DNA of 64,000 nucleotides from Thermosynechococcus sp. (GTDB taxonomy: Bacteria > Cyanobacteriota > Cyanobacteriia > Thermosynechococcales > Thermosynechococcaceae). Position numbers and translations under genes: made by a program. Location: contig NZ_AP024678.1 of assembly GCF_025999095.1 (NCBI RefSeq), positions 2,015,527 to 2,079,526 on the forward strand. The letters run 5' to 3'. The notes beneath the pieces were generated by a model. It did not search any database. It was not told where the DNA came from and worked only from the letters and a program-made list of their open reading frames with translations. Below, in pieces: positions 1 to 64,000 of this stretch; the stretch's first letter is position 1; each line of letters opens with the position of its first letter.

Positions 1-527
1 TATCCTGATTCCAGAAATTCCCTACTCCATTGAAGGCATTTGCCAGCACCTCCAGAAGTTGCGCGATCGCTGGGGACGTCAAGTTTGCCCTCATCGTCGT
101 TGCTGAAGGCTGCCAGGAGCTAGAAGAAGACGCCAACCATCCTCGTCATTGCGGTATTGGCCAGTATATTGCCAATAAAATTGATCAGCACAGTCCCATC
201 CCCATTGAGCTACGGGTTTCGGTGTTGGGTCACATTCAGCGGGGGGGCGCCCCAATGGCCATGGATCGGCTGCTGGCAGCAGGCATGGGCAATACCGCTG
301 TCGATTTGGCGGCTCAAGGGACGTTTGGCCGCATGGTGGCGTGGCAGGCAGGGCAAGTGGTGACAGTGCCCATTGCCGATGTTGTTGCTAAATCCCCGCG
401 CCATGTAGATCCGAATAGCTTCTTGATTCGCACCGCTCAAGGATTGGGGATTTACGTTGGTGACAAGCCGATGCTGCCCTACGTAGATCCCACCCTCTGC
501 CGTGATCAAGTGATTTGCGCGATCTAG
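1..527 (+). pseudogene. pfkA: 6-phosphofructokinase, 3' part, apparently frameshifted
   Basis: C-terminal part of an ATP-dependent 6-phosphofructokinase (fructose-6-phosphate to fructose-1,6-bisphosphate, glycolysis); the 5' end lies outside the window. Codons starting at base 2 read ILIPEIPYSIEGICQHL and RDRWGR, the typical PFK segment, but this frame hits a stop soon after. The continuation KFALIVVAEG, then HIQRGGAP (substrate-binding region) and the C-terminus, is in the next frame. Dropping one base at 72-81 (one G of GGGG at 72-75, or C80) restores a continuous protein. This is either a real disruption or an indel error; cyanobacteria often carry a second pfkA, so loss could be tolerated. 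Family assignment is firm; the pseudogene status is inference. Confidence 0.8.
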
Positions 528-538
528 AACCCCCTGAA

Positions 539-1891
539 TCAGCAAACTAAGGAGTAGTCCGCAAGGGGCACGCCACTGAGGCTAAAAGCTCGCGCCGCGG
601 TAATGCGGACACGCACCAGTTGTCCCCGTAGGGTCTCAATATCGCCAGGTAGGTACGTAAGGCGGTTACCATCGGTGCGGCCATAGACTTGCTGCGAATC
701 CTTGGGATTTACCCCCTCCACCAGCACTACCTCTTCCCGTCCGAGATAGCGTTGGGAGCGATCGCTGGCGATCGTGGCCACCAGACGATTCAGTCGTTGG
801 AGGCGATCTTCTTTAATTTCTTCTGGTACTTGATTCTCCCAGGTGGCCGCTGGTGTATTGGGTCGCGGAGAATAGGCCGCCGTATTCAGTTGGTCAAACC
901 CCACCGCCGCCACCAGATCGAGTGTGCGCTGGAATTGTTCTTCTGTTTCACCGGGAAAGCCCACGATAGCATCCGCACTAATGGCAGCATCCGGCATGTA
1001 GCGGCGAATGGTCTCGATGATCTGCAAATAGCGCTCCCGGGTGTAGCCCCGGGCCATGGCCTTGAGAATCTCGTTATCCCCTGACTGAAAGGGAATGTGA
1101 AAATGCTTACACACCTTGGGCAGTTCGGCACAAGCCCGAATCAATCGCTCCGTAAAATAACGGGGATGACTGGTGGCAAAGCGAATCCGTTCAATACCTG
1201 CCACATCATGGATGTAATAAAGCAAATCGGTAAACGTGTGCTGTCGCCGGCCCTCTGGGGTAATTCCCGGCAAATCACGACCGTAGGCATCAATGTTTTG
1301 CCCAAGGAGTGTCACTTCTTTATAGCCTTGAGCTGCCAGCTCCTCAATTTCAGCGCGGATTGCCTCGGGGCGGCGGGATTGCTCTTGTCCCCGTACCCCC
1401 GGCACTACACAGTAGGTACAGCGTTCATTACAGCCATAAATCACGTTAACCCAAGCGGTAACCGTACTATCGCGCCGGGGTTTGGTAATGTCCTCAACAA
1501 TCTGCAGCGGCTCTGTGGCCACCACTTGGCTGCCATTCCACACCTGCTCAAGCAGCTCACCAAGGCGATTGGCATACTGGGGCCCCATCACCAGATCCAC
1601 TTCAGGAACTCGCCGCAGCAGTTGCTCCCCCTCCTGTTGAGCAACACAACCAGCGACAATTAACGTTAGGTTGGGGTCTTGATGCTTGCGCTTCGCCTGC
1701 CGCCCTAGGTAGGAATAGAGCTTTTGCTCGGCGTTGTCCCGAATTGTGCAGGTGTTGTAGAGCAACACATCGGCCTCATCCGGTTCAGCCACCGGTTCTA
1801 AACCCATGGCTTCCAAGACCCCGGCCATGCGCTCGGAGTCAGCTTTATTCATTTGGCAGCCAAAGGTGGTGATGTAATAGCGGCGTGGCAT
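539..1891 (-). CDS. miaB: tRNA-2-methylthio-N6-dimethylallyladenosine synthase MiaB
   Basis: Radical-SAM methylthiotransferase that adds a methylthio group to i6A37 of tRNAs reading UNN codons. The 450-residue protein has the full family layout: an N-terminal MTTase domain with cysteines C12, C48 and C82 for the auxiliary 4Fe-4S cluster, the radical-SAM motif C154-x3-C158-x2-C161 ([10 protein letters not shown]), and a C-terminal TRAM-type RNA-binding region. The length is normal. It starts 22 bases downstream of the grpE stop on the same strand, so the two probably share a transcript. The pairing with grpE looks positional, not functional. Its stop is 11 bases from the convergent pfkA stop. 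Confidence 0.97.
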
Positions 1892-1913
1892 TCTCTTTCT
1901 CTTTAAAGTGCCC

Positions 1914-2609
1914 CTATGCGTCGGTTACATCATTCGTGGGTTTGATCTCGCTGCCACTGCCCTCTTCAGGTGCAGCAGCCACCTTGACCATGGCATGGCG
2001 TAGCACGCGATCGCCCAGCATATACCCCCGTTTGAGTTCTTCGATCACTGTGCCTTCAGGATGTTCATTGGTTGCTTCCCGCAGCACAGCCTCGTGGAGA
2101 TTGGGATCAAAGGGCTTGCCTTTAGCTTGCATCGCCGAAACGCCAATGCGCTTGAGGCACTCCACCAGTTGCTTGTAAACGCCCTGATAGCTGCGGTGGA
2201 TTTTTTCTTCTGCTTCGGTTTCTGTTTGAATGTGGGTGCGGGCTAGCTCAAAGCTATCTACCACAGGCAGTAAATCAGCAATGACACTGCACTTAATCTG
2301 GAGCTCGAGCTCCTCTTTTTCCCGCTGGGTGCGTTTGCGGAAGTTCTCAAAGTCAGCGGCAAGGCGCATATATTGGCTATTGCGCTCCTCCACCATCTGG
2401 GAAAGACTAGCCTTGGCAGCTTCAAGGGCAGTAATTTTCTCTAGCAAGTCGGCTGCAGCCGCAGAGGTTGCCTCAGATGCTTGACCTTCTTCGGCCGTGG
2501 TGGCCGCTGCAGGATTCTCAACATTCTCAACCGCATTCTCAACGGCATCAGGGGTAATTTCCCCTTCTTGGGCTTCAGCAGCGGGGTTGGTTACGGTTTG
2601 ATCACTCAT
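1914..2609 (-). CDS. grpE: nucleotide exchange factor GrpE
   Basis: Co-chaperone that releases ADP from DnaK. The 231-residue protein starts at ATG 2609 (MSDQTVTN); a longer reading from a GTG at 2651 adds 14 unlikely residues. An acidic, alanine/glutamate-rich N-terminal tail (about residues 1-60) precedes a long coiled coil (about 60-125) with the family segment [17 protein letters not shown], then the C-terminal beta domain with [12 protein letters not shown] and [18 protein letters not shown]. dnaK and dnaJ are not in this window. I saw no CIRCE operator (TTAGCACTC-N9-GAGTGCTAA) in the upstream region, so HrcA control is not supported here. Confidence 0.96.
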
Positions 2610-2940
2610 AGCTTGACTCAGGTTATGCCCTCTAGACTGTGGATTGCGCACCGCAGTGCGTTTAACTCATGCAATCGTTTTAGCCTATCATTTTACCCAT
2701 TGTATCAACAGGGGCGAGGCATCCGTCTATTACGGGCTTCTCTACTACGACTCTTTTCACAGAGCTGGCAGGCACCCCAAAACCCAAGAGGTATTATGGG
2801 AGAGGGTCGCATCCATCTTTGATGTCTCCCCTAATTTTAGGGCATGGTCTTGACTGGTTTTGGCACTGCAAGATTCGGTTGCTCGGCCCCTAAGGGAGAT
2901 GTTCTGGCCAAGCAAAGTTTATGACTAGGAGTTTTCGTTG
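2610..2940. other. Divergent intergenic region between grpE and a small exported-protein gene
   Basis: A 331-base region carrying divergent promoters for grpE (minus) and the gene at 2941 (plus). On the minus strand TTGATA and TACAAT-like boxes lie around 2690-2705. A small hairpin CGCAC-CGCA-GTGCG lies near 2646-2659. An AGGAG ribosome site at 2927-2931 serves the plus-strand gene. Short open frames here (for example a 69-codon TTG-initiated frame at 2644) show no recognisable family and I do not call them. Confidence 0.4.
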
Positions 2941-3384
2941 ATGTCCTTTCGCTCCCTAAAATTCAACCTCGTTCTAGCCTGCACGTTGACAGGTGTCACT
3001 CCAGTCCTAGCACAGACAGAGCCACCGCCACGGGAAAACTTCAATCCCTTTGGGGTGGATAATCCAGTCCTACAGCGGGCACGGAATTGGGCACGGCAGG
3101 CAACAGAGCGAGCCAACGGCGGGCTGAGTCGCTACCGCGCTGAAGCCTCCATGTTTGGGCCTGCAAGTCAATCACCCTACGTGGATAATGGTGATGGCAC
3201 GTTTACCTTTCGTTTTCTAGGGGGGCCACCTGCGGAGCCACCAACCATTGAAAGTATTGTCACGGTCAACCCTAATCCTGATAACCCGATGATTCGCATT
3301 GACTACAATGGGCCAATTCGATCAGCACCACCCCCGCCGCCCCCGGTAGAAATACTGCCCCCAAGGGGCACAGAGCGTTTCTAG
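2941..3384 (+). CDS. Small exported protein of unknown function, proline-rich C-terminus
   Basis: I do not recognise a family. The 147-residue product begins at ATG 2941, nine bases after an AGGAG at 2927-2931; the TTG just before it is a less likely start. Residues 1-25 form a signal peptide ending in VLAQ, so it is probably exported to the periplasm or thylakoid lumen. The mature part has an Arg/Ala-rich helical stretch (about 40-65), an aromatic/Gly segment (NGDGTFTFRFLGG) and a run of prolines near the C-terminus before RGTERF. It stands alone upstream of the alkane cluster with 238 bases between them, so functional linkage is not implied. Confidence 0.75.
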   Translation: MSFRSLKFNLVLACTLTGVTPVLAQTEPPPRENFNPFGVDNPVLQRARNWARQATERANGGLSRYRAEASMFGPASQSPYVDNGDGTFTFRFLGGPPAEPPTIESIVTVNPNPDNPMIRIDYNGPIRSAPPPPPPVEILPPRGTERF

Positions 3385-3622
3385 CGGCCTCAGTTCATAG
3401 AAATTCCCTTATTGAGGGGGTCGAAAATCTCTGAACTCTGCCCCTTACAACGGGATTGCTGGTGCGATATGATAGCCACAGCCCTGCTACAGCTCTTTTT
3501 CTGAAGATGTGGGATGTGCAAGGGGAATGTTGCCCTGTCCCACGGGGATTTTCACTGTTTTGAGCATGTTCTATCCTTAGGAAAAGGGCTGCACTTCAGA
3601 CCTGTGTTTAGGAGAGTTTGCA

Positions 3623-4318
3623 ATGACAACGGCCACCGCCACCCTAGAATTGGACTATCAAAGCGATCGCTACAAGGATGCCTATAGCCGCATTAATGCC
3701 ATTGTCATTGAAGGTGAGCAGGAAGCCCACGATAACTACATGAATTTAGTCAAATTGCTGCCGCAGCATCAGGAAGAACTCACCCGCCTAGCCAAAATGG
3801 AAGCGCGCCACAAAAAGGGATTTGAGGCCTGTGGCCGCAACTTGAACGTGACCCCCAATATGGAATTTGCCAAGGCATTCTTTGAAACGCTTCACGGTAA
3901 TTTTCAAGCAGCCCTGGCGGCGGGAAAAATTGCCACTTGTCTTTTGATTCAAGCTTTGATCATTGAATGCTTCGCGATCGCCGCCTACAACATCTACATC
4001 CCGATGGCGGATCCCTTTGCCCGTAAAATCACTGAGGGTGTGGTTAAGGACGAATACAGCCACCTCAACTTTGGCGAAATCTGGCTCAAGGAACACTTTG
4101 AGAGCGTCAAAGCGGAGCTTGAAGAAGCCAATCGCGCCAACTTGCCCTTGGTCTGGAAAATGCTCAACCAAGTGGAGGCCGATGCCAAAGTGCTCGGCAT
4201 GGAAAAAGATGCCCTTGTGGAAGACTTCATGATTCAGTACAGCGGTGCCCTAGAAAATATCGGGTTTACCACCCGCGAAATTATGAAGATGTCGGTTTAT
4301 GGCCTAACTGCGGCATAA
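3623..4318 (+). CDS. ado: Aldehyde deformylating oxygenase (alkane-forming)
   Basis: Ferritin-like di-iron enzyme that converts fatty aldehydes to alkanes plus formate using O2 and reduced ferredoxin. At 231 residues it has the usual length. All expected iron ligands are visible: E32, E60 and H63 (MEARH), E115 (LIIEC), E144 and H147 (DEYSH). The start at 3623 follows GGAGAG at 3611-3616. It lies 44 bases upstream of aar, its partner that makes the aldehyde, followed by accA, an SDR and folE; this order is conserved in cyanobacteria. The 238-base upstream gap suggests its own promoter. Alkanes and alkenes made by this route reside in cyanobacterial membranes. Confidence 0.97.
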
Positions 4319-4362
4319 TGGTGGCTTAATATATCGTTACATTTCAGTCACCGCACGCTTGT

Positions 4363-5391
4363 ATGTTTGGATTAATTGGTCATCTGACGAATCTGGAGCA
4401 CGCCCGAGCCGTTGCCCATCAGTTGGGTTACCCCGAATATGCCGATCAAGGCTTGGAGTTTTGGTGTATGGCACCGCCGCAGATCGTCGATGAGATTACG
4501 GTGACGAGCGTAACGGGCAAAACTATCTATGGCAAATACGTTGAGTCCTGCTTTTTACCAGAGATGCTGGCCAACCAGCGGGTGAAGGCAGCGACTCGCA
4601 AAATTATTAACGCCATGGCCCATGCCCAAAAGCACAACATTGACATTACGGCCTTGGGGGGCTTCTCCTCGATCATCTTTGAGAACTTTGACCTGGAGAA
4701 AATGTCCCACGTTCGCAACATTGAGCTGGACTTTCGCCGCTTTACAACGGGGAATACCCACACCGCCTATATCATCTGCCAACAAATTGAGCAGGCGGCA
4801 CCCCAAGTGGGGATTGATTTGCGGCAGGCCACCGTGGCTGTTTGTGGGGCTACGGGGGATATTGGTAGTGCCGTCTGCCGTTGGTTGAATACCTGTTTGG
4901 ATGTGCAAGACCTCTTACTGGTAGCACGCAATCGGGATCGCCTGCTGGAGCTCCAGGCCGAATTGGGACGGGGGAAAATCCTTGACTTGATGGAGGCGCT
5001 GCCCCTTGCCGATATTGTGGTTTGGGTGGCCAGTATGCCCAAGGGAGTTGAGCTGAGCATTGAGCAGTTAAAACGTCCCTCCCTGATGATTGATGGCGGT
5101 TACCCCAAAAATATGGCCACCAAAATTCAGCACCCCCAGATTCATGTTCTCAGTGGTGGCATTGTCGAGCACGCCCTCGACATTGACTGGAAAATTATGG
5201 AAATTGTGAATATGGATGTGCCCTCGCGGCAGATGTTTGCCTGTTTTGCAGAGGCTATGCTTTTGGAGTTCGAGGGCTGGCACACCAATTTCTCTTGGGG
5301 GCGCAATCAAATCACTGTGGAAAAAATGCAGCAAATTGGTGAGGTCTCCCGTAAACACGGATTTAAGCCACTACTGTTGAACCCTCAGTAA
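4363..5391 (+). CDS. aar: Long-chain acyl-ACP reductase (aldehyde-forming)
   Basis: NADPH-dependent acyl-ACP reductase giving fatty aldehyde for ADO. The 342-residue protein carries a Rossmann motif [10 protein letters not shown] at 161-170 and Cys294 in [12 protein letters not shown], at the same number as the cysteine known to form the acyl-thioester in the Synechococcus elongatus enzyme. It lies directly after ado on the same strand and before accA, consistent with hydrocarbon synthesis fed from acyl-ACP. The 44-base ado-aar spacer contains no clear terminator, so co-transcription is plausible, although other cyanobacteria can also use a separate aar promoter. Confidence 0.97.
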
Positions 5392-5414
5392 AACCAAAAG
5401 GAACCCATTCGCCT

Positions 5415-6389
5415 ATGGCAAACGAACGTCGCACGCTTCTGTTGGAGTTTGAAAAGCCCCTCGTGGAGCTAGAAGCCCAAATTCAGCAGGTGCGGGATAA
5501 GTCTTCGGAGTTTGGTGTTGATGTCTCAGAGCAAATCCGTGAATTGGAGGAGCGCGCCAGGCAACTGCGCTATGAAATTTTTAGTAAGCTGACACCGGGA
5601 CAAACCCTTCAAGTGGCTCGCCATCCGCGTCGTCCCAGCACGTTGGATTACATCCAAGCCATTAGTGAAGAGTGGATCGAACTTCATGGCGATCGCCGGG
5701 GCAGTGATGATCCCGCTATTGTCGGTGGTATCGGTCGCCTCAATGATCAACCGGTTGTGATGCTAGGGCAGCAAAAGGGTCGCGACACAAAAGATAATGT
5801 GGCTCGCAATTTTGGCATGGCCTCCCCTGGGGGCTATCGCAAAGCCCTGCGCTTGATGGAGCACGCCAATCGCTTTCAGATGCCCATCCTCACCTTCATT
5901 GATACACCAGCGGCTTGGGCGGGGGTGGAGGCGGAAAAGTTTGGTCAAGGGGAAGCCATTGCCTACAATCTGCGGGAGATGTTTCGCTTTGAAGTTCCCA
6001 TCATCTGTACTGTGATTGGCGAAGGCGGGTCTGGTGGTGCTTTGGCCATTGGGGTGGGCGATCGCCTGCTGATGTTTGAACACGCCGTCTATAGTGTGGC
6101 GCCGCCGGAGGCCTGTGCAGCAATTCTCTGGCGCGATGCCCAAAAGGCGCCCCAAGCAGCGGAAGCTCTGAAAATCACGGCTCGCGACCTGCTAAAGCTA
6201 GGGATTGTTGATGAAATTGTGCCGGAGCCCGTTGGTGCTGCCCATAGCAACCCTGTAGAGGCTGCGGAAAATCTCAAGGCTGCTCTCCTACGCAATCTGG
6301 CGGAATTGCAAGCCCTCAGCAGTAGTGAACGGCGGGAGTTGCGCTATCAGAAGTTTCGGCGCATGGGCGTCTTTACTGAGGCGGTATGA
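5415..6389 (+). CDS. accA: Acetyl-CoA carboxylase carboxyltransferase subunit alpha
   Basis: Alpha half of the carboxyltransferase that moves CO2 from biotin-BCCP to acetyl-CoA, forming malonyl-CoA, the first committed step in fatty acid synthesis. The 324-residue protein shows the N-terminal helical leader ([14 protein letters not shown]), and the crotonase-type core with [13 protein letters not shown] and [14 protein letters not shown] forming the oxyanion/CoA site. It starts 23 bases after aar and overlaps the next gene by four bases, so it belongs to the same transcription unit. accB is at 21.1 kb in this window; accC and accD are not in the window. Confidence 0.97.
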
Positions 6390-7093
6390 CCCAACAAGTC
6401 TTAATCACCGGAGCCAGTAGTGGCATTGGGGCAGCCACGGCCATTGCCTTTGCCCAAGCGGGGTTTAATGTGGTGCTATTGGGGCGATCGCCCGCCAAAC
6501 TGGCCGCTGTCCATGCCCAAGTCGTGGCCTGTGGGGTTGAAGCCCACACGTTTAGCGTGGACTTTAGCAATCCTGAACCCCTGCGATCGCGCCTTGATGA
6601 GATCCTCAGTAGTGTCGGCGACGTCCATGTCCTAGTGAATAATGCAGGGATGGCAAGAACCGCTCCCCTCATTGATCAACCCTTGGCGGACTGGCAGCAC
6701 ATCCTGAACGTCAACCTCACCAGTGCCCTCATCTGCTCCCAAGCGGTACTGCCGCAACTACGAGCTCGCCAGTGCGGTACGATAGTCAATGTTGTTTCAA
6801 TTGCTGGACGCCAAGTTTTTCCCGACTGGGGCGCCTACTGTGCCTCAAAGTTTGCCCTCATGGCCTTGACCAAAACGATGGCGGCTGAAGAACGCGCCCA
6901 CGGTATCCGCGTGATTGCCATCTGTCCCGGCGCCGTTGACACCCCCATTTGGGAAGACGTAGCAGGAGACTTTGACCGCACGGGGATGCTCAGCCCCGAA
7001 CACATTGCTAACACCATTTTGTACACGACTCAATTGCCGCAAACGGCTTTTGTGGAAGAGCTAGTGGTTATGCCCCTTGGCGGAACCCTCTAG
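6386..7093 (+). CDS. Classical short-chain dehydrogenase/reductase
   Basis: 235-residue classical SDR with the NAD(P)-binding motif TGASSGIG (8-15), the structural NNAG (85-88), and catalytic S138, Y151 and K155 (YCASK). The start codon overlaps the accA stop (ATGA), so the two are translationally coupled. An SDR at this position is a regular part of the cyanobacterial ado-aar-accA neighbourhood, which suggests a lipid- or aldehyde-related substrate, but the substrate cannot be read from the sequence. It lacks the specific features I would need to call it FabG. Confidence 0.9.
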
Positions 7094-7123
7094 ACTCCCC
7101 TTGTCCTTTACTTGTCACCCTTT

Positions 7124-7813
7124 ATGGCAGCGTTCAATATGCCCGATTCGATCATTAACGGTAAAGCGACCACACCGGCAATTCTGCCCGATCGCAACAC
7201 CCACCAAGGCAAAGAAGCGATTCCCCACCCACCCCCGCCAGAGGTTGCCAAGGAAGAAATGATGGCGGCAGTACGCACAATTCTGCTGAATGTGGGTGAG
7301 GATCCCGATCGCGAGGGGTTGCTGAAAACACCCAAGCGGGTCGCCGAAGCAATGCAATTTCTCACCAGTGGTTACAGTCAATCCCTTGAAACCCTGGTCA
7401 ACGGCGCGATTTTTGATGAAGGCCACGATGAAATGGTCTTGGTGCGCGACATTAACTTCTTTAGCCTCTGTGAGCATCACATGTTGCCTTTCATTGGCAA
7501 AGCCCATGTGGCCTATATCCCCAACCAGCGAGTGATTGGCCTCAGTAAATTGGCACGGATTGTGGAAATGTATGCGCGGCGGCTGCAAGTGCAGGAACGC
7601 CTGACCCGTCAAGTGGCTGAAGCCATTGAAACCGTTCTCGATCCGAAGGGCGTGGCGGTGGTTATGGAAGCAACCCACATGTGCATGGTGATGCGCGGTG
7701 TCCAAAAACCCGGCTCTTGGACAGTGACCAGTTCGATGCTGGGGGTGTTTCGTGAAGATCAAAAGACCCGTGAGGAGTTTCTCAACTTGATTCGCCATCA
7801 GCCGAACTTCTAG
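7124..7813 (+). CDS. folE: GTP cyclohydrolase I
   Basis: Converts GTP to 7,8-dihydroneopterin triphosphate, the entry to folate (and in cyanobacteria pterin glycoside) synthesis. The core carries [19 protein letters not shown], the zinc-binding CEHH motif (around base 7469), [22 protein letters not shown] and the second zinc cysteine in [10 protein letters not shown] chose ATG 7124; ATG 7139 and a TTG at 7112 are also in frame and the proline-rich first 40 residues do not decide. It starts 30 bases after the SDR stop and closes the ado-aar-accA-SDR-folE group. A GC hairpin (GGGGG/CCCCC, 7826-7842) follows the stop but lacks a clear T tract. Confidence 0.95.
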
Positions 7814-7870
7814 GGAGCAGTCCTTGGGGGACGATCGCCCCCTTAGTGATTCTCAAGAACTTGGGCTAGG

Positions 7871-8401
7871 ATGGATAATCAGCGAGATCCTCATGGGCGC
7901 ATTGTGGAAAGATTTCACTTGTCTCAGTCTGAACATCGCCAATACCCGCAAACGCAGCCCCCATCCCTGAGTGTGTCAGTTGCCTACCTACTGTGGTCCT
8001 TGAGCTTCCTGGGGCTTTGTGGCCTGCAACGCTTTTATGTAGGGCAGCCACTGGTAGGTCTGTTGTACCTAGTCACCTTCGGCGTCTGTGGTGTGGGTCA
8101 ATTCATTGATCTGTTTCTGATTCCAGGGCTGGTGGATCGCCATAAAACCTACCTGCGGGGACGCTACCTAACAGCAGAGAAGGGCCCTGACCTCAGCCCT
8201 GCCTCTGGTACACCGATACACCGTTTACTGCAAGTCGCAAAAGAACATGGGGGCGTTCTCTCAGCGGCCCAAGTAGCCCTCTATACCCATCTGGATCCCC
8301 AAACCGTGGAGGAGTTGCTCTTTGAGGCTCAGCGGCTCGGTTATGCCACAGTATTCAATGATCCCGAGACGGGAGCAGTGCGCTATCGCTTTGATGTTTA
8401 G
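7871..8401 (+). CDS. TM2-domain membrane protein
   Basis: 176-residue protein with a central TM2 domain: two hydrophobic segments (about residues 36-58 and 62-82) around the conserved FLGLCGLQRFYVG turn and ending with QFIDLFLIPGLV. The N-terminus is polar and the C-terminal 80 residues are soluble, with a short winged-helix-like stretch (SAAQVALYTHLDPQTVEELLFEAQRLGYA). TM2 proteins are widespread but of unknown function. It ends three bases before the start of the cobalamin gene, so the two are probably co-transcribed. Confidence 0.85.
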   Translation: MDNQRDPHGRIVERFHLSQSEHRQYPQTQPPSLSVSVAYLLWSLSFLGLCGLQRFYVGQPLVGLLYLVTFGVCGVGQFIDLFLIPGLVDRHKTYLRGRYLTAEKGPDLSPASGTPIHRLLQVAKEHGGVLSAAQVALYTHLDPQTVEELLFEAQRLGYATVFNDPETGAVRYRFDV

Positions 8402-8404
8402 TTC

Positions 8405-10255
8405 ATGCCGCCCTTAGACCCGTTTCAACCCCTTGGGGCGATCGCCACCACTTCCCAAGGACTGGCTCAACTCCAGCGCCTTGTTGATGCAGGCATTCCC
8501 CTAAGCATTTGGGTTTCGCCCCAGTTAGGTGCCCACCGCCCCATACACACCTACGAGGGTTCTCTGGCAGCCCACTTGCAGAAACACTGGTGCCACTATC
8601 GCGCTTGGATCTTTGCCTTGGCCTGCGGTGCTGTGGTGCGGTTAATCTCACCCCTGTTGACCCACAAAAGACAGGATCCGGCGGTTTGCGTTCTTTCTGA
8701 GAATGGCCAATGGATCCTGAGTTTGCTGGGGGGGCATGGGGCAGGCGGCGATCGCCTGTGTCAAATCCTCAGTGCTACCCTTGGCGCAACACCAATTCTC
8801 ACGGGAGCAAGTTATAGCCAAGGCTACTTTGCCGTGGATACTTGGGGAACAGCCTTGGGGTGGCAACGGGGGACAGGAGACTGGAATGCGATCGCCAGCC
8901 AACAGGCGCAGGGAAAGGCGCTGCAAGTGTATCAAACCTGCGGTAGCTCTTTGTGGCGCACCGGTCTCGGTTCAGACCAGCCCCTTGAGTTGGTCAGCAC
9001 CCCACCCCTAGAAAATGCGGTGTGGATTACCGAAAAAGTGTTACCCGCCGCTGTTACCTCAGGGGTAGCTTGGCATCCACGGGTTCTGTGGCTAGGGATT
9101 GGCTGTGAACGGGGAACATCGGCGGCCCTGATCCAGCACGCCATTGATCAGACCCTTGCCGAAGCGGGACTCAGCCCCCTCGCGATCGCTGGCCTTGCCA
9201 GTATTGATCGCAAAGCCGATGAAGTGGGGTTAGGTCAAGTGGCTAAGGCGCACGATTGGCCAAGCCGCTGGTTTTCCGCACCAGAATTGGCGCCTGTTAC
9301 AGTGCCTACCCCCTCAGCGATTGTGGCTGCAGAGATGGGAACCCCCAGTGTCGCTGAAGCCGCAGCAGTGTTGGCCAGCGAGGGAGGTCGTTTAATTGTT
9401 CCTAAGCAGATTTACCGTCAAGGGGGTGAGAGGGGGGCAGTGACGATTGCCATTGCCCAATCTGCACGGGAATTCATTCCCCGCCAAGGCTCCCTGAGCC
9501 TCATTGGCACTGGTCCGGGATCTTTGGATCAACTCACCCTCAGGGCACGCGCTGCCCTTTTGGCCGCTGATATTCTTGTGGGCTATACCCTTTACCTCGA
9601 ATTGATCGCTCCCCTACGGCGACCAGGACAGATGGTGGCCGCCTATGGCATTACCCAAGAGCGACAACGTGCCCAAGTGGCGATTGATCTGGCACAGTGG
9701 GGACTCAATGTTGCGGTGGTTTCTTCGGGCGACTGTGGCATCTATGGCATGGCCGGTCTGGTACTAGAGCTATTGGCAGAAGCGGACATCACCGATTTAC
9801 CGGTAGAGGTGTTTCCAGGGGTGAGTGCTGTGAATGCTGCTGCGGCTCGCTTGGGGGCACCCCTAATGCACGATTTTTGCACCATTAGCCTCAGCGATCG
9901 ATTGACCCCTTGGCCAGTCATTAAGAAACGCCTACAGGCGGCGGCAGAAGCGGATTTTGTTACCGCCCTTTATAATCCTCGTTCCCGCGATCGCCAGCAA
10001 CAATTGGTGGACGCCAAAGCTATTTTCTTAGAGTATCGTTCACCGCAGACACCAGTTGCAATTGTTCGTGCCGCCTATCGCCCTGAGGAGCACATCACCC
10101 TCACCACCCTTGGGGCATTTGAACCAGCAATAGTGGATATGTTCAGCTTGGTGTTGATTGGCAACGCCAGCACCCGCCGCTTTCAGGATTGGCTGATTAC
10201 CCCTCGTGGCTATTTAAGGAACCCTAAAGCAAGCCTGCCTGACCGAGGAGATTAA
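8405..10255 (+). CDS. cobJ: CbiG-CobJ fusion: cobalt-precorrin-5A hydrolase and precorrin-3B C17-methyltransferase
   Basis: 616-residue bifunctional protein of corrin ring synthesis. Residues about 1-330 are CbiG-like (ALACGAVVRLISPLL, LLGGHGAGGDRL, VLWLGIGCERGTS, LASIDRKADEVGL) and residues about 358-605 form an SAM-dependent tetrapyrrole methylase of the CobJ/CbiH type, with LIGTGPGSLDQLT near the start, VSSGDCGIYGMAGL and EVFPGVSAVNAAAARLGAP. CobJ methylates C17 and contracts the ring; CbiG opens the delta-lactone in the next anaerobic-pathway step. The fusion is common in cyanobacteria, which make pseudocobalamin. Its last 32 bases overlap the 3' end of the convergent membrane-protein gene. 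Confidence 0.93.
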   Translation: MPPLDPFQPLGAIATTSQGLAQLQRLVDAGIPLSIWVSPQLGAHRPIHTYEGSLAAHLQKHWCHYRAWIFALACGAVVRLISPLLTHKRQDPAVCVLSENGQWILSLLGGHGAGGDRLCQILSATLGATPILTGASYSQGYFAVDTWGTALGWQRGTGDWNAIASQQAQGKALQVYQTCGSSLWRTGLGSDQPLELVSTPPLENAVWITEKVLPAAVTSGVAWHPRVLWLGIGCERGTSAALIQHAIDQTLAEAGLSPLAIAGLASIDRKADEVGLGQVAKAHDWPSRWFSAPELAPVTVPTPSAIVAAEMGTPSVAEAAAVLASEGGRLIVPKQIYRQGGERGAVTIAIAQSAREFIPRQGSLSLIGTGPGSLDQLTLRARAALLAADILVGYTLYLELIAPLRRPGQMVAAYGITQERQRAQVAIDLAQWGLNVAVVSSGDCGIYGMAGLVLELLAEADITDLPVEVFPGVSAVNAAAARLGAPLMHDFCTISLSDRLTPWPVIKKRLQAAAEADFVTALYNPRSRDRQQQLVDAKAIFLEYRSPQTPVAIVRAAYRPEEHITLTTLGAFEPAIVDMFSLVLIGNASTRRFQDWLITPRGYLRNPKASLPDRGD

Positions 10256-10583
10256 AACAAGCCCAGTTGACGATACTGAGCGCAATCGAGCCAAAAAAGG
10301 CACTCCAAAAACCATTGCGGAGGGTAAATCCATCCACAAAGGCAGCGGCAAGGGCAAAAATGGCTGCATTAATGATCAAGGCAACTAAGCCAAACGTGAG
10401 AAAAATAAAGGGGAACGTTACAAACTTGAGCACTGCACCAAGGGTGGCATTGAGCAGACCAAAGACAATCGCCGACCACAGAGCAGTTGAGAACTTGTCA
10501 ATTTCTACCCCCAAAAATGAGAGACGCGACACAATAAACAAGCTAATACTGGTGACAATCCAAGTAATGAGTAAACCCCACAT
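10224..10583 (-). CDS. Phage-holin-family (YvlD-type) small membrane protein
   Basis: 119-residue protein that is almost entirely hydrophobic, with four predicted membrane helices (about residues 3-22, 32-55, 57-83 and 92-113) and short polar turns. The pattern of LLNATLGAVLKFVTFPFIFLTFGLVALIINAAIFALAA is typical of the YvlD/phage holin family 4 proteins, which are chromosomal in many bacteria and not evidence of a prophage. Its function is not established. Its 3' end overlaps the convergent cobJ gene by 32 bases. The next minus-strand gene upstream is another small membrane protein. Confidence 0.85.
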   Translation of the reverse strand: MWGLLITWIVTSISLFIVSRLSFLGVEIDKFSTALWSAIVFGLLNATLGAVLKFVTFPFIFLTFGLVALIINAAIFALAAAFVDGFTLRNGFWSAFFGSIALSIVNWACFNLLGQAGLL

Positions 10584-10626
10584 AGGCAGCTCCTCATAAT
10601 CTATTTAGATAACTATTGAGATAACG

Positions 10627-10839
10627 CTAGATAACAATCAAGAAAAAGGGGAATACCGGTACACCAAAGGTCACACTGAACCAGTAGCTAACCAGACTCA
10701 GGAGAAGGCTCAAGAGCAGCGAAAGACACAGTGACCACAGCAGATAGGCGGCGAACTCGTAGATTCCTTGCCAAAAGGAATCAAAGGGCACGTCTAGCAC
10801 ATATCCATTGGCAGAGACCTGTACAGGGGCTTGAGACAT
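10627..10839 (-). CDS. Small membrane protein, unknown
   Basis: Seventy residues from ATG 10839 (MSQAPVQVSANG), preceded on the minus strand by a GAGGAG ribosome site six to ten bases upstream; the longer frame from 10923 adds an implausible leader. The polar N-terminus is followed by a very leucine/serine-rich hydrophobic stretch (about residues 26-68) that could form one or two helices. No family is recognised. It lies 44 bases upstream of the YvlD-type gene on the same strand and may be co-transcribed with it. Confidence 0.65.
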   Translation of the reverse strand: MSQAPVQVSANGYVLDVPFDSFWQGIYEFAAYLLWSLCLSLLLSLLLSLVSYWFSVTFGVPVFPFFLIVI

Positions 10840-10979
10840 TGCACGCTCCTCTAGCAGCATTGCTTTTATTTTAGGCCAGGGATGAGAACGTAACGTTTTG
10901 AGACATAAATTTTTGTAAATCATGTGTGTTCAGAATCTGGGGCGATAATAGAGATAGAGCGCGATGCACTGAGGTGGGC

Positions 10980-12227
10980 ATGGGACAAGGTTGGCAAGTG
11001 GGGCGTGTCTTTGGCATTCCCCTGTATATTGATCGCTCGTGGTTTCTGGTGATTCTGCTATTTGCTTTTCTTAATGGCAGTGACTGGCAGGACACGTACC
11101 CGCAGTGGGGAGCATTGGTATGGCTGATGGGATTGGTGGTTTCCCTGCTGTTGTTTGCCTCAGTATTACTCCATGAATTGGGGCATAGTCTAGTGGCGCG
11201 CTCCCAAGGAATTACGGTACGCTCAATTACCCTCTTTCTCTTTGGTGGTGTGGCAGCCATTGAACGGGAATCCAATACTCCTGCTCAAGCCTTTCAGGTG
11301 GCGATCGCAGGGCCTTTGGTGAGTTTTGCCCTTTTTGTCCTGCTACAGGGGGGAGCTGTCCTACTGCCGGGAGATTCTCCCCTCCATGAACTGTTGCGCT
11401 ATCTGGCGAACATCAACTTTGTCTTGGGGGTCTTTAACCTCTTACCTGGACTTCCCCTCGATGGTGGCCAAGTCCTCAAAGCAGCGGTTTGGAAATTGAC
11501 CGGCAATCGCTTTCAGGGGATGCGCTGGGCAGCGCGATCGGGACAATTGTTGGGCTGGTTGGCGATTAGTTTTGGGCTATTTGTAACACTCCTTGGCACT
11601 GGCAATGGCCTCTGGTTGGGTCTATTGGGGTGGTTTGCCCTGCAAAATGCCACACTCTACAATCGCCTTAGCCAACTCCAAGAAGCATTGGTGACTCTGA
11701 CGGCGGCTGATGCCATGACACGGGATTTTCGGGTAATTGAGGGAACTTTATCGCTGCGGGAGTTTGCCGATCGCTATCTTCTACTGGCCGATCGCCAGCC
11801 CATAGCCTACTTTGTCGCCACTGATGGCCGCTATTGCGGCTATTTAGATCCCCAGGCCCTGAACCATGTGGAGCGCAGCCGTTGGGAAGTAACGCCAGTG
11901 GCAGAATTGGCCGTACCCTTGCGGGCGATCGCCACCGTCAAAGAATCAGACTCTCTCGCCAAGACTGTTTGCACCCTCGAGGAACAACAACAACGCTTTA
12001 TTACTGTTTTAACCCCTGCAGATGCCGTGGCGGGCGTTATTGATCGCGGTGATGTCCTCCTGGCGTTGGCCCAACGGTTGCACTGGCAACTGGCGAAACA
12101 GGACATTCAACGCCTCAAGCAAGAAAAGCACTATCCCCCAGAACTGCAATTATTGGAACTGGCACGCACTGCTCTGCAATTTCAGGGGAGCAATAGCGGG
12201 ACGATACTTTCTTCACAAAGCCGCTAG
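10980..12227 (+). CDS. Site-2 protease family metalloprotease with CBS domains
   Basis: Intramembrane zinc metalloprotease (peptidase M50). I place the start at ATG 10980, with GAGG at 10971-10974 as ribosome site, giving 415 residues. H65-E66-x-x-H69 (LLHELGHSL) and D161 (LPGLPLDGG) form the zinc site, inside a multi-helix membrane domain covering about residues 10-210. The C-terminal 200 residues are soluble and contain a pair of CBS-like modules. This membrane-protease plus CBS arrangement is common in cyanobacteria; relatives cleave membrane-bound anti-sigma or signalling factors, but the substrate here is unknown. Confidence 0.92.
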   Translation: MGQGWQVGRVFGIPLYIDRSWFLVILLFAFLNGSDWQDTYPQWGALVWLMGLVVSLLLFASVLLHELGHSLVARSQGITVRSITLFLFGGVAAIERESNTPAQAFQVAIAGPLVSFALFVLLQGGAVLLPGDSPLHELLRYLANINFVLGVFNLLPGLPLDGGQVLKAAVWKLTGNRFQGMRWAARSGQLLGWLAISFGLFVTLLGTGNGLWLGLLGWFALQNATLYNRLSQLQEALVTLTAADAMTRDFRVIEGTLSLREFADRYLLLADRQPIAYFVATDGRYCGYLDPQALNHVERSRWEVTPVAELAVPLRAIATVKESDSLAKTVCTLEEQQQRFITVLTPADAVAGVIDRGDVLLALAQRLHWQLAKQDIQRLKQEKHYPPELQLLELARTALQFQGSNSGTILSSQSR

Positions 12228-12271
12228 TTTGTTTTAGCAGCCCACAATCAGGGTGGAAGAAGCTGGAGTGA

Positions 12272-12344
12272 CGCGCCCTGGAGGACTCGAACCCCCGACA
12301 TCCGGTTTTGGAGACCGACGTTCTACCAACTGAACTAAGGACGC
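12272..12344 (-). tRNA. trnW: tRNA-Trp (CCA)
   Basis: Minus-strand cloverleaf of 73 bases. The acceptor arm pairs GCGTCCT with AGGGCGC, with G as discriminator. The D arm contains AGTTCAGTTGGTAGAAC, the anticodon loop reads CTCCAAA giving anticodon CCA, and the T arm contains GGGTTCGAGTCC. No CCA is encoded at the 3' end. It sits between the convergent protease gene and rplS. Confidence 0.95.
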
Positions 12345-12352
12345 AAACTTGT

Positions 12353-12715
12353 TTACAGGGGGCGATCGAACCGTGGTTTGATCCGCGAAGCTTTACCCAT
12401 ACGATCGCGCAGGTAGTAGAGCTTGGCCCGACGGACTTTACCCCGCTGAATTACTTTTATACTATCAATTCGTGGCGAATGCAGCAAAAAGACCCGCTCA
12501 ACGCCCACCCCTTGGAAGACACGGCGCACGGTGATGGTGCGGTTAATACCCGTGTTGCGCATAGCGATCACATCCCCTTCGTAGGGTTGGACGCGCTCTT
12601 TATCGCCTTCTTTAATTTTGACGCCAACCCGAACGCGATCGCCCACATGAATCACGGGCAAGTCACTCTTCATTTGCTCCGCTTCAATCGAGCGAATAAT
12701 CTCTTGGGCGTTCAT
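12353..12715 (-). CDS. rplS: 50S ribosomal protein L19
   Basis: 120-residue L19, located at the 30S-50S interface. Family segments are clear: [67 protein letters not shown]. The length is normal for bacterial L19. It is encoded eight bases upstream of tRNA-Trp on the same strand, so the tRNA may be processed from the rplS transcript or have its own promoter within rplS. maf follows upstream on the same strand with a 65-base spacer. Confidence 0.98.
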
Positions 12716-12780
12716 GACAGTTCCTTAACTCGCAATCTCTTAGCGTACCCTAAGCGTTTAGACTTGTCCAGGCCAATTTT

Positions 12781-13377
12781 CTATTTTTTGCTTTGCACAT
12801 CGCCAAGGGGATATCCCAAGCTCAGTAGCATCCGCCGCAGGAGGGGCAAGCTCAAGCCAATTACATTACTGGGAGTACCGACAATCTTCTCGACAAAGGC
12901 ACCCCCGCGGCCATCGAGGGCAAAACCGCCAGCACAGACAAGGGGTTCACCGGAGGCCACATAGGCAGCAATTTCGGCATCGCTAATATCGGCAAAGACA
13001 ACTTGGGTGGATTCCACTTCAACACAGGTGCGACCCTGTGCCAAATCAATCAAAGCATGGCCTGTCAGTAGGTCTCCCGTTTGACCGCGCATGTGTTGCC
13101 AGCGGGCGATCGCCATCTCTGGTGAGGCCGGTTTACCGTAAATTTCCCCGCCAAGCACCAGCACCGAGTCACAGCCCAAAATTAAGGCGGGGGCCGAATA
13201 ACACTGAGCGACCGTTTCTGCCTTGCACCGTGCCAGTAGGCGCACCAGTTCTGTTGGCGTTGTTGCCTGAATCACCGACTCATCAAAGTGACTGGGCTGA
13301 ATAATGGGATCAATGCCAATTTGTTGCAGCAATTGGCGGCGGGCAGGGGAGGCCGAGGCAAGAACAAAGGGCACCAT
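12781..13377 (-). CDS. maf: Maf family nucleoside triphosphate pyrophosphatase
   Basis: 198-residue Maf/YceF/YhdE-type house-cleaning pyrophosphatase acting on non-canonical or pyrimidine nucleotides. The N-terminal [17 protein letters not shown] is the family signature. [18 protein letters not shown] and [32 protein letters not shown] contain the conserved active-site Asp/Glu and substrate-binding residues. The old name 'septum formation inhibitor' comes from overexpression and is not a demonstrated role here. It is separated from rplS by 65 bases on the same strand. Confidence 0.94.
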
Positions 13378-13490
13378 AGCGCTGTGTTTGAAGCAACCGG
13401 TTGTGATGATCTCATATTGAAATTATTAAACCTGCATGTGGTATCCGATTGAGGGCTTATTATCTAGGTGTTGCGTCTAGAGTCAGACAA

Positions 13491-15467
13491 ATGACGAGTA
13501 CGGCCTACACCTACACTCCCGCCGGCGGGCTCCCCCAAGATGCGCCATTACCCGATCACTTTTTGCCCTACAAAACACTCCGCTCGCTGCCGGAAATGTG
13601 GCCCCTATTGGCGCAACGTCATGGGGATGTGGTGGCCCTTGATGCTCCCTACGAAGATCCCCCGACCCGCATTACCTACAGTGAGCTCTACCAACGCATT
13701 CAACGCTTTGCGGCGGGTCTCCAAGCTCTGGGTGTCGCTGCGGGCGATCGCGTGGCCCTATTTGCTGACAATAGCCCCCGCTGGCTCATTGCCGACCAAG
13801 GCAGTATGATGGCTGGTGCCATTAATGTGGTGCGCAGTGGTACCGCCGATGCTCAAGAACTGCTCTACATTTTGCGCGACAGTGGAGCCACCCTGCTGCT
13901 CATCGAAAACCTAGCCACCCTCCGCAAGCTGCAAGAGCCTCTGGTGGATACAGCAGTCAAAACAGTGGTGCTCCTGAGTGGAGAATCCCCTGAGTTGGCA
14001 GGTTTTCCCCTGCGGCTTTTGAACTTTGGTCAAGTCTTTACGGAAGGACAATATGGCACAGTGCGGGCGGTGGCTATTACCCCCGCTGACTTGGCAACCC
14101 TGATGTACACCTCCGGTACCACGGGTCAACCCAAGGGCGTAATGGTTACCCACGGGGGGCTACTGAGTCAAATTGTCAATCTCTGGGCAATTGTGCAACC
14201 GCAGGTGGGCGATCGCATCCTCAGTATCTTGCCCATTTGGCATGCCTATGAACGGGTGGCCGAGTACTTTCTCTTTGCCTGTGGCTGTAGCCAAACCTAT
14301 ACCAATCTCCGCCACTTCAAGAATGACCTGAAACGGTGTAAACCCCACTACATGATTGCCGTCCCCCGTATCTGGGAAGGCTTTTACGAAGGAGTACAAA
14401 AGCAACTGCGGGACAGTCCAGCTACAAAGCGGCGCCTTGCCCAGTTTTTCCTCAGGGTTGGCCAGCAATATATACTGCAACGGCGACTGCTCACGGGCCT
14501 GAGCCTGACCAACCCCCATCCCAGCGGCTGGCAGAAATTGGTGGCTCGCGTGCAAACCCTCCTCCTCAAGCCCCTCTACGAACTGGGGGAGAAGCGTGTT
14601 TATAGCAAAATTCGTGAAGCCACCGGCGGTGAGATTAAACAGATCATTAGTGGTGGCGGCGCCCTTGCTCCCCATTTGGACACCTTCTATGAAGTCATTA
14701 ACCTAGAAGTCTTGGTGGGCTACGGTCTCACCGAAACGGCCGTAGTGCTAACCGCTCGCCGCTCTTGGGCCAATTTACGGGGATCTGCTGGCCGCCCAAT
14801 TCCCGATACCGCCATTAAAATTGTTGACCCGGAAACCAAAACCCCCCTTGAGTTTGGCCAAAAAGGACTGGTGATGGCCAAAGGGCCACAGGTGATGCGC
14901 GGCTACTACAACCAGCCAGAGGCCACCGCTAAGGTGCTAGATGCTGAGGGGTGGTTTGACACTGGGGACTTGGGCTACCTCACCCCCAATGGAGATCTGG
15001 TGCTGACGGGACGGCAGAAGGACACGATTGTTCTCAGTAACGGCGAAAATATTGAACCGCAGCCCATCGAGGATGCCTGTGTCCGCAGCCCCTATATTGA
15101 CCAGATTATGCTGGTGGGTCAAGATCAAAAGGCTCTTGGTGCCCTCATTGTGCCCAATTTAGAGGCGTTGGAGGAGTGGGTGGTTGCCAGGGGGTACCGA
15201 CTGGAGTTGCCAAACCGACCGGCAGGAGCGGGCAGTGGTGAGGTGGTGACGCTGGAGAGCAAAGTCATTATTGATCTCTACCGTCAAGAACTGCTGCGGG
15301 AAGTGCAAAATCGCCCCGGCTATCGCCCAGATGATCGCATTGCCACGTTTCGCTTTGTCCTCGAACCCTTTACGATAGAGAATGGTCTTTTGACCCAAAC
15401 CCTAAAAATTCGCCGTCATGTCGTGAGCGATCGCTACCGCGATATGATTAACGCCATGTTTGAGTAA
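13491..15467 (+). CDS. aas: Long-chain acyl-ACP synthetase / acyl-CoA ligase family
   Basis: 658-residue AMP-forming acyl ligase starting at ATG 13491 (MTSTAYTYTP). The adenylate signature TSGTTGQPKG is at about 207-216, with YGLTETAVV and the GWFDTGDLGYLTPNGDLVLTGRQKD segment of the C-terminal hinge. The cyanobacterial single enzyme of this family (Aas) activates recycled free fatty acids directly to acyl-ACP; the assignment rests on similarity to that class. It would feed the acyl-ACP pool used by aar and ado at 3.6-5.4 kb. The next gene starts five bases after its stop. Confidence 0.92.
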   Translation: MTSTAYTYTPAGGLPQDAPLPDHFLPYKTLRSLPEMWPLLAQRHGDVVALDAPYEDPPTRITYSELYQRIQRFAAGLQALGVAAGDRVALFADNSPRWLIADQGSMMAGAINVVRSGTADAQELLYILRDSGATLLLIENLATLRKLQEPLVDTAVKTVVLLSGESPELAGFPLRLLNFGQVFTEGQYGTVRAVAITPADLATLMYTSGTTGQPKGVMVTHGGLLSQIVNLWAIVQPQVGDRILSILPIWHAYERVAEYFLFACGCSQTYTNLRHFKNDLKRCKPHYMIAVPRIWEGFYEGVQKQLRDSPATKRRLAQFFLRVGQQYILQRRLLTGLSLTNPHPSGWQKLVARVQTLLLKPLYELGEKRVYSKIREATGGEIKQIISGGGALAPHLDTFYEVINLEVLVGYGLTETAVVLTARRSWANLRGSAGRPIPDTAIKIVDPETKTPLEFGQKGLVMAKGPQVMRGYYNQPEATAKVLDAEGWFDTGDLGYLTPNGDLVLTGRQKDTIVLSNGENIEPQPIEDACVRSPYIDQIMLVGQDQKALGALIVPNLEALEEWVVARGYRLELPNRPAGAGSGEVVTLESKVIIDLYRQELLREVQNRPGYRPDDRIATFRFVLEPFTIENGLLTQTLKIRRHVVSDRYRDMINAMFE

Positions 15468-15472
15468 TCTTC

Positions 15473-15919
15473 ATGACAGACCCTATGGATACTAAACTGC
15501 TCCTGCGGCGCCAGATTATGGTGAAAGCCATCGTCACTCCCGAGTGGAAAGACGACGCCCAAAGGCAGCTTCAGGCACAGCTCAATCAAGTGGATGCCCA
15601 AATTCAGCAGTTGGATCTGCAAGTGCAGCAAGTGATTGACGAACTGCGCAAAAGTAATGAAGCAGCGGATGTGGTCAATGCCCGTATTCAAGACGTTCAA
15701 GGGCAAGCCAACAACCAAAAGGCACAACTCCTACAGCAAAAAAATCTAATTCTTCAGCAATTGGATCAGGTGCAACGCCTGCAAATGGGTCAGGAAGTGG
15801 ATCAAGGCCAGGTGGATAATTTCTTCTATGCCAGCAAAGGGGACAACCTGATTCAAAAGATGCAGGTGGAAATTCTCCTGCGCAATGGTGTCATCGAAGA
15901 AATTCGTGGCACGCTCTAG
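15473..15919 (+). CDS. YlqD family coiled-coil protein
   Basis: 148-residue soluble protein with the conserved N-terminus LLLRRQIMVKAIVTPEWKDDAQRQL, a long glutamine-rich coiled coil (about residues 30-108, many QL/QV heptads) and a C-terminal cap (GDNLIQKMQVEILLRNGVIEEIRGTL) typical of YlqD-like proteins in cyanobacteria and Bacillus. The function is unknown. It begins five bases after the aas stop, so translational coupling and co-transcription with aas are likely. Confidence 0.88.
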   Translation: MTDPMDTKLLLRRQIMVKAIVTPEWKDDAQRQLQAQLNQVDAQIQQLDLQVQQVIDELRKSNEAADVVNARIQDVQGQANNQKAQLLQQKNLILQQLDQVQRLQMGQEVDQGQVDNFFYASKGDNLIQKMQVEILLRNGVIEEIRGTL

Positions 15920-16000
15920 GTTTTACTCTTTATTTTTTAGTGAATTAGTGAATTTGAGATTTGACTCCCTTGCGATTGCCAACTAAGGATAGCAGCCTCT

Positions 16001-17251
16001 ATGATTCGTGAACTGTTCATGCCCGCCCTCAGCTCCACCATGACCGAAGGGAAAATTGTCTCTTGGCTGAAATCTCCCGGGGATAAGGTGGCTAAAGGAG
16101 AAACCGTACTGATTGTGGAATCCGACAAGGCCGATATGGATGTGGAGTCCTTCTACGACGGCTATTTGGCAGTGATTACCGTACCTGCTGGCGAAGTGGC
16201 ACCCGTCGGCTCCACGATTGGCCTGGTGGCAGAAACAGAAGCAGAAATTGCGGAGGCACAGGCAAAGGCCAAGTCCCTTGGGACGGCTACCAGTTCTGCT
16301 CCAGCTCCGGCCACGAGTAATGGCTCAGGAACGGCTCCTGCCGCCAGTACTGCTGCTGTAGCGGCTGGGCGAGTGATTGCCTCCCCCCGTGCCCGCAAAT
16401 TGGCCAAGGAACACAAAATTGATTTGAAGACGCTCAAGGGAACTGGCCCCAATGGTCGGATTACGGCCGCCGATGTGGAAGCTTTGATTGGCGCGCCGGC
16501 AACCCCAGTGACACCGGTGGCAACGTCCCCTGCCCCTATCCCCACAGCCCCCCCTGCTACTGCTGCGGTGGTAGCTCAGGAGGATTTGGTGCCCCTGACA
16601 ACGCTGCAAAATGCCGTTGTGCGCAATATGGTGGCCAGCCTTGGCATTCCCGATTTCCACGTAGCCTACACAATTACCACCGATGCTTTGGATCGCCTGT
16701 ATCAGCAAATTAAGTCCAAAGGGGTAACAATGACGGCGCTCCTTGCCAAGGCGATCGCCCTGACATTGCAAAAACACCCAATTATGAATGCCTACTACAC
16801 AGAGCAGGGGATTCAATACCGTCGTGATATTAACATTGCTGTTGCAGTGGCCATGCCGGGGGGTGGTCTGATTACACCGGTGCTGAAGAACGCCGATCAG
16901 ATTGACATCTACAGCCTCTCGCGTACTTGGAAAGACTTGGTGGAACGGGCACGCGCCAAGCAACTGCAACCCGCTGAGTACAGCACGGGCACCTTTAGCC
17001 TCTCGAACCTCGGCATGTTTGGAGTTGACTCCTTTGATGCCATTCTCACGCCTGGTCAAGGGGCCATTATGGCGGTGGGGGCGTCGCGTCCCACGGTGGT
17101 TGCCACAGAGGATGGCCTGCTGGGGGTAAAACGGCAGATGAAGGTGAATATCACCTGTGATCACCGGGTGATCTATGGTGCTGATGCAGCCGCCTTCCTT
17201 CAGGATTTGGCAAAACTGATTGAAACCAATCCCCAAGCCCTGACGCTCTAA
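16001..17251 (+). CDS. pdhC: Pyruvate dehydrogenase E2, dihydrolipoamide acetyltransferase
   Basis: 416-residue E2 core of the pyruvate dehydrogenase complex. One lipoyl domain (about 1-80) has the lipoylated K43 in ESDKADMDVES. An Ala/Pro/Thr-rich linker follows, then the peripheral subunit-binding domain (about 122-162; ASPRARKLAKEHKIDLKTLKG), a second linker, and the catalytic domain ending in the active-site motif D387-H388-R with G393. It transfers the acetyl group to CoA. The E1-alpha gene pdhA lies 43 kb away in this window, so the complex is not encoded as an operon. The single lipoyl domain and spacing are normal for cyanobacteria. Confidence 0.96.
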   Translation: MIRELFMPALSSTMTEGKIVSWLKSPGDKVAKGETVLIVESDKADMDVESFYDGYLAVITVPAGEVAPVGSTIGLVAETEAEIAEAQAKAKSLGTATSSAPAPATSNGSGTAPAASTAAVAAGRVIASPRARKLAKEHKIDLKTLKGTGPNGRITAADVEALIGAPATPVTPVATSPAPIPTAPPATAAVVAQEDLVPLTTLQNAVVRNMVASLGIPDFHVAYTITTDALDRLYQQIKSKGVTMTALLAKAIALTLQKHPIMNAYYTEQGIQYRRDINIAVAVAMPGGGLITPVLKNADQIDIYSLSRTWKDLVERARAKQLQPAEYSTGTFSLSNLGMFGVDSFDAILTPGQGAIMAVGASRPTVVATEDGLLGVKRQMKVNITCDHRVIYGADAAAFLQDLAKLIETNPQALTL

Positions 17252-17254
17252 ACA

Positions 17255-17902
17255 GTGACTGCCCTGCTGGAAATCAGGGATCTTCATTTTGGCTATGGGA
17301 CAACCCCCTCACTACTCCAAGGGATTGATCTGAGGGTGGCGGGGGGCGATCGCCTGGGCATCATTGGTGACAATGGTTCTGGCAAAACCACACTCCTCCT
17401 TCTCTGTGCTGCTGTTCTCAAGCCCCAGCGGGGAACGATTACCTGCTTGGGGCAGTCAGTGGTGGCTGGACAGTTTCAACCAGCAGTGGGCGTCGTGCTG
17501 CAGCATCCAGCGGATCAGTTAATTGGGACTACTGTCGCTGAGGATGTCGCCTTTGACCCTGAGAATTTAGGTTGTTCAACCCTAGAAGTCCAGCAGCGAG
17601 TGCATCAAGCCTTGGCGATGACCGGAACTTTGCATTTGGCCAATCGCGTGCCCCATCAACTGTCGGGGGGAGAACAACGCATGGTGGCGATCGCCGGCAT
17701 TTTGGCCATGCAGCCCAAGCTCATCCTCTACGATGAACCCACTGCCTTTTTAGACCAACGGAGTTGCCGCACCTTGATTGAGTTTCTGCAAACCAATGCC
17801 ACTCCCGGTCTAGTTGTCAGCCATGACCTTGCGTTTTTACGCGCCGTCTGTACACAGATTTTTCTCCTTGAGTCAGGACATCTGTGTCCCCTAGGGTTGT
17901 AG
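17255..17902 (+). CDS. ABC transporter ATP-binding protein, energy-coupling factor type
   Basis: 215-residue ATPase starting at GTG 17255, three bases after the pdhC stop. It has Walker A (IGDNGSGKTTLL), a Q-loop region VVLQHPADQLIGTTVAEDVAF typical of CbiO/EcfA proteins, the signature LSGGEQRMVAIAGILAMQP and Walker B LILYDEPTAF with the switch H in VVSHDLAFLRA. The Q-loop signature points to an ECF or cobalt/nickel importer, but no membrane or substrate-binding partner is adjacent, so the substrate is unknown. A T-component elsewhere would have to be shared. Confidence 0.9.
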   Translation: MTALLEIRDLHFGYGTTPSLLQGIDLRVAGGDRLGIIGDNGSGKTTLLLLCAAVLKPQRGTITCLGQSVVAGQFQPAVGVVLQHPADQLIGTTVAEDVAFDPENLGCSTLEVQQRVHQALAMTGTLHLANRVPHQLSGGEQRMVAIAGILAMQPKLILYDEPTAFLDQRSCRTLIEFLQTNATPGLVVSHDLAFLRAVCTQIFLLESGHLCPLGL

Positions 17903-17905
17903 CCT

Positions 17906-19075
17906 ATGCTGCGTCGTCGCATTTGGTTGTGGTTCATTCTCTTCTGTTGGAGCTTGTCTTGGACGATTTGGCCCGTACAAGCACAAAACCCAAGGTTCAT
18001 TCGTGGGGTTTGGCTGACCAAGAATGATTTCCCAATCCTGCGCGATCGCCCGCGGTTGGTGGCAGCCCTCAATGATCTACAGCGACTGAACTTCAATACC
18101 CTTTACCCCGTTGTCTGGAACTCCGGCTATGTCAGTTTCCCCAGTGCCACTGCCAGGAATCTAGGAATCCAGCCCTTTGTTCTCCGTGGGATTCAGGGAT
18201 ATGACATTCTTGCCGAACTCACCCAGCAGGCACACTGCCGCAATCTGTTGGTCATTCCCTGGTTTGAATTTGGCTTTATGGTGCCAGAAACCTCAGAACT
18301 CGCCCTTGCTCATCCAGACTGGCTCACCCAGGCTATCAACGGTCAGACCACTCGCTTAACGGCGGCCGGGGAAGTGGCCTGGATGAATCCCTTTCATCCA
18401 CAAGTACAAGAATTTCTCACCAATATTGTCCTTGAGGTACTGCGGCAATACCCGGTGGATGGTGTGCAGTTTGATGATCACCTCAGCCTGCCCGTGGAAT
18501 TTGGCTACGACGACTACACCCGTGCCCTCTATCAGCAGGAAACCCAAAAGCCCGTTCCCGACAATCCCCGTGATCCGGACTGGATGCGCTGGCGTGCTGA
18601 CAAACTCACTGGCTTTGTGCAAACGTTGCGGCAGCGAGTAAAGCAGGAATTTCCCAATGCCATTTTTTCCCTCTCGCCGACCACATTGCCAACCGCCTAC
18701 CAAACCTTTCTCCAGGATTGGCCCCAGTGGGTTGCCCTTGGACTCCTCGATGAAGTGATTGTGCAAGTGTATCGCTACAATCTCTCCAGCTTTGTGCAGC
18801 AGGTGACTCAGCCGGAGATACTCCAGGCCCAAGCTAAAGTTCCGACTGCCGTTGGTGTGCTCACGGGGCTCCGTACTAACCCTGTGCCCATTGAACTAGT
18901 GGATGCCAAGGTACAGGCTGCCCTGCGAGCCGGGTTAGGAGTGTCCTTTTTCTCCTTTGAAACCCTGTGGGAACGGGGACCGGATCCCCGCGATCGCCGC
19001 CAAAGTCGCATCCTCTTTCATTTTCGCCAGCCCCTGCCACGGCGACTCTTTAGCCAAACTTGTCCAAGAACCTAG
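17906..19075 (+). CDS. Exported glycosyl-hydrolase-like protein (GHL10/DUF187 type)
   Basis: 389-residue protein with an N-terminal signal/anchor (about residues 6-26, ending WPVQAQ) and a TIM-barrel of the GHL10 family: [12 protein letters not shown] at the barrel entry, [30 protein letters not shown], and [14 protein letters not shown], whose acidic residues are candidates for catalysis. This family is associated with bacterial cell-surface polysaccharide or peptidoglycan turnover, but substrates are largely unknown. It starts three bases after the ABC ATPase stop and ends with a four-base overlap with the convergent ilvB stop. Confidence 0.88.
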
Positions 19076-20880
19076 AGCTTGCTGCCACACTCTGGACAAA
19101 AGCGATGGGTTGAAATGGTTTTGGCGCCACAATTGGCACAGTAGACCAGTTCAGCGGCCTTTTCCAGAACCTTGCGCTCCGGTAGGCCCAGCATTTGAGA
19201 GTTCGGCTTGCCGGGGGCAACCATTGGGTAGCAGTTTTCATCGCGGGTGACATGGGCATCCAGCAGCACTGGCCCATCGTAGGCCAAAACCTCTTGGACA
19301 ATGGCATCCAAATCCTGGCGATCGCTCAGCCGTAACCCCTTAACCCCATAGGCCTCGGCCAATTTCACAAAATCGGGCATTCCCTTGGCCATATTGGAAT
19401 GGGAATAACGCTCCTCGTAAAAGGCCTGCTGCCATTGCCGCACCATTCCTTGCCAAAAATTGTTAATAATGACAGTCTTGACAGCAATACCGTACTGAGC
19501 CAGGGTGGCCAGCTCTTGGGAATTCATCTGGAAACTGGCATCGCCACTAATACAAATCACCTGTTGATCGGGCAAGGCCACTTTGACTCCCATAGCCGCA
19601 GGCATACCAAAGCCCATTGTGCCCAAGCCAGCACTGGAGATCCAACGCCGAGGGCCATTTTTTAGGAATTGCGCTGCCCACATCTGGTGCTGACCCACAT
19701 CGGTGGTGTAATAGGCATCGGGGGCGTGACGGCCAAAAGCCACAATTACCTCCTGCGGTGAGAGTTCACCACTGGGTTGGGGAACAATGAGCGGATAATC
19801 CTGTTTCCAGATATTGATACGCTCTAACCAAGCTTGGGTCTGAGCTTCAACGGCTTGACCACTGTCTTCAATGTGCTTGAGGAGCTGCTGCAGAACAGGT
19901 TTGACGCTGCCCACAATCGGCACATCGGGCACACGGTTTTTGCCCACCTCAGCCGGATCAATGTCAATGTGAATAACTTTAGCGCGGGAGGCAAATTCAT
20001 CCAGCTTACCGGTCACGCGATCGTCAAAGCGTGCCCCCACCGCAATCAGCAGATCACATTCACTGACGGCAAAGTTGGCATAGGCGGTGCCATGCATCCC
20101 CAACATCCCCACAGAGAGGGGATGGGACTCAGGAAAGGCCCCTTTCCCCATGAGGGTTGTGGTCACCGGAATCTGAAAGAGCTCGGCTAACTTGAGTACC
20201 TCCTCGTGGGCCCCCGCTGTAATTGCGCCGCCCCCCACATAAAGCAAGGGTCGCTTGGCCTCCCGCAGGAGTTGAACCGCTTGGGCAATTTGACGGGCAT
20301 TGCCGCGAATCGTGGGGCGATAGCCGCGCAGCTTGACCTGCCCTGGCTCGACGGGCTGATACTCACAGACCTCTAACCCCACATCCTTGGGAATATCCAC
20401 AAGCACAGGCCCGGGCCGACCGGTGGTGGCAATGTAAATGGCCTCAGCAATGATCCGTGCCATGTCCTTGGCTGCACGCACCACGTAGGAGTGCTTAACA
20501 ATGGGCAGGGTAATGCCAAAAATATCTGTTTCCTGAAAAGCATCCGTGCCAATGGCAGAGCGAGGCACCTGACCTGTGATCACCAGTAGCGGAATTGAAT
20601 CCATGTGGGCTGTGGCAATGCCTGTCACTAAGTTCGTCGCCCCTGGCCCTGAAGTCCCAAAACACACCCCCACTTGACCTGTGGCACGTGCATAGCCGTC
20701 AGCGGCATGGGCTGCCCCCTGTTCGTGGCGCACCAGAATGTGCTGAATGATTCCCTTGGACTCAGCACGGTAGAGTTCATCATAGATGGGTAAAATGGCT
20801 CCACCAGGATATCCAAAAATATGCTTAACGCCGTGACGGCATAGGCTATCAATCAGAATGTATGCTCCGGTTGCTTGCAC
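19072..20880 (-). CDS. ilvB: Acetolactate synthase large subunit with C-terminal zinc ribbon
   Basis: ThDP-dependent acetohydroxyacid synthase of branched-chain amino acid synthesis, condensing two pyruvates or pyruvate plus 2-oxobutyrate. The 602-residue protein starts at GTG 20880 ([13 protein letters not shown]). The ThDP glutamate lies in [18 protein letters not shown], the FAD region around [17 protein letters not shown], and the [19 protein letters not shown] motif binds ThDP-Mg. After the normal end comes an extension with two CxxC pairs, C581/C584 and C595/C598, a zinc-ribbon fold. No small subunit ilvN is adjacent. The 186-base upstream gap holds a 64-codon frame overlapping the start that I do not call. 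Confidence 0.95.
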
Positions 20881-21066
20881 AGGCCGACCTCGTCAGACAG
20901 GGGTAGTAGATATTGCTAAATTCTAATTTTTCAATGAGGGCCTCGGCAAGGGCGCAAAGGTTTGAAGGCATTGAATTTTTGGCTTTATACTCCTCAATGC
21001 TTAACATATCTTTGCAATGAGTCCCTGCCTCTGTTGGCGGCAAGAACAGCGTTTATTTAAGTTCAT

Positions 21067-21552
21067 TTAGTTAGGTAAAATGCGCATTAACGTTTGGCCA
21101 TACTCAATTGGTTCAGCATTTTGCACCAGAATTTCCACGACTTGGCCGTTGACTTCGGCTTCAATTTCGTTCATCAGCTTCATGGCTTCAATGATGCAAA
21201 CCACTTGGCCTTTTTTGACTGTGTCACCCACTTCAACAAAGGGGGGTTCATCGGGGGCAGGGGCACGATAAAAGGTTCCTACCATTGGCGCCACAATATC
21301 TATGGTTTTGCGATTGGCAGGGGGTGGCGTTGGTTCCGGATCAGGGGTAACGGCTGGCGGGGGCGCCGGGGTGGGTGTGAGGGTTGATGCCGGAGCTGGA
21401 GCCACAACCACGGGGGTGCTGCCACTGATGTGCTCACGCTTGCGGAGTTGAAGTTCTAGTTCGCCACTCTTGAGGTTGAGTTCGGTGACGCTGGTTTGGT
21501 CAAACATTAGTAGCAGTTCGCGTACTTGATTGAGGTCAAGCTCCACATCCAT
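21067..21552 (-). CDS. accB: Biotin carboxyl carrier protein of acetyl-CoA carboxylase
   Basis: 161-residue BCCP. The N-terminal helical region (about 1-40) interacts with the carboxylase subunit in the family. A Pro/Ala/Thr-rich linker (about 48-82) leads to the biotinyl domain with the biotinylation motif EAMKLMNEIEAEVNG, in which the lysine carries biotin. It starts five bases after the efp stop on the same strand; efp-accB is a conserved cyanobacterial pair. With accA at 5.4 kb it accounts for two of the four acetyl-CoA carboxylase subunits. Confidence 0.97.
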   Translation of the reverse strand: MDVELDLNQVRELLLMFDQTSVTELNLKSGELELQLRKREHISGSTPVVVAPAPASTLTPTPAPPPAVTPDPEPTPPPANRKTIDIVAPMVGTFYRAPAPDEPPFVEVGDTVKKGQVVCIIEAMKLMNEIEAEVNGQVVEILVQNAEPIEYGQTLMRILPN

Positions 21553-21557
21553 TACTC

Positions 21558-22115
21558 CTATTCGCGGCCAAGATACGTATCTGAGCGAGTATCAATGCGA
21601 ATCCGCTCGCCGACAGAGATAAATAACGGTACCATGACTTGGGCACCCGTTTCGACAATGGCGGGTTTCGACCCACCGGTGGCGGTATCTCCTTTAACCC
21701 CCGGATCGGTTTGTACGACTTCTAAAACAACGGAGTTGGGTAGCTCCACCTCAAGGACTTGCTCACCCCACTTGACAATATTGACCTCCATGCCTTCCTT
21801 GAGATACTTGGCGCGATCGCCCACTTGTGCAGGGGTGAGGCGAGTTTCCTCATAGCTTTCCATGTCCATAAAGACATACTCTTCGCCATCTTTGTAAGTA
21901 TGCTGCATGGTGCGTTTTTCAAGGGTGGCTTGGGGAACAGTCTCGCCGGCGCGGAAGGTGCGCTCAATCACGTTGCCCGTTTGCACATTCTTTAACTTTG
22001 TCCGCACAAAGGCAGAACCCTTACCGGGTTTGACGTGCAAAAATTCGACGACTCGCCAGACGGCACCATCCAGCTCAATACTTACACCGGGGCGAAAATC
22101 ATTACTGGAAATCAT
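21558..22115 (-). CDS. efp: Translation elongation factor P
   Basis: 185-residue EF-P that relieves ribosome stalling at polyproline. The KOW-like N-domain has [24 protein letters not shown] and the loop [12 protein letters not shown], whose KPGKG tip lysine is the position modified in some bacteria. The OB domains end with the family signature [29 protein letters not shown]. Full length. It is first in an operon with accB, five bases downstream. The divergent NifU-type gene starts about 150-180 bases away. Confidence 0.98.
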
Positions 22116-22295
22116 GTCCTACCGTGCAGTTCACCAAGCTACTATTGTATCCTTGAGCGCTGCTGTTCCTAACACTGTTGAGCAGATTTCCCTAGAGCGG
22201 GATCCATTGGCACCCCTGGGAATTCCCAAAGGGCGATCGCTCCTGTAAATGCTACACTGAAAATGAATGTGACTGATATGCCAAAGACGATAACA

Positions 22296-22538
22296 ATGGC
22301 TGCAACCCTTGAATTGAGTCAAGAAAACGTCGAAAAAGTCCTCGATGAACTCCGTCCCTATTTGATGGCCGATGGCGGCAATGTCGAGCTCGTGGAAATT
22401 GAAGGTCCGGTGGTGCGGCTGCGGTTACAGGGTGCCTGTGGTTCCTGCCCCAGCTCAACCATGACGCTGCGCATGGGCATTGAGCGCAAGTTGAAGGAAT
22501 CCATTCCAGAGATTGCTGAAGTCCAGCAGGTTCCCTAA
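22296..22538 (+). CDS. nfu: NifU C-terminal-domain (Nfu-type) Fe-S cluster scaffold
   Basis: About 80-residue protein consisting of a NifU C-terminal domain only: [31 protein letters not shown] and the cluster-binding CGSCPSS motif, followed by [14 protein letters not shown]. Such proteins bind and deliver 4Fe-4S clusters and in cyanobacteria the family is linked to photosystem I assembly. ATG 22296 gives the usual compact length; in-frame ATGs at 22263 and 22278 would add 11 or 6 residues and cannot be excluded because no clear ribosome site is visible. It is followed 28 bases later by crr6. Confidence 0.93.
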
Positions 22539-22566
22539 GGTACTGGCTCCTGGGGAGAGATAGAGA

Positions 22567-23046
22567 GTGGCGATCGCGATCGAGTTAACCCCAGATCAGA
22601 TTGATCGTCTGGACTTATCTCCCCTCCAACAAGTACTTGACCCCCTGATTGCAGAGCGGCAGCTTCTGGATCATCACCAAGCACTGCGTTTTACGATTGA
22701 TTATCCGCGGCCAGTGGATGAGCCTGATCTGGAACTTTCGGAAGTGGCACCGGTACGCCTTTGGTTCATTCGTGCCGATGTAGCCTACCCGTGGCTACCC
22801 TACTTACTGGATTGGTCAGCCGGCGAGCTGGTGCGTTATGGGGCGATGCTGGTGCCCCACGAATTTCATCCGCAGCAGGGGATTATCTTCAACCCGCAAG
22901 CCCTTGATATTTTTGTGATGACCAAGGTATTTACCCTTTGGCAATGGCTGCAGGGGCAGGGCTATCCTGCCATTGAAAAAATTAAAGGCATGGCGGCGAT
23001 GTTTGGCTATGAGCTGGATAGCGAGCTCTTTACGCTCCTCCAATAA
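22567..23046 (+). CDS. crr6: CRR6 family NdhI maturation factor
   Basis: 159-residue protein matching the cyanobacterial/plant CRR6 family (DUF1817), whose plant member is needed to assemble the NdhI subunit of the photosynthetic NDH-1 complex. Characteristic stretches are VRLWFIRADVAYPWLPYLLDWSAGELVRYGAMLVPHEF and the C-terminal KIKGMAAMFGYELD. Start is GTG 22567. The next gene begins immediately after its stop. Its location next to an Fe-S scaffold gene fits with NdhI being an 8Fe ferredoxin-like subunit, though this link is inference. ndhH is at 26.5 kb. Confidence 0.88.
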   Translation: MAIAIELTPDQIDRLDLSPLQQVLDPLIAERQLLDHHQALRFTIDYPRPVDEPDLELSEVAPVRLWFIRADVAYPWLPYLLDWSAGELVRYGAMLVPHEFHPQQGIIFNPQALDIFVMTKVFTLWQWLQGQGYPAIEKIKGMAAMFGYELDSELFTLLQ

Positions 23047-24306
23047 GTGATGGGGAAAGCGGTCACAGCCCTAGGCATTGATTTTGGGACCTCGGGGGCG
23101 CGGGCGATCGCCATCGATCCTGAGGGCAATGTTCTAGCTACTGCCCGTCGGCCGCTACACCAGCCCGATCAACCCCCAGAATGGGCAGCAACATTGTGGG
23201 CGTTGATTTTAGATATTCCAAGCGCTATCCGTCAGCAAATTCGGCGGATTGCAATTGATGGGACCTCGAGCACCGTTTTCCTCTGTGATGCCCAGGGGCA
23301 GCCCTCCTCACCCGTCCTTTTGTACAACGACGATCGCGCCCAAGATCATCTTCAAAGGTTGCGGCAGATTTTAGCCACAGATCACCTTGTCCTTAGTGCC
23401 ACCAGTAGTCTGGTCAAGCTGTTGTGGCTCCAGACCCACTATGCCACTGCCAATGCCTTTTTCCTACACCAAGCGGACTGGCTAGCCTTCTTACTTCACG
23501 GTCAACTGGGGATTTCCGACTGGCACAATGCCCTGAAGTTGGGCTATGACCCAGCAAAGGAAGCCTACCCCGACTGGTTCAGCCACCCCATACTTGCCCC
23601 CTTGCAGCCGCTGCTGCCTAAGGTGGTTGCCCCGGGAACCGTTCTGGGCAGGGTCACAGCCACTGATTTAGGCTTGTCTCCAGAGTGTCAGGTGTGTGCG
23701 GGTACTACCGATAGCATTGCCGCCTTCTTGGCTAGTGGTGCCTCTGAGGTGGGTGAAGCGGTGACCTCCTTGGGCTCAACCCTTGTGCTGAAGCTTTTGA
23801 GTGCCTCTAGGGTAGAGGATTTGACAGCAGGCATCTACAGTCATCGCTTGGGCGATCGCTGGCTAGTGGGGGGCGCCTCTAACTGCGGTGCGGCGATTTT
23901 AGCCCAGTTTTTTAGTCCAGAGGAACTCGAACGCCTCAGTCTCCAAATAGATGTCAGTCAACCCACGGGCTTGGACTACTATCCGCTGCTCAAGCCAGGT
24001 GAGCGCTTTCCTATCAATGATCCGCACCGGCAACCGCGCCTAGAACCACGACCCGCCGACCCTCGCCTCTTTTTGCAGGGACTGCTGGAAAGTCTCAGTC
24101 GCATTGAAGCCCAAGGTTACGCTCAATTGCAGCGTTTGGGTGCCTCACCCCTGAAACAGGTCTGGACAGCGGGAGGGGGTGCCCGTAATCCAGCATGGTT
24201 AGCGCTGCGCCAGCAATACCTAGGGGTTCCGGTGGCCATTTCACCCCACACTGAGGCCGCCTATGGAACAGCGCGTCTTGCTCAACTCGGGTACAACTGC
24301 TCCTGA
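23047..24306 (+). CDS. FGGY-family carbohydrate kinase
   Basis: 419-residue sugar kinase with the FGGY fold: ATP-phosphate loop LGIDFGTSGARAIAID at the N-terminus, IAIDGTSSTVFLCD, the catalytic region VCAGTTDSIAAFLASG, TSLGSTLVLKL, and VWTAGGGARNPAWLALRQ near the C-terminus. It resembles the cyanobacterial/plant kinases of this family that act on ribulose or xylulose, but the specificity cannot be fixed from sequence. The start is GTG 23047, or ATG 23050, immediately after the crr6 stop. Its 3' end overlaps the convergent GTPase by 25 bases. Confidence 0.88.
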   Translation: MMGKAVTALGIDFGTSGARAIAIDPEGNVLATARRPLHQPDQPPEWAATLWALILDIPSAIRQQIRRIAIDGTSSTVFLCDAQGQPSSPVLLYNDDRAQDHLQRLRQILATDHLVLSATSSLVKLLWLQTHYATANAFFLHQADWLAFLLHGQLGISDWHNALKLGYDPAKEAYPDWFSHPILAPLQPLLPKVVAPGTVLGRVTATDLGLSPECQVCAGTTDSIAAFLASGASEVGEAVTSLGSTLVLKLLSASRVEDLTAGIYSHRLGDRWLVGGASNCGAAILAQFFSPEELERLSLQIDVSQPTGLDYYPLLKPGERFPINDPHRQPRLEPRPADPRLFLQGLLESLSRIEAQGYAQLQRLGASPLKQVWTAGGGARNPAWLALRQQYLGVPVAISPHTEAAYGTARLAQLGYNCS

Positions 24307-25676
24307 ATTTCTAACTTCAGCCGATGGAGGATATGGCGCTGATCCAGTTGACTGAGGATTTGCTGAACAACCGTTTTTGGCCCTGCAGCCCCCCAGCCTG
24401 CGCCGTTGGCAAAGTAGGTTTTGGCCACTTGTCCCATCGTGTAGGAGGAAAAGCCAGCTATCCCCGCCTGGGTCATAGCCACCGATAGGTAAGGGCCAAG
24501 GGCAAGGCCACCGCTCATTGGCGTAGCCAATCCCAACAGTCCCTTGAGGGAACTCAGTCCCAAATGAACGGCAAATTCCCCTAAGCTAATGCTGCCCATG
24601 GCAAGGGCAATCGTTTGGAGCAGTTCCTTGGCCCCTGCTTCTGTGAGTTCAATGCCGTAGAGGCGCGAGAGCAGTTGAATCGTCGTCAAGTCAATGACCG
24701 CACTGCTGACCATATCGAGAACGGTGACCGGGTTGAGGGCGATCGCCAGCGCCTTAGCAACAGCCCCTTTCCAAATCAGTTGGTTGGCCTCCTGATCCCG
24801 CAGTTCCAGCTTGTAGCGGGCCAATTCTTCACTCACCCTATTGGCAAAGAGCATTGAATTGAGAGCAAGCAGGGCTTTCCCTTCCTGCTCTAGGACCTCC
24901 ACGATTTTCCGTTTGAGGGGTTCCACTTGGGGAGCACCGACAGTCATTTTCACCTGTACCCGTCCTTGGCTATCCCGCTGCACCTGGGGCACAAGGGGCG
25001 CGGCCGCCACCATCACAATTTCTTTGGGGGAGAGGAGTTCCTTGACACGCTCATCCCGAATTTTGGCATAGATGGCCTCGCGATCAGCCTCTGGATACTG
25101 ATCCACTTTGTTAAAGACCAGAATCATTGGCTTGCCTGCTTGCCGCAACTCACTGAGGGCTTGGTATTCAAGACGAGTCAAGTCTCCCGCAATGACAAAG
25201 AGAATCAAATCCGCTTGGGCAGCCACCTCCCGTGCCAGTTGCTCCCGGGCGGCACCATTGACTTCATCTAACCCCGGGGTATCAATGAGGCGAATGGGAT
25301 TACCCCGCTGGGCTTCAGAGATTTGCCAAAGGGCACTGGCTTCCCCTTGGGTGACGCCATGAATGGGGCCAGTGGCAAAGTAGGGTTCTCCGAGCAGCGC
25401 ATTGAGCAGGGAGGACTTTCCTCGCCCCACCATGCCAAAGACAGCAATTTGCACCACACCATGGTGGAGTTTGTCGAGCATGGCTTCGAGGTCGGCGATC
25501 GCCCGGACGAGGGAAGCTTTTCCAGTGCCAGTGGCTTTGCACTCACACAGTAATTTTTCAAGAGCACTCTTGGCCGCTTCATAGCTAAGGGCGCTTTGGT
25601 AGTCCTCAAGGTCATCAATGGTCCCTTGAAGTTCCTTCAGGAGAGAATGCGCGGGCGATCGCTCCACCACAGCCAA
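24282..25676 (-). CDS. Membrane-associated GTPase (Era/dynamin-like, DUF697-type C-terminus)
   Basis: 464-residue protein. The G domain (about residues 70-230) has G1 GMVGRGKSS, G3 DTPGLDE and G4 NKVD, and an extra helical N-terminus of about 70 residues. The C-terminal half carries a DUF697-like region with hydrophobic helices (LAIALNPVTVLDMVSSAVIDLTTIQLLSRLYG; GLALGPYLSVAMTQAGIAGF). This architecture is a recurring cyanobacterial GTPase family thought to act at membranes, with no settled function. Its stop lies inside the convergent kinase gene. tRNA-Arg is 48 bases upstream of its start on the same strand. Confidence 0.88.
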   Translation of the reverse strand: MAVVERSPAHSLLKELQGTIDDLEDYQSALSYEAAKSALEKLLCECKATGTGKASLVRAIADLEAMLDKLHHGVVQIAVFGMVGRGKSSLLNALLGEPYFATGPIHGVTQGEASALWQISEAQRGNPIRLIDTPGLDEVNGAAREQLAREVAAQADLILFVIAGDLTRLEYQALSELRQAGKPMILVFNKVDQYPEADREAIYAKIRDERVKELLSPKEIVMVAAAPLVPQVQRDSQGRVQVKMTVGAPQVEPLKRKIVEVLEQEGKALLALNSMLFANRVSEELARYKLELRDQEANQLIWKGAVAKALAIALNPVTVLDMVSSAVIDLTTIQLLSRLYGIELTEAGAKELLQTIALAMGSISLGEFAVHLGLSSLKGLLGLATPMSGGLALGPYLSVAMTQAGIAGFSSYTMGQVAKTYFANGAGWGAAGPKTVVQQILSQLDQRHILHRLKLEIQEQLYPS

Positions 25677-25724
25677 ACTGCCCTCACAGAGATTTAGCTT
25701 CCATTTTAATTTTAAGGAGAAGAA

Positions 25725-25798
25725 CGGGACTGGTGCGATTTGAACGCACGGCCTAGCGCTTAGGAGGCGCTCGCTCTATCCGACTGAGCTACAGCCCC
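25725..25798 (-). tRNA. trnR: tRNA-Arg (CCT)
   Basis: Minus-strand cloverleaf of 74 bases. The acceptor stem pairs GGGGCTG with CAGTCCC (one G-T pair) with discriminator G. The D arm is AGCTCAGTCGGATAGAGC. The anticodon stem AGCGC/GCGCT closes the loop CTCCTAA, giving anticodon CCT for AGG. The T arm contains CGTTCAAATCG. CCA is not encoded. Confidence 0.95.
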
Positions 25799-25835
25799 AA
25801 AGGGATACCTTCTATCCTAGCGAGTTTCGATGCCC

Positions 25836-26426
25836 CTAGGCGGCTGTCGCTACTGTTGCCCCCTGAGCTAAAGCGTCAATTTCCTGAAACAAGCGCTCTA
25901 GGGGCGCATTGGGTTCTAAAAACGAGAAGAGATGCTTGTAGCGCAGCTTGCCTGCCTGGTCAATGAGAAACTGGGCCGGCAGCGGTGCCCCCAAGGCTTG
26001 ACCCGTGCGGTACTTGCGAAAGACTTGACAACTGGGGTCATAGAGCAGGGGCATCTTTAGGGCCATATCCGCCTTGACCTTCTCGCTTTGCTGGGCATCG
26101 GTACTGGTGACCACAAGAACGGCCACCCCCTTGCCTTGAAATGTTTCATAGTTTTCATTCAAGGTCTTGAGATAGGGGTAGCACAGTGGGCAGTATTGGT
26201 GCTCTGTGAAGATACGGGTAAACACCAGCAGCAGCGGCTGCTCTTGCCACACCTTTGAAAGGCGAACGGGGGCACTTAGCCCTACAGCGGGTAGCTCCAC
26301 ATCTGGAACCACCGCCCCCCGCTGCAGTTGATTTTGGGGCGGTACTGGCCAGACATTTTGCCAAAACCGCTCATTAAAGAGGCCACTAAAGTTGGTGGAG
26401 GTGAGAAACGGTAATTGAACAGCCAT
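25836..26426 (-). CDS. Peroxiredoxin-like (AhpC/TSA superfamily) protein
   Basis: 196-residue thioredoxin-fold protein. The first 35 residues are poorly conserved; the redoxin domain spans about 40-175 with VVPDVELPAVG, LLLVFTRIFTEHQYCPLCYPYLKTL, containing a CxxC-like pair (YCPLCY) at the peroxidatic position, VLVVTSTD and PAQFLIDQAGKLRY. This resembles the cyanobacterial peroxiredoxin-like family that pairs sulfur chemistry with a thioredoxin fold, but the substrate is not known. It starts 29 bases downstream of the ndhH stop on the same strand, so the two are likely co-transcribed, which suggests protection of, or redox coupling to, NDH-1. Confidence 0.85.
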   Translation of the reverse strand: MAVQLPFLTSTNFSGLFNERFWQNVWPVPPQNQLQRGAVVPDVELPAVGLSAPVRLSKVWQEQPLLLVFTRIFTEHQYCPLCYPYLKTLNENYETFQGKGVAVLVVTSTDAQQSEKVKADMALKMPLLYDPSCQVFRKYRTGQALGAPLPAQFLIDQAGKLRYKHLFSFLEPNAPLERLFQEIDALAQGATVATAA

Positions 26427-26455
26427 AGCATCCTCGCTGGTGGCTCGACAAGCGT

Positions 26456-27640
26456 CTAGCGATCAACGGAGCCCATAATCACATCAATACTGCCAAGAAT
26501 AGCCACAATATCGGCCACTTTCATCCCCTTCAGCAACTGGGGCAGCACCTGCAGGTTATTGAAATCCGGTGGCCGAATCTTCCAGCGCCAAGGGAAAACG
26601 TTGTCATCTCCAATCAGGTAAATGCCCAGCTCCCCTTTGCCCGACTCAACCCGCACATAGTGCTCCCCCTTAGGGATTTTGAAGGTGGGAGACAGCTTCT
26701 TGCCAATGTACTGATAGTCAAAGCCGTGCCACTCCGATTTGGCCCCCTCAAGCATCCGCTTGGCTTCTAGGTTTTCGTAGGGGCCACCGGGCAGGCCATC
26801 CAAGGCTTGGCGAATGATCTTCACCGATTCGCGCATTTCCTGAATACGAACAATGTAGCGAGCAAGGCAATCGCCTTCGGTGGCCACGGGTACATCCCAG
26901 TCAAAATCGTCATAGCACTCGTAGTGATCCACTTTGCGCAGATCCCACTTCACCCCAGATGCACGCAACATCGGCCCCGATAGCCCCCAGTTAATGGCCT
27001 CCTCACGGCTAATTTTGCCCACCCCCTGTAGGCGACGCACAAAGATGGGGTTGTTGGTGATCAGGCGCTCGTACTCATCAACTTTGGGTAGGAAGTAGTC
27101 GCAAAAGTCACGGCATTTCGTTACCCAGCCATAGGTGAGGTCAGCGGCCACTCCCCCGATGCGGAAGTAGTTGTTGTTGATGAAGCGCATGCCTGTGGCG
27201 GCTTCAAAGAGATCGTAGATGTACTCCCGCTCGCGAAAGATATAGAAAAAGGGCGTCTGGGCACCGACGTCCGCCAAGAAGGGGCCTAACCACAGAAGGT
27301 GATTGGCAATGCGGTTCAACTCCAGCATGATCACGCGAATATAGCTGGCGCGTTTGGGGACAGGAATCCCCGCCAATTTTTCTGGCGCATTAACGGTGAC
27401 CGCTTCGTTAAACATTCCTGCGGCGTAGTCCCAACGACTGACGTAGGGAATGAACATGATGTTGGTGCGGTTTTCAGCAATTTTCTCCATACCGCGATGG
27501 AGGTAGCCAATCACTGGCTCGCAGTCAATGACATCTTCGCCATCAAGGGTCACCATTAATCGCAACACCCCGTGCATTGAGGGATGGTGCGGCCCCATGT
27601 TGATGACCATGGGTTCAGTGCGAGTCTCTATCGTGGGCAT
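26456..27640 (-). CDS. ndhH: NAD(P)H-quinone oxidoreductase subunit H
   Basis: 394-residue 49-kDa-type subunit of the photosynthetic NDH-1 complex, lining the quinone site in the peripheral arm of the thylakoid complex that serves respiration, cyclic electron flow and CO2 uptake. Family segments include [24 protein letters not shown] at the N-terminus, [27 protein letters not shown], and the C-terminus [14 protein letters not shown]. Full length. The start at 27640 is supported by the N-terminal match. It is followed on the same strand by the peroxiredoxin-like gene. Confidence 0.98.
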
Positions 27641-27728
27641 AGATGGCAGTTCCGCTAGAGGGTTGGAGGCTTACTGTTGATATGCTACACAGGTTTTTAC
27701 CGCTTGCCAATTCAAATTTGCTTATGGC

Positions 27729-29018
27729 TTAGATAATGGTGCCGTCGGGGATCACGGCATTTTTGATGATGACGACCACACCGCTGCGAATATAGAATCC
27801 TTGATCTTCTCGATTGGATTCTTCAACGTTGTCTTTGTTGATGATTTTGACATCGCGGCCAATGCAGGCATTTTTATCCACAATTGCCCGGCGAATGACA
27901 CTGTTGGCCCCAATGCCGATGGGGATTTTATGTTGCAACCGTAACTGGCTGCGGTGAGCTGAGTCTTGGTAGTAGTCTGCCCCCATCAGCAGGGAGTGAT
28001 CAATGACGCAGCCGGATTCCACGCGCGATCGCACCCCCAAGACCGAGCGGTGAACTTGGCATTCCTTGAGGATACAGCCCTCACTAATGATGGACTCCGT
28101 AATGGTGGAACTGAGAATTTTACTGGGGGGCAAATAGCGGGGACGAGTATAGATGGGGGCATTTTCATCGTAGAAGCTAAAGGGCGGCTGCGGCTGTTGG
28201 GTGAGGGCAAGGTTGGCTTCGTAGAAGGAGCCAATGGTTCCAATATCTTCCCAATAGCCATTGAAGAGATAGGTTTGGACAAGGTGGGAACGGGCCGCAG
28301 CGGGGATGATTTCTTTGCCAAAGTCCGTGGCATCGGCCATTTGCTCCAACAGATCAATGAGGACTTGCCGCTTAAAGACATAAATCCCCATCGAGGCAAT
28401 GTAGGGTTTGCGATGGGCTTCCTCGATGGTCAGGCCATAGCGGGTGGTGTCCACTCGCATATCCCGGAGGGCATCCCCGGTGGGCTTCTCGCGAAAGTCA
28501 GTCACTCGCCCCGTACCATCTACCTTCAGGAGGCCAAAACCAGAGGCTGCCTTTTCCTCCACCGGTAGAACGGAAAGGGTAATATCGGCACCGGTGTCGC
28601 GGTGGCGTTGGACAAACAGGCGATAGTCCATGCGGTAGAGGTGATCTCCTGAAAGAATCAGGTATTCATCCACATCCCAGTCCGCCAACAGCCACAGGTA
28701 TTGACGTACCGCATCAGCAGTGCCCTGAAACCAGTTGGGATTTTCGGGGGTTTGTTGGGCTGCCAAGACTTCGACAAAGCCGCCCGTCAGGCCGGGAAAG
28801 GTGTAGGTACGGGCAATATGACGATTGAGGGAGGCCGAGTTGAATTGGGTAAGGACGTAAATATTATGGATTTCGGAGTTGATGCAATTGCTCACAGGAA
28901 TATCAATGAGGCGATATTTTCCAGCAAGGGGAACCGCAGGCTTGGCGCGACGCTTGGTCAAGGGATACAGACGTGTTCCGGCACCGCCCCCAAGGATAAT
29001 CGCCAGGACTCGTTTCAT
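27729..29018 (-). CDS. glgC: Glucose-1-phosphate adenylyltransferase
   Basis: ADP-glucose pyrophosphorylase, the controlled step in glycogen synthesis. From ATG 29018, preceded by GGAG six bases upstream, the product has 429 residues; the longer frame to 29303 is non-coding leader. [23 protein letters not shown] is the ATP/3PGA-linked N-terminal motif, [11 protein letters not shown] the catalytic loop, [13 protein letters not shown] the glucose-1-phosphate region, and the C-terminal half is a left-handed beta helix ending [30 protein letters not shown], where the activator-binding lysine lies. Activity in cyanobacteria is raised by 3-phosphoglycerate and lowered by phosphate. Confidence 0.97.
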
Positions 29019-29161
29019 TGAACACTCCATCTGAACGGCCACACCAACAGTGTACGCTGTGGCGGCACTTCTCTTTGCGCAGCAAACGCCTTTTGGTAAA
29101 GAAGCTACCCAATGGCATGATAATGATATTTGGTCGTTGATCCCAAGCAGGGAGTGGCAGC

Positions 29162-29365
29162 ATGGGATTTGTGGACATTGCGATCGCGGATCTGGCAGCG
29201 GACTACGGCGTGTCGGTCGAAACAATCTGTGCATGGTGCGATCGCTTAGGTATTCGCTATACCAGCCCACAAACACGCCTGCCCCTTGAAGATGCCAAAG
29301 CAATTATTTTGGCGTTGACGACCCCTGCGCCCACCAACGATCAACCAGACACACCGCAATCGTAA
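29162..29365 (+). CDS. Small putative helix-turn-helix / IF-2 N-domain-like protein
   Basis: 67-residue protein starting at ATG 29162. The core [25 protein letters not shown] reads like a short helix-turn-helix or an IF-2 N-terminal-like module (helix, turn after VS, helix), followed by [17 protein letters not shown] and a disordered tail. It lies 22 bases upstream of psbV on the same strand and diverges from glgC, so it may be in the psbV transcript. I recall a small gene at this position in Thermosynechococcus but no known function. Role in regulation or translation is only inference. Confidence 0.65.
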
Positions 29366-29386
29366 GACCTGCTTATTGGGAGAACT

Positions 29387-29878
29387 ATGTTAAAAAAATG
29401 CGTTTGGCTTGCGGTCGCTCTCTGCCTCTGCCTCTGGCAACTCACCACGGGCACAGCACTGGCCGCCGAACTGACCCCTGAAGTCTTGACTGTCCCCCTC
29501 AACAGCGAGGGCAAAACAATTACGCTGACCGAAAAACAATACCTAGAGGGTAAGCGCCTCTTCCAGTATGCCTGTGCTTCCTGCCATGTGGGAGGGATCA
29601 CCAAAACGAACCCCAGCTTGGATTTGCGCACGGAAACCTTGGCCCTAGCCACGCCGCCACGGGACAACATTGAGGGCTTGGTGGACTACATGAAGAACCC
29701 CACCACCTACGATGGTGAGCAAGAAATTGCTGAGGTGCACCCCAGTCTGCGCAGTGCCGACATTTTCCCGAAAATGCGCAACCTGACGGAGAAGGATTTG
29801 GTGGCGATCGCCGGCCATATTCTCGTCGAACCCAAAATCTTGGGTGATAAATGGGGCGGTGGCAAAGTTTATTACTAA
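29387..29878 (+). CDS. psbV: Cytochrome c-550 of photosystem II
   Basis: Extrinsic lumenal heme protein that stabilises the Mn4CaO5 cluster of photosystem II. The 163-residue precursor has a signal peptide of about 26 residues ending ALA, leaving a 137-residue mature protein starting AELTPEV. The heme site is C63-x-x-C66-H67 (CASCH) and H118 in AEVHPS is the second axial ligand; mature numbers 37, 40, 41 and 92 agree with the known protein. It is followed by psbV2 and petJ in the same orientation with gaps of 30 and about 100 bases. Confidence 0.98.
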   Translation: MLKKCVWLAVALCLCLWQLTTGTALAAELTPEVLTVPLNSEGKTITLTEKQYLEGKRLFQYACASCHVGGITKTNPSLDLRTETLALATPPRDNIEGLVDYMKNPTTYDGEQEIAEVHPSLRSADIFPKMRNLTEKDLVAIAGHILVEPKILGDKWGGGKVYY

Positions 29879-29908
29879 TGACTCGTAACAAGGATTTCCC
29901 CAACACCC

Positions 29909-30436
29909 ATGTACCAACCTCACTTTTGGCAACGATCTATCGGCTGGCTCTGTAGTGGTCTGTTAATGTTGCTGTTGGCCTGGGCAATGGTGCCGGCAAC
30001 AGCACTGGCAATCGCCGGTGTAGATAACTATGTGCTCCAATACCTCAAGGTAGCGGACACCGTAGAACTACCCCTCAATGATCGCGGTGAGACCAAAACG
30101 TTCACCGCCGTTGACTTGACCCGTGGCAAGCGGCTCTTTGAGGAAAACTGCAAAAACTGCCATGTCGGTGGCAGTACGTTACCCAATCCTTTGGTGTCAC
30201 TGTCTCTAAAGGATCTCAAGGGGGCAATGCCGCCACGGGATACAATTGCCAGCCTCGTGGCTTTCCAGCGATCGCCGAGATCCTACGATGGCAGCGAAGA
30301 GAGTTATTCCTGTCGCCGCGTGAGTGAGGACTGGTTGAGCACGGAACAGCTTGAGAGCTTGGCTGCCTTTATTTTGCGAGCGGCAGCCGTAGCGCCCGGT
30401 TGGGGCGTAGAAAGCTTTCCGGACAGTGCCCCCTAG
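29909..30436 (+). CDS. psbV2: Cytochrome c-550-like protein PsbV2
   Basis: Paralogue of psbV found in a subset of cyanobacteria. The 175-residue precursor has a signal peptide ending around ATALA (residue 34). The heme motif C81-x-x-C84-H85 (CKNCH) is intact and the following LPNPLVSLSLKDLKGAMPPRDTIASLV matches PsbV. Where PsbV has the axial His in YDG-EQEIAEVH, PsbV2 has YDG-SEESYSC, so Cys135 is the probable sixth ligand (mature position 101, His51 the other), as I recall from the Thermosynechococcus structure. Its physiological role is unclear; it can partly replace PsbV. It follows psbV by 30 bases. Confidence 0.95.
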   Translation: MYQPHFWQRSIGWLCSGLLMLLLAWAMVPATALAIAGVDNYVLQYLKVADTVELPLNDRGETKTFTAVDLTRGKRLFEENCKNCHVGGSTLPNPLVSLSLKDLKGAMPPRDTIASLVAFQRSPRSYDGSEESYSCRRVSEDWLSTEQLESLAAFILRAAAVAPGWGVESFPDSAP

Positions 30437-30535
30437 GTTGGGAACTTTGCTACACTGACCTTTGATGAATCTTGCACCCCTTGATTTTTGGGGCTTTATC
30501 CATACCCTGACGCATTCCATGAAAGGAGAACTCCA

Positions 30536-30874
30536 TTGAAAAAGCTATTCATTAGTGTTTGCGCGATCGCAATAGCTCTGTTTGTCAGCCTTACTCCTGT
30601 GGCCTTTGCGGCAGATTTGGCCAATGGTGCCAAAGTCTTTAGCGGTAACTGTGCCGCCTGTCACATGGGGGGCGGCAATGTGGTGATGGCGAACAAAACC
30701 CTGAAAAAAGAAGCCCTTGAGCAATTTGGCATGTACTCCGAGGATGCCATTATCTATCAAGTGCAGCACGGCAAAAATGCGATGCCGGCTTTTGGCGGTC
30801 GTCTCACCGATGAGCAAATTCGCGACGTGGCCGCCTACGTCCTCGATCAAGCCGCCAAGGGTTGGGCAGGTTAG
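30536..30874 (+). CDS. petJ: Cytochrome c6 (soluble PSI electron donor)
   Basis: Lumenal carrier between cytochrome b6f and photosystem I. I start the gene at TTG 30536, seven bases after AGGAG (30524-30528); this gives a standard 25-residue signal peptide (KKLFISVCA to PVAFA) and an 87-residue mature protein beginning ADLANGAK. An upstream in-frame start at 30488 would add a charged leader lacking signal character. Heme ligation is C39-x-x-C42-H43 (CAACH) and Met83 in NAMPAFGG. An intrinsic terminator follows at 30907-30938. It is the last of three c-type cytochrome genes in a row. Confidence 0.96.
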
Positions 30875-30906
30875 GATTGCCACCGTCTGAAAATAACGAT
30901 TATGAA

Positions 30907-30938
30907 GGGTGTAGGCCTCGCGTCTACATCCTTTTTTT
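30907..30938 (+). terminator. Intrinsic terminator after petJ
   Basis: Eight-base-pair stem GGGTGTAG / CTACATCC (one G-T pair) at 30907-30914 and 30924-30931, nine-base loop, followed by seven T. It lies 33 bases after the petJ stop and closes the cytochrome cluster. Confidence 0.85.
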
Positions 30939-30952
30939 GTCCTATCTTACTG

Positions 30953-31002
30953 CCCTACAAATCCTGGAAAGACTGGAAAGATAGATGTTGTGTTTTGTAG
31001 GG
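30953..31002. repeat. 9-bp inverted repeat enclosing a tandem 9-bp direct repeat
   Basis: CCCTACAAA at 30953-30961 and its exact complement TTTGTAGGG at 30994-31002 flank two exact head-to-tail copies of CTGGAAAGA at 30964-30972 and 30973-30981. The element sits just upstream of the -10-like TATAAT at 31030-31035 of the hybrid kinase gene. It could be an operator or a 5'-leader hairpin; the sequence alone does not decide. Confidence 0.6.
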
Positions 31003-31029
31003 GATCCTCTCTAGGGCCAGTGCAATTCC

Positions 31030-31035
31030 TATAAT
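31030..31035 (+). promoter_or_regulatory. Candidate -10 box of the LOV hybrid kinase gene
   Basis: Perfect TATAAT, 42 bases before the ATG at 31078. No good -35 box is found 16-18 bases upstream; TTGTAG at 30995 is too far. The region therefore may need an activator, or use a group 2 sigma factor. Confidence 0.4.
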
Positions 31036-31077
31036 GATGAAAGATTTGCTCCTACGAGAAGGCGGTACACTTGGGCT

Positions 31078-34000
31078 ATGCCTGCTGCTCCATTGCCCGC
31101 AAATGAATCGGAACGGCAACGTGCCCTTGAGCAGTATCGAGTCTTAGATACGCCCCCGGAACCGATCTTTGACGAGATTACCAATCTGGCGGCAGCAATT
31201 TGCCAAACTCCCATTGCCCTCATTAGTTTGGTTGACCGGCGGCGGCAGTGGTTTAAGTCCAAAGTGGGCATTGATGCCTGTGAAACCCCAAGGGACGTGG
31301 CCTTCTGTGCCCATGTCATTCTGCAAGATGAACTAGTGGTTGTGCCAGATGCTCGCCTTGATCCGCGCTTTGCCGATAATCCCCTGGTTACAGGCCCCCC
31401 CTATATCCGCTTCTATGCCGGGATGCCCTTGGTGACGCCGCAGGGCTATGGGATTGGTACCCTTTGCGTCGTGGACTACCAGCCGCGGGAGCTAAACCCT
31501 GTTCAACAGCAAACTCTTCGCACCCTTGGCCGCCAAGTCATTAATGAGCTGGAAATCCGCCATCACTTAGAGGTTACCCAGCAACAACTGGGCCACATCG
31601 AGCAGATGAGCAGTCTCCAAGGGGCGATCCTCAATAGTAGTAACCATGCCATTATTGCCACCCGTACCGATGGCATCATCACCTTGATGAATCGAGCTGC
31701 CCAGGAATGGCTGGGGTATAGTGCCTCAGAACTTTTGGGCAAAGCGACTCCCGCATGTTTCCATGATCCCCAAGAGGTGGAACGCTATGCTGAGATTCTC
31801 AGTGCGCAATTGGGAGAACCCATTCCTGCGGGGTTTGAGACAGTGGTGGCGCGGGCGCGGCGAGGCTTGGTGGATGAGCAGGAGTGGACATTTGTACGGC
31901 GGGACGGCTCTCGTTTTCCCGTCTCCGTTTCGGTCACCCCAATTCATGATAGCCAAGACCAGCTAATTGGCTTTTTGGAGTTGGCAGTTGATATTACTGA
32001 CAAGAAAAAAATCGAGGCAGAGCTGCGACTGCGGGAGCGTGCCATTGTTGCCAGCACCAATGGCATTGTAATTACCGACTACCGCCAACCAGACAATCCA
32101 GTGATCTACGCCAATCCCGCCTTTGAGCAAATGACGGGGTACCGTGCCACGGAGGTGATTGGTAAGAATTGCCGCTTTCTGCAGGGGCGCGATCGCCAGC
32201 AGCCGGGGTTAGAAATGCTCCGCAAGGCAATTCGAAAGGGTCAATCCTGCCGTGTGGTGCTGCGCAACTACCGCAAAAACGGCCAGCTTTTCTGGAATGA
32301 ACTGGCCATCTCACCGATTTATAACGAGTTTGGCGAAATTACCCACTACATTGGCATTCAAAGTGATGTCACCGAACGGCAGCGGGCACAACTGTTTTTA
32401 CAGCAGCAGGTGAAGCGCACGCTGCTTCTCAATCGCATCACTGAGGAAATTCGCCAGCAAATCGAGCGGGAAAATATCTGCCGTACAGCAGTTCAGCAGG
32501 TAGGAGCAACCCTCAATGTCAGTCGTTGCCTTTTGTTTGTCTATCAGGAGAATGCCCCGGCGCCGATGCAACTGGTGGCAGAGTACTGTGCGCCGGGAGT
32601 GCCCTCTGTCAATGAGTGCGACCTTGATTTGGCACAGATGCGTGCCCCGTTTCTAGCCTCGGTATTTGCCTCTGATGAGGTATTTAGCTGCGACGATGTG
32701 CCAAATGACGATCGTCTCGCCCCACTGCATGCCTACTGCGAAGCCCTGAGTGTGAAATCTGCGCTGATTGTGCGCACAGCCTATCGCAATCAAGCCAATG
32801 GTTTACTCATTTTGCACCAGTGCGATCGCCAGCGACGGTGGACAGGTGCGATTAAAAGTCTTGTCAAGAGTGTAGCGGCCCAGGTGGGTATTGGCCTTGC
32901 CCAAGTGCAGCTCCTAGAACAGGAAACGCGCCAACGTCAGCAACTGCAACAGCAAATGCAGCGGGCACTGCTCCTCAATCAAATCACCGAGCAGATTCGC
33001 CAAAGCCTTGATACGGAAACGGTCTTTGAAACTACTGTGACTCAAATTGGTCAGGCCTTTGGTGTTAATCGCTGCTTGATTCATCGCTATGACCCTGGGC
33101 CGCCCCCCCGCATTCCAGATGTGGCTGAGTATCTGCAACCAGGCTACGTTTCCATGAGAGGCATCAGTATACCAGTAGCGGATAACCCCCATGCCTTGGC
33201 CGTCCTGAGGGAGGATACTGCCGTTGTTTCCAATGATGTGACTCAGGATCCCCTTTTGGCCAATGCCATACACCTGTGCCATCAGTTCCAGATTCAGTCC
33301 ATGCTGGCCATCCGTACCTCCTATAAGGGGGTTCCCAATGGCATTATTGGTCTGCATCAGTGCGATCGCCAGCGGCAGTGGACCCCTGAAGAAATTGAGC
33401 TTCTGGAAGCCGTGGCAGCGCAAGTGGGGATTGCGATCGCCCAGGCGGAACTCCTACGCCACGAACAGCAGCAGCGACAATTACTCGCTCAGCAAAATCA
33501 AGAACTTGAACAAGCCCGCCTGCAAGCCGAACTGGCCAACCGCGCCAAGAGTGAATTTTTGGCGACCATGAGCCATGAAATTCGCACCCCCATGAATGCA
33601 GTTTTGGGCTTTACCAACTTACTTTTGGATACCCCCCTCAATGAGCAGCAGCGGGACTTTTTGCAAACCTTGCATCAAGCTGGTGAAGCGCTCCTCACGA
33701 TTATTAACGATATTCTTGACTTTTCGAAAATTGAATCCGGCAAATTGGTGCTGGAGCAACAACTCTTCGATGTCCGCGAGTGTGTTGAGGACGTCCTCAG
33801 TCTGCTTGCCAGCAAAGCCGAGGAGAAACAGCTAGAACTCCTCTATACCTGCACCCCCGAAACGCCAGCGCAAATCAAAGGAGACGTGACACGGCTGCGG
33901 CAGATTCTTGTGAACCTCGTGGGCAATGGCATTAAGTTTACCCATGAAGGCCAAGTCGCTGTTCACGTAGGGGTGGTGAAGTGCGCGGGCAAGGATTTTC

Positions 34001-35139
34001 TGCAATTTCAAGTTCAAGATACAGGCATTGGTATTCCCAGCAATCGCCTAAATCGGCTCTTTAAGCCCTTTAGCCAAGTGGATGCCTCTACGACGCGCGA
34101 GTATGGGGGTACAGGTCTAGGGCTAGTCATTAGCAAACGCCTCTGTGAGCTAATGGGCGGCGATATGTCCGTTGAGAGTACCGAAGGTCAAGGCACGACG
34201 TTCACATTTACGATCCTCGCTGAGGGAGCAAAACCCTATGTGCCGCCACCGGTTCATCCGGCTTTGGCAGGCAAGCGTGTCTTAGTTATTGATGACAACG
34301 CCGCTAGCCGCGAGCATCTCTGCACACTGCTGCAAAACTGGGGCATGTTGCCCATTGGCTATCACGCTCCCCAACTGGTTTTGGAGGCTCTACCCCAATG
34401 GGATTTGGCGGTCATTGATTTGAATATGCCCCAAATGACCGGGCTTGAGCTGGCGGAGCGGTTGCAATCTCAGCCGTCCTTTCAGCAACAACCGCTCGTG
34501 TTGCTCACACCCCTGAGTTGGCTGGAACCCCCGAGTCACAAAGAACTGATTGCTGCTCACGTGCCTAAACCTATTCGCCACTTGACCCTGCGGCAAACCC
34601 TGATTAAGGTACTCAGTTGTGAACCGGGAACCCAGCCCGCCCTGCCTAAAACAGGCATTGATCCTAACTTGGGCACTCGTTTCCCCCTGCGTATTCTACT
34701 GGCCGAAGATAATGCGGTGAATCAGAAAGTGGCCTTGCACCTCCTCAAGCGGATGGGCTACCGCGCCGATGTGGCTGCCAATGGGCTGGAGGTGCTTGAA
34801 GCTCTGCAGCAGCGTCCCTACGACGTGATCCTCATGGATGTGCAAATGCCGAAAATGGACGGACTAGAAACAACCGAACGCATCTGTGCTCAATGGCCTC
34901 CCAGTCAGCGCCCTTGGATTATTGCCATGACTGCCAATGCCCTTGCTGGCGATCGCGAGCGCTGCTTTGCAGCCGGCATGGATGACTACATCAGTAAACC
35001 CATTAAAATTGAAGCCCTTGCCGCTGCCCTCAACCGCTGCCGCTGTCTCAATCCCAAGACCACCTATCCGCAACTGTGTGATCAGACGCACTTTGATAGC
35101 GACCATGATCATCAGAGTGCTACCCAATCAATGACCTAG
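31078..35139 (+). CDS. LOV-containing hybrid sensor histidine kinase (GAF-PAS-LOV-GAF-GAF-HK-REC-REC)
   Basis: 1353-residue soluble hybrid kinase; I see no membrane segment. Order: GAF (about 10-165), PAS (about 183-305), LOV (about 318-440), two GAFs (about 445-615 and 625-800), HisKA with phospho-acceptor H833 ([10 protein letters not shown]), HATPase with N-box near 944-954 and DTGIGIP at 981-987, receiver 1 (D1114), receiver 2 (DD-like E1210-D1211, phospho-site D1254, [10 protein letters not shown]). The LOV module has the photoactive-cysteine motif GKNCRFLQ with Cys365, [11 protein letters not shown] and YIGIQSDVT, all expected for flavin binding. The GAFs contain LHQCDRQR but no canonical bilin-binding cysteine motif. 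A blue-light receptor feeding a phosphorelay is likely. The output partner is unknown; no response regulator is adjacent. Confidence 0.93.
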
Positions 35140-35159
35140 AGATATTTCTAGAGATATTT
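35136..35159. repeat. Tandem 12-bp duplication holding both convergent stop codons
   Basis: CTAGAGATATTT occurs twice without a spacer (35136-35147 and 35148-35159). The first copy contains the TAG of the hybrid kinase; the second contains the minus-strand TAG of mtnP. Confidence 0.85.
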
Positions 35160-36017
35160 GGCTAAGAGCAAGTGGAGTTTCTCCTTAGTGGCTGTGGGTA
35201 CTTTGTCAAGGGGAGTGAGGATAGCATTCTGCAAGGCACGGTGGGCCTTAGAGACCGGTGGGTGGGCATGGACACGTTTGACGGTTTCACAGATAATCGC
35301 TTGGGCATTTTTGACGTTGCGCTGCAAGTGACCCATAATCATCTCCACCGTTACGGAGTCATGCTCTGGGTGCCAGCAGTCGTAGTCGGTAACGAGCGCT
35401 AGCGTTGCATAGGCAATCTCCGCTTCACGAGCCAACTTTGCTTCTGGGAGATTGGTCATGCCAATGACAGTTCCCCCCCAAGAGCGATACAGATTGGACT
35501 CCGCCAAGGTTGAGAAGGCAGGGCCTTCCATACACACGTAGGTACCTTGGCGGTGAAGGGTGACATCGGGTAGGTTCAGATCAGCAATGGCATCCGCCAG
35601 AAGGCCAGCAAGGGCAGGACAAACGGGGTCAGCAAAGCCAATGTGCGCCACAATACCGTCCCCAAAGAACGTAGAAATGCGGTTGCGCGTGCGGTCAATG
35701 AACTGATCCGGAACCACAATATCGAGGGGCTTGACTGCTTCCTGGAGGGAACCCACCGCCGAGGCAGACAGGAGGTACTCGACCCCAAGGGATTTGAAGC
35801 CATAGATGTTGGCACGAAAGGGAATCTCCGTCGGCAGTAGATGGTGATGGCGGCCATGGCGTGCCAAAAAGACAACGGGAACCCCAGCAATCTTGCCGCA
35901 AATAAAGGCATCGGAAGGATCACCAAAGGGCGTAGTCAGGCGTACCTCTTCGACATCGGTAAGAGCGTCCATCTTGTAGAGACCACTACCGCCAATAATG
36001 CCAATTTTTGCAGTCAT
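35148..36017 (-). CDS. mtnP: S-methyl-5'-thioadenosine phosphorylase
   Basis: 289-residue phosphorylase that splits methylthioadenosine to adenine and methylthioribose-1-phosphate, first salvage step after polyamine synthesis. Start ATG 36017 ([16 protein letters not shown]); a longer frame to 36044 adds nine residues without support. Family marks are [59 protein letters not shown] and [20 protein letters not shown]. The stop lies in the second unit of a 12-bp tandem repeat, eight bases from the convergent kinase stop. Confidence 0.95.
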
Positions 36018-36068
36018 GGAGATTCCTAAAACAGCAATCGGCAATAGCTTAGCATTAGTTGGACGGTT

Positions 36069-37682
36069 TTAGATGCCACTGAGGGGATTGAACTGGTACC
36101 TGGAGCCCTTAGGGCCATTGGGCCCCGGTGCCGCTTGGACGAGAGGAACCCGATCAAAGGTACCACTGGCGGTTTGCCCCTGAATTTGCACTCCTTGGCG
36201 CAGGAGCTGTTGGGTGCTGGCGCGATCGCCCCCTTTGGCCATGGCTTGGGCTAGGGCTTGGGTGGCATCGTAGGCCGTCGTGGTGCGCCAACTAATTTGC
36301 CCCCGCCATGCTTGTGCCGCCTGCTGCGCAAAGGGATCACTGGGATTGGTACGCCAAGGCACCGCCAAAATCATGCCATTGATGGCACTATCTCCCTTGA
36401 TCAAGAGATCGGGACCATAGAGTTGATCACTACCAAAGAGTTGCAGCGGCGAGGTCTGGGTTTGGTTAGCGATCGCTAGGGCAATGGCCTGGTTTACCCG
36501 GCTGCGGCTGAGGGCCAAAACCACCACATTGGCTGCCGCTTGACGGGCAGTAGTCATGACGGTATTGGCATTAAAACCAGCGGCGGCCACATCTCTCTGT
36601 TGTACCACTTGCACACCAAACCGTGGGAGGGCGGCTAGCAGCTTGTTTTTTAGTTCATTGCTATAGGGGCTGTCGCTGTTGTAAACAAGAGCTGCCTTCC
36701 CATTGGGCACTTTTTTCGCCACCGCTGCCGCTAAGGTCTGAGCCGCATTATCAAGGTAGGTATCGAGGAGTTGTTGCCCTTTTTCATTCAGGGAGAGGGT
36801 TTGCACTTGCACTGTGCCATTACCTTGGGGGGTAACGTTGGTTGTCAATGGTGAGAGGACCGGCATCCCGACTGGTTCATAAACCTCTAGGGCGGCACGA
36901 CTGTTGGCGTCGGTGCCGTGACCCACTACCCCTTGGATTGAACTGTTGATTAAATCCTCGGCCAAGCTGGTCACCCCGTTGGGGCTGTTTTCATTGACAA
37001 TGACGACTTCGAGGAGACGATTAGGCGCACTGGCATTAAACTGTTCTTGGTATTGAGCCACGCCCCGCAGCACTTCCTTGGCGGTATCGGGACTGCTACC
37101 AATAGGAACAACGGTGGCCATCGTCATAGGGTTGCCAGCTTGACGAGCACGGGCATTGTTGAGATAAATGCGTGCTTCTGGATCATTGGGATCGAGGGCA
37201 ACCAGTTCTTGATACTTGGCGATCGCCAGCGCCCAGTCTCCCCGATCAAAGGCAAGGGCGGCCTCCTGCTTGAGGGCGACTCGCTGGGGATTGGGTTCAC
37301 TGATGAGAATGCGTTCCCCTTGGCTGATGTAGGCGGCGTTGCGGGCGGTGGTTTGGCTCACCAGTTGGCTGCCACTGGTCGAGCCGCCCGGCAGCGATGG
37401 CGGGTTATTCTCACGGTTGGTCAAGAACAGCCGATAGCTCAGGAAGCCAATGCCGCCCATGAAAAGTAAAGCCACCCCCAGGGCCACAGCAGCGAGGGGC
37501 AGGCGCGATTTTTTACTGCTGTTGGCACTGTTCCCTGGCTCCATGGCCTCACGGGGGAGTCCACACACTGCACAGTCGGGACCAAAATTTTCGTAGGGCG
37601 GATGGGCACCGCTGGCATTGGGGTAGGTTCTGCCGTTTTTAGGCACACCGTCGCAGATCCAAGAACTGGGAGATGGTGCCAT
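36069..37682 (-). CDS. Membrane-anchored ABC-type receptor-like protein with TPR segment
   Basis: 537 residues from ATG 37682. The cytoplasmic-side N-terminus holds three cysteines (C10, C37, C40; GPDCAVCGLPRE) that may bind zinc. One membrane helix spans about 62-86. A TPR-like helical pair follows (about 125-165; ALAFDRGDWALAIAKYQELVALDPNDPEARIYLNNAR). Residues about 185-520 form a type-1 periplasmic binding (Leu/Ile/Val-receptor) fold: GVVGHGTDANSRAALEVYEPVGMPVLSPLTT, KAALVYNSDSPYSNELKNKL, AVPWRTNPSDPFAQQ. No permease or ATPase is adjacent, so sensing and not transport is plausible. Known in cyanobacteria as an ABC substrate-binding protein; ligand unknown. Confidence 0.82.
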   Translation of the reverse strand: MAPSPSSWICDGVPKNGRTYPNASGAHPPYENFGPDCAVCGLPREAMEPGNSANSSKKSRLPLAAVALGVALLFMGGIGFLSYRLFLTNRENNPPSLPGGSTSGSQLVSQTTARNAAYISQGERILISEPNPQRVALKQEAALAFDRGDWALAIAKYQELVALDPNDPEARIYLNNARARQAGNPMTMATVVPIGSSPDTAKEVLRGVAQYQEQFNASAPNRLLEVVIVNENSPNGVTSLAEDLINSSIQGVVGHGTDANSRAALEVYEPVGMPVLSPLTTNVTPQGNGTVQVQTLSLNEKGQQLLDTYLDNAAQTLAAAVAKKVPNGKAALVYNSDSPYSNELKNKLLAALPRFGVQVVQQRDVAAAGFNANTVMTTARQAAANVVVLALSRSRVNQAIALAIANQTQTSPLQLFGSDQLYGPDLLIKGDSAINGMILAVPWRTNPSDPFAQQAAQAWRGQISWRTTTAYDATQALAQAMAKGGDRASTQQLLRQGVQIQGQTASGTFDRVPLVQAAPGPNGPKGSRYQFNPLSGI

Positions 37683-37721
37683 GGTGCCCCCCTTCAAGGG
37701 AATTTGAGTCAGTGTACTGTT

Positions 37722-38066
37722 TTAGGCACGGGCAAGAACAGGATTTTCCGCTTCTGCCTCTGCAGTTTCAGTCTCTTCTTCGAGGACAATCGTCATGAAG
37801 CGCAGAATATTTTCATTGAGGCGCATGGCGCGTTCAAGGGGGGCGATCGCCGTCCCTGGAGCGCTATAGGTCATCAGAATGTAGTAGCCCTCCCGCAGTT
37901 TCTTGATCGGATAGGCAAACCGACGCTTACCGCGATTTTGCACCTTGATCTTTGTGGCGCCCTGTTCTTCTAAGAAAGTGCGAAATTGGCTAATGGTTTG
38001 TTCCAATTGCTCTTCGCCTACATCAGGACGAATAATATAAAGCGTTTCGTAGTTACGCACGATCAT
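37722..38066 (-). CDS. rpsF: 30S ribosomal protein S6
   Basis: 114-residue S6, a platform protein of the small subunit. The N-terminus [25 protein letters not shown], the central [26 protein letters not shown], and [16 protein letters not shown] are the family signature. The acidic, glutamate-rich C-terminal tail is common in cyanobacterial S6. In this genome rpsF is not followed by rpsR or rplI, the usual bacterial partners; the receptor-like gene at 36-37.7 kb is 40 bases downstream. Confidence 0.97.
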
Positions 38067-38181
38067 TTAGGTCAACTCCCTTTGGACAAATGGCCTTTTG
38101 ACGGCTGCAAAAAGCAAGGCTTTATAATTCTAGCACCGCAGTTTGCCCTTCTGGGCAAGGAGAAAAGGGGACTCATTCGCT

Positions 38182-38991
38182 ATGGTGGAACGGTTTGTGC
38201 GGGTGCAGACGACGGGGGGACAAATTCATTACGGCACACTGCAACTCAATCGTGAAGTGATTATTTGGGATGCAGCACCGTGGCTCCACGGCCAACCCAC
38301 TCACCAAGTCCTCAGTCCCGACAGCTACCAACTGCTGGCTCCCTGCTCTCCCTCGAAAATTGTTGCTGTGGGGCGCAACTATGCCAAACACGCTGCGGAA
38401 ATGGGCGATAGTGTGCCCCCTGAGCCATTGATTTTTCTGAAACCACCGACAACGGTTCAAGCCCCCGGCTGTCCCATTTGGTATCCGCCCCAAGTGCAGC
38501 GCCTGGACTATGAGGGGGAATTGGCGGTGATCATTGGTCGCCGTACCCGTGCCTGCCCTGAAGGCGAAGCCCTTGAGCATATTTGGGGCTACACGATCGC
38601 CAACGATGTCACCGCTCGGGATCTCCAACAGCGGGAGCAGCAATGGACACGGGCTAAGGGGTTTGACACATTTTGCCCCCTCGGTCCTTGGGTTGTGCGA
38701 GAGGTTCCCAGTGATGCGCGGTTGCAAACGTTTATCAATGAGGCGGCGCAACCCGTCCAATCAGCAACAATTGATCAAATGGTGTTCTCACCCGCCAAGT
38801 TGGTGAGTTTCATTAGTTATGTGATGACGCTGCTGCCGGGGGATGTGGTATTGACGGGAACACCTGCAGGCATTGGTCCATTACAGGTGGGCGATCGCGT
38901 GCGCGTCGAGATAGAGGGCATTGGCAGCCTGCTTTCAGTAGTCACAACACCTGAGACCCCTTGGACCCCCGCCTTGGGTCGCGCCTACTAG
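38182..38991 (+). CDS. Fumarylacetoacetate hydrolase family protein
   Basis: 269-residue member of the FAH superfamily, starting at ATG 38182 (MVERFVRVQTTGG); the frame from 38143 adds an unlikely leader. The metal-binding core is visible: VGRNYAKHAAEMG, EPLIFLKPPTT, LDYEGELAVIIGRRTR with the acidic ligands, ANDVTARDLQQREQQWTRAKGFDTFCPLGPWV and LTGTPAGIGPLQVGD. Family members cleave or decarboxylate beta-diketo acids such as oxaloacetate or acylpyruvates. A cyanobacterial role has not been fixed and the neighbours give no hint. A 273-base gap with no recognisable gene separates it from the GH57 gene. Confidence 0.92.
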   Translation: MVERFVRVQTTGGQIHYGTLQLNREVIIWDAAPWLHGQPTHQVLSPDSYQLLAPCSPSKIVAVGRNYAKHAAEMGDSVPPEPLIFLKPPTTVQAPGCPIWYPPQVQRLDYEGELAVIIGRRTRACPEGEALEHIWGYTIANDVTARDLQQREQQWTRAKGFDTFCPLGPWVVREVPSDARLQTFINEAAQPVQSATIDQMVFSPAKLVSFISYVMTLLPGDVVLTGTPAGIGPLQVGDRVRVEIEGIGSLLSVVTTPETPWTPALGRAY

Positions 38992-39264
38992 GAATAACTG
39001 GCTCAACGCCACCAATTCAATGCAAGAGATTCAACCGACTAGAAAACAGGTTAGGCGGGATTGCAGTGCTTCAGAGCTTTCTGTCTTTCTGTAATGGTGA
39101 GGAGGAGCGGGCGAGCCATGGCCCATCCCTTTGCAGCAATGACATTAAGATTTTTGCGGCCTTTGACATTTTACGTAACAAAGTGGTAGGGAAAGAAACT
39201 CCCCTGAAATACTTGAAATACTAAATACTAGACGAAGAATCCTAAATACGGGGGCAAGTTTGTT

Positions 39265-41499
39265 GTGGCGTATCCTTTGCATGTAGCCTTCATTTGGCAC
39301 CAGCACCAACCCCTCTACAAAAGCTGCCGCACGGGTCAATACCTGCTCCCTTGGGTACGGCTCCACGGCACTAAGGATTACTTAGACCTGATCCTCGTCC
39401 TCGCCAACTATCCCCGCCTCAAGCAAACGGTCAACCTTGTGCCCTCCCTGTTGCTCCAAATTCAGGACTATGTCAACGGTACGGCTCTGGATCCCTACCT
39501 GAGGGCTACACTGACCCCGGTCGAGCAACTCACGGATCAACAGCGCTGGTTTATCATTGAGCATTTCTTTGATGCCCACCACCGCACCATGATTGATCCC
39601 CACCCCCGCTATCGTGAACTCTACGAGCAACGGCAAACTCGCGGGAAAACATGGTGTTGGCAAAATTGGCAGCCCCAGGATTATGGGGATTTGTTGGCCT
39701 GGCACAATTTAGCGTGGATTGATCCTCTGTATTGGGAGGAGCCAGAGATTGCCCAATGGTTCTCCCAAGGGCGAGATTTTAGCCTTAGCGATCGCCAGCG
39801 AATCATTGCCAAACAGCGGGAAATTCTTGGCCAAATTATCCCCCAGCATCGCGCCCTGCAAGAGAGGGGTCAAATTGAAGTCACCACCACCCCCTACACC
39901 CACCCAATTTTGCCCCTCTTGGTGGATACCGATGCCGCAAAAGTGGCGGTTCCTAATATCGCCTTGCCCCAACAGCGGTTCCAATATCCCGAAGATGTTC
40001 CTCGGCATCTGCGGCGGGCGCGAGTTCTTTATGAACAATGCTTTGGGCGATCGCCCCGCGGCCTGTGGCCGTCAGAGCAATCCGTCAGTCCAGCCATCCT
40101 TGAACCAATTGTCGAGCAAGGATTTGAGTGGATTTGTTCCGATGAAGCGATCTTGGGCTGGACAACGGGAACCTATTTTCACCGCAACGAAGCTGGTGTG
40201 GTCCAACAGGCGGATGTTCTTTACCAACCCTACCGCCTGACCACGGCCAAAGGGGATCTCAACATTGTCTTTCGGGATCATCGCCTCTCGGATTTGATTG
40301 GCTTTACCTACGGTGCCATGGCTCCCGAAGCCGCGGCAGCAGATCTACTCAAACAGCTTGAGGGCATTCGCCAGCAACTCATTGCCTATGAAGACAGCGG
40401 CCAGACCACTTTACAACAGCCATGGCTAGTGACCATTGCCCTCGATGGTGAAAACTGTTGGGAGTACTATCCCCGGGATGGCCTGCCATTTTTGCAAGCC
40501 CTCTACCGGGGCTTGAGTGCAAGTGAGCACTTTGCCTGTGTTTCTGTGGCGGAGTATCTGCAACAATATCCCCCGCGGGCAGTGATTGCGGGTGCGGCTC
40601 TCCACAGTGGCTCTTGGATTGATGGCAATTTCTGTACGTGGATTGGCGATTCGGTAAAAAACAAAGCTTGGGACTATTTAGGGGCGGCCCGCCAAACCCT
40701 TGAACGCCACCCCGAAGCGACAGAAACAAACAATCCAGCGGCATGGGAAGCCCTTTTGGCGGCTGAAGGCTCTGACTGGTTCTGGTGGTTTGGTGAAGGC
40801 CACTCCTCAAACCACGATGCCATGTTTGATCAGCTTTTCCGTGAGCATTTGATGGCCCTCTACACAGCATTGGGGGAGCCGATTCCTGAGGTTCTCAAGG
40901 AGCCCTTAGAAGTTCACGAAGCCAAGGATACCTACCCGCCCCAAGGCTTTATTCACCCTGAGATTGACGGGGGCGGTGATGAGCAAGACTGGAACTTTGC
41001 TGGCCGGATTCAAATTGGCGGCAGCCGAGGGACGATGCACCGCCAAACCCTGATCAATCGCCTCTGGTATGGGGTGGATCACCTAAATATCTATCTACGT
41101 CTTGATGCCCCTAGCCAGAAACAGCCCTTTGGCCATGAGATCAGTGCCATTCATTTTTGTTGGTACTACCCCAACAGGGTGACGTACAATAGCCCCCTCT
41201 CGGATCTGCGCGATTGCCCCGATGAAGCCCCCCTGAACTACCTGTACCACCATCAACTGGTCATTGACTTTGAAAACCAACAGATGACCTTCAAGGAGGC
41301 GATCGCCAACTACCAGTGGGAAGAGCGCCCCAGCCATGCCCGCTATGCCTTGGGCATCTGCCTAGAAGTGGCGATTCCCTGGGCGGATCTGCACCTGCAT
41401 CCCGATTGTGGTCTTCATCTGTTAATTGTGCTGGCGCAGGATGGCTATTACTTGGATCACCTGCCCCCAGAGCAGCTCCTATTTTTGACCACGCCATAG
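39265..41499 (+). CDS. Glycoside hydrolase family 57 enzyme
   Basis: 744-residue GH57 protein starting at GTG 39265. The seven-stranded barrel begins VAFIWHQHQPLYKS, contains the HLRRARVLYEQCFGRSPRGLWPSEQSVSPAILEP motif and GFEWICSDEAILGWTTG, with ITIALDGENCWEYYPRDG following near residue 390 as the likely second catalytic region, and a C-terminal extension with GGSRGTMHRQTLINRLWYGVDHLNIYLRLD. GH57 enzymes act on alpha-glucans (amylase, amylopullulanase or branching). Together with glgC in this window it may act on glycogen. Which reaction it catalyses cannot be decided from sequence. Confidence 0.92.
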   Translation: MAYPLHVAFIWHQHQPLYKSCRTGQYLLPWVRLHGTKDYLDLILVLANYPRLKQTVNLVPSLLLQIQDYVNGTALDPYLRATLTPVEQLTDQQRWFIIEHFFDAHHRTMIDPHPRYRELYEQRQTRGKTWCWQNWQPQDYGDLLAWHNLAWIDPLYWEEPEIAQWFSQGRDFSLSDRQRIIAKQREILGQIIPQHRALQERGQIEVTTTPYTHPILPLLVDTDAAKVAVPNIALPQQRFQYPEDVPRHLRRARVLYEQCFGRSPRGLWPSEQSVSPAILEPIVEQGFEWICSDEAILGWTTGTYFHRNEAGVVQQADVLYQPYRLTTAKGDLNIVFRDHRLSDLIGFTYGAMAPEAAAADLLKQLEGIRQQLIAYEDSGQTTLQQPWLVTIALDGENCWEYYPRDGLPFLQALYRGLSASEHFACVSVAEYLQQYPPRAVIAGAALHSGSWIDGNFCTWIGDSVKNKAWDYLGAARQTLERHPEATETNNPAAWEALLAAEGSDWFWWFGEGHSSNHDAMFDQLFREHLMALYTALGEPIPEVLKEPLEVHEAKDTYPPQGFIHPEIDGGGDEQDWNFAGRIQIGGSRGTMHRQTLINRLWYGVDHLNIYLRLDAPSQKQPFGHEISAIHFCWYYPNRVTYNSPLSDLRDCPDEAPLNYLYHHQLVIDFENQQMTFKEAIANYQWEERPSHARYALGICLEVAIPWADLHLHPDCGLHLLIVLAQDGYYLDHLPPEQLLFLTTP

Positions 41500-41610
41500 T
41501 CTTTGATGGGTCAATAATTTGCAGCCAGAAGTTATTTTCTGAACCCCAAAGTTCTGTAAGCTCAGATAGGAAACCTCTACGGGATCAACTTGTGCAGTTA
41601 GGAGGGTTGT

Positions 41611-42654
41611 GTGGATAACGTCATTGGTTTAGAGATTATTGAAGTTGTCGAGCAGGCGGCGATCGCCTCAGCGCGGTGGATGGGCAAAGGTGACAAACAC
41701 ATGGCGGATCAGGCGGCCGTCGATGCCATGCGCAACCGCATGAATCAAATCCATATGCGTGGTCGCATTGTCATTGGTGAGGGGGAACGGGATGAAGCCC
41801 CAATGCTCTACATTGGCGAAGAAGTGGGCATTTGTACCCGTCCCGATGCGGCCCAATACTGTGACCCTGAAGAGCTCATTGAAATTGACATTGCCGTTGA
41901 CCCCTGCGAAGGGACAAACCTGTGCGCCTACGGTCAACCAGGCTCGATGGCAGTGCTGGCCATTTCTGAAAAAGGGGGCTTGTTTGCCGCTCCCGACTTT
42001 TATATGAAGAAATTGGCAGCGCCCCCGGCTGCTAAGGGCAAAGTGGATATTCGCAACTCCGCGACAGAAAACCTGAAAATTCTCTCTGAATGCCTTGACC
42101 GCGCCATTGATGAATTGGTGGTGGTGGTCATGAAGCGCGATCGCCACAATGACTTGATTCAAGAAATTCGCAATGCGGGTGCCCGCGTTCAACTGATCTC
42201 CGATGGGGATGTCTCCGCAGCTCTTGCCTGTGCTTTCTCTGGTACCAACATTCATGCCCTCATGGGGATTGGCGCGGCGCCCGAAGGGGTGATTTCTGCT
42301 GCTGCCATGCGCGCCTTAGGTGGGCACTTCCAAGGGCAATTGGTCTATGATCCCGCTGTGGTCATGACCAAGGAATGGGCCAATCGCACCCGCGAAGGCA
42401 ACCTTGAAGAGCTGAAAAAAGCGGGCATCACCGATCCCGATAAGGTGTATGAAGCCGAAGAATTGGCCTCTGGGGAAACGGTGCTCTTTGCCGCCTGTGG
42501 CATTACCCCCGGCATGCTCATGAAAGGGGTGCGTTTCTTCAAGGGAGGCGCCCGTACCCAATCTCTGGTTATTTCCACCCAGTCGAAGACCGCACGCTTT
42601 GTGGATACCATTCACATGTTCGATCAACAGTTGAAGTCGCTCCAGTTGTACTAA
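41611..42654 (+). CDS. glpX: Class II fructose-1,6-/sedoheptulose-1,7-bisphosphatase
   Basis: 347-residue GlpX-type phosphatase of the Calvin cycle; in cyanobacteria one enzyme dephosphorylates both FBP and SBP. Start GTG 41611, preceded by GGAGGG about 41600-41605. Family segments: [46 protein letters not shown] (metal-binding acidic residues), [41 protein letters not shown] and [18 protein letters not shown]. Cyanobacterial members are AMP-sensitive and redox-regulated. An upstream gap of 110 bases should hold the promoter. Confidence 0.97.
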
Positions 42655-42683
42655 GCACTGACTGCGATCAACGACAATGAACT

Positions 42684-42706
42684 CCCTCCCTGTGGGGGGG
42701 GTCTTT
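42684..42706 (+). terminator. Possible terminator after glpX
   Basis: CCCTCCC at 42684-42690 can pair with the G run at 42694-42701 around a TGT loop and is followed by TCTTTT. Loop is tight and the pairing slides along the G run, so it is a weak prediction. Confidence 0.45.
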
Positions 42707-42732
42707 TCCATGAGTGCAGCCTGTACAGTGCC

Positions 42733-43239
42733 ATGCCTTTGAACCTCGCCACCACGATTACCTTTGCTCGCCTGTTGATCGTGCCCGTGATCCTAGGTTT
42801 GCTCTCCTTCAATGATGGACCGGTCTACCGTTGGTGGGGGGTGGCTCTGTTTCTGGTGGCCGCCCTCACGGATTGGCTGGATGGCTACATTGCCCGCCGT
42901 TGCAATCAGGTGACGGAGTTGGGCAAAGTGCTTGATCCGCTGGTGGATAAGCTGCTGATTCTTGTGCCGCTTTTGCTCTGCATTGAGTGGGGAGAGGTGC
43001 CTGCCTGGTCAGTGGCGGTGATCCTCTTTCGGGAACTAGGAATTGCCAGTTGGCGGGTTCAGCAAGCTCACATTCAGGGGGCGAACCTTTGGGGGAAAGC
43101 CAAAACCCTTAGCCAGATTGTGGCCGTGGCGTTGCTTCTGGCTCCCTTACCTCCTACTTGGCAGGGGGGAATACTCATTGCTTATGGGGGGGCGATCGCC
43201 CTCACCCTGATTTCGGGGGCCCTTTATCTTCGCGGTTGA
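42733..43239 (+). CDS. pgsA: CDP-diacylglycerol-glycerol-3-phosphate 3-phosphatidyltransferase
   Basis: 168-residue integral membrane enzyme making phosphatidylglycerol phosphate; phosphatidylglycerol is essential for the photosystems in cyanobacteria. The CDP-alcohol phosphatidyltransferase motif D-G-x2-A-R-x8-G-x3-D-x3-D is present as DWLDGYIARRCNQVTELGKVLDPLVDK. About five membrane helices flank it. Start ATG 42733. The 3' end overlaps the convergent hydrolase gene by 16 bases. Confidence 0.94.
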   Translation: MPLNLATTITFARLLIVPVILGLLSFNDGPVYRWWGVALFLVAALTDWLDGYIARRCNQVTELGKVLDPLVDKLLILVPLLLCIEWGEVPAWSVAVILFRELGIASWRVQQAHIQGANLWGKAKTLSQIVAVALLLAPLPPTWQGGILIAYGGAIALTLISGALYLRG

Positions 43240-44894
43240 GCGCCAATGCGCCCTGCCAGCACCTCCTGTAACTGCTGCGGATTCATGCGGTCGACCCAAT
43301 AGGCTTGAAAGGCGGGCTGCGCCACTTGGCTAACAAACGTTTGACTCAAGAAGGGACGCAACTGCTCATTGTGTTGATTAAAGACCCCAAAGAAGGCTGC
43401 ACTCACCCCCTTGAAAAAGGGCTGTGCCAACTGGGGATTGGGGCCAATGAGATCATTAGGTACTGGCAACACCCCCGCTTCGCTGACGCCCAGGGCCGAG
43501 AAGTGGGTACCAGGAACGAGCATGGCAAGATACTTGGGCTCGGCCTGCAACCATGTAAAGGGCAAAATCTGCTCCTCCAGTGGTGGCGCAAAGACATCTT
43601 TGCTACCGGAAACAATGAGCACAGGCACCTTGATATTGGCCATACCCCGTTCGCCAATCAGGATACTGCTCACTGGATTGACGGCAATCACAGACTTGAC
43701 CCGTGGATCCGCTAACGTAGAGGGCGGATTGGCAAGACCGAGACTCCGGCATTGCAGCGGCAGTGAGATATTAAAGATAAACAGATCATTCGCTGCTGCT
43801 AAGCAGCGTTGCTTGACAGCATCCCAATCAACGGTACCCCCCGCCGCGGCCAGTACCGTAAAGCCCCCCATTGAGTGACCAAAGAGGCCAACATTGTTGG
43901 TGTCAATCTTGAGGGCAGGGTTTTTCTGAACCAAGGTGGCCACGGCATCCACCCCAAATTTCAAATCGAGGGGACGCTGCCCCCAGTCCTGCGGTAAGCC
44001 CTGATAGTCCAGGGGAGCTCCTGAGAGGAAACTGCCAATCCGACTGGCATCGGAACCGGGGTGAGTGACTGCTAAAACCGCTAGCCCATAACTAGCCAAG
44101 TGCTCTGCTAAGTAGGCAAAGGTCCTGCGATCTGAGGCTAAACCATGGGAAATAACAATCAGAGGCGCAGGCGCCGTGATTCCCTTTGGGACATAAAGAT
44201 CCGCAGGAATGGCGCCCGTGGCGCGATTGGGATTGGTAAATGTAATCTTTTGCTTTTGCCACTGGAAGGGCCCTTTTTGGGCAGGATAAAGACCACTGGC
44301 TGGCAGCGGCGTTCTTGGTTGCAGTTGCGCCAAGCGTTTGATAAAGTCTTGTGCCTGCTGTTGTTGATTCACTGCACGGATAAAAGCACCCACCGCCTTT
44401 AGGCCCAACTCACCATTGACTCTCACACCCTTGCCGGGAAAGGCCTGTAGCACTGCAAGTAGGGTAATGCCTGAGGGAGAACCAGCAGCGGTTTTCAGGG
44501 CTTCCCCAAGGGCCTGGCCACCATTGACATCATTATCTGCACGAATGACTTGACCGATACGCTCTAAAAAGCTTTGGCCAAGGGGACTGTTGACAAACTG
44601 GCTGACGGTGGTGGGTTTTAAGTCCATGCGGGTGGTTAAGCCTTCCCGCAGGTTAGCCCGTTGATCACTGGGGAGGAACTGAATTAAAACTTTCAGATCT
44701 GAGCTGGCCTGACCGGTTGTGGCAAATGTGGCAAGGTCGCTCACTTGAATGTTGAAGGTACCAAAGGGTGGATAAACAAGGCTAATTTGTTCGGCAGCAA
44801 GTCCAGTCTGTGTCCAAATGGTTGCAGCTGCCCCCAAGAGGGAGAACCACTGCCACTTTTTCTTTATGCCTTTCTTTGTGGGCGCGATCGCCAT
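43224..44894 (-). CDS. Exported alpha/beta hydrolase with DUF1400-type N-terminus
   Basis: 556-residue protein. A basic, hydrophobic N-terminus (residues 1-34, KKGIKKKWQWFSLLGAAATIWTQTGLAA) is a signal peptide. A DUF1400-like region (about 35-175) typical of cyanobacterial exported hydrolases precedes the alpha/beta hydrolase domain (about 200-540). The nucleophile elbow is GHSMGG (GLFGHSMGGFTVLAAAGG) and the family's dienelactone-hydrolase-like LIVISHGLASDRRTFAYLAEHLASYG is seen. GTHFSAL near the end likely carries the catalytic His. Natural substrate unknown. Confidence 0.9.
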   Translation of the reverse strand: MAIAPTKKGIKKKWQWFSLLGAAATIWTQTGLAAEQISLVYPPFGTFNIQVSDLATFATTGQASSDLKVLIQFLPSDQRANLREGLTTRMDLKPTTVSQFVNSPLGQSFLERIGQVIRADNDVNGGQALGEALKTAAGSPSGITLLAVLQAFPGKGVRVNGELGLKAVGAFIRAVNQQQQAQDFIKRLAQLQPRTPLPASGLYPAQKGPFQWQKQKITFTNPNRATGAIPADLYVPKGITAPAPLIVISHGLASDRRTFAYLAEHLASYGLAVLAVTHPGSDASRIGSFLSGAPLDYQGLPQDWGQRPLDLKFGVDAVATLVQKNPALKIDTNNVGLFGHSMGGFTVLAAAGGTVDWDAVKQRCLAAANDLFIFNISLPLQCRSLGLANPPSTLADPRVKSVIAVNPVSSILIGERGMANIKVPVLIVSGSKDVFAPPLEEQILPFTWLQAEPKYLAMLVPGTHFSALGVSEAGVLPVPNDLIGPNPQLAQPFFKGVSAAFFGVFNQHNEQLRPFLSQTFVSQVAQPAFQAYWVDRMNPQQLQEVLAGRIGAQPRR

Positions 44895-44963
44895 TTCTAA
44901 AACACCTTTGACTCCCGCAACATCACTTACTTACTGTATTATCGTGGTCTACAAACCAGTTTA

Positions 44964-45018
44964 ATCCTCGCTTTGACAATGAAACTGAAGCCTCAATCCA
45001 CTCCATTAAGGCGAGGAT
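44964..45018. repeat. Inverted repeat in the gap upstream of rpiA
   Basis: ATCCTCGC at 44964-44971 and its exact complement GCGAGGAT at 45011-45018, separated by 39 bases, lie in the 223-base divergent region between the hydrolase gene and rpiA. It may be an operator pair or a remnant; no gene is recognised in this gap. Confidence 0.5.
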
Positions 45019-45117
45019 GAAAAAGTACAGGCGAGTCGTGCCGTACCTGACGAGCGCCCTGAGGGAGAGGTTCCATGCTGTGGTATCGTGCTTTTGGAAA
45101 AATAAGGGAACCCGCGC

Positions 45118-45825
45118 ATGAGTGATAATGCAATTCAACAGATGAAGCAGGCTGTGGCCAAAGCCGCCGCCGATCGGGTGAAGTCGGGAATGGTGGTGGG
45201 TTTGGGGACAGGGTCAACCACGGCCTTTGTTATTCAATTTTTGGGCGATCGCCTGCGCAATGGCGAACTCAGTAACATCGCCGGTGTGCCCACTTCCTTT
45301 CAGGCTTCTGTCCTGGCCAAAAAGCATGGCATTCCCCTCGTCACCCTCGATGATGTGGAGAAACTCGACATCGCCATTGATGGCGCCGATGAAGTGGATC
45401 CCGCCAAAAACCTGATTAAAGGGGGCGGGGCAGCCCATACCCGTGAAAAAATCGTTGATTCCCTGGCAGAGCAGTTCTTGGTGGTGGTAGATAGCAGCAA
45501 ACTGGTGCAGAAATTGGGTTCTACGTTTCCCGTACCGGTGGAAGTCTTACCCCTTGCCGTTACTCCTGTCAGCCGTGCTCTGCAGGCCCTGGGGGGGCGG
45601 CCAGAACTACGGATGGGGGTAAAAAAAGACGGCCCGGTGGTCACCGATCAAGGCAACCTCATTCTCGATGTTAAATTTGACGACATTCCCAACCCTGCTG
45701 AACTAGAGAAAACCCTCAACAACATTCCCGGCGTTGTCGAAAATGGTCTTTTTGTCAACCTTGCCGACGTAATTCTCATTGGTGAAATAGTGGATGGCCA
45801 ACCCTGTGTGCGGGAAATGCGCTAA
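45118..45825 (+). CDS. rpiA: Ribose-5-phosphate isomerase A
   Basis: 235-residue isomerase interconverting ribose-5-phosphate and ribulose-5-phosphate in the Calvin and pentose phosphate cycles. The phosphate loop GLGTGSTT is at 28-35, the catalytic DGADEVD at 88-94, and [11 protein letters not shown] at 101-111. The C-terminus [19 protein letters not shown] matches the family. Start ATG 45118. It stands alone; the next gene is convergent. Confidence 0.97.
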
Positions 45826-45954
45826 CCCAAGGCCGTTTGTTCTCTGTCATTAGCGGCGGTCAACAGCAGCTAGTAACGGAGTGTCTCGCTCCCAGACCCT
45901 AAGTGCCAGTTGGGAAATCACACCCCCCATCGTTCCAAATAGCTGCCATGGGCC

Positions 45955-46887
45955 TCAGGTCTGTCCATGGTTGCGCACGCCAAAGGGCACGTGCACAGAG
46001 GGAATTGCTCCCGCTGCCGATTCCAGGTGTGTCCGTTGATCGTCGAAGAAAATGTGGGGTTTGAGTTGCCCAAGAATGCGCCCTTTCTCGATACCCCCTA
46101 GGAAAAAGGTTTCATCGGGCATGACTCCCCAACTGTTGAGTGTGGTAACCACCCGCTCACTGGCCAGGATATTGCGGGCAGTGACAATGGCAATTCGCAA
46201 TAGCCTCCGATAGTTAGCATCCTGTTGCTCTTTGACCATCTCTAACTGTTGAAAGGCCGACAGTTTTTTGAAGAGATCACTCAAGGGGCCTGGATTGTGG
46301 GGAATGTCTGCCTTTTGCAACTCATGGGCTTGAAACTGCTCTAGATCTCCTTGGCGATAGACTGCTTCGGCCTCATCGTCCGCCAGTACGCCATCAAAGT
46401 CAAAGGCAATGCGCAGTTCGGCGTCGTCTTCGTGATCGGTAATGGCAGAGGGAATGACCATCCCTGCGGGATAACCGGCCGCGATCGCCTGCTGCACATC
46501 GGTGGCATTGGCAGAAAGAAACAGAGACACATTAAAAGCAGGGATATAGGGGTGGGGAGATTTTCCCCCTAAAAAGGCGGCGCGGGTAATATTGAGACCA
46601 TAGTGTTGAATTGAATAAAAAACCCGCTGGCCCGTATCGGGATCGTTTCTGGACAGCAGCACCACCTCCACCGGCTCCTGTTCGGGATAGGCGCGATTCA
46701 GATTCAAAAAACGACGAATAAAGGGAAAGGCCACCCCCTTGGGCAAGACCTCATATTTCCTTTGCCGCTGAAATTGGCGGTACTTTTCGGTCCCTTCGTT
46801 GCGAAAGACCGCGTCGGACTCAGTGAGGTCAAAGAGGGCACTGGAGGCCACAGCAATCACCAATTTACTCTCAATTGGATACCCCAT
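45955..46887 (-). CDS. 5'-nucleotidase, cytosolic type (cN-I-like)
   Basis: 310-residue protein of the HAD-like cytosolic 5'-nucleotidase I family, seen in some bacteria. Start ATG 46887 (MGYPIESKLVIAVASSALFDLTESD), overlapping the end of the upstream glycosyltransferase gene by 17 bases; the frame to 47115 is a shadow. Key segments: GLNITRAAFLGGKSPHPYIPAFNVSLFLSAN, the HAD motif AFDFDGVLADDEAE, RIAIVTARN and DETFFLGGIEKGRIL with HIFFDDQRTH. It probably dephosphorylates nucleoside monophosphates. Overlap indicates co-translation with the TPR glycosyltransferase gene, though a functional link is not obvious. Confidence 0.85.
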   Translation of the reverse strand: MGYPIESKLVIAVASSALFDLTESDAVFRNEGTEKYRQFQRQRKYEVLPKGVAFPFIRRFLNLNRAYPEQEPVEVVLLSRNDPDTGQRVFYSIQHYGLNITRAAFLGGKSPHPYIPAFNVSLFLSANATDVQQAIAAGYPAGMVIPSAITDHEDDAELRIAFDFDGVLADDEAEAVYRQGDLEQFQAHELQKADIPHNPGPLSDLFKKLSAFQQLEMVKEQQDANYRRLLRIAIVTARNILASERVVTTLNSWGVMPDETFFLGGIEKGRILGQLKPHIFFDDQRTHLESAAGAIPSVHVPFGVRNHGQT

Positions 46888-48745
46888 TCCTCGGCGTCCA
46901 ATAGTGGGATTGAAGGGCAGTGCGCAGTTGGGCGATCGCCCCCGGCCAATCCCCCCGCCGGGGCTGACGAATGAGCCGCGCCGAAGGATACCAAGGCGAT
47001 CGCGATCGCTGCCAGAACCACCGCCAATCTGCCACAAAGGGTAACAGAATCCACAGGGGTTTCCCCAGGGCACCCGCCAAGTGAGCCACGGCGGTGTCAA
47101 TCGTAACCACCGCATCCAACGGCTGGATCAAAAGCGCCGTATCCAGAAAATCCCCCATGTAGGGCTGGCAGTCAATCACCCCCGCCTGCCGTAGTTGTTC
47201 TGCCTCCGTTGGCGATCGCTCCTTTTGCAGGCTATACCATTGGACGTCGAATTCCCGCAGCAGGGGCAGGAAGTACTCAAGGGGACAAGACCGCTGCGCT
47301 GCGGTGCGGGTTTGACTATGGCTGGCCCAGACCAGACCAATCCGGGGTTTGGCCACATTAAACATGGGATGGGCTGGGGAGGCGGGTAACTGAAAATAGG
47401 GACTGAACTTGGGAAAGTAGTCTTGATCAATGCCCAAGTAGCCAGGCAAACTCAACAGGGGGGTGTGGTAGTCAAACGCCGGCGGGAGATCCTCAGTACT
47501 GATCACCTGAATAGCGGGCAGGGTTTGACAGAGGCGCAGCAAGGGGGGGTAGGCGGCAAAAATCACCCGTTGGGCATGCTTTGCCATCAAGGGCAGCAAG
47601 CGCACAAACTGGATGCAATCTCCTAGTCCCTGCTCACTATAGACAAAGAGGGTTTTCCCCTTTAGGGATTGACCTTGCCAGCGGGGTTGCCGATAGCTGC
47701 GTAATCCGCCAGTGGGTTGCTGCCACCGCCATTCATATTCCTGCCATCCCTCTCGGAACTGTTCCAGCATCAGGAGAACAAGGGCAAAGTTGAGCCGTAC
47801 GTCCACTGCCCCCGGGTCGAGGGTAACCGCTTGGCGAAAGGAGTGGAGGGCAGCTTGGGGATCGCCGCTTTCCAGAAGCGCTGTAGCCAAGCCGGCTTGG
47901 GCAGTACCGTTGAGGGGATCAACACTGAGACAACGTTGGTAATAACTAATTGCCCCTGCCAAGTCTCCTTCCGCAAGGCAAATTTGCCCCAGTTGTAACA
48001 GCGCCTGGGGATGCTTGTGATCCCGCAGCAGCACTTCTTGGTAGCGATCGCGAGCGGCTGTGAGGTTCCCCTGTAACTGGAGGGCATAGCCCAGGTTGTA
48101 GTGGGCGGCCAAAAATTCTGGATTAGCATCTAGGGCAGCTTGAAACTGCCCAGTGGCGGCTGCATAGTTCTTCAGTTCTAAATAGGCACTGCCCAGATTG
48201 TTGTGGACATCGGCTTGACCCGGTTCAAGGTACAGGGACTGTTCATAGCAAGCAGTCGCTTCTGTGAGTTTGCCCTGGGCGTGCAGGCACAGTCCCAAGT
48301 TATAAAGGGTTGTGGGCAAGTCAGGATTCAAGGAGAGGGCTTTTTGGTAACAGGCGATCGCTCGCTCAGTATCCCCCAAGTCCAGATAGGCATTTCCCAA
48401 GTTGCTATGGGCTTCCACCCACTCCGGGTGCACTTCAAGAGCACGTTGATAGTGGGGTAAGGCAGCCGCCGGTTGGTGCAGCAGATCATGGAGAACAACT
48501 GCCAAGCGATAATGGGAAAGGGCATGCCACGGATCAAGGGCGATCGCCTGCTCGTAGGCTGTCCGCGCCTCAAGGGGCTGTGCCCGTTGTTCAGCAATTA
48601 ACCCCAATAGATAATAGGCCTCTGGCTGCGGAGTCTGTTCAATAACCTGACGTGCACACTGCTGTGCTTTGCTCCAGTGCTGTTGTTGATACAGTTGCCA
48701 AGCCTTTTTTAGCAGCGAGGCGGTCCGCCACCCAAAGATACCCAC
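46871..48745 (-). CDS. TPR-repeat glycosyltransferase (GT9-like)
   Basis: 624-residue protein. The N-terminal two-thirds (about 10-340) contains at least nine TPR units with the NLGxAYxxLG pattern (for example EAHSNLGNAYLDLGDTERAIACYQKALSLNP). The C-terminal third (about 365-600) has GKTLFVYSEQGLGDCIQFVRLLPLM and LDAVVTIDTAVAHLAGALGKPLWILLP, typical of GT9/heptosyltransferase-like domains. Members in cyanobacteria are thought to glycosylate proteins or surface polymers. It is three bases downstream of the glycosyltransferase-like gene at 48.7-49.8 kb and overlaps the nucleotidase, so these three form a probable operon. Confidence 0.88.
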   Translation of the reverse strand: MGIFGWRTASLLKKAWQLYQQQHWSKAQQCARQVIEQTPQPEAYYLLGLIAEQRAQPLEARTAYEQAIALDPWHALSHYRLAVVLHDLLHQPAAALPHYQRALEVHPEWVEAHSNLGNAYLDLGDTERAIACYQKALSLNPDLPTTLYNLGLCLHAQGKLTEATACYEQSLYLEPGQADVHNNLGSAYLELKNYAAATGQFQAALDANPEFLAAHYNLGYALQLQGNLTAARDRYQEVLLRDHKHPQALLQLGQICLAEGDLAGAISYYQRCLSVDPLNGTAQAGLATALLESGDPQAALHSFRQAVTLDPGAVDVRLNFALVLLMLEQFREGWQEYEWRWQQPTGGLRSYRQPRWQGQSLKGKTLFVYSEQGLGDCIQFVRLLPLMAKHAQRVIFAAYPPLLRLCQTLPAIQVISTEDLPPAFDYHTPLLSLPGYLGIDQDYFPKFSPYFQLPASPAHPMFNVAKPRIGLVWASHSQTRTAAQRSCPLEYFLPLLREFDVQWYSLQKERSPTEAEQLRQAGVIDCQPYMGDFLDTALLIQPLDAVVTIDTAVAHLAGALGKPLWILLPFVADWRWFWQRSRSPWYPSARLIRQPRRGDWPGAIAQLRTALQSHYWTPRNGVSN

Positions 48746-48747
48746 GG

Positions 48748-49842
48748 CTATTGTGATGAGCAGTTATTCAAATAATAGGCAACGGCGGTGGCGATCGTAG
48801 AATTCCCGTTGAGATCCAAGGGCGTGGGGTCTTGGGGCGGCTGCGGTTCTATTCGCAAAAAATCCCAATGACCACTCAAAAACTCTTCATGGCTGAGGAT
48901 TTGATGGTAGTGGTGTGCCTGTAATCCCGCTACCAAAAGGGGGCCTTCAGCAAAATCATCACGCCGAATCGTTGCCACCGGTACCCCCAAGCGACAGGCC
49001 TCCGCGTAGGTGCCATAGCCGGGCTTGGACACAACTCGACCACAGAGGGGCATCACATCCACCGGCCGCAGTTGACGACCACAGAGCCTCAGTAAGTTTG
49101 GCATATTCTCGGGTGCAGCTCCATCAAAAGTGAGAAACTGCCAATCGGGAAACTCCTTGAGGGCTTCGTAGGGAATGGCTTGCAGGCTCAAACCACCAAA
49201 GGTCAATAGAGCCGTGCGCTCGCGGGGGGTAGCAAGGCCAAGGCGCTGCCGCAACTCCTCTGGTTGAAAACGCGGTTCGGCTCCCGTTAGGCCCACCGGT
49301 TCCTTGCGAGGAAACGCGTTGAGGGGTTCAGCAAAGGGCAGTTGAAACAGGCGATCGCACCCGCTATAAAGATCACTCACCCAATCCGCAATCTCAATAA
49401 AATCATCCCCAAAGGAGCGATAGATAAAATCCCAGCCAAAGTTACTGGCCATCCAACAGGGCACCCCGGCCGCGTGGGCGATCGCCACCGCCAACGGCGG
49501 AACATCCGCCAGCACCAACTGCGCCCGATTCTGTTGAATAAAGGCCACCTCGGCGCGGATTAACTCAGGGGCTGCCGCCTGCAGGGCTAAGAGCTTGGCA
49601 TGGGTTGCGGTCAAATCCATCTGCAGACTATCTGCCTGGACCACGCCGCAGTCAAGGGCACGGGGACGGTGAATAAACTCGCCTTCCAGGTTCGTCTGCA
49701 ACAGCCAATAGGGGGCAGCCGTCACTATGAGCGGCAAAAGATCCGGCACTTGGCGGCGGATCGCATTCACCAGCGCCGTTGTCCGCACTACATGACCAAA
49801 GCCATGATTTGTGATTGCCACGTAGAGAGTCGGTCGAGCCAC
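48748..49842 (-). CDS. Glycosyltransferase-like (GT-B fold) protein
   Basis: 364-residue protein with a GT-B-like two-domain fold. N-terminus LYVAITNHGFGHVVRTTALVNAI has the GxGH motif of GT28/arabinokinase-type N-domains. The C-domain contains LLTFGGLSLQAIPYEAL, VDVMPLCGRVVSKPGYGTYAEACRLGVPVATI, similar to the nucleotide-sugar site of MurG-type enzymes, and an ending HHYHQILSHEEFLSG. The donor and acceptor are unknown. It is the promoter-proximal member of a minus-strand group with the TPR glycosyltransferase (gap 2 bases) and the 5'-nucleotidase. Confidence 0.82.
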   Translation of the reverse strand: MARPTLYVAITNHGFGHVVRTTALVNAIRRQVPDLLPLIVTAAPYWLLQTNLEGEFIHRPRALDCGVVQADSLQMDLTATHAKLLALQAAAPELIRAEVAFIQQNRAQLVLADVPPLAVAIAHAAGVPCWMASNFGWDFIYRSFGDDFIEIADWVSDLYSGCDRLFQLPFAEPLNAFPRKEPVGLTGAEPRFQPEELRQRLGLATPRERTALLTFGGLSLQAIPYEALKEFPDWQFLTFDGAAPENMPNLLRLCGRQLRPVDVMPLCGRVVSKPGYGTYAEACRLGVPVATIRRDDFAEGPLLVAGLQAHHYHQILSHEEFLSGHWDFLRIEPQPPQDPTPLDLNGNSTIATAVAYYLNNCSSQ

Positions 49843-50107
49843 CGGGGTGTTTTTACCAAAACCGATGCAATTTTAACATTTGTAACAACTCGCCAGTAGT
49901 ATTCCCAGCGTCTTTTTCTGAATCACCCGTCTGCCTCTGGGGACCTAGAATGGATTTAACTCAATCTATTCAAATAAAACATAAGATAGATTTATTGGCG
50001 GTATTTATGAATTTATGTTGCTTTCTATAAAGATATGTAACATACTATTGACTAGGAGGCAGAGATAACTTTAGCAACCCGCTAGATATTTAACATCTCT
50101 GAAGCAT

Positions 50108-50605
50108 ATGACCTACACCACCGATACTCGTTTCACTCCCTCAACACTAGCCACAGCCGTTCAAGAGGTCACCACGCTTTTCAACTGCCTGAGCGTGGAT
50201 GACAAATTGGGACTGCTGTGGTTCCTCTACACTGAAACGGGTCGTTCAATTACAGCCGCCGCCCCCGGTACGGCTCGCCTACAACTGGCGGAAGGGCTGC
50301 TCAATCAGGTCAAAGCCCTCAGTTTTGATGAGCAACTGCAATTCATGCGTGACTTGGTGGCCAATGTGGATACCCCTCTCACCCGTGCCTACGGCGTCTT
50401 TAGCCCCAACACCAAGCTCGCCTTCTGGTACCAACTGGCAGAACTGATGAAACAGGGGTTTGTGGTGCCTGTGCCCCCCGGTTATACCCTGAGCCGCGAT
50501 GCTGATCGCGTCTTTGCAGCCATCAAAGCCCTTGACTTTGGTCAACAGATTACCGTCCTGCGGAATGCGGTGGTTGCCATGGGTGTGGATCCCCTTGCCA
50601 TCTAA
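50108..50605 (+). CDS. Helical carotenoid protein (OCP N-terminal-domain homologue)
   Basis: 165-residue protein matching the N-terminal, all-helical carotenoid-binding domain of the orange carotenoid protein without its C-terminal sensor. Residues that hold the pigment in OCP are kept: W38 and Y41 (LLWFLYTETG; OCP W41, Y44) and W107 (LAFWYQL; OCP W110), and R152 in QQITVLRNAVVAMG corresponds to the OCP salt-bridge arginine. HCPs quench phycobilisomes or singlet oxygen depending on subtype. The partner CTDH gene starts 78 bases downstream; a strong terminator lies between them. The upstream 265 bases are AT-rich. Start ATG 50108 lacks a close Shine-Dalgarno. Confidence 0.95.
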   Translation: MTYTTDTRFTPSTLATAVQEVTTLFNCLSVDDKLGLLWFLYTETGRSITAAAPGTARLQLAEGLLNQVKALSFDEQLQFMRDLVANVDTPLTRAYGVFSPNTKLAFWYQLAELMKQGFVVPVPPGYTLSRDADRVFAAIKALDFGQQITVLRNAVVAMGVDPLAI

Positions 50606-50626
50606 TTGAGATGCCATGGGTTACGC

Positions 50627-50653
50627 AAGGGGGCAACTTGCTCCCTTTTTTTT
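50627..50653 (+). terminator. Intrinsic terminator between the HCP and CTDH genes
   Basis: AAGGGGG pairs with CTCCCTT (50627-50633 and 50641-50647, one G-T pair) around the loop CAACTTG, followed by a run of eight T overlapping the 3' arm. It begins 21 bases after the HCP stop and ends about 30 bases before the CTDH start, so read-through would be reduced. Confidence 0.8.
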
Positions 50654-50683
50654 CTTGATTCAAACCCCTGAGGACCTGAAAAT

Positions 50684-51100
50684 ATGACCCATCTTGTTCA
50701 AGGGAGCCCCATTCTCACCATTGACGAACCGACCCTGATCGCCTACTTTGCTGCCCTCAATGACGAACGCTACGAGGATGTGGCTAGCCTGTTTGCTGAG
50801 GAGGGAGTGCTCTATCCACCCTTTGAGGATCCCGTCATTGGCCGGGGGGCGATCGCCCATTATCTCCACCTGGAAGCCGTGGGTATGCGAGCAGAACCCC
50901 GCACAGGAGAACTCCTGAGCACAGAGGGCACAGAACGTCGCTACCGCCTCATCGGTAAAGCGAAACTCCCCCTGTTTAGCGTCAATGTCGCTTGGCAATT
51001 TGGCCTCAACCCTGAGAATCAAATCACGTTTGTGAAAGTGGATTTGCTAGCAACCTTGGCGGAACTCCTCAACTATCAGCCTCTGCGTCAGCAGCGCTAG
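50684..51100 (+). CDS. OCP C-terminal-domain homologue (CTDH), NTF2-like
   Basis: 138-residue NTF2-fold protein equal to the OCP C-terminal domain. In OCP this domain hydrogen-bonds the carotenoid keto group with a Tyr and a Trp; the likely equivalents are Y21 (LIAYFAALN) and W104 (NVAWQFGLNPENQ). FVKVDLLATLAELLNY matches the OCP end. CTDHs carry or deliver carotenoid to HCP. The protein contains no cysteine, so the disulfide-dimer described for some CTDHs is not possible here. It follows the HCP gene and its last 32 bases overlap the convergent coiled-coil gene. Confidence 0.94.
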   Translation: MTHLVQGSPILTIDEPTLIAYFAALNDERYEDVASLFAEEGVLYPPFEDPVIGRGAIAHYLHLEAVGMRAEPRTGELLSTEGTERRYRLIGKAKLPLFSVNVAWQFGLNPENQITFVKVDLLATLAELLNYQPLRQQR

Positions 51101-51443
51101 GGTGACCGGAAAACACCTCGGACTCTAAGGCCTCTACGCGATCGCGCAAATTGTGGAGAATGCCAGAATGACTCAGGCGTACCGCTGCTAACTGTTCCCG
51201 CAGACGATCGTAGTTCTCGGACAGTTGTTGGCGCAGATAAATCACTTCACGGCTGAGGGCATGGACCCGTCGCTCTAGATTCGCCACCTGTTCAGACAAA
51301 TGATTTGCTTGGGTATAAAATTTGCAAACAATGTCAACAATTGCCGCTTCAAGGCTAGCCAATTGATGCTCCCGCTGATAGGCATACAGCCAACTAAGAA
51401 CTTCTGGCGGTAAATGTTCCGTAATTGGCGACTGAGGATTCAC
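51069..51443 (-). CDS. Small coiled-coil protein, unknown
   Basis: 124 residues from GTG 51443 (MNPQSPITEHLPPEVLSWLYAYQREHQLASLEAAIVDIVCKFY), in which the first 45 residues have helical character similar to a short DNA-binding or dimerisation module of cyanobacterial proteins. Residues about 47-108 are a coiled coil (NHLSEQVANLERRVHALSREVIYLRQQL and continuing). No family name known to me. The 3' end overlaps the convergent CTDH gene by 32 bases. It is transcribed away from sixA, with a 90-base gap. Confidence 0.7.
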   Translation of the reverse strand: MNPQSPITEHLPPEVLSWLYAYQREHQLASLEAAIVDIVCKFYTQANHLSEQVANLERRVHALSREVIYLRQQLSENYDRLREQLAAVRLSHSGILHNLRDRVEALESEVFSGHPSAADAEADS

Positions 51444-51533
51444 GATTCCATCCTTTGGCAGGCTGTATTTCTATTCTGTCGCTTTAGGGAAAGTCGTGGG
51501 AGAGGGTCGAAGTATGGGAACAGACGCTTGTAG

Positions 51534-52052
51534 TCAGGCAAGGTCACGGCCATTGAGCAACAACTTGGGAGAGGTCAGCCAAAAGAGTTGACTATTGCCC
51601 AGGGGATCGTTTTCTGGAATCCTCAAGCCAATGATGCCTGCCTTCTTGAGTTCGAGGTGTCCCAAGGCTTGGCCCCAGATCAGAAGTTCTGCCCAGTGAC
51701 TGAGATTGGGTTCATGACCCACCGCCATTAGGGCACCCTCATGTTCTTGACGCCAGTGGCTGAGCCAACGGAGCCATTCTTGCAAGCTGCCACTTGGAGC
51801 TAGCAGGTCAGAAATGATCAGCTCGGAAGCAACCCCCACTTCAAGGAGAATTTCTGCCGTTTGCCGTGCCCGCACCAGTGGGGAGGAGAGAATGAGTTCT
51901 GCCTCAATGCCTAAATCGAGTAACCGCCGCGCAATCTGCTGGGTTTTCTTTTCCCCTTTGGCGGTGAGGGGGCGATCGCTATCACTGCCTGCAAACATCT
52001 CCCGTGCGACCGCAATCCCGTGGCGGAAAAAAAAGACTGTTAGCGCCGTCAT
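51534..52052 (-). CDS. sixA: SixA-type phosphohistidine phosphatase
   Basis: 172-residue histidine phosphatase superfamily protein. R10-H11-G12 (FFFRHGIA) is the catalytic motif, with the second arginine in SSPLVRARQTAEILL and the second His in VGHEPNLSHWAELLI. SDRPLTAKGEKKTQQIARRLLDLG supports SixA, which dephosphorylates phosphohistidine on phosphotransfer domains. A link with the hybrid kinase at 31-35 kb is conceivable but there is no Hpt domain in that protein. Starts 35 bases downstream of the DHH gene stop. Confidence 0.9.
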   Translation of the reverse strand: MTALTVFFFRHGIAVAREMFAGSDSDRPLTAKGEKKTQQIARRLLDLGIEAELILSSPLVRARQTAEILLEVGVASELIISDLLAPSGSLQEWLRWLSHWRQEHEGALMAVGHEPNLSHWAELLIWGQALGHLELKKAGIIGLRIPENDPLGNSQLFWLTSPKLLLNGRDLA

Positions 52053-52086
52053 AAAGACCTAAACGTTGACTACTGCGAACAGGGCC

Positions 52087-53346
52087 TCACTCCGTACCGT
52101 GGAGGACATTGTTCTTCGGATTGACGAGGTGGAGGAGCTTCTGCTTAATCTGGGTATCGTAAACGTTCCACTTGAGTTTAGCGTATTCTGGATTCTCATT
52201 AAGCCCCGACAAGAAGCCCACGGGAATTTCAAAACCGCCGGCTTGGGAGCGACCACCCCCAAAGAAGCGCCCTTGACTATCCTTACCAAAGGCCTCTTTG
52301 ATAAACTCATCGGGGTCAAGGGTAATTTTTGTCGTGCGCAGTGAGCCGATAATCAGTTCTACTTCTTCATCTTCGTCGTGGACAAGGCCATAGACAACGG
52401 CGGTGTGGACGTTCTCTTCGGTCACCAGAAAATCTGCGGCTTGGGGAATGGCATCGCGGTCTTCGTAGCGGATGTAGCCCACGCCAGAAATTGAGAAATT
52501 GTTGTGAATAGAGCGGTTTTTCAGCGATCGCTCGATGACATCCATCACCTGCTTCGAGCGGTGGGACTGCAAAATGGTGTTCAGCAGTGGGTAGTCAATG
52601 AAGCGACTCAGAAAGGCTGCTGCTAGAAAGTCCTCTTCTTTGGCCTGTTTGAGGCAATCGGTGTCGGAGCGCAGGCCATGCATCAGAGCTGTGGCACATT
52701 TCACATGGACCGGGTTGCTGCTATCGAGGGTGAGCAGCCCTGCTTGCAGGTATTGGGTAAAGATGGTGGCGGTGGCGCGGGTCGTTGGCCGAATATCGGT
52801 AAACTCAGCCTGAATGGAGTCCTGAAGACTGTGATGGTCAATGATAGCGATCGCTGGCAGTCCTGCCTCCTGCACCATTGGCAGCAATTGACTGGTGGTG
52901 CCTTGGTTGTCAATGAGGACATAGCCGTGGTAGCAGCTACAGTCCCGCTGATCCTTATTTTTAGTTCCCTGCACCGCCCAGCGCACCAGGGGCATTCCCG
53001 TCAGCCGCACGAGGGTAATATTTTCCTGATGGCTGAGGGCACCGGCATAGGCAATATCGCACTGAATCTCAAACTGCTCAGCAATCAACTTATAGGTCCA
53101 TGCCGAAGAGAGGGCATCTGGGTCAGGAAAATCTTGGAGAATAATCAAGTGACGCGTCCCACGATGGCGTTCTAGCATTTGTCGCAGCGCTTCGGCACGG
53201 GGGTCACTCAAGCGAACTTCCGCCTTCACTAAATCCGTTTTGGTCGTCTCTGCTTTTACCAGTGCGTTACCATTCAGTTCATGGTGTGTCGCCTCAACGT
53301 CACTGACAGCAGATTCACTGACTTCAAGTGGATAGGGAGAGTGCAT
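52087..53346 (-). CDS. DHH/DHHA1 family phosphoesterase
   Basis: 419-residue DHH superfamily protein from ATG 53346 (MHSPYPLEVSE). The metal-binding motifs are present: ILQDFPDPDALSSAW (DxD), IDNQGTTS and IIDHHS (DHH). The C-terminal DHHA1 domain ends with GRFFGGGRSQAGGFEIPVGF, the RNA-binding GGGH-like region. Family members degrade nanoRNA or pAp. An N-terminal acidic extension of about 60 residues is unusual. Diverges from the ChaN gene across only 35 bases, so both promoters overlap the other's coding region or leader. Confidence 0.9.
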   Translation of the reverse strand: MHSPYPLEVSESAVSDVEATHHELNGNALVKAETTKTDLVKAEVRLSDPRAEALRQMLERHRGTRHLIILQDFPDPDALSSAWTYKLIAEQFEIQCDIAYAGALSHQENITLVRLTGMPLVRWAVQGTKNKDQRDCSCYHGYVLIDNQGTTSQLLPMVQEAGLPAIAIIDHHSLQDSIQAEFTDIRPTTRATATIFTQYLQAGLLTLDSSNPVHVKCATALMHGLRSDTDCLKQAKEEDFLAAAFLSRFIDYPLLNTILQSHRSKQVMDVIERSLKNRSIHNNFSISGVGYIRYEDRDAIPQAADFLVTEENVHTAVVYGLVHDEDEEVELIIGSLRTTKITLDPDEFIKEAFGKDSQGRFFGGGRSQAGGFEIPVGFLSGLNENPEYAKLKWNVYDTQIKQKLLHLVNPKNNVLHGTE

Positions 53347-53381
53347 AGTTGTTTCAGGGTTGGATAGCAAGGTTAAACCCA

Positions 53382-54362
53382 ATGGGGAACGTGCAGAAGA
53401 GAATTGTCGTCACTACAGCGTTAACGACTCTATTTCGATCTTGGCAGATATTTTATCGTTTGCCATCCCCCCTTGGGCAGGGTGTGGGTCGCTTCGCGGT
53501 GCGGTGGTCTTGGCATCCCTTAGCATTGAGCTTGGCGATCGCCCTCTTTTTCGCAGGACCCCCCAGCGGCAAAGCGCAGCAGGTGTGGCGAGGCACTGAG
53601 GCAGTCACCCCACAGCGAGCCTATGGCGAGTGGCAGCGGCAGCACATCCTCTACCTCGGTGAAACCCATGACAGCGTTGCTGACCATGCGGCACAGTTGT
53701 TGATTTTGCAGGAATTGCAGCGGCGCCGCCCCCTGGCGATCGCCCTAGAAATGATTCAACGCCCTTTCCAAGCCGCCCTGGATGCCTACATTGCTGGTGA
53801 AATCACAGAGATGGAATTGCTGGAGCACACCCAATATGCCCAGCGCTGGGGCTTTCCTTGGTCGCTGTATGCCCCCATTTTTCGCTTTGCCAAGGCGCAG
53901 CAGATTCCCCTGATTGCCTTGAATACGCCCACCGAAGTCACTCGCCAAGTGGCACGCCAAGGTCTAGAGAGCCTAGGGGAAGAGGATTTTCGCTATATTC
54001 CGCCCCTGGCAGATATTGACTTGAGTAACACCGCCTATCGCGATCGCCTGCAGGAGATTTTTATTGCTGCCCATCAAGGGGTAAGCCACAGTATGAATTT
54101 TGACTTCTTTTACCAAGCCCAAGTCCTTTGGGATGAAACCATGGCCAAAGTCGTTGCTCAACATCATCAGCAGCATCCCGAGCGCCTGATTGTCGTGCTG
54201 ACGGGGCGGGGTCATGTTTATTTTGGGGATGGCATTCCCCGGCGGGTACAGCGACGGCTTTCCCCCAACCTCCGCCAAGCAATTATCCTCCTGAATCCCA
54301 CAGCAACCGAAAAAGCCAAACCCGGCATTGCCGACTGGTTCTGGCAAAGTGATTCACCCTAG
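53382..54362 (+). CDS. ChaN family (DUF399) heme-binding-type lipoprotein-like protein
   Basis: 326 residues from ATG 53382 (MGNVQKR); a TTG-started frame from 53349 would overlap the leader of the divergent gene. Positions 20-70 include a charged/hydrophobic signal or anchor segment (PLALSLAIALFFAGPPSGKAQQ). The ChaN domain follows with ILYLGETHDSVADHAAQLLILQELQRRRPLAIALEM and NFDFFYQAQVLWDETMA, then VVLTGRGHVYFGDGIPRRVQRR. ChaN relatives bind heme or take part in iron uptake. Function in cyanobacteria unknown. It runs into the convergent frameshifted response regulator, six bases apart. Confidence 0.87.
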   Translation: MGNVQKRIVVTTALTTLFRSWQIFYRLPSPLGQGVGRFAVRWSWHPLALSLAIALFFAGPPSGKAQQVWRGTEAVTPQRAYGEWQRQHILYLGETHDSVADHAAQLLILQELQRRRPLAIALEMIQRPFQAALDAYIAGEITEMELLEHTQYAQRWGFPWSLYAPIFRFAKAQQIPLIALNTPTEVTRQVARQGLESLGEEDFRYIPPLADIDLSNTAYRDRLQEIFIAAHQGVSHSMNFDFFYQAQVLWDETMAKVVAQHHQQHPERLIVVLTGRGHVYFGDGIPRRVQRRLSPNLRQAIILLNPTATEKAKPGIADWFWQSDSP

Positions 54363-54368
54363 CCTCTC

Positions 54369-55050
54369 TTAGTCAGCTAGGCCATGTTCAAGGGCAAAGC
54401 GCACGAGTTCTGTGCGGCTACTAGTACCCGTTTTCACAAAAAGGCGACTGACGTACTTTTCAATATTGCGAACACTGGTATTTAGTTGGCTAGCAATTTC
54501 CTTATTCATCAGACCCTTAACCACCAGTTGCAGGACACTGGCTTCACGGGGGGTGAGATCCAGTTGAATCGGGGGAGCCGTAGGATAACCTTTGCCCTGT
54601 TGGAGGAGCATTGCCCGCAGTTCAGCAATTTGTTGGGCTAGGTTAGCCAGATTAGGTTCTGCCTCATCCCGGGCAGCCGCTTGCCGCCGCAGCACGATTT
54701 TTAATAATGGCCACCAGTTCCTCGGGGTCAAAGGGTTTGGCCAGGTAAGCATCACAGCCAGCATCATAGCCTTGGATGCGATCGCGCGTCATGCCCCGCG
54801 CTGTGAGAAAGATGACGGGAATATGGTTGAGATGGGGCTGTTGGCGCACCTTTTCCAAAAAGGCATAGCCATCCATGTGCGGCATCATAATGTCCGTAAT
54901 TATCAGGTCGGGTACATTGGTTTCTAGGTACTCTAGGGCAGCTTGGCCATTGGCCACTGCTGTCACCTCAAAGCCACTATCCTCTAAATAGGCTGTCACT
55001 GCCTCCCGTACCCCTGGTTCATCATCCACTAGCAGTAATTTTGCTGTCAT
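54369..55050 (-). pseudogene. NarL/FixJ-type response regulator split by a frameshift
   Basis: Minus-strand gene in two frames. From ATG 55050 a receiver domain (KLLLVDDEPGVREAV, phospho-Asp in LIITDIMMPHMDG, switch VIFLTARG, K in AYLAKPFDPEEL) runs to VAIIK and then reads RAAAASGCPG to a stop at 54664. The second frame continues IVLRRQAAARDEAEPN and carries a LuxR-type HTH, LTPREASVLQLVVKGLMNKEIASQLN, ending at 54369. Deleting one A in the run AAAAA (T run 54698-54702 on the plus strand) fuses them into a normal ~226-residue regulator resembling the cyanobacterial/chloroplast Ycf29 type. The break could be an error, real loss, or corrected by slippage; inference remains open. Confidence 0.8.
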
Positions 55051-55124
55051 TGGCTGTCTCCCGTGCCCGTAGGACTTCACTTTATGCTCTAACATAATTG
55101 CCAGTATCTAGGTGGAATGATTGA

Positions 55125-55875
55125 ATGGCAATTATTGTGCTGCGGGCGTGGTACCTGCCGCAGTATGAACCCCTCGAACGGCTCGAGCAACGCCCCCACG
55201 ATCTGCGGCTCAACAAGAGCAGCCTGCTGAAAACGGCCCTGCGGGCTGACTTTCTCGATGACTTGGAAACAGTCCAGCGTTCGGAGTGGTTTCAGCGCTA
55301 TCGCCTCGGCGAAACGGTGGAATTTTATATTGAGGGCAGTGGTAGCTATACGATTGCCAACATTGATATTCTTAGTCATGAAATCTACTTCATCAAGAGC
55401 GATCGCCAGGCTTACTTAGAACCGATTCTCTTTTTCAGTGCCGCAGATAGCTCCAGTAGTGACGAGATTCGCACGGCTCTCAAAGCATTTGTGGCCAATA
55501 CCCCCAGCCGCTTCCCCTTAGGCGCTGGTCGAACGTCCGCGCTCAGCCACTGCCCCTCTGCGTCTCGATAGTCCTGTGATCAGCCAATTGCGTCGCTCGC
55601 TCCTGTTCATTGCCGATGGCACGGCAGTTGAGAATGGCCAGTTGCCCACCATGATTGCGCTGGAATTAGGCTATGCCCTTGCCAGCAAACGCCCCAATCA
55701 AATCCTTGTTATTGAGCAGGAGCAGCCAGGCCAGCGGGCACTTCTACCGATTGAAGTGCCCAGTCGTCAGCGTTTTGTCTATGACACTCCCCAAACGCTA
55801 GATGCAAACTTGGCAACTGTGCTGCACAGACTTTTAGAACCCTTTGCACTCTTTCGAGGGCAATCCCTCAGATAA
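55125..55875 (+). pseudogene. Conserved cyanobacterial protein split by a frameshift
   Basis: First frame from ATG 55125 reads AIIVLRAWYLPQYEPLERL and KSSLLKTALRADFLDD, EWFQRYRLGETVEFYIEGSG and SHEIYFIKSDRQ, then drifts into nonsense (GRTSALSHCPSASR) and stops at 55571. The next frame is open from 55522 without a start, reading LVERPRSATAPLRLDSP and then QLRRSLLFIADGT and LELGYALASKRPNQILVIEQ up to 55875. One extra base between about 55520 and 55535 explains both. Together this gives a ~250-residue protein that I recall as a conserved cyanobacterial family of unknown function. Lies 75 bases from the frameshifted regulator; the two diverge. Confidence 0.7.
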
Positions 55876-55884
55876 TTGCTGCCC

Positions 55885-56577
55885 TCAATGAACGAGATCG
55901 TAGAGCAAGTAGGAAGGAATCCCCACTTCTAAAAGAAGGTGAGGAAAAGTTGGCAGCACCCGAGAGCAATGCTGAATGAAATTATGGATCCACTGTTTTA
56001 GGGTTTTGGCCTCCTGGTTGGTGAGCAATCGCTCTGGGGGTAAAAAGTTGCGGTTGTGGAACTGCTCCACTTGAATAGGCGCCAGGGAACTGTCACGGGG
56101 ACGTGTCAACAACCAATAGTTGGTGACAATCATCTTCCCTAGGTAGCGCACTGCTGTTTCTGTAATGCGTTGGAAGAGTTCATAGTATTCGGGGAGTGTG
56201 GTGGCTTCTTGGTTCGCGGCAGGAACAGGACGTTTATTATCTGTGCTAGCTAGCTGTTCAAAGAAGGATAACAGCTCTGTAATTGCATCCTGGGATACTC
56301 GCAGGTGAAGACCAAGGAGATCAAAAATCCTTTTCTCAATGTGTTGTAGCTGATAGGTTTGATGGGGCTCGTTGGCTTTTATTTTTTGGTGTAGCTGAAT
56401 AAGAAATTCTAATTGATTCAGCTGTGGATAAGTGAAATGATCTAAATTGATGTGACGCTCTAGCTCTTCCTCATCGATCTTATTTGGAGAGCGATCGCAA
56501 CCCCCATAGGAGAGAATCGCAGGATGCTCTGCTAGTAAGCGCCGCACATAGTAGCGAATCATGGGAGAAATTTGCAT
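55885..56577 (-). CDS. Unknown cyanobacterial protein
   Basis: 230 residues from ATG 56577 (MQISPMIRYYVRRLL); the upstream frame to 56631 is a hydrophobic run without support. The whole protein is predicted helical and soluble: PQLNQLEFLIQLHQKIKANEP, HIEKRIFDLLGLHLRVSQDAITELLSFFEQL and a C-terminal EAKTLKQWIHNFIQHCSRVLPTFPHLLLE. No family or motif is recognised. It is convergent with the frameshifted gene at 55125 (10 bases apart) and has a 542-base upstream region rich in palindromes. Confidence 0.65.
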   Translation of the reverse strand: MQISPMIRYYVRRLLAEHPAILSYGGCDRSPNKIDEEELERHINLDHFTYPQLNQLEFLIQLHQKIKANEPHQTYQLQHIEKRIFDLLGLHLRVSQDAITELLSFFEQLASTDNKRPVPAANQEATTLPEYYELFQRITETAVRYLGKMIVTNYWLLTRPRDSSLAPIQVEQFHNRNFLPPERLLTNQEAKTLKQWIHNFIQHCSRVLPTFPHLLLEVGIPSYLLYDLVH

Positions 56578-57119
56578 AGCAGGAATCCTCAAACTCAGGA
56601 CAGTACAGAGCAACGAAAAGCAAAGACGCACGCGACATGAGCATGGTTTCGGGTGTGCAAGGAGTAAAAAAAATTAAAAATATCTTTAAAAAAAATAACT
56701 GCTACCCTCAGGGAAATGCCAACCACTTCAGGTTTACAAGTAAACCTAAGGCACTGAAGTTGACTTAAGCTAAGCTTAAATTGAAGGAAAACCCAACTCC
56801 ATTGGATGAAGTATGCTTCATTTTATAAGGTCTGAAATCTGAGATCGTCAAGTATTCATGATTACATTCTGATTAAAATTCTTTACATCAATTTTATTGA
56901 TTGCAGCAGCTCCATGTCTGTAGGCGGGTGGGGATCATTTATTGCTCTTGCTTCCAGGGTTGCTTAGCAAAGATACCGTCCGTTTCAGAGAATTTCTGGG
57001 CGATCGCCGAGGGTCTGCCATCCAGCCCTGGCATGTGCTGTTCCGAGGAATGAGCGATGATCGTCTGACCCTGATATTGTTTAAACTGTTTAACTTCTCA
57101 TCCCCCTATTGAGCCACCT
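56578..57119. other. 542-base gene-free, AT-rich region with several palindromes
   Basis: No gene is recognised. AT-rich tracts occur at 56660-56700. AGGTTTAC-AA-GTAAACCT is a perfect palindrome at 56730-56747; ACTTCAG (56725) and CTGAAGT (56754) form an outer pair. Further palindromes are TTAAGCT-A-AGCTTAA (around 56765-56780) and ATGAAG-TATG-CTTCAT (around 56808-56825). HIP1-like GGCGATCGCC occurs near 57000. The region should contain promoters of the unknown protein (minus) and coaD (plus). Confidence 0.5.
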
Positions 57120-57626
57120 ATGCTTGCTGTTTATCCCGGCAGTTTTGATCCCATTACCCTAGGGCACTTGGATATTATTGAGCGGGGTGCTCGTCTCTTT
57201 AGCGAAGTTATTGTGGCGATCGCCCACAACCCTCAGAAAAAAGCCCTCTTTAGCGTCAGCCAAAGGATCAAGCAAGTACAGGCGGCTACCAGCCACCTAA
57301 AAAATGTGCGGGTGGATACGTTTGATGGCCTGACCGTTGAGTACGCGCGATCGCAGCGGGCAAAGGTTCTTCTGCGGGGGCTGCGGGTTCTGTCGGACTT
57401 TGAATACGAGCTTCAGATGTCCCACACCAATAAAAGCCTTTGGCCAGAAATTGAGACGGTGTTCCTCACCACGTCCAATGAGTATAGTTTCTTAAGTAGT
57501 AGCTTAGTAAAAGAAATTGCCCGATTTGGCGGTAATGTCCGTCATCTTGTACCAGCCAGTGTTGCAAAGGATTTAGAAGCATGCTTTACTCAAACACCAA
57601 TCCCATCTCAACCACCACTGGAGTAA
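57120..57626 (+). CDS. coaD: Phosphopantetheine adenylyltransferase
   Basis: 168-residue nucleotidyltransferase of coenzyme A synthesis, forming dephospho-CoA. [25 protein letters not shown] contains the TxGH ATP motif (T13-H16). [41 protein letters not shown] and the C-terminal [17 protein letters not shown] match the family signature. Start ATG 57120. The last 46 bases overlap the coiled-coil gene that follows. Confidence 0.96.
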
Positions 57627-58213
57627 ACGAAACCCTCGATGCCCCCTCTGCTGCACTGCAACTGTTGCAACAACTACAAAAGCTGGAAGAACTCCTGATT
57701 CTTGAAGGAACGAAGATTCCGCTGACAGGGCGCAAGCTCATTGATGAAGAGCAGCTCCTTAACCAGCTTGCCCAGATTGAACAGGCGATCCCTGAATCAG
57801 TGAGGACGGCGCAACGAATTCTCAATCAGCGTGAGGAGATCATCAAACAAGCCCAGTACCGCGCCCAAGAAATTCTCCGTGCCGCAGAGCAACGGGCTGT
57901 CCAAATAAGCGATGAGTTGCGGATTCGCCAGCAGGCAGAACTAGAAGCTCAGAAAATTCGCCAGCAGGTGCAGCAAGAGGTGGAACTGATGCGCCAGCGG
58001 GCGCTCGAGGAAATCAATCTGCTACGGCAAAATACAGAAAAAGAACTCGCCCACCTGCGTCAACTGACCCGCCATGAATGTCAGGAGCGGCAACAAGAAG
58101 CGGATGCCTACGCCGATCGCACCCTTGCGGAAATGGAACGGCAACTCAAGGAAATGCTAGCGGTGATTCAAAACGGGCGCCAATACCTCAAGCAGCACCA
58201 AGCCCACCATTAA
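57581..58213 (+). CDS. Coiled-coil protein (DivIVA/ATP-synthase-b-like), unknown
   Basis: 210 residues from ATG 57581, 46 bases inside coaD. Residues about 25-80 contain the conserved [41 protein letters not shown], followed by a long charged coiled coil (about 85-195; [37 protein letters not shown]). Such proteins occur next to coaD in many cyanobacteria. A cell-shape or membrane role is speculative. Downstream 58214-58314 holds no gene. Confidence 0.8.
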
Positions 58214-58314
58214 CCCTAGGAAATTCTCCAACGTCAGTTTGTCAGTGCTTGGATCAGGGGGGGGCGATCGCCCAAGAACCGATACGGCCACCTAGACCCA
58301 AGGGAATTCTCACA

Positions 58315-59274
58315 CTAACGGGCTTTCACAGGCTCTAAGGTAAAGAACGTTTGAAAAATTTGCGTATCCACCTCATTCATTTGCTGCTGCAAGTAATCGA
58401 GGAACTCGTGCATGCCTTGACTAATAATTTCATCAATTGTCAAATAGTCCAGTTGCGATCGCAGGCGTCCCAGTTGGCGTTCCACAGGCTGGTGCCAACT
58501 CCCCAAGGGAGTCCCTGTAATCCTGTAGAGGGATTTTTCCACCTGCAACAGACAAAAGCGAATCGCGCGCGGAAACTCGCCATCGAGAATCAAAAACTCT
58601 GCTACCCCTGCGGGTGTAATCCGATGGGAACCGCGTTTACGGTACATCTCATAGGCACTGGCAGATTTCAGGAGCGCAATCCAGCCCAACTCATCAATGG
58701 ACGTGCCCACATCTTCCACTGAGGGCAACAGCAAATAGTATTTCACATCGAGAATCCGCGAGGTTTTATCGGCTCGCTCCAGTAACCGTCCCATTTGGCC
58801 AAAGTGCCACGCTTCATTGTGGCTCATAGTGCTGTCCATCACGCCAGCAAAAAGGTGACTGGCCTGTTTCACTTGTGCCAAAAAGCTGGCAATCTCTAAG
58901 CCCTCAGGGGCTTTAGCTGCCTCGCGCACCATGGTGTAGAAGGCATTCACCTGCTGCCACATTTCTGAGGAAATCACCTCGCGAATGGATGTGGCATTCT
59001 CCCGTGCCGCCCGCAGACACGAGATGATGGAGTTGGGATAGGTGGTGTCAAAGATGAGGAACTGAATCACATTTTCAGCCGTAGCAGTGCCGTAGTGCTT
59101 CTGAAAAAAAGGCAAATCCCCCGTTGTTAGCACGAGGGGATCCCATTGACTGGAAAGACTCGTGGGCAGATCTAGCAGCATATTCAAGTTGACATCAACA
59201 AAACGAGCAATATTCTCTGCCCGCTCAATGTAGCGATTTAACCAATAGACCGCATCGGCAACACGACTTAACAT
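58315..59274 (-). CDS. Alpha-E domain protein (DUF403)
   Basis: 319 residues from ATG 59274 (MLSRVADAVYWLNRYIERAENIARFVDVN), the family N-terminus; the GTG at 59292 only adds six residues. All-helical alpha-E fold with LRAARENATSIREVISSEMWQQVNAFY, SHNEAWHFGQMGRLLERADKTSRILDVKYY and a C-terminal LRSQLDYLTIDEI. In bacteria this protein pairs with a circularly permuted ATP-grasp protein and sometimes a transglutaminase-like protein; neither is adjacent here. Function unresolved. Confidence 0.88.
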   Translation of the reverse strand: MLSRVADAVYWLNRYIERAENIARFVDVNLNMLLDLPTSLSSQWDPLVLTTGDLPFFQKHYGTATAENVIQFLIFDTTYPNSIISCLRAARENATSIREVISSEMWQQVNAFYTMVREAAKAPEGLEIASFLAQVKQASHLFAGVMDSTMSHNEAWHFGQMGRLLERADKTSRILDVKYYLLLPSVEDVGTSIDELGWIALLKSASAYEMYRKRGSHRITPAGVAEFLILDGEFPRAIRFCLLQVEKSLYRITGTPLGSWHQPVERQLGRLRSQLDYLTIDEIISQGMHEFLDYLQQQMNEVDTQIFQTFFTLEPVKAR

Positions 59275-59331
59275 ATACTGGCAAGCATTCACTCTCTGCC
59301 CACTCTAGCAATCTTGGTCGGTCTTGAGTAT

Positions 59332-59664
59332 ATGCAGCGAACCCGTCTTAATACCCTGCTTGATCGCCTCGGTGCTGGAATTCAGGAGCAGTTAAAAAAT
59401 CCGTGGCGACGGCTAGCGACACTGGGTATTGCCTTTCTCTTTGGGGTGTTCTTGGGCTTGGCAATTTCCTCTAGTGCGGGTCAACTGGGCTATTTAGATA
59501 TTGTTGCCTCAAGCATTGTGGCGATCGTTGCCGAAGTGATTAGTGCCATGTTCTATAGCGATCGCTGGCAGCTGCGGCAAACCCTCTTTGGCGAAATGCT
59601 CAATGCCCTGAAGTTTGGTTTGCTCTATGGCTTGTTGCTCGTTGCCTTCCTTCTGGGAAGTTAG
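59332..59664 (+). CDS. ycf20: Ycf20-like (DUF565) membrane protein
   Basis: 110 residues from ATG 59332 (MQRTRLNTLLDRLGAGIQEQLKNPWRRLATLGIAFLFGVFLG). Three membrane helices (about 33-52, 58-78, 90-108) follow a basic N-terminus. The pattern RLNTLLxRLG and NPWRR is the DUF565/Ycf20 signature of cyanobacteria and plastids. Plant relatives affect nonphotochemical quenching, but the cyanobacterial role is not known. It diverges from the alpha-E gene with 57 bases between starts. Confidence 0.85.
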   Translation: MQRTRLNTLLDRLGAGIQEQLKNPWRRLATLGIAFLFGVFLGLAISSSAGQLGYLDIVASSIVAIVAEVISAMFYSDRWQLRQTLFGEMLNALKFGLLYGLLLVAFLLGS

Positions 59665-60067
59665 TTGCTGATGCAATTGGGAACACCTGAATGAGCATCG
59701 CTGCAATTTTGACCGCGATTCCCGACCAGGAAGCGCTCATTGCAGCGGCAGAAACGGGAGACTGGCCAGTTGGATCGTAGAAACCCCATGGCACGATTTG
59801 GATTGATGGCTGCTGCCCATAGCTCCCCTTTCTTTGGAGCCGCAGCAACCAAGAGGCTTGGCGATTTCTCTAGCACTGCGATCTACGGGACTTGTCAGCC
59901 AACCGGCAAGGGGCAGGAATACCCATTTAGTTCGATTAGGAGAGGCTGGGATTCCCTTGTCACTCCCCTGTTTAAGAAAAAGGCTGTAATTTGAGTACAA
60001 TAATGGGATGCCAAGGGCAGCTTGCCCTGTTGGTATGGCGTTTACCCTAAGTTAATCACTGCCTGCT
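59665..60067. other. 403-base gap without a recognised gene
   Basis: A short ATG frame at 59691 encodes 29 residues (MSIAAILTAIPDQEALIAAA then a stop). A second open frame near 59810-59995, without a start, reads QPARGRNTHLVRLGEAGIP and has the feel of a C-terminal gene remnant, but I cannot name it. A stem TGCTGC/GCAGCA with inner GCTCC/GGAGC lies at 59811-59847. Possible TACAAT -10 of pdhA at 59996-60001. Confidence 0.4.
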
Positions 60068-61096
60068 ATGGTTCAAGAGCGTAGTCTGCCCTCTTTGTCC
60101 ATTCCCCAAACAACCATTACCCGTGAGCAAGGGTTAATGCTCTATGAGGATATGGTACTGGGGCGCACCTTTGAAGATAAGTGTGCCGAAATGTACTATC
60201 GGGGGCGGATGTTTGGCTTTGTGCACCTCTACAACGGTCAAGAAGCTGTCTCTACGGGCGTGATCAAGGCCTTGCGTCCCGATGACTACGTCTGCAGTAC
60301 CTATCGCGATCACGTCCATGCCCTGAGTGCTGGTGTGCCTGCCCGTGAAGTGATGGCCGAACTCTTTGGCAAGGCCACAGGGTGCAGCAAAGGCCGGGGC
60401 GGCTCAATGCACCTGTTTTCTGCCAAGCATAATTTCTTGGGGGGCTTTGCCTTTGTTGCTGAGGGGATTCCTGTGGCTACGGGGGCTGCCTTTCAGACAA
60501 TGTATCGCCGTCAAGTGATGGGCGATGCCAAAGCTAATCAGGTCACCGCTTGCTTCTTTGGCGATGGGGCCAGCAATAATGGCCAGTTCTTTGAGTGCTT
60601 GAATATGGCAGCTCTTTGGAAATTACCCATTCTCTTTGTTGTGGAAAATAACAAGTGGGCGATCGGCATGGCCCATGAGCGTGCCAGTTCTGAAACAGAA
60701 ATCTACAAGAAGGCCAAGGTCTTTGGCATGGTGGGTGAGGAAGTAGATGGTATGGATGTGTTGGCGGTGCGTACAGTAGCCGAAGCGGCGATCGCCCGTG
60801 CCCGTGCCGGTGAAGGCCCCACCCTCATTGAAGCTTTGACATATCGTTTCCGGGGTCACTCCCTTGCGGATCCTGATGAACTGCGCTCCAAGGAAGAGAA
60901 AGAGTTTTGGCTGAAGCGGGATCCTATCAAGAAGCTGGGTGCCTACCTCGTGGAGCAAGAACTCGCCACTAGCGAAGACCTGCGTGCTATTGAGCAAAAA
61001 GTACAGGCGATTGTGGAGGATGCTGTGACCTTTGCCGAGGAAAGTCCGGAGCCTAAACCTGAAGAACTCTATGACTACATCTTTGCGGATGAGTAA
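60068..61096 (+). CDS. pdhA: Pyruvate dehydrogenase E1 component subunit alpha
   Basis: 342-residue E1-alpha that with PdhB decarboxylates pyruvate and loads E2 (pdhC at 16.0 kb). The ThDP-binding motif [31 protein letters not shown] begins near residue 165. [54 protein letters not shown] and [15 protein letters not shown] are family signatures; the serine-rich phosphorylation loop of plant E1 is not conserved in detail. Start ATG 60068. pdhB is not in this window. Confidence 0.97.
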
Positions 61097-61154
61097 TTGC
61101 AGCTCAATTCGGTTGACCACATTACAATAGAAAAAACTCTCCTAGAGCATTGGC

Positions 61155-61727
61155 ATGCTGTTGACGCCTCACCTCCTATTTGCTTGGCTGGATGGTCTTT
61201 GGGATGGGATATTCTCCACCCAAGGAATTATGATCCTGCTGCTGATGGGCTACGCAGGGGCAATGTGGCTCTTTTTGTCCAGCGCTCCCAAGGTTTACAC
61301 CATCATGGTCTCGGATCTAGAGCACGCACGACAGTTCTATGAGCAGGAATTGGGTTTACCCATTGCCGATGTGCCCCTACACTACTACTACAACTATGAG
61401 CAAACCCTTGGGGTGGCCTCGATGGATCCCCTCTATGTACCCTCAGCCCTGAGCTACAGCAGTTCCAAGCGCCCCAGTCCCAGTGATGGTTTGTGGTACC
61501 AACTCAAGAAAAATACCCAACTCCATGTCATTAGTGGTGCTAGCAAGGGGGAACGCAATCGCCAGCGCCATGTCTGCTTTGACCGTGAGTGCCTTGAACT
61601 CCTGTTGTTGCGGATTCAGCGGCGGCAACTACGCTACAAAATGCGGAGCGATCGCCCCCTCAATTTCCTTGTTAAGGACTACGACGGCACTGTGATTGAA
61701 ATGGCAGAAATTTCGGCGCGGCCATGA
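61155..61727 (+). CDS. Membrane-anchored VOC (glyoxalase-like) protein
   Basis: 190 residues from ATG 61155. An N-terminal hydrophobic region (about 5-45) gives one or two membrane segments, and residues about 48-185 form a glyoxalase/bleomycin-resistance-like VOC fold, with TIMVSDLEHARQFYEQELGLPIADVPLHYYYNYE and a closing FLVKDYDGTVIEMAEI. The metal site residues are not certain. Four-base overlap with murQ (ATGA), so co-translation is likely. Substrate unknown. Confidence 0.82.
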   Translation: MLLTPHLLFAWLDGLWDGIFSTQGIMILLLMGYAGAMWLFLSSAPKVYTIMVSDLEHARQFYEQELGLPIADVPLHYYYNYEQTLGVASMDPLYVPSALSYSSSKRPSPSDGLWYQLKKNTQLHVISGASKGERNRQRHVCFDRECLELLLLRIQRRQLRYKMRSDRPLNFLVKDYDGTVIEMAEISARP

Positions 61728-62650
61728 CAAATCTCCAAGAGCTCCCTAGTCGTGGCCATCTCTTGACAGAGCAGATCAATCCCGCCAGTCAAAACCTCGA
61801 TCAGCTCACCCCCTTGGAACTGGTTGATCTTTTTAATCGGGAAGATGCCCAGACCCTGCGAGCGATCGCCCAAGCCCGCGAGGCCTTAGCCCAAACCATT
61901 AGTGCCACAGCAGCCCGCCTCCGCCAAGGGGGACGGCTTTTTTACATTGGTGCTGGCACCAGTGGTCGTTTGGGGGTTTTGGATGCTGCCGAATGTCCAC
62001 CCACCTTTTGTACACCGCCCCATTTAGTTCAAGGTATTCTCGCTGGCGGTGACGCAGCCCTGGTGCGCAGTTCCGAAGGGCTAGAGGATCGCTACGAAGA
62101 CGGTGCAGCCGTGGTGGGCGATCGCCAGATCACGGCTCAAGATGTGGTAATTGGCATTACCGCTGGCGGCACAACTCCCTATGTCCATGGAGCACTAGAT
62201 GCTGCCCAAGAGGTGGGGGCGCTGACTGTGTTTATGGCCTGCGTTCCCGTGGAACAAGTGCAGCGCAGTGCTGACATTGATATTCGCCTGTTAGTGGGGC
62301 CTGAACTTCTTGCTGGATCCACCCGCTTGAAGGCGGGTACCGCAACAAAAATGGCACTGAATATCATTTCCACAGGGGTGATGGTGCAGTTGGGCAAAGT
62401 CTATGGCAACCGCATGGTAGATGTGGCCGTCACCAATCGTAAACTTCTGGATCGTGCCCTGCGGATTCTCACTGATCTCACAGGAATTGATCGCGCAGCG
62501 GCAGCGGCCCTTCTCGAGCGCAGTGGCTACCAAGTGAAGCGTGCCCTGCTTATGCACTGGACAGGCCTGGACGCCCTTGCTGCCCAAGCCCTACTGGCGC
62601 AACATAATGGCCAACTGCACGCGGCCAGAAGTGCTGCCCTTGGCCCCTAG
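61724..62650 (+). CDS. murQ: N-acetylmuramic acid 6-phosphate etherase
   Basis: 308-residue SIS-domain etherase that removes lactate from MurNAc-6-phosphate during peptidoglycan recycling. Family segments: INPASQNLDQLTPLELVDLFNREDAQTLRAI, LFYIGAGTSGRLGVLDAAECPPTFC, GDAALVRSSEGLEDRYEDGA, GITAGGTTPYVHGALD, ELLAGSTRLKAGTATKMALNIIST. The catalytic Glu in SSEGLED and the phosphate loop GTSGR are intact. Overlaps the VOC gene by four bases and the convergent small gene at 62647 by four bases. The GlmS-like recycling partners anmK and nagZ are not nearby. Confidence 0.95.
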   Translation: MTNLQELPSRGHLLTEQINPASQNLDQLTPLELVDLFNREDAQTLRAIAQAREALAQTISATAARLRQGGRLFYIGAGTSGRLGVLDAAECPPTFCTPPHLVQGILAGGDAALVRSSEGLEDRYEDGAAVVGDRQITAQDVVIGITAGGTTPYVHGALDAAQEVGALTVFMACVPVEQVQRSADIDIRLLVGPELLAGSTRLKAGTATKMALNIISTGVMVQLGKVYGNRMVDVAVTNRKLLDRALRILTDLTGIDRAAAAALLERSGYQVKRALLMHWTGLDALAAQALLAQHNGQLHAARSAALGP

Positions 62651-62943
62651 ATGCCCACTTTGAAGCCGAAACCACGACCATTGCGGGGTTCCTCAAACTG
62701 CCTGTACACCCTGGGTTCTGGGCGGGCAGGCACAGGGGAAATCTCTAGGCTGTTTTCAATCTCCGCCATACTACTTACAGGCTGGACGGCATTGGGACTG
62801 GCCCCAGGATTGGCGGCCGATTGCAGTGCCGATCGCAACTCGGGACTCACTTGAATCGTGCCAATGGCAGCAGAATCAGCAAAGGCAGGTAAAGCACTCA
62901 CCATGCTGGCAACCATCGCCCAGGTGAGGGTGGAAAGACGCAT
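62647..62943 (-). CDS. Small exported protein, unknown
   Basis: 98 residues from ATG 62943 (MRLSTLTWAMVASMVSALPAFADSAAI); the 62958 start adds five residues. Signal peptide of about 22 residues ending in AFA. The mature protein is short, with SPELRSALQSAANPGASPN and a C-terminal RPEPRVYRQFEEPRNGRGFGFKVGI. No family recognised. Convergent with murQ; its upstream region is the long gene-free stretch 62944-63479. Confidence 0.65.
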   Translation of the reverse strand: MRLSTLTWAMVASMVSALPAFADSAAIGTIQVSPELRSALQSAANPGASPNAVQPVSSMAEIENSLEISPVPARPEPRVYRQFEEPRNGRGFGFKVGI

Positions 62944-63302
62944 AGGGAGAGACCTCAAAGGGGGTAAAACTAGGTATTTATAACCCCTAACTGCGTTGGG
63001 AGCATTCTCTATGTGCTCTATTTTAGCGATTGGGTAGGCAGCCTTGCGCTTTACGGTTGGCGCAGCCTCGGTGAGTGTCGGGATGAAAGCCGTGCTGGCT
63101 GCGTGGAGTACTGCTAGCTACATGTGCGCAGCAGTAAGCCATCTCTGTTACCAGGGGTGTCTTAGTTTTCGATGTATTTTCGTAGGGTTAATACCGTGAC
63201 ACCTCCCGATGACGCAGTGAAATGCAACTCATACCAAAGCACATTTTTCCACTAGAGCTGATTCATCCTGATTCATTAATGGGGTAACCCCTATGAGACA
63301 GG

Positions 63303-63384
63303 GGGCGGTGGGGCATCCCGCCCTTAAAGCTCAGGAAAGGCCTGATGCAGGGGCAGAGGTCACGCAGAAGCCTGCACTTTAGGC
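63303..63384 (+). ncRNA. Candidate structured RNA or leader
   Basis: Three consecutive stem-loops (63303-63323, 63331-63345, 63346-63376) with an outer GCCT/AGGC pairing around the third (63340-63384). Strand and transcription are not shown by the sequence; a match to a known cyanobacterial RNA was not recognised. Confidence 0.25.
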
Positions 63385-63454
63385 GTCAGCATGGGCGTTG
63401 GAAGTATGTCACAAAAATTTCTGCTGATCTCTACCCCTACCCATAGGGTAACGA

Positions 63455-63460
63455 TACAAT
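63455..63460 (+). promoter_or_regulatory. Candidate -10 box for the gene at 63480
   Basis: TACAAT 19 bases before ATG 63480, giving a very short leader. A palindrome TACCC-ATA-GGGTA directly upstream (63438-63450) would overlap the spacer and could be an operator. Confidence 0.35.
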
Positions 63461-63479
63461 CAGGACAGCCATTGGGGGT

Positions 63480-63929
63480 ATGAGAAACGTGAATCATACA
63501 TTTTTAGTGGATGGCGGACGGTGGCTGCTCAAGGGCACCTGGCTAGAGGCCAATCAAGAACCCCTTCCAGTGACGGGGAGGATTCTTGTCTCCTACAGCC
63601 AAGATGACTGGTTTTCAATGGCGGCCAAGATCACATTTCCCGATCAAGTTAAGCCAGAATTAGTGTTGCAGTCGCGGGGAAAGTTGGAACTGGATGAGCA
63701 GGTGTTTACCTATGTGCTCCAACACAGCCTCTTGGGTCGGCTAGAAGGGGAGGGCTGGATTACCCCCCGTGCGATCGTGCAGCAGTTTATTTTGCTGGGG
63801 GATGTCAACCGCTGTACGGGTTTTGAGCACTACTGGCAGTTGGATGCCAATCACTACACCCTTCTTAGCGGCATTCACAACAACCATAAGCTCAAACATT
63901 TGCTTGAGGCCACCCTCGAGCGGGTTTAG
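63480..63929 (+). CDS. Conserved hypothetical protein
   Basis: 149 residues, soluble, mainly beta by appearance (HTFLVDGGRWLLKGTWLEANQEPLPVTGRILVSYSQDDWFSMAAKITFP). Central AAKITFPDQVKPELVLQSRGKLELDEQVFTYVLQHSLLGRLEGEGWI and ending GFEHYWQLDANHYTLLSGIHNNHKLKHLLEATLERV. No recognised family or catalytic motif. ATG 63480 chosen; GTG 63489 is also possible. The next gene starts 12 bases after its stop. Confidence 0.65.
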   Translation: MRNVNHTFLVDGGRWLLKGTWLEANQEPLPVTGRILVSYSQDDWFSMAAKITFPDQVKPELVLQSRGKLELDEQVFTYVLQHSLLGRLEGEGWITPRAIVQQFILLGDVNRCTGFEHYWQLDANHYTLLSGIHNNHKLKHLLEATLERV

Positions 63930-63941
63930 TGGGGGCTAGGG

Positions 63942-64000
63942 ATGCGCTGGCAATGGCGTATCTATGAGGAACCTCTGCAGGAACCTTTGACAACGGCGCA
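63942..64000 (+). CDS. Start of an unidentified gene, cut by window end
   Basis: ATG 63942 opens MRWQWRIYEEPLQEPLTTA through the window end, 12 bases after the previous stop and with GGGGGCTAGGG upstream. N-terminal start like MxWQW occurs in cyanobacterial RecJ-type proteins, but 19 residues are not enough to assign a name. Confidence 0.45.
   Translation, partial: MRWQWRIYEEPLQEPLTTA

Follow-up and report, generated by a model that had tools for sequence, protein, structure and literature searches.

A helical carotenoid protein (HCP) together with a C-terminal-domain homologue (CTDH), the stand-alone counterparts of the two domains of the orange carotenoid protein (OCP), is the proposed progenitor of OCP. 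The closest described systems come from Thermosynechococcus itself: T. elongatus BP-1 is without OCP, encodes an HCP nearest to HCP5 and shows no NPQ under blue light (PMC12059629), and a T. vulcanus strain from which both the HCP and the CTDH gene had been deleted, made for work on phototaxis, retained positive phototaxis (PMC9090330). Biochemically, CTDH is required for the loading of HCP (PMC10147662), and HCP5 quenches phycobilisomes in vitro (PMC12059629). In one report (PMC6123778), the T. elongatus CTDH, a clade 1 protein in which Cys103 is absent, binds carotenoid and forms dimers in the loaded state only; a carotenoid-bridged dimer and transfer to apo-HCP are described there for both this protein (TeCTDH) and the Anabaena one (AnaCTDH), and the OCP C-terminal domain (CTD) as well as CTDHs of the Anabaena and T. 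elongatus types deliver carotenoid in vitro to apo-OCP, the N-terminal domain (NTD) or HCP. As for the pigment, CTDH has been described as fairly specific for ketocarotenoids (PMC10147662), a Euhalothece HCP held zeaxanthin and beta-carotene in E. coli, and trace echinenone was found in ketolase-free halophiles (PMC6971039). The core finding at the locus described here, an HCP and CTDH pair in Thermosynechococcus, is already known, since the pair has been published in this genus; what is new is a conserved terminator-like hairpin between the two genes, and the absence of a recognisable ketolase gene.

The hcp-ctdh locus and its proteins

The window, a 64,000-nucleotide stretch of a Thermosynechococcus sp. 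genome, carries hcp (50108..50605, + strand) followed in tandem by ctdh (50684..51100, + strand), the two open reading frames (ORFs) lying 78 bases apart. This bears out the preliminary description, in which the two OCP domains were separate adjacent genes: the hcp stop codon (50603-50605) divides the ORFs, and there is no one-chain OCP with both domains and a linker. The genome is a single contig of 2,497,893 bases (99.99% complete) with one Carot_N locus (profile search) and one CTDH-like locus; the whole genome holds no second OCP N-domain gene beyond hcp and no match to the FRP model PF18032 even at E 10, so that the absence of full OCP and FRP first noted for the window extends to the complete genome. 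The closest named relatives are Thermosynechococcus (95-97% identical), and in 68 of the 80 nearest relatives among public genomes the CTDH gene lies 3' of the HCP gene on the same strand, which makes such adjacency ordinary for HCP4/5-type genes. A promoter scan of the upstream region expected to hold the hcp promoter (49843..50107, + strand) gave no more than chance, Rfam returned zero matches in 49800-51500, and NCBIfam has no model for either HCP or CTDH. On the opposite strand, a 124-aa ORF with no Pfam family (window 51069-51443, - strand) shares 32 bases with the 3' end of ctdh.

The hcp product, of 165 aa, is an HCP5-like helical carotenoid protein and a homologue of the OCP N-terminal domain, as judged from Pfam, PDB matches, its place in the tree and its residues. 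It matches Carot_N (PF09150) at 220 bits (cut-off 25), its best solved relatives in a PDB sequence search are 8qx5/9h41 and OCPs, and its length falls within the roughly 160-180 aa of stand-alone N-terminal domains of the HCP class. We aligned both proteins to a Synechocystis OCP sequence that we take to be the reference and whose numbering is self-consistent. In this alignment, W38, Y41, W107 and R152 of HCP correspond to W41, Y44, W110 and R155, and Y21 and W104 of CTDH to Y201 and W288, which agrees with the earlier reading that all six pigment-contact residues are retained. HCP further keeps D31, D74 and E75 (D34, D77 and E78 of OCP), with R130 at the D133 position, and the HCP4/5 marks R57 (R60) and F144 (F147). 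Both of these marks, R60 and F147, have been tied to phycobilisome binding and quenching (PMC12059629). Evolutionarily, HCP sits with HCP5-type proteins of Spirulina, Crocosphaera, Hydrococcus and Prochloraceae in the N-domain tree, grouping with the HCP of Spirulina subsalsa (a reference HCP5 species) and apart from HCP4 and OCP, with moderate support (91/74) for the wider HCP5-containing clade.

The ctdh gene has a Shine-Dalgarno-like GAGGA (50670..50674, + strand) 9 bases before its ATG, a putative ribosome-binding motif, and encodes a protein of 138 aa. A PDB sequence search matched this protein to the C-terminal half of OCP and to the Anabaena CTDH All4940; its predicted structure (mean pLDDT 86.6) has the NTF2-like fold of AnaCTDH 6s5l (TM-score 0.83 by query length, rmsd 1.4), and with its equivalents of Y201 and W288 it is a stand-alone OCP C-terminal domain. 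Phe instead of Cys at position 103/105 (Phe98 here), in a protein with zero Cys, places it in clade 1 (CCP1), and because there is no cysteine the disulfide switch is absent. As in other CTDHs, the loop that precedes W288 in OCP lacks four residues here. Leu97 replaces OCP W277 in CTDH of 12/12 genomes of the clade, and Leu at this position throughout Thermosynechococcus may mean an altered pigment pocket.

The hairpin between hcp and ctdh

Between the two genes, at 50627..50653 (+ strand), the terminator scan placed an intrinsic-terminator-like hairpin in the order AAGGGGGCA-ACT-TGCTCCCTT, the first and last parts forming the stem and a T-run following; this GC-rich stem-loop and T-run have the sequence of a predicted intrinsic terminator. 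The hairpin is present in all 12 pairs of the clade (11 Thermosynechococcus genomes and the related genome G018), with stem arms nearly invariant and the loop variable among the 11, and with the same type of structure built from different sequence in G018. Across cyanobacteria, a terminator-like site was found in 52 of 81 hcp-ctdh pairs against 2.7 expected from shuffles, a count that takes in 14 close Thermosynechococcus copies (some being the same gene from two collections) and whose significance is inexact, since the species are related. Scoring of the hairpin relied solely on consensus and shuffles. With Thermosynechococcus left out, 29 of 63 pairs had a site no more than 150 bases past the hcp stop. 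The same scan at the same loci flagged 7/105 other codirectional gaps and 17/146 convergent gaps, the low score of convergent gene pairs also marking a limit to its sensitivity. Such hairpins, unrelated in sequence, turn up in 17 of the 23 groupings by taxonomic family, and 29 of the 81 pairs are without one.

We discarded a dispersed repeat as an explanation, as the window has only one such site when up to 3 mismatches are allowed. We likewise set aside a promoter of its own for ctdh: the 30 bases from the T-run to the ctdh ATG leave little room for one, and the promoter scan showed none there. In clostridial ABC-importer operons, a hairpin between two genes makes the first product more abundant than the second (PMC9045158). 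By analogy, we infer that ctdh would be made by partial termination and read-through below hcp, with CTDH as a sub-stoichiometric loader. We found no report of an internal hcp-ctdh terminator in the open papers searched; the conserved hairpin suggests a simple rule, open to testing, for how much carrier is made relative to acceptor.

Pigment, function and origin of the pair

The preliminary description assumed a ketocarotenoid, an assumption that does not fit a genome with CrtR and with recognisable CrtW and CrtO absent. At family cut-off, the NCBIfam models for CrtO and CrtW find neither ketolase in the genome, the only cross-match to the CrtW model being CrtR at 31.5 bits. The genome has four FA_desaturase-family proteins, namely CrtR (512 bits, over its cut-off) and three that are fatty-acid-desaturase-like, with no CrtW among them; searches with PF01593 and crtI_fam did not show CrtO, and the amine-oxidase matches are explained by CrtP, CrtQ, CrtD and protoporphyrinogen oxidase. 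No CrtW or CrtO was found in any of the 12 HCP+CTDH-only genomes (11 Thermosynechococcus and G018), and a ketolase is present in 8/8 genomes of the family with full OCP. In three relatives with full OCP (L025, L027 and L032), crtW directly adjoins ocp on the same strand.

Class-wide, among 146 Cyanobacteriia genomes at least 95% complete, all ketolase-bearing genomes (91/91) also have Carot_N, an association that is strong and ignores relatedness, and a ketolase occurs in 0/33 genomes without Carot_N, apart from weak CrtO-like matches of about 355 bits in two of them (G032 and G055). There are also 22 Carot_N genomes without a recognised ketolase, 12 of them besides this clade. The idea that ketolase absence is special to HCP-only genomes fails at this scale, since 9 of those 12 have full OCP. 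Because the genome has no recognisable ketolase, the pair probably holds a carotenoid without keto groups as its native pigment (zeaxanthin, beta-carotene or a derivative) and not canthaxanthin or echinenone, a reading that a non-homologous ketolase would reverse. The precedent is Euhalothece, which likewise has HCP5 and CTDH1 but no ketolase and whose HCP took up zeaxanthin and beta-carotene in E. coli (PMC6971039); the trace echinenone of ketolase-free halophiles speaks against this reading. A ketolase-free Thermosynechococcus genome would sit badly, indeed conflict, with the idea that CTDH specifically carries ketocarotenoids.

Functionally, we think it probable that the locus is the known unfused two-protein OCP module of Thermosynechococcus, in which CTDH loads HCP and HCP quenches. 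CTDH, as a dimer bridged by carotenoid, would collect the pigment from the membrane and pass it to HCP, and the loaded, HCP5-type protein would be the end product, quenching phycobilisome excitation and/or singlet oxygen; hcp would be the main transcript and ctdh would be expressed to the extent that transcription continues beyond the hairpin, leaving the loader scarce and the acceptor abundant, and the pair would probably carry a non-keto carotenoid. Carotenoid binding, dimerisation on carotenoid and transfer are described in vitro for TeCTDH or close homologues (PMC6123778), in line with the carotenoid transfer through which photoprotection had initially been proposed to run; light-triggered quenching is not supported, T. 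elongatus being without NPQ under blue light (PMC12059629), which also weighs against an in vivo quenching role of HCP. Beyond this, we tentatively suggest that hcp-ctdh in cyanobacteria is not a plain operon, having a recurring internal terminator and CTDH as sub-stoichiometric loader, and that the Thermosynechococcus version works on a non-keto carotenoid as an OCP-free, ketolase-free photoprotective pair.

The missing NPQ of T. elongatus (PMC12059629) would also suit an antioxidant carotenoid store or carrier, a singlet-oxygen quencher without a direct phycobilisome quenching role, as would the ketolase-free genome and the antioxidant activity of zeaxanthin-loaded homologues in E. coli (PMC6971039), but we regard this as unlikely, as HCP retains the phycobilisome-contact marks R60, F147 and R155, whose retention would then lack an obvious explanation. 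We give still less credence to a dissociable OCP, in which HCP and CTDH would form a light-sensitive heterodimer around a single carotenoid, its separation in the light freeing HCP for phycobilisome quenching. Synthetic heterodimers of OCP domains are known (as cited in PMC12059629), both OCP salt-bridge residues are retained (R152 of HCP, equivalent to R155, and E64 of CTDH, equivalent to E244), and hcp and ctdh are adjacent in most relatives; however, blue-light NPQ is absent in T. elongatus (PMC12059629), Euhalothece HCP and CTDH with canthaxanthin, tested singly, were light-unresponsive (PMC6971039), the interdomain linker and FRP are absent, and the hairpin argues against equal production of the two proteins.

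Evolutionarily, full OCPs form one clade in both domain trees, with support of 100/99 (N domain) and 100/100 (C domain), and Thermosynechococcus lies outside it in both. That a full-length OCP underwent fission within the lineage of Thermosynechococcus, as the initial term "split OCP" implied, is very improbable given this exclusion and the grouping of HCP with HCP5-type genes that themselves mostly adjoin CTDH, even though other genera of the family have full OCP and forcing Thermosynechococcus and OCP together (at a cost of 12.3 and 16.3 log units) is left unrejected by the AU test (p 0.087 and 0.067). With neither domain placed inside the one OCP clade, the trees suggest that the pair is better read as an unfused OCP module, a split OCP being less likely. 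Elsewhere, Argonema antarcticum (L121 3929 and 5102) and an uncultured cyanobacterium (L143 3929 and 5152) carry a full-length OCP followed by CTDH on the same strand, the OCP occupying the place of HCP in the HCP-CTDH order of their relatives.

Comparison with known systems

Of most interest at this locus are the internal terminator-like hairpin and the pigment that the pair would natively carry where no ketolase is recognised; a genome with HCP and CTDH only, lacking OCP and FRP as well as any recognisable ketolase, allows a clean test of the pair's role and pigment. The internal terminators of clostridial ABC-importer operons resemble the present hairpin in lying between operon genes and setting a product ratio, but their genes are unrelated to hcp-ctdh, and the effect is experimental there and inferred here. 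Euhalothece likewise has an HCP (HCP5) gene beside a CTDH (CTDH1) gene in a genome without crtW or crtO, but, unlike the genome here, it also carries a full OCP1. Anabaena HCP4 (all4941) and CTDH (all4940) share the gene pairing, the fold and the transfer role, and the solved Anabaena CTDH structures are 43-45% identical to the CTDH described here; however, the Anabaena CTDH is a clade 2 protein with Cys103 and a disulfide-linked dimer, whereas the present one belongs to clade 1, and Anabaena also carries OCP1 and other HCPs. Closest of all are the HCP and clade 1 CTDH of T. elongatus and T. vulcanus (TeCTDH; NIES2134_112880 and 112890), for which the open papers searched make no mention of the intergenic hairpin or the missing ketolase; they come from the same genus, with both genes adjacent and OCP absent (PMC6123778; PMC9090330; PMC12059629), and the present pair differs from them at the strain or species level only.
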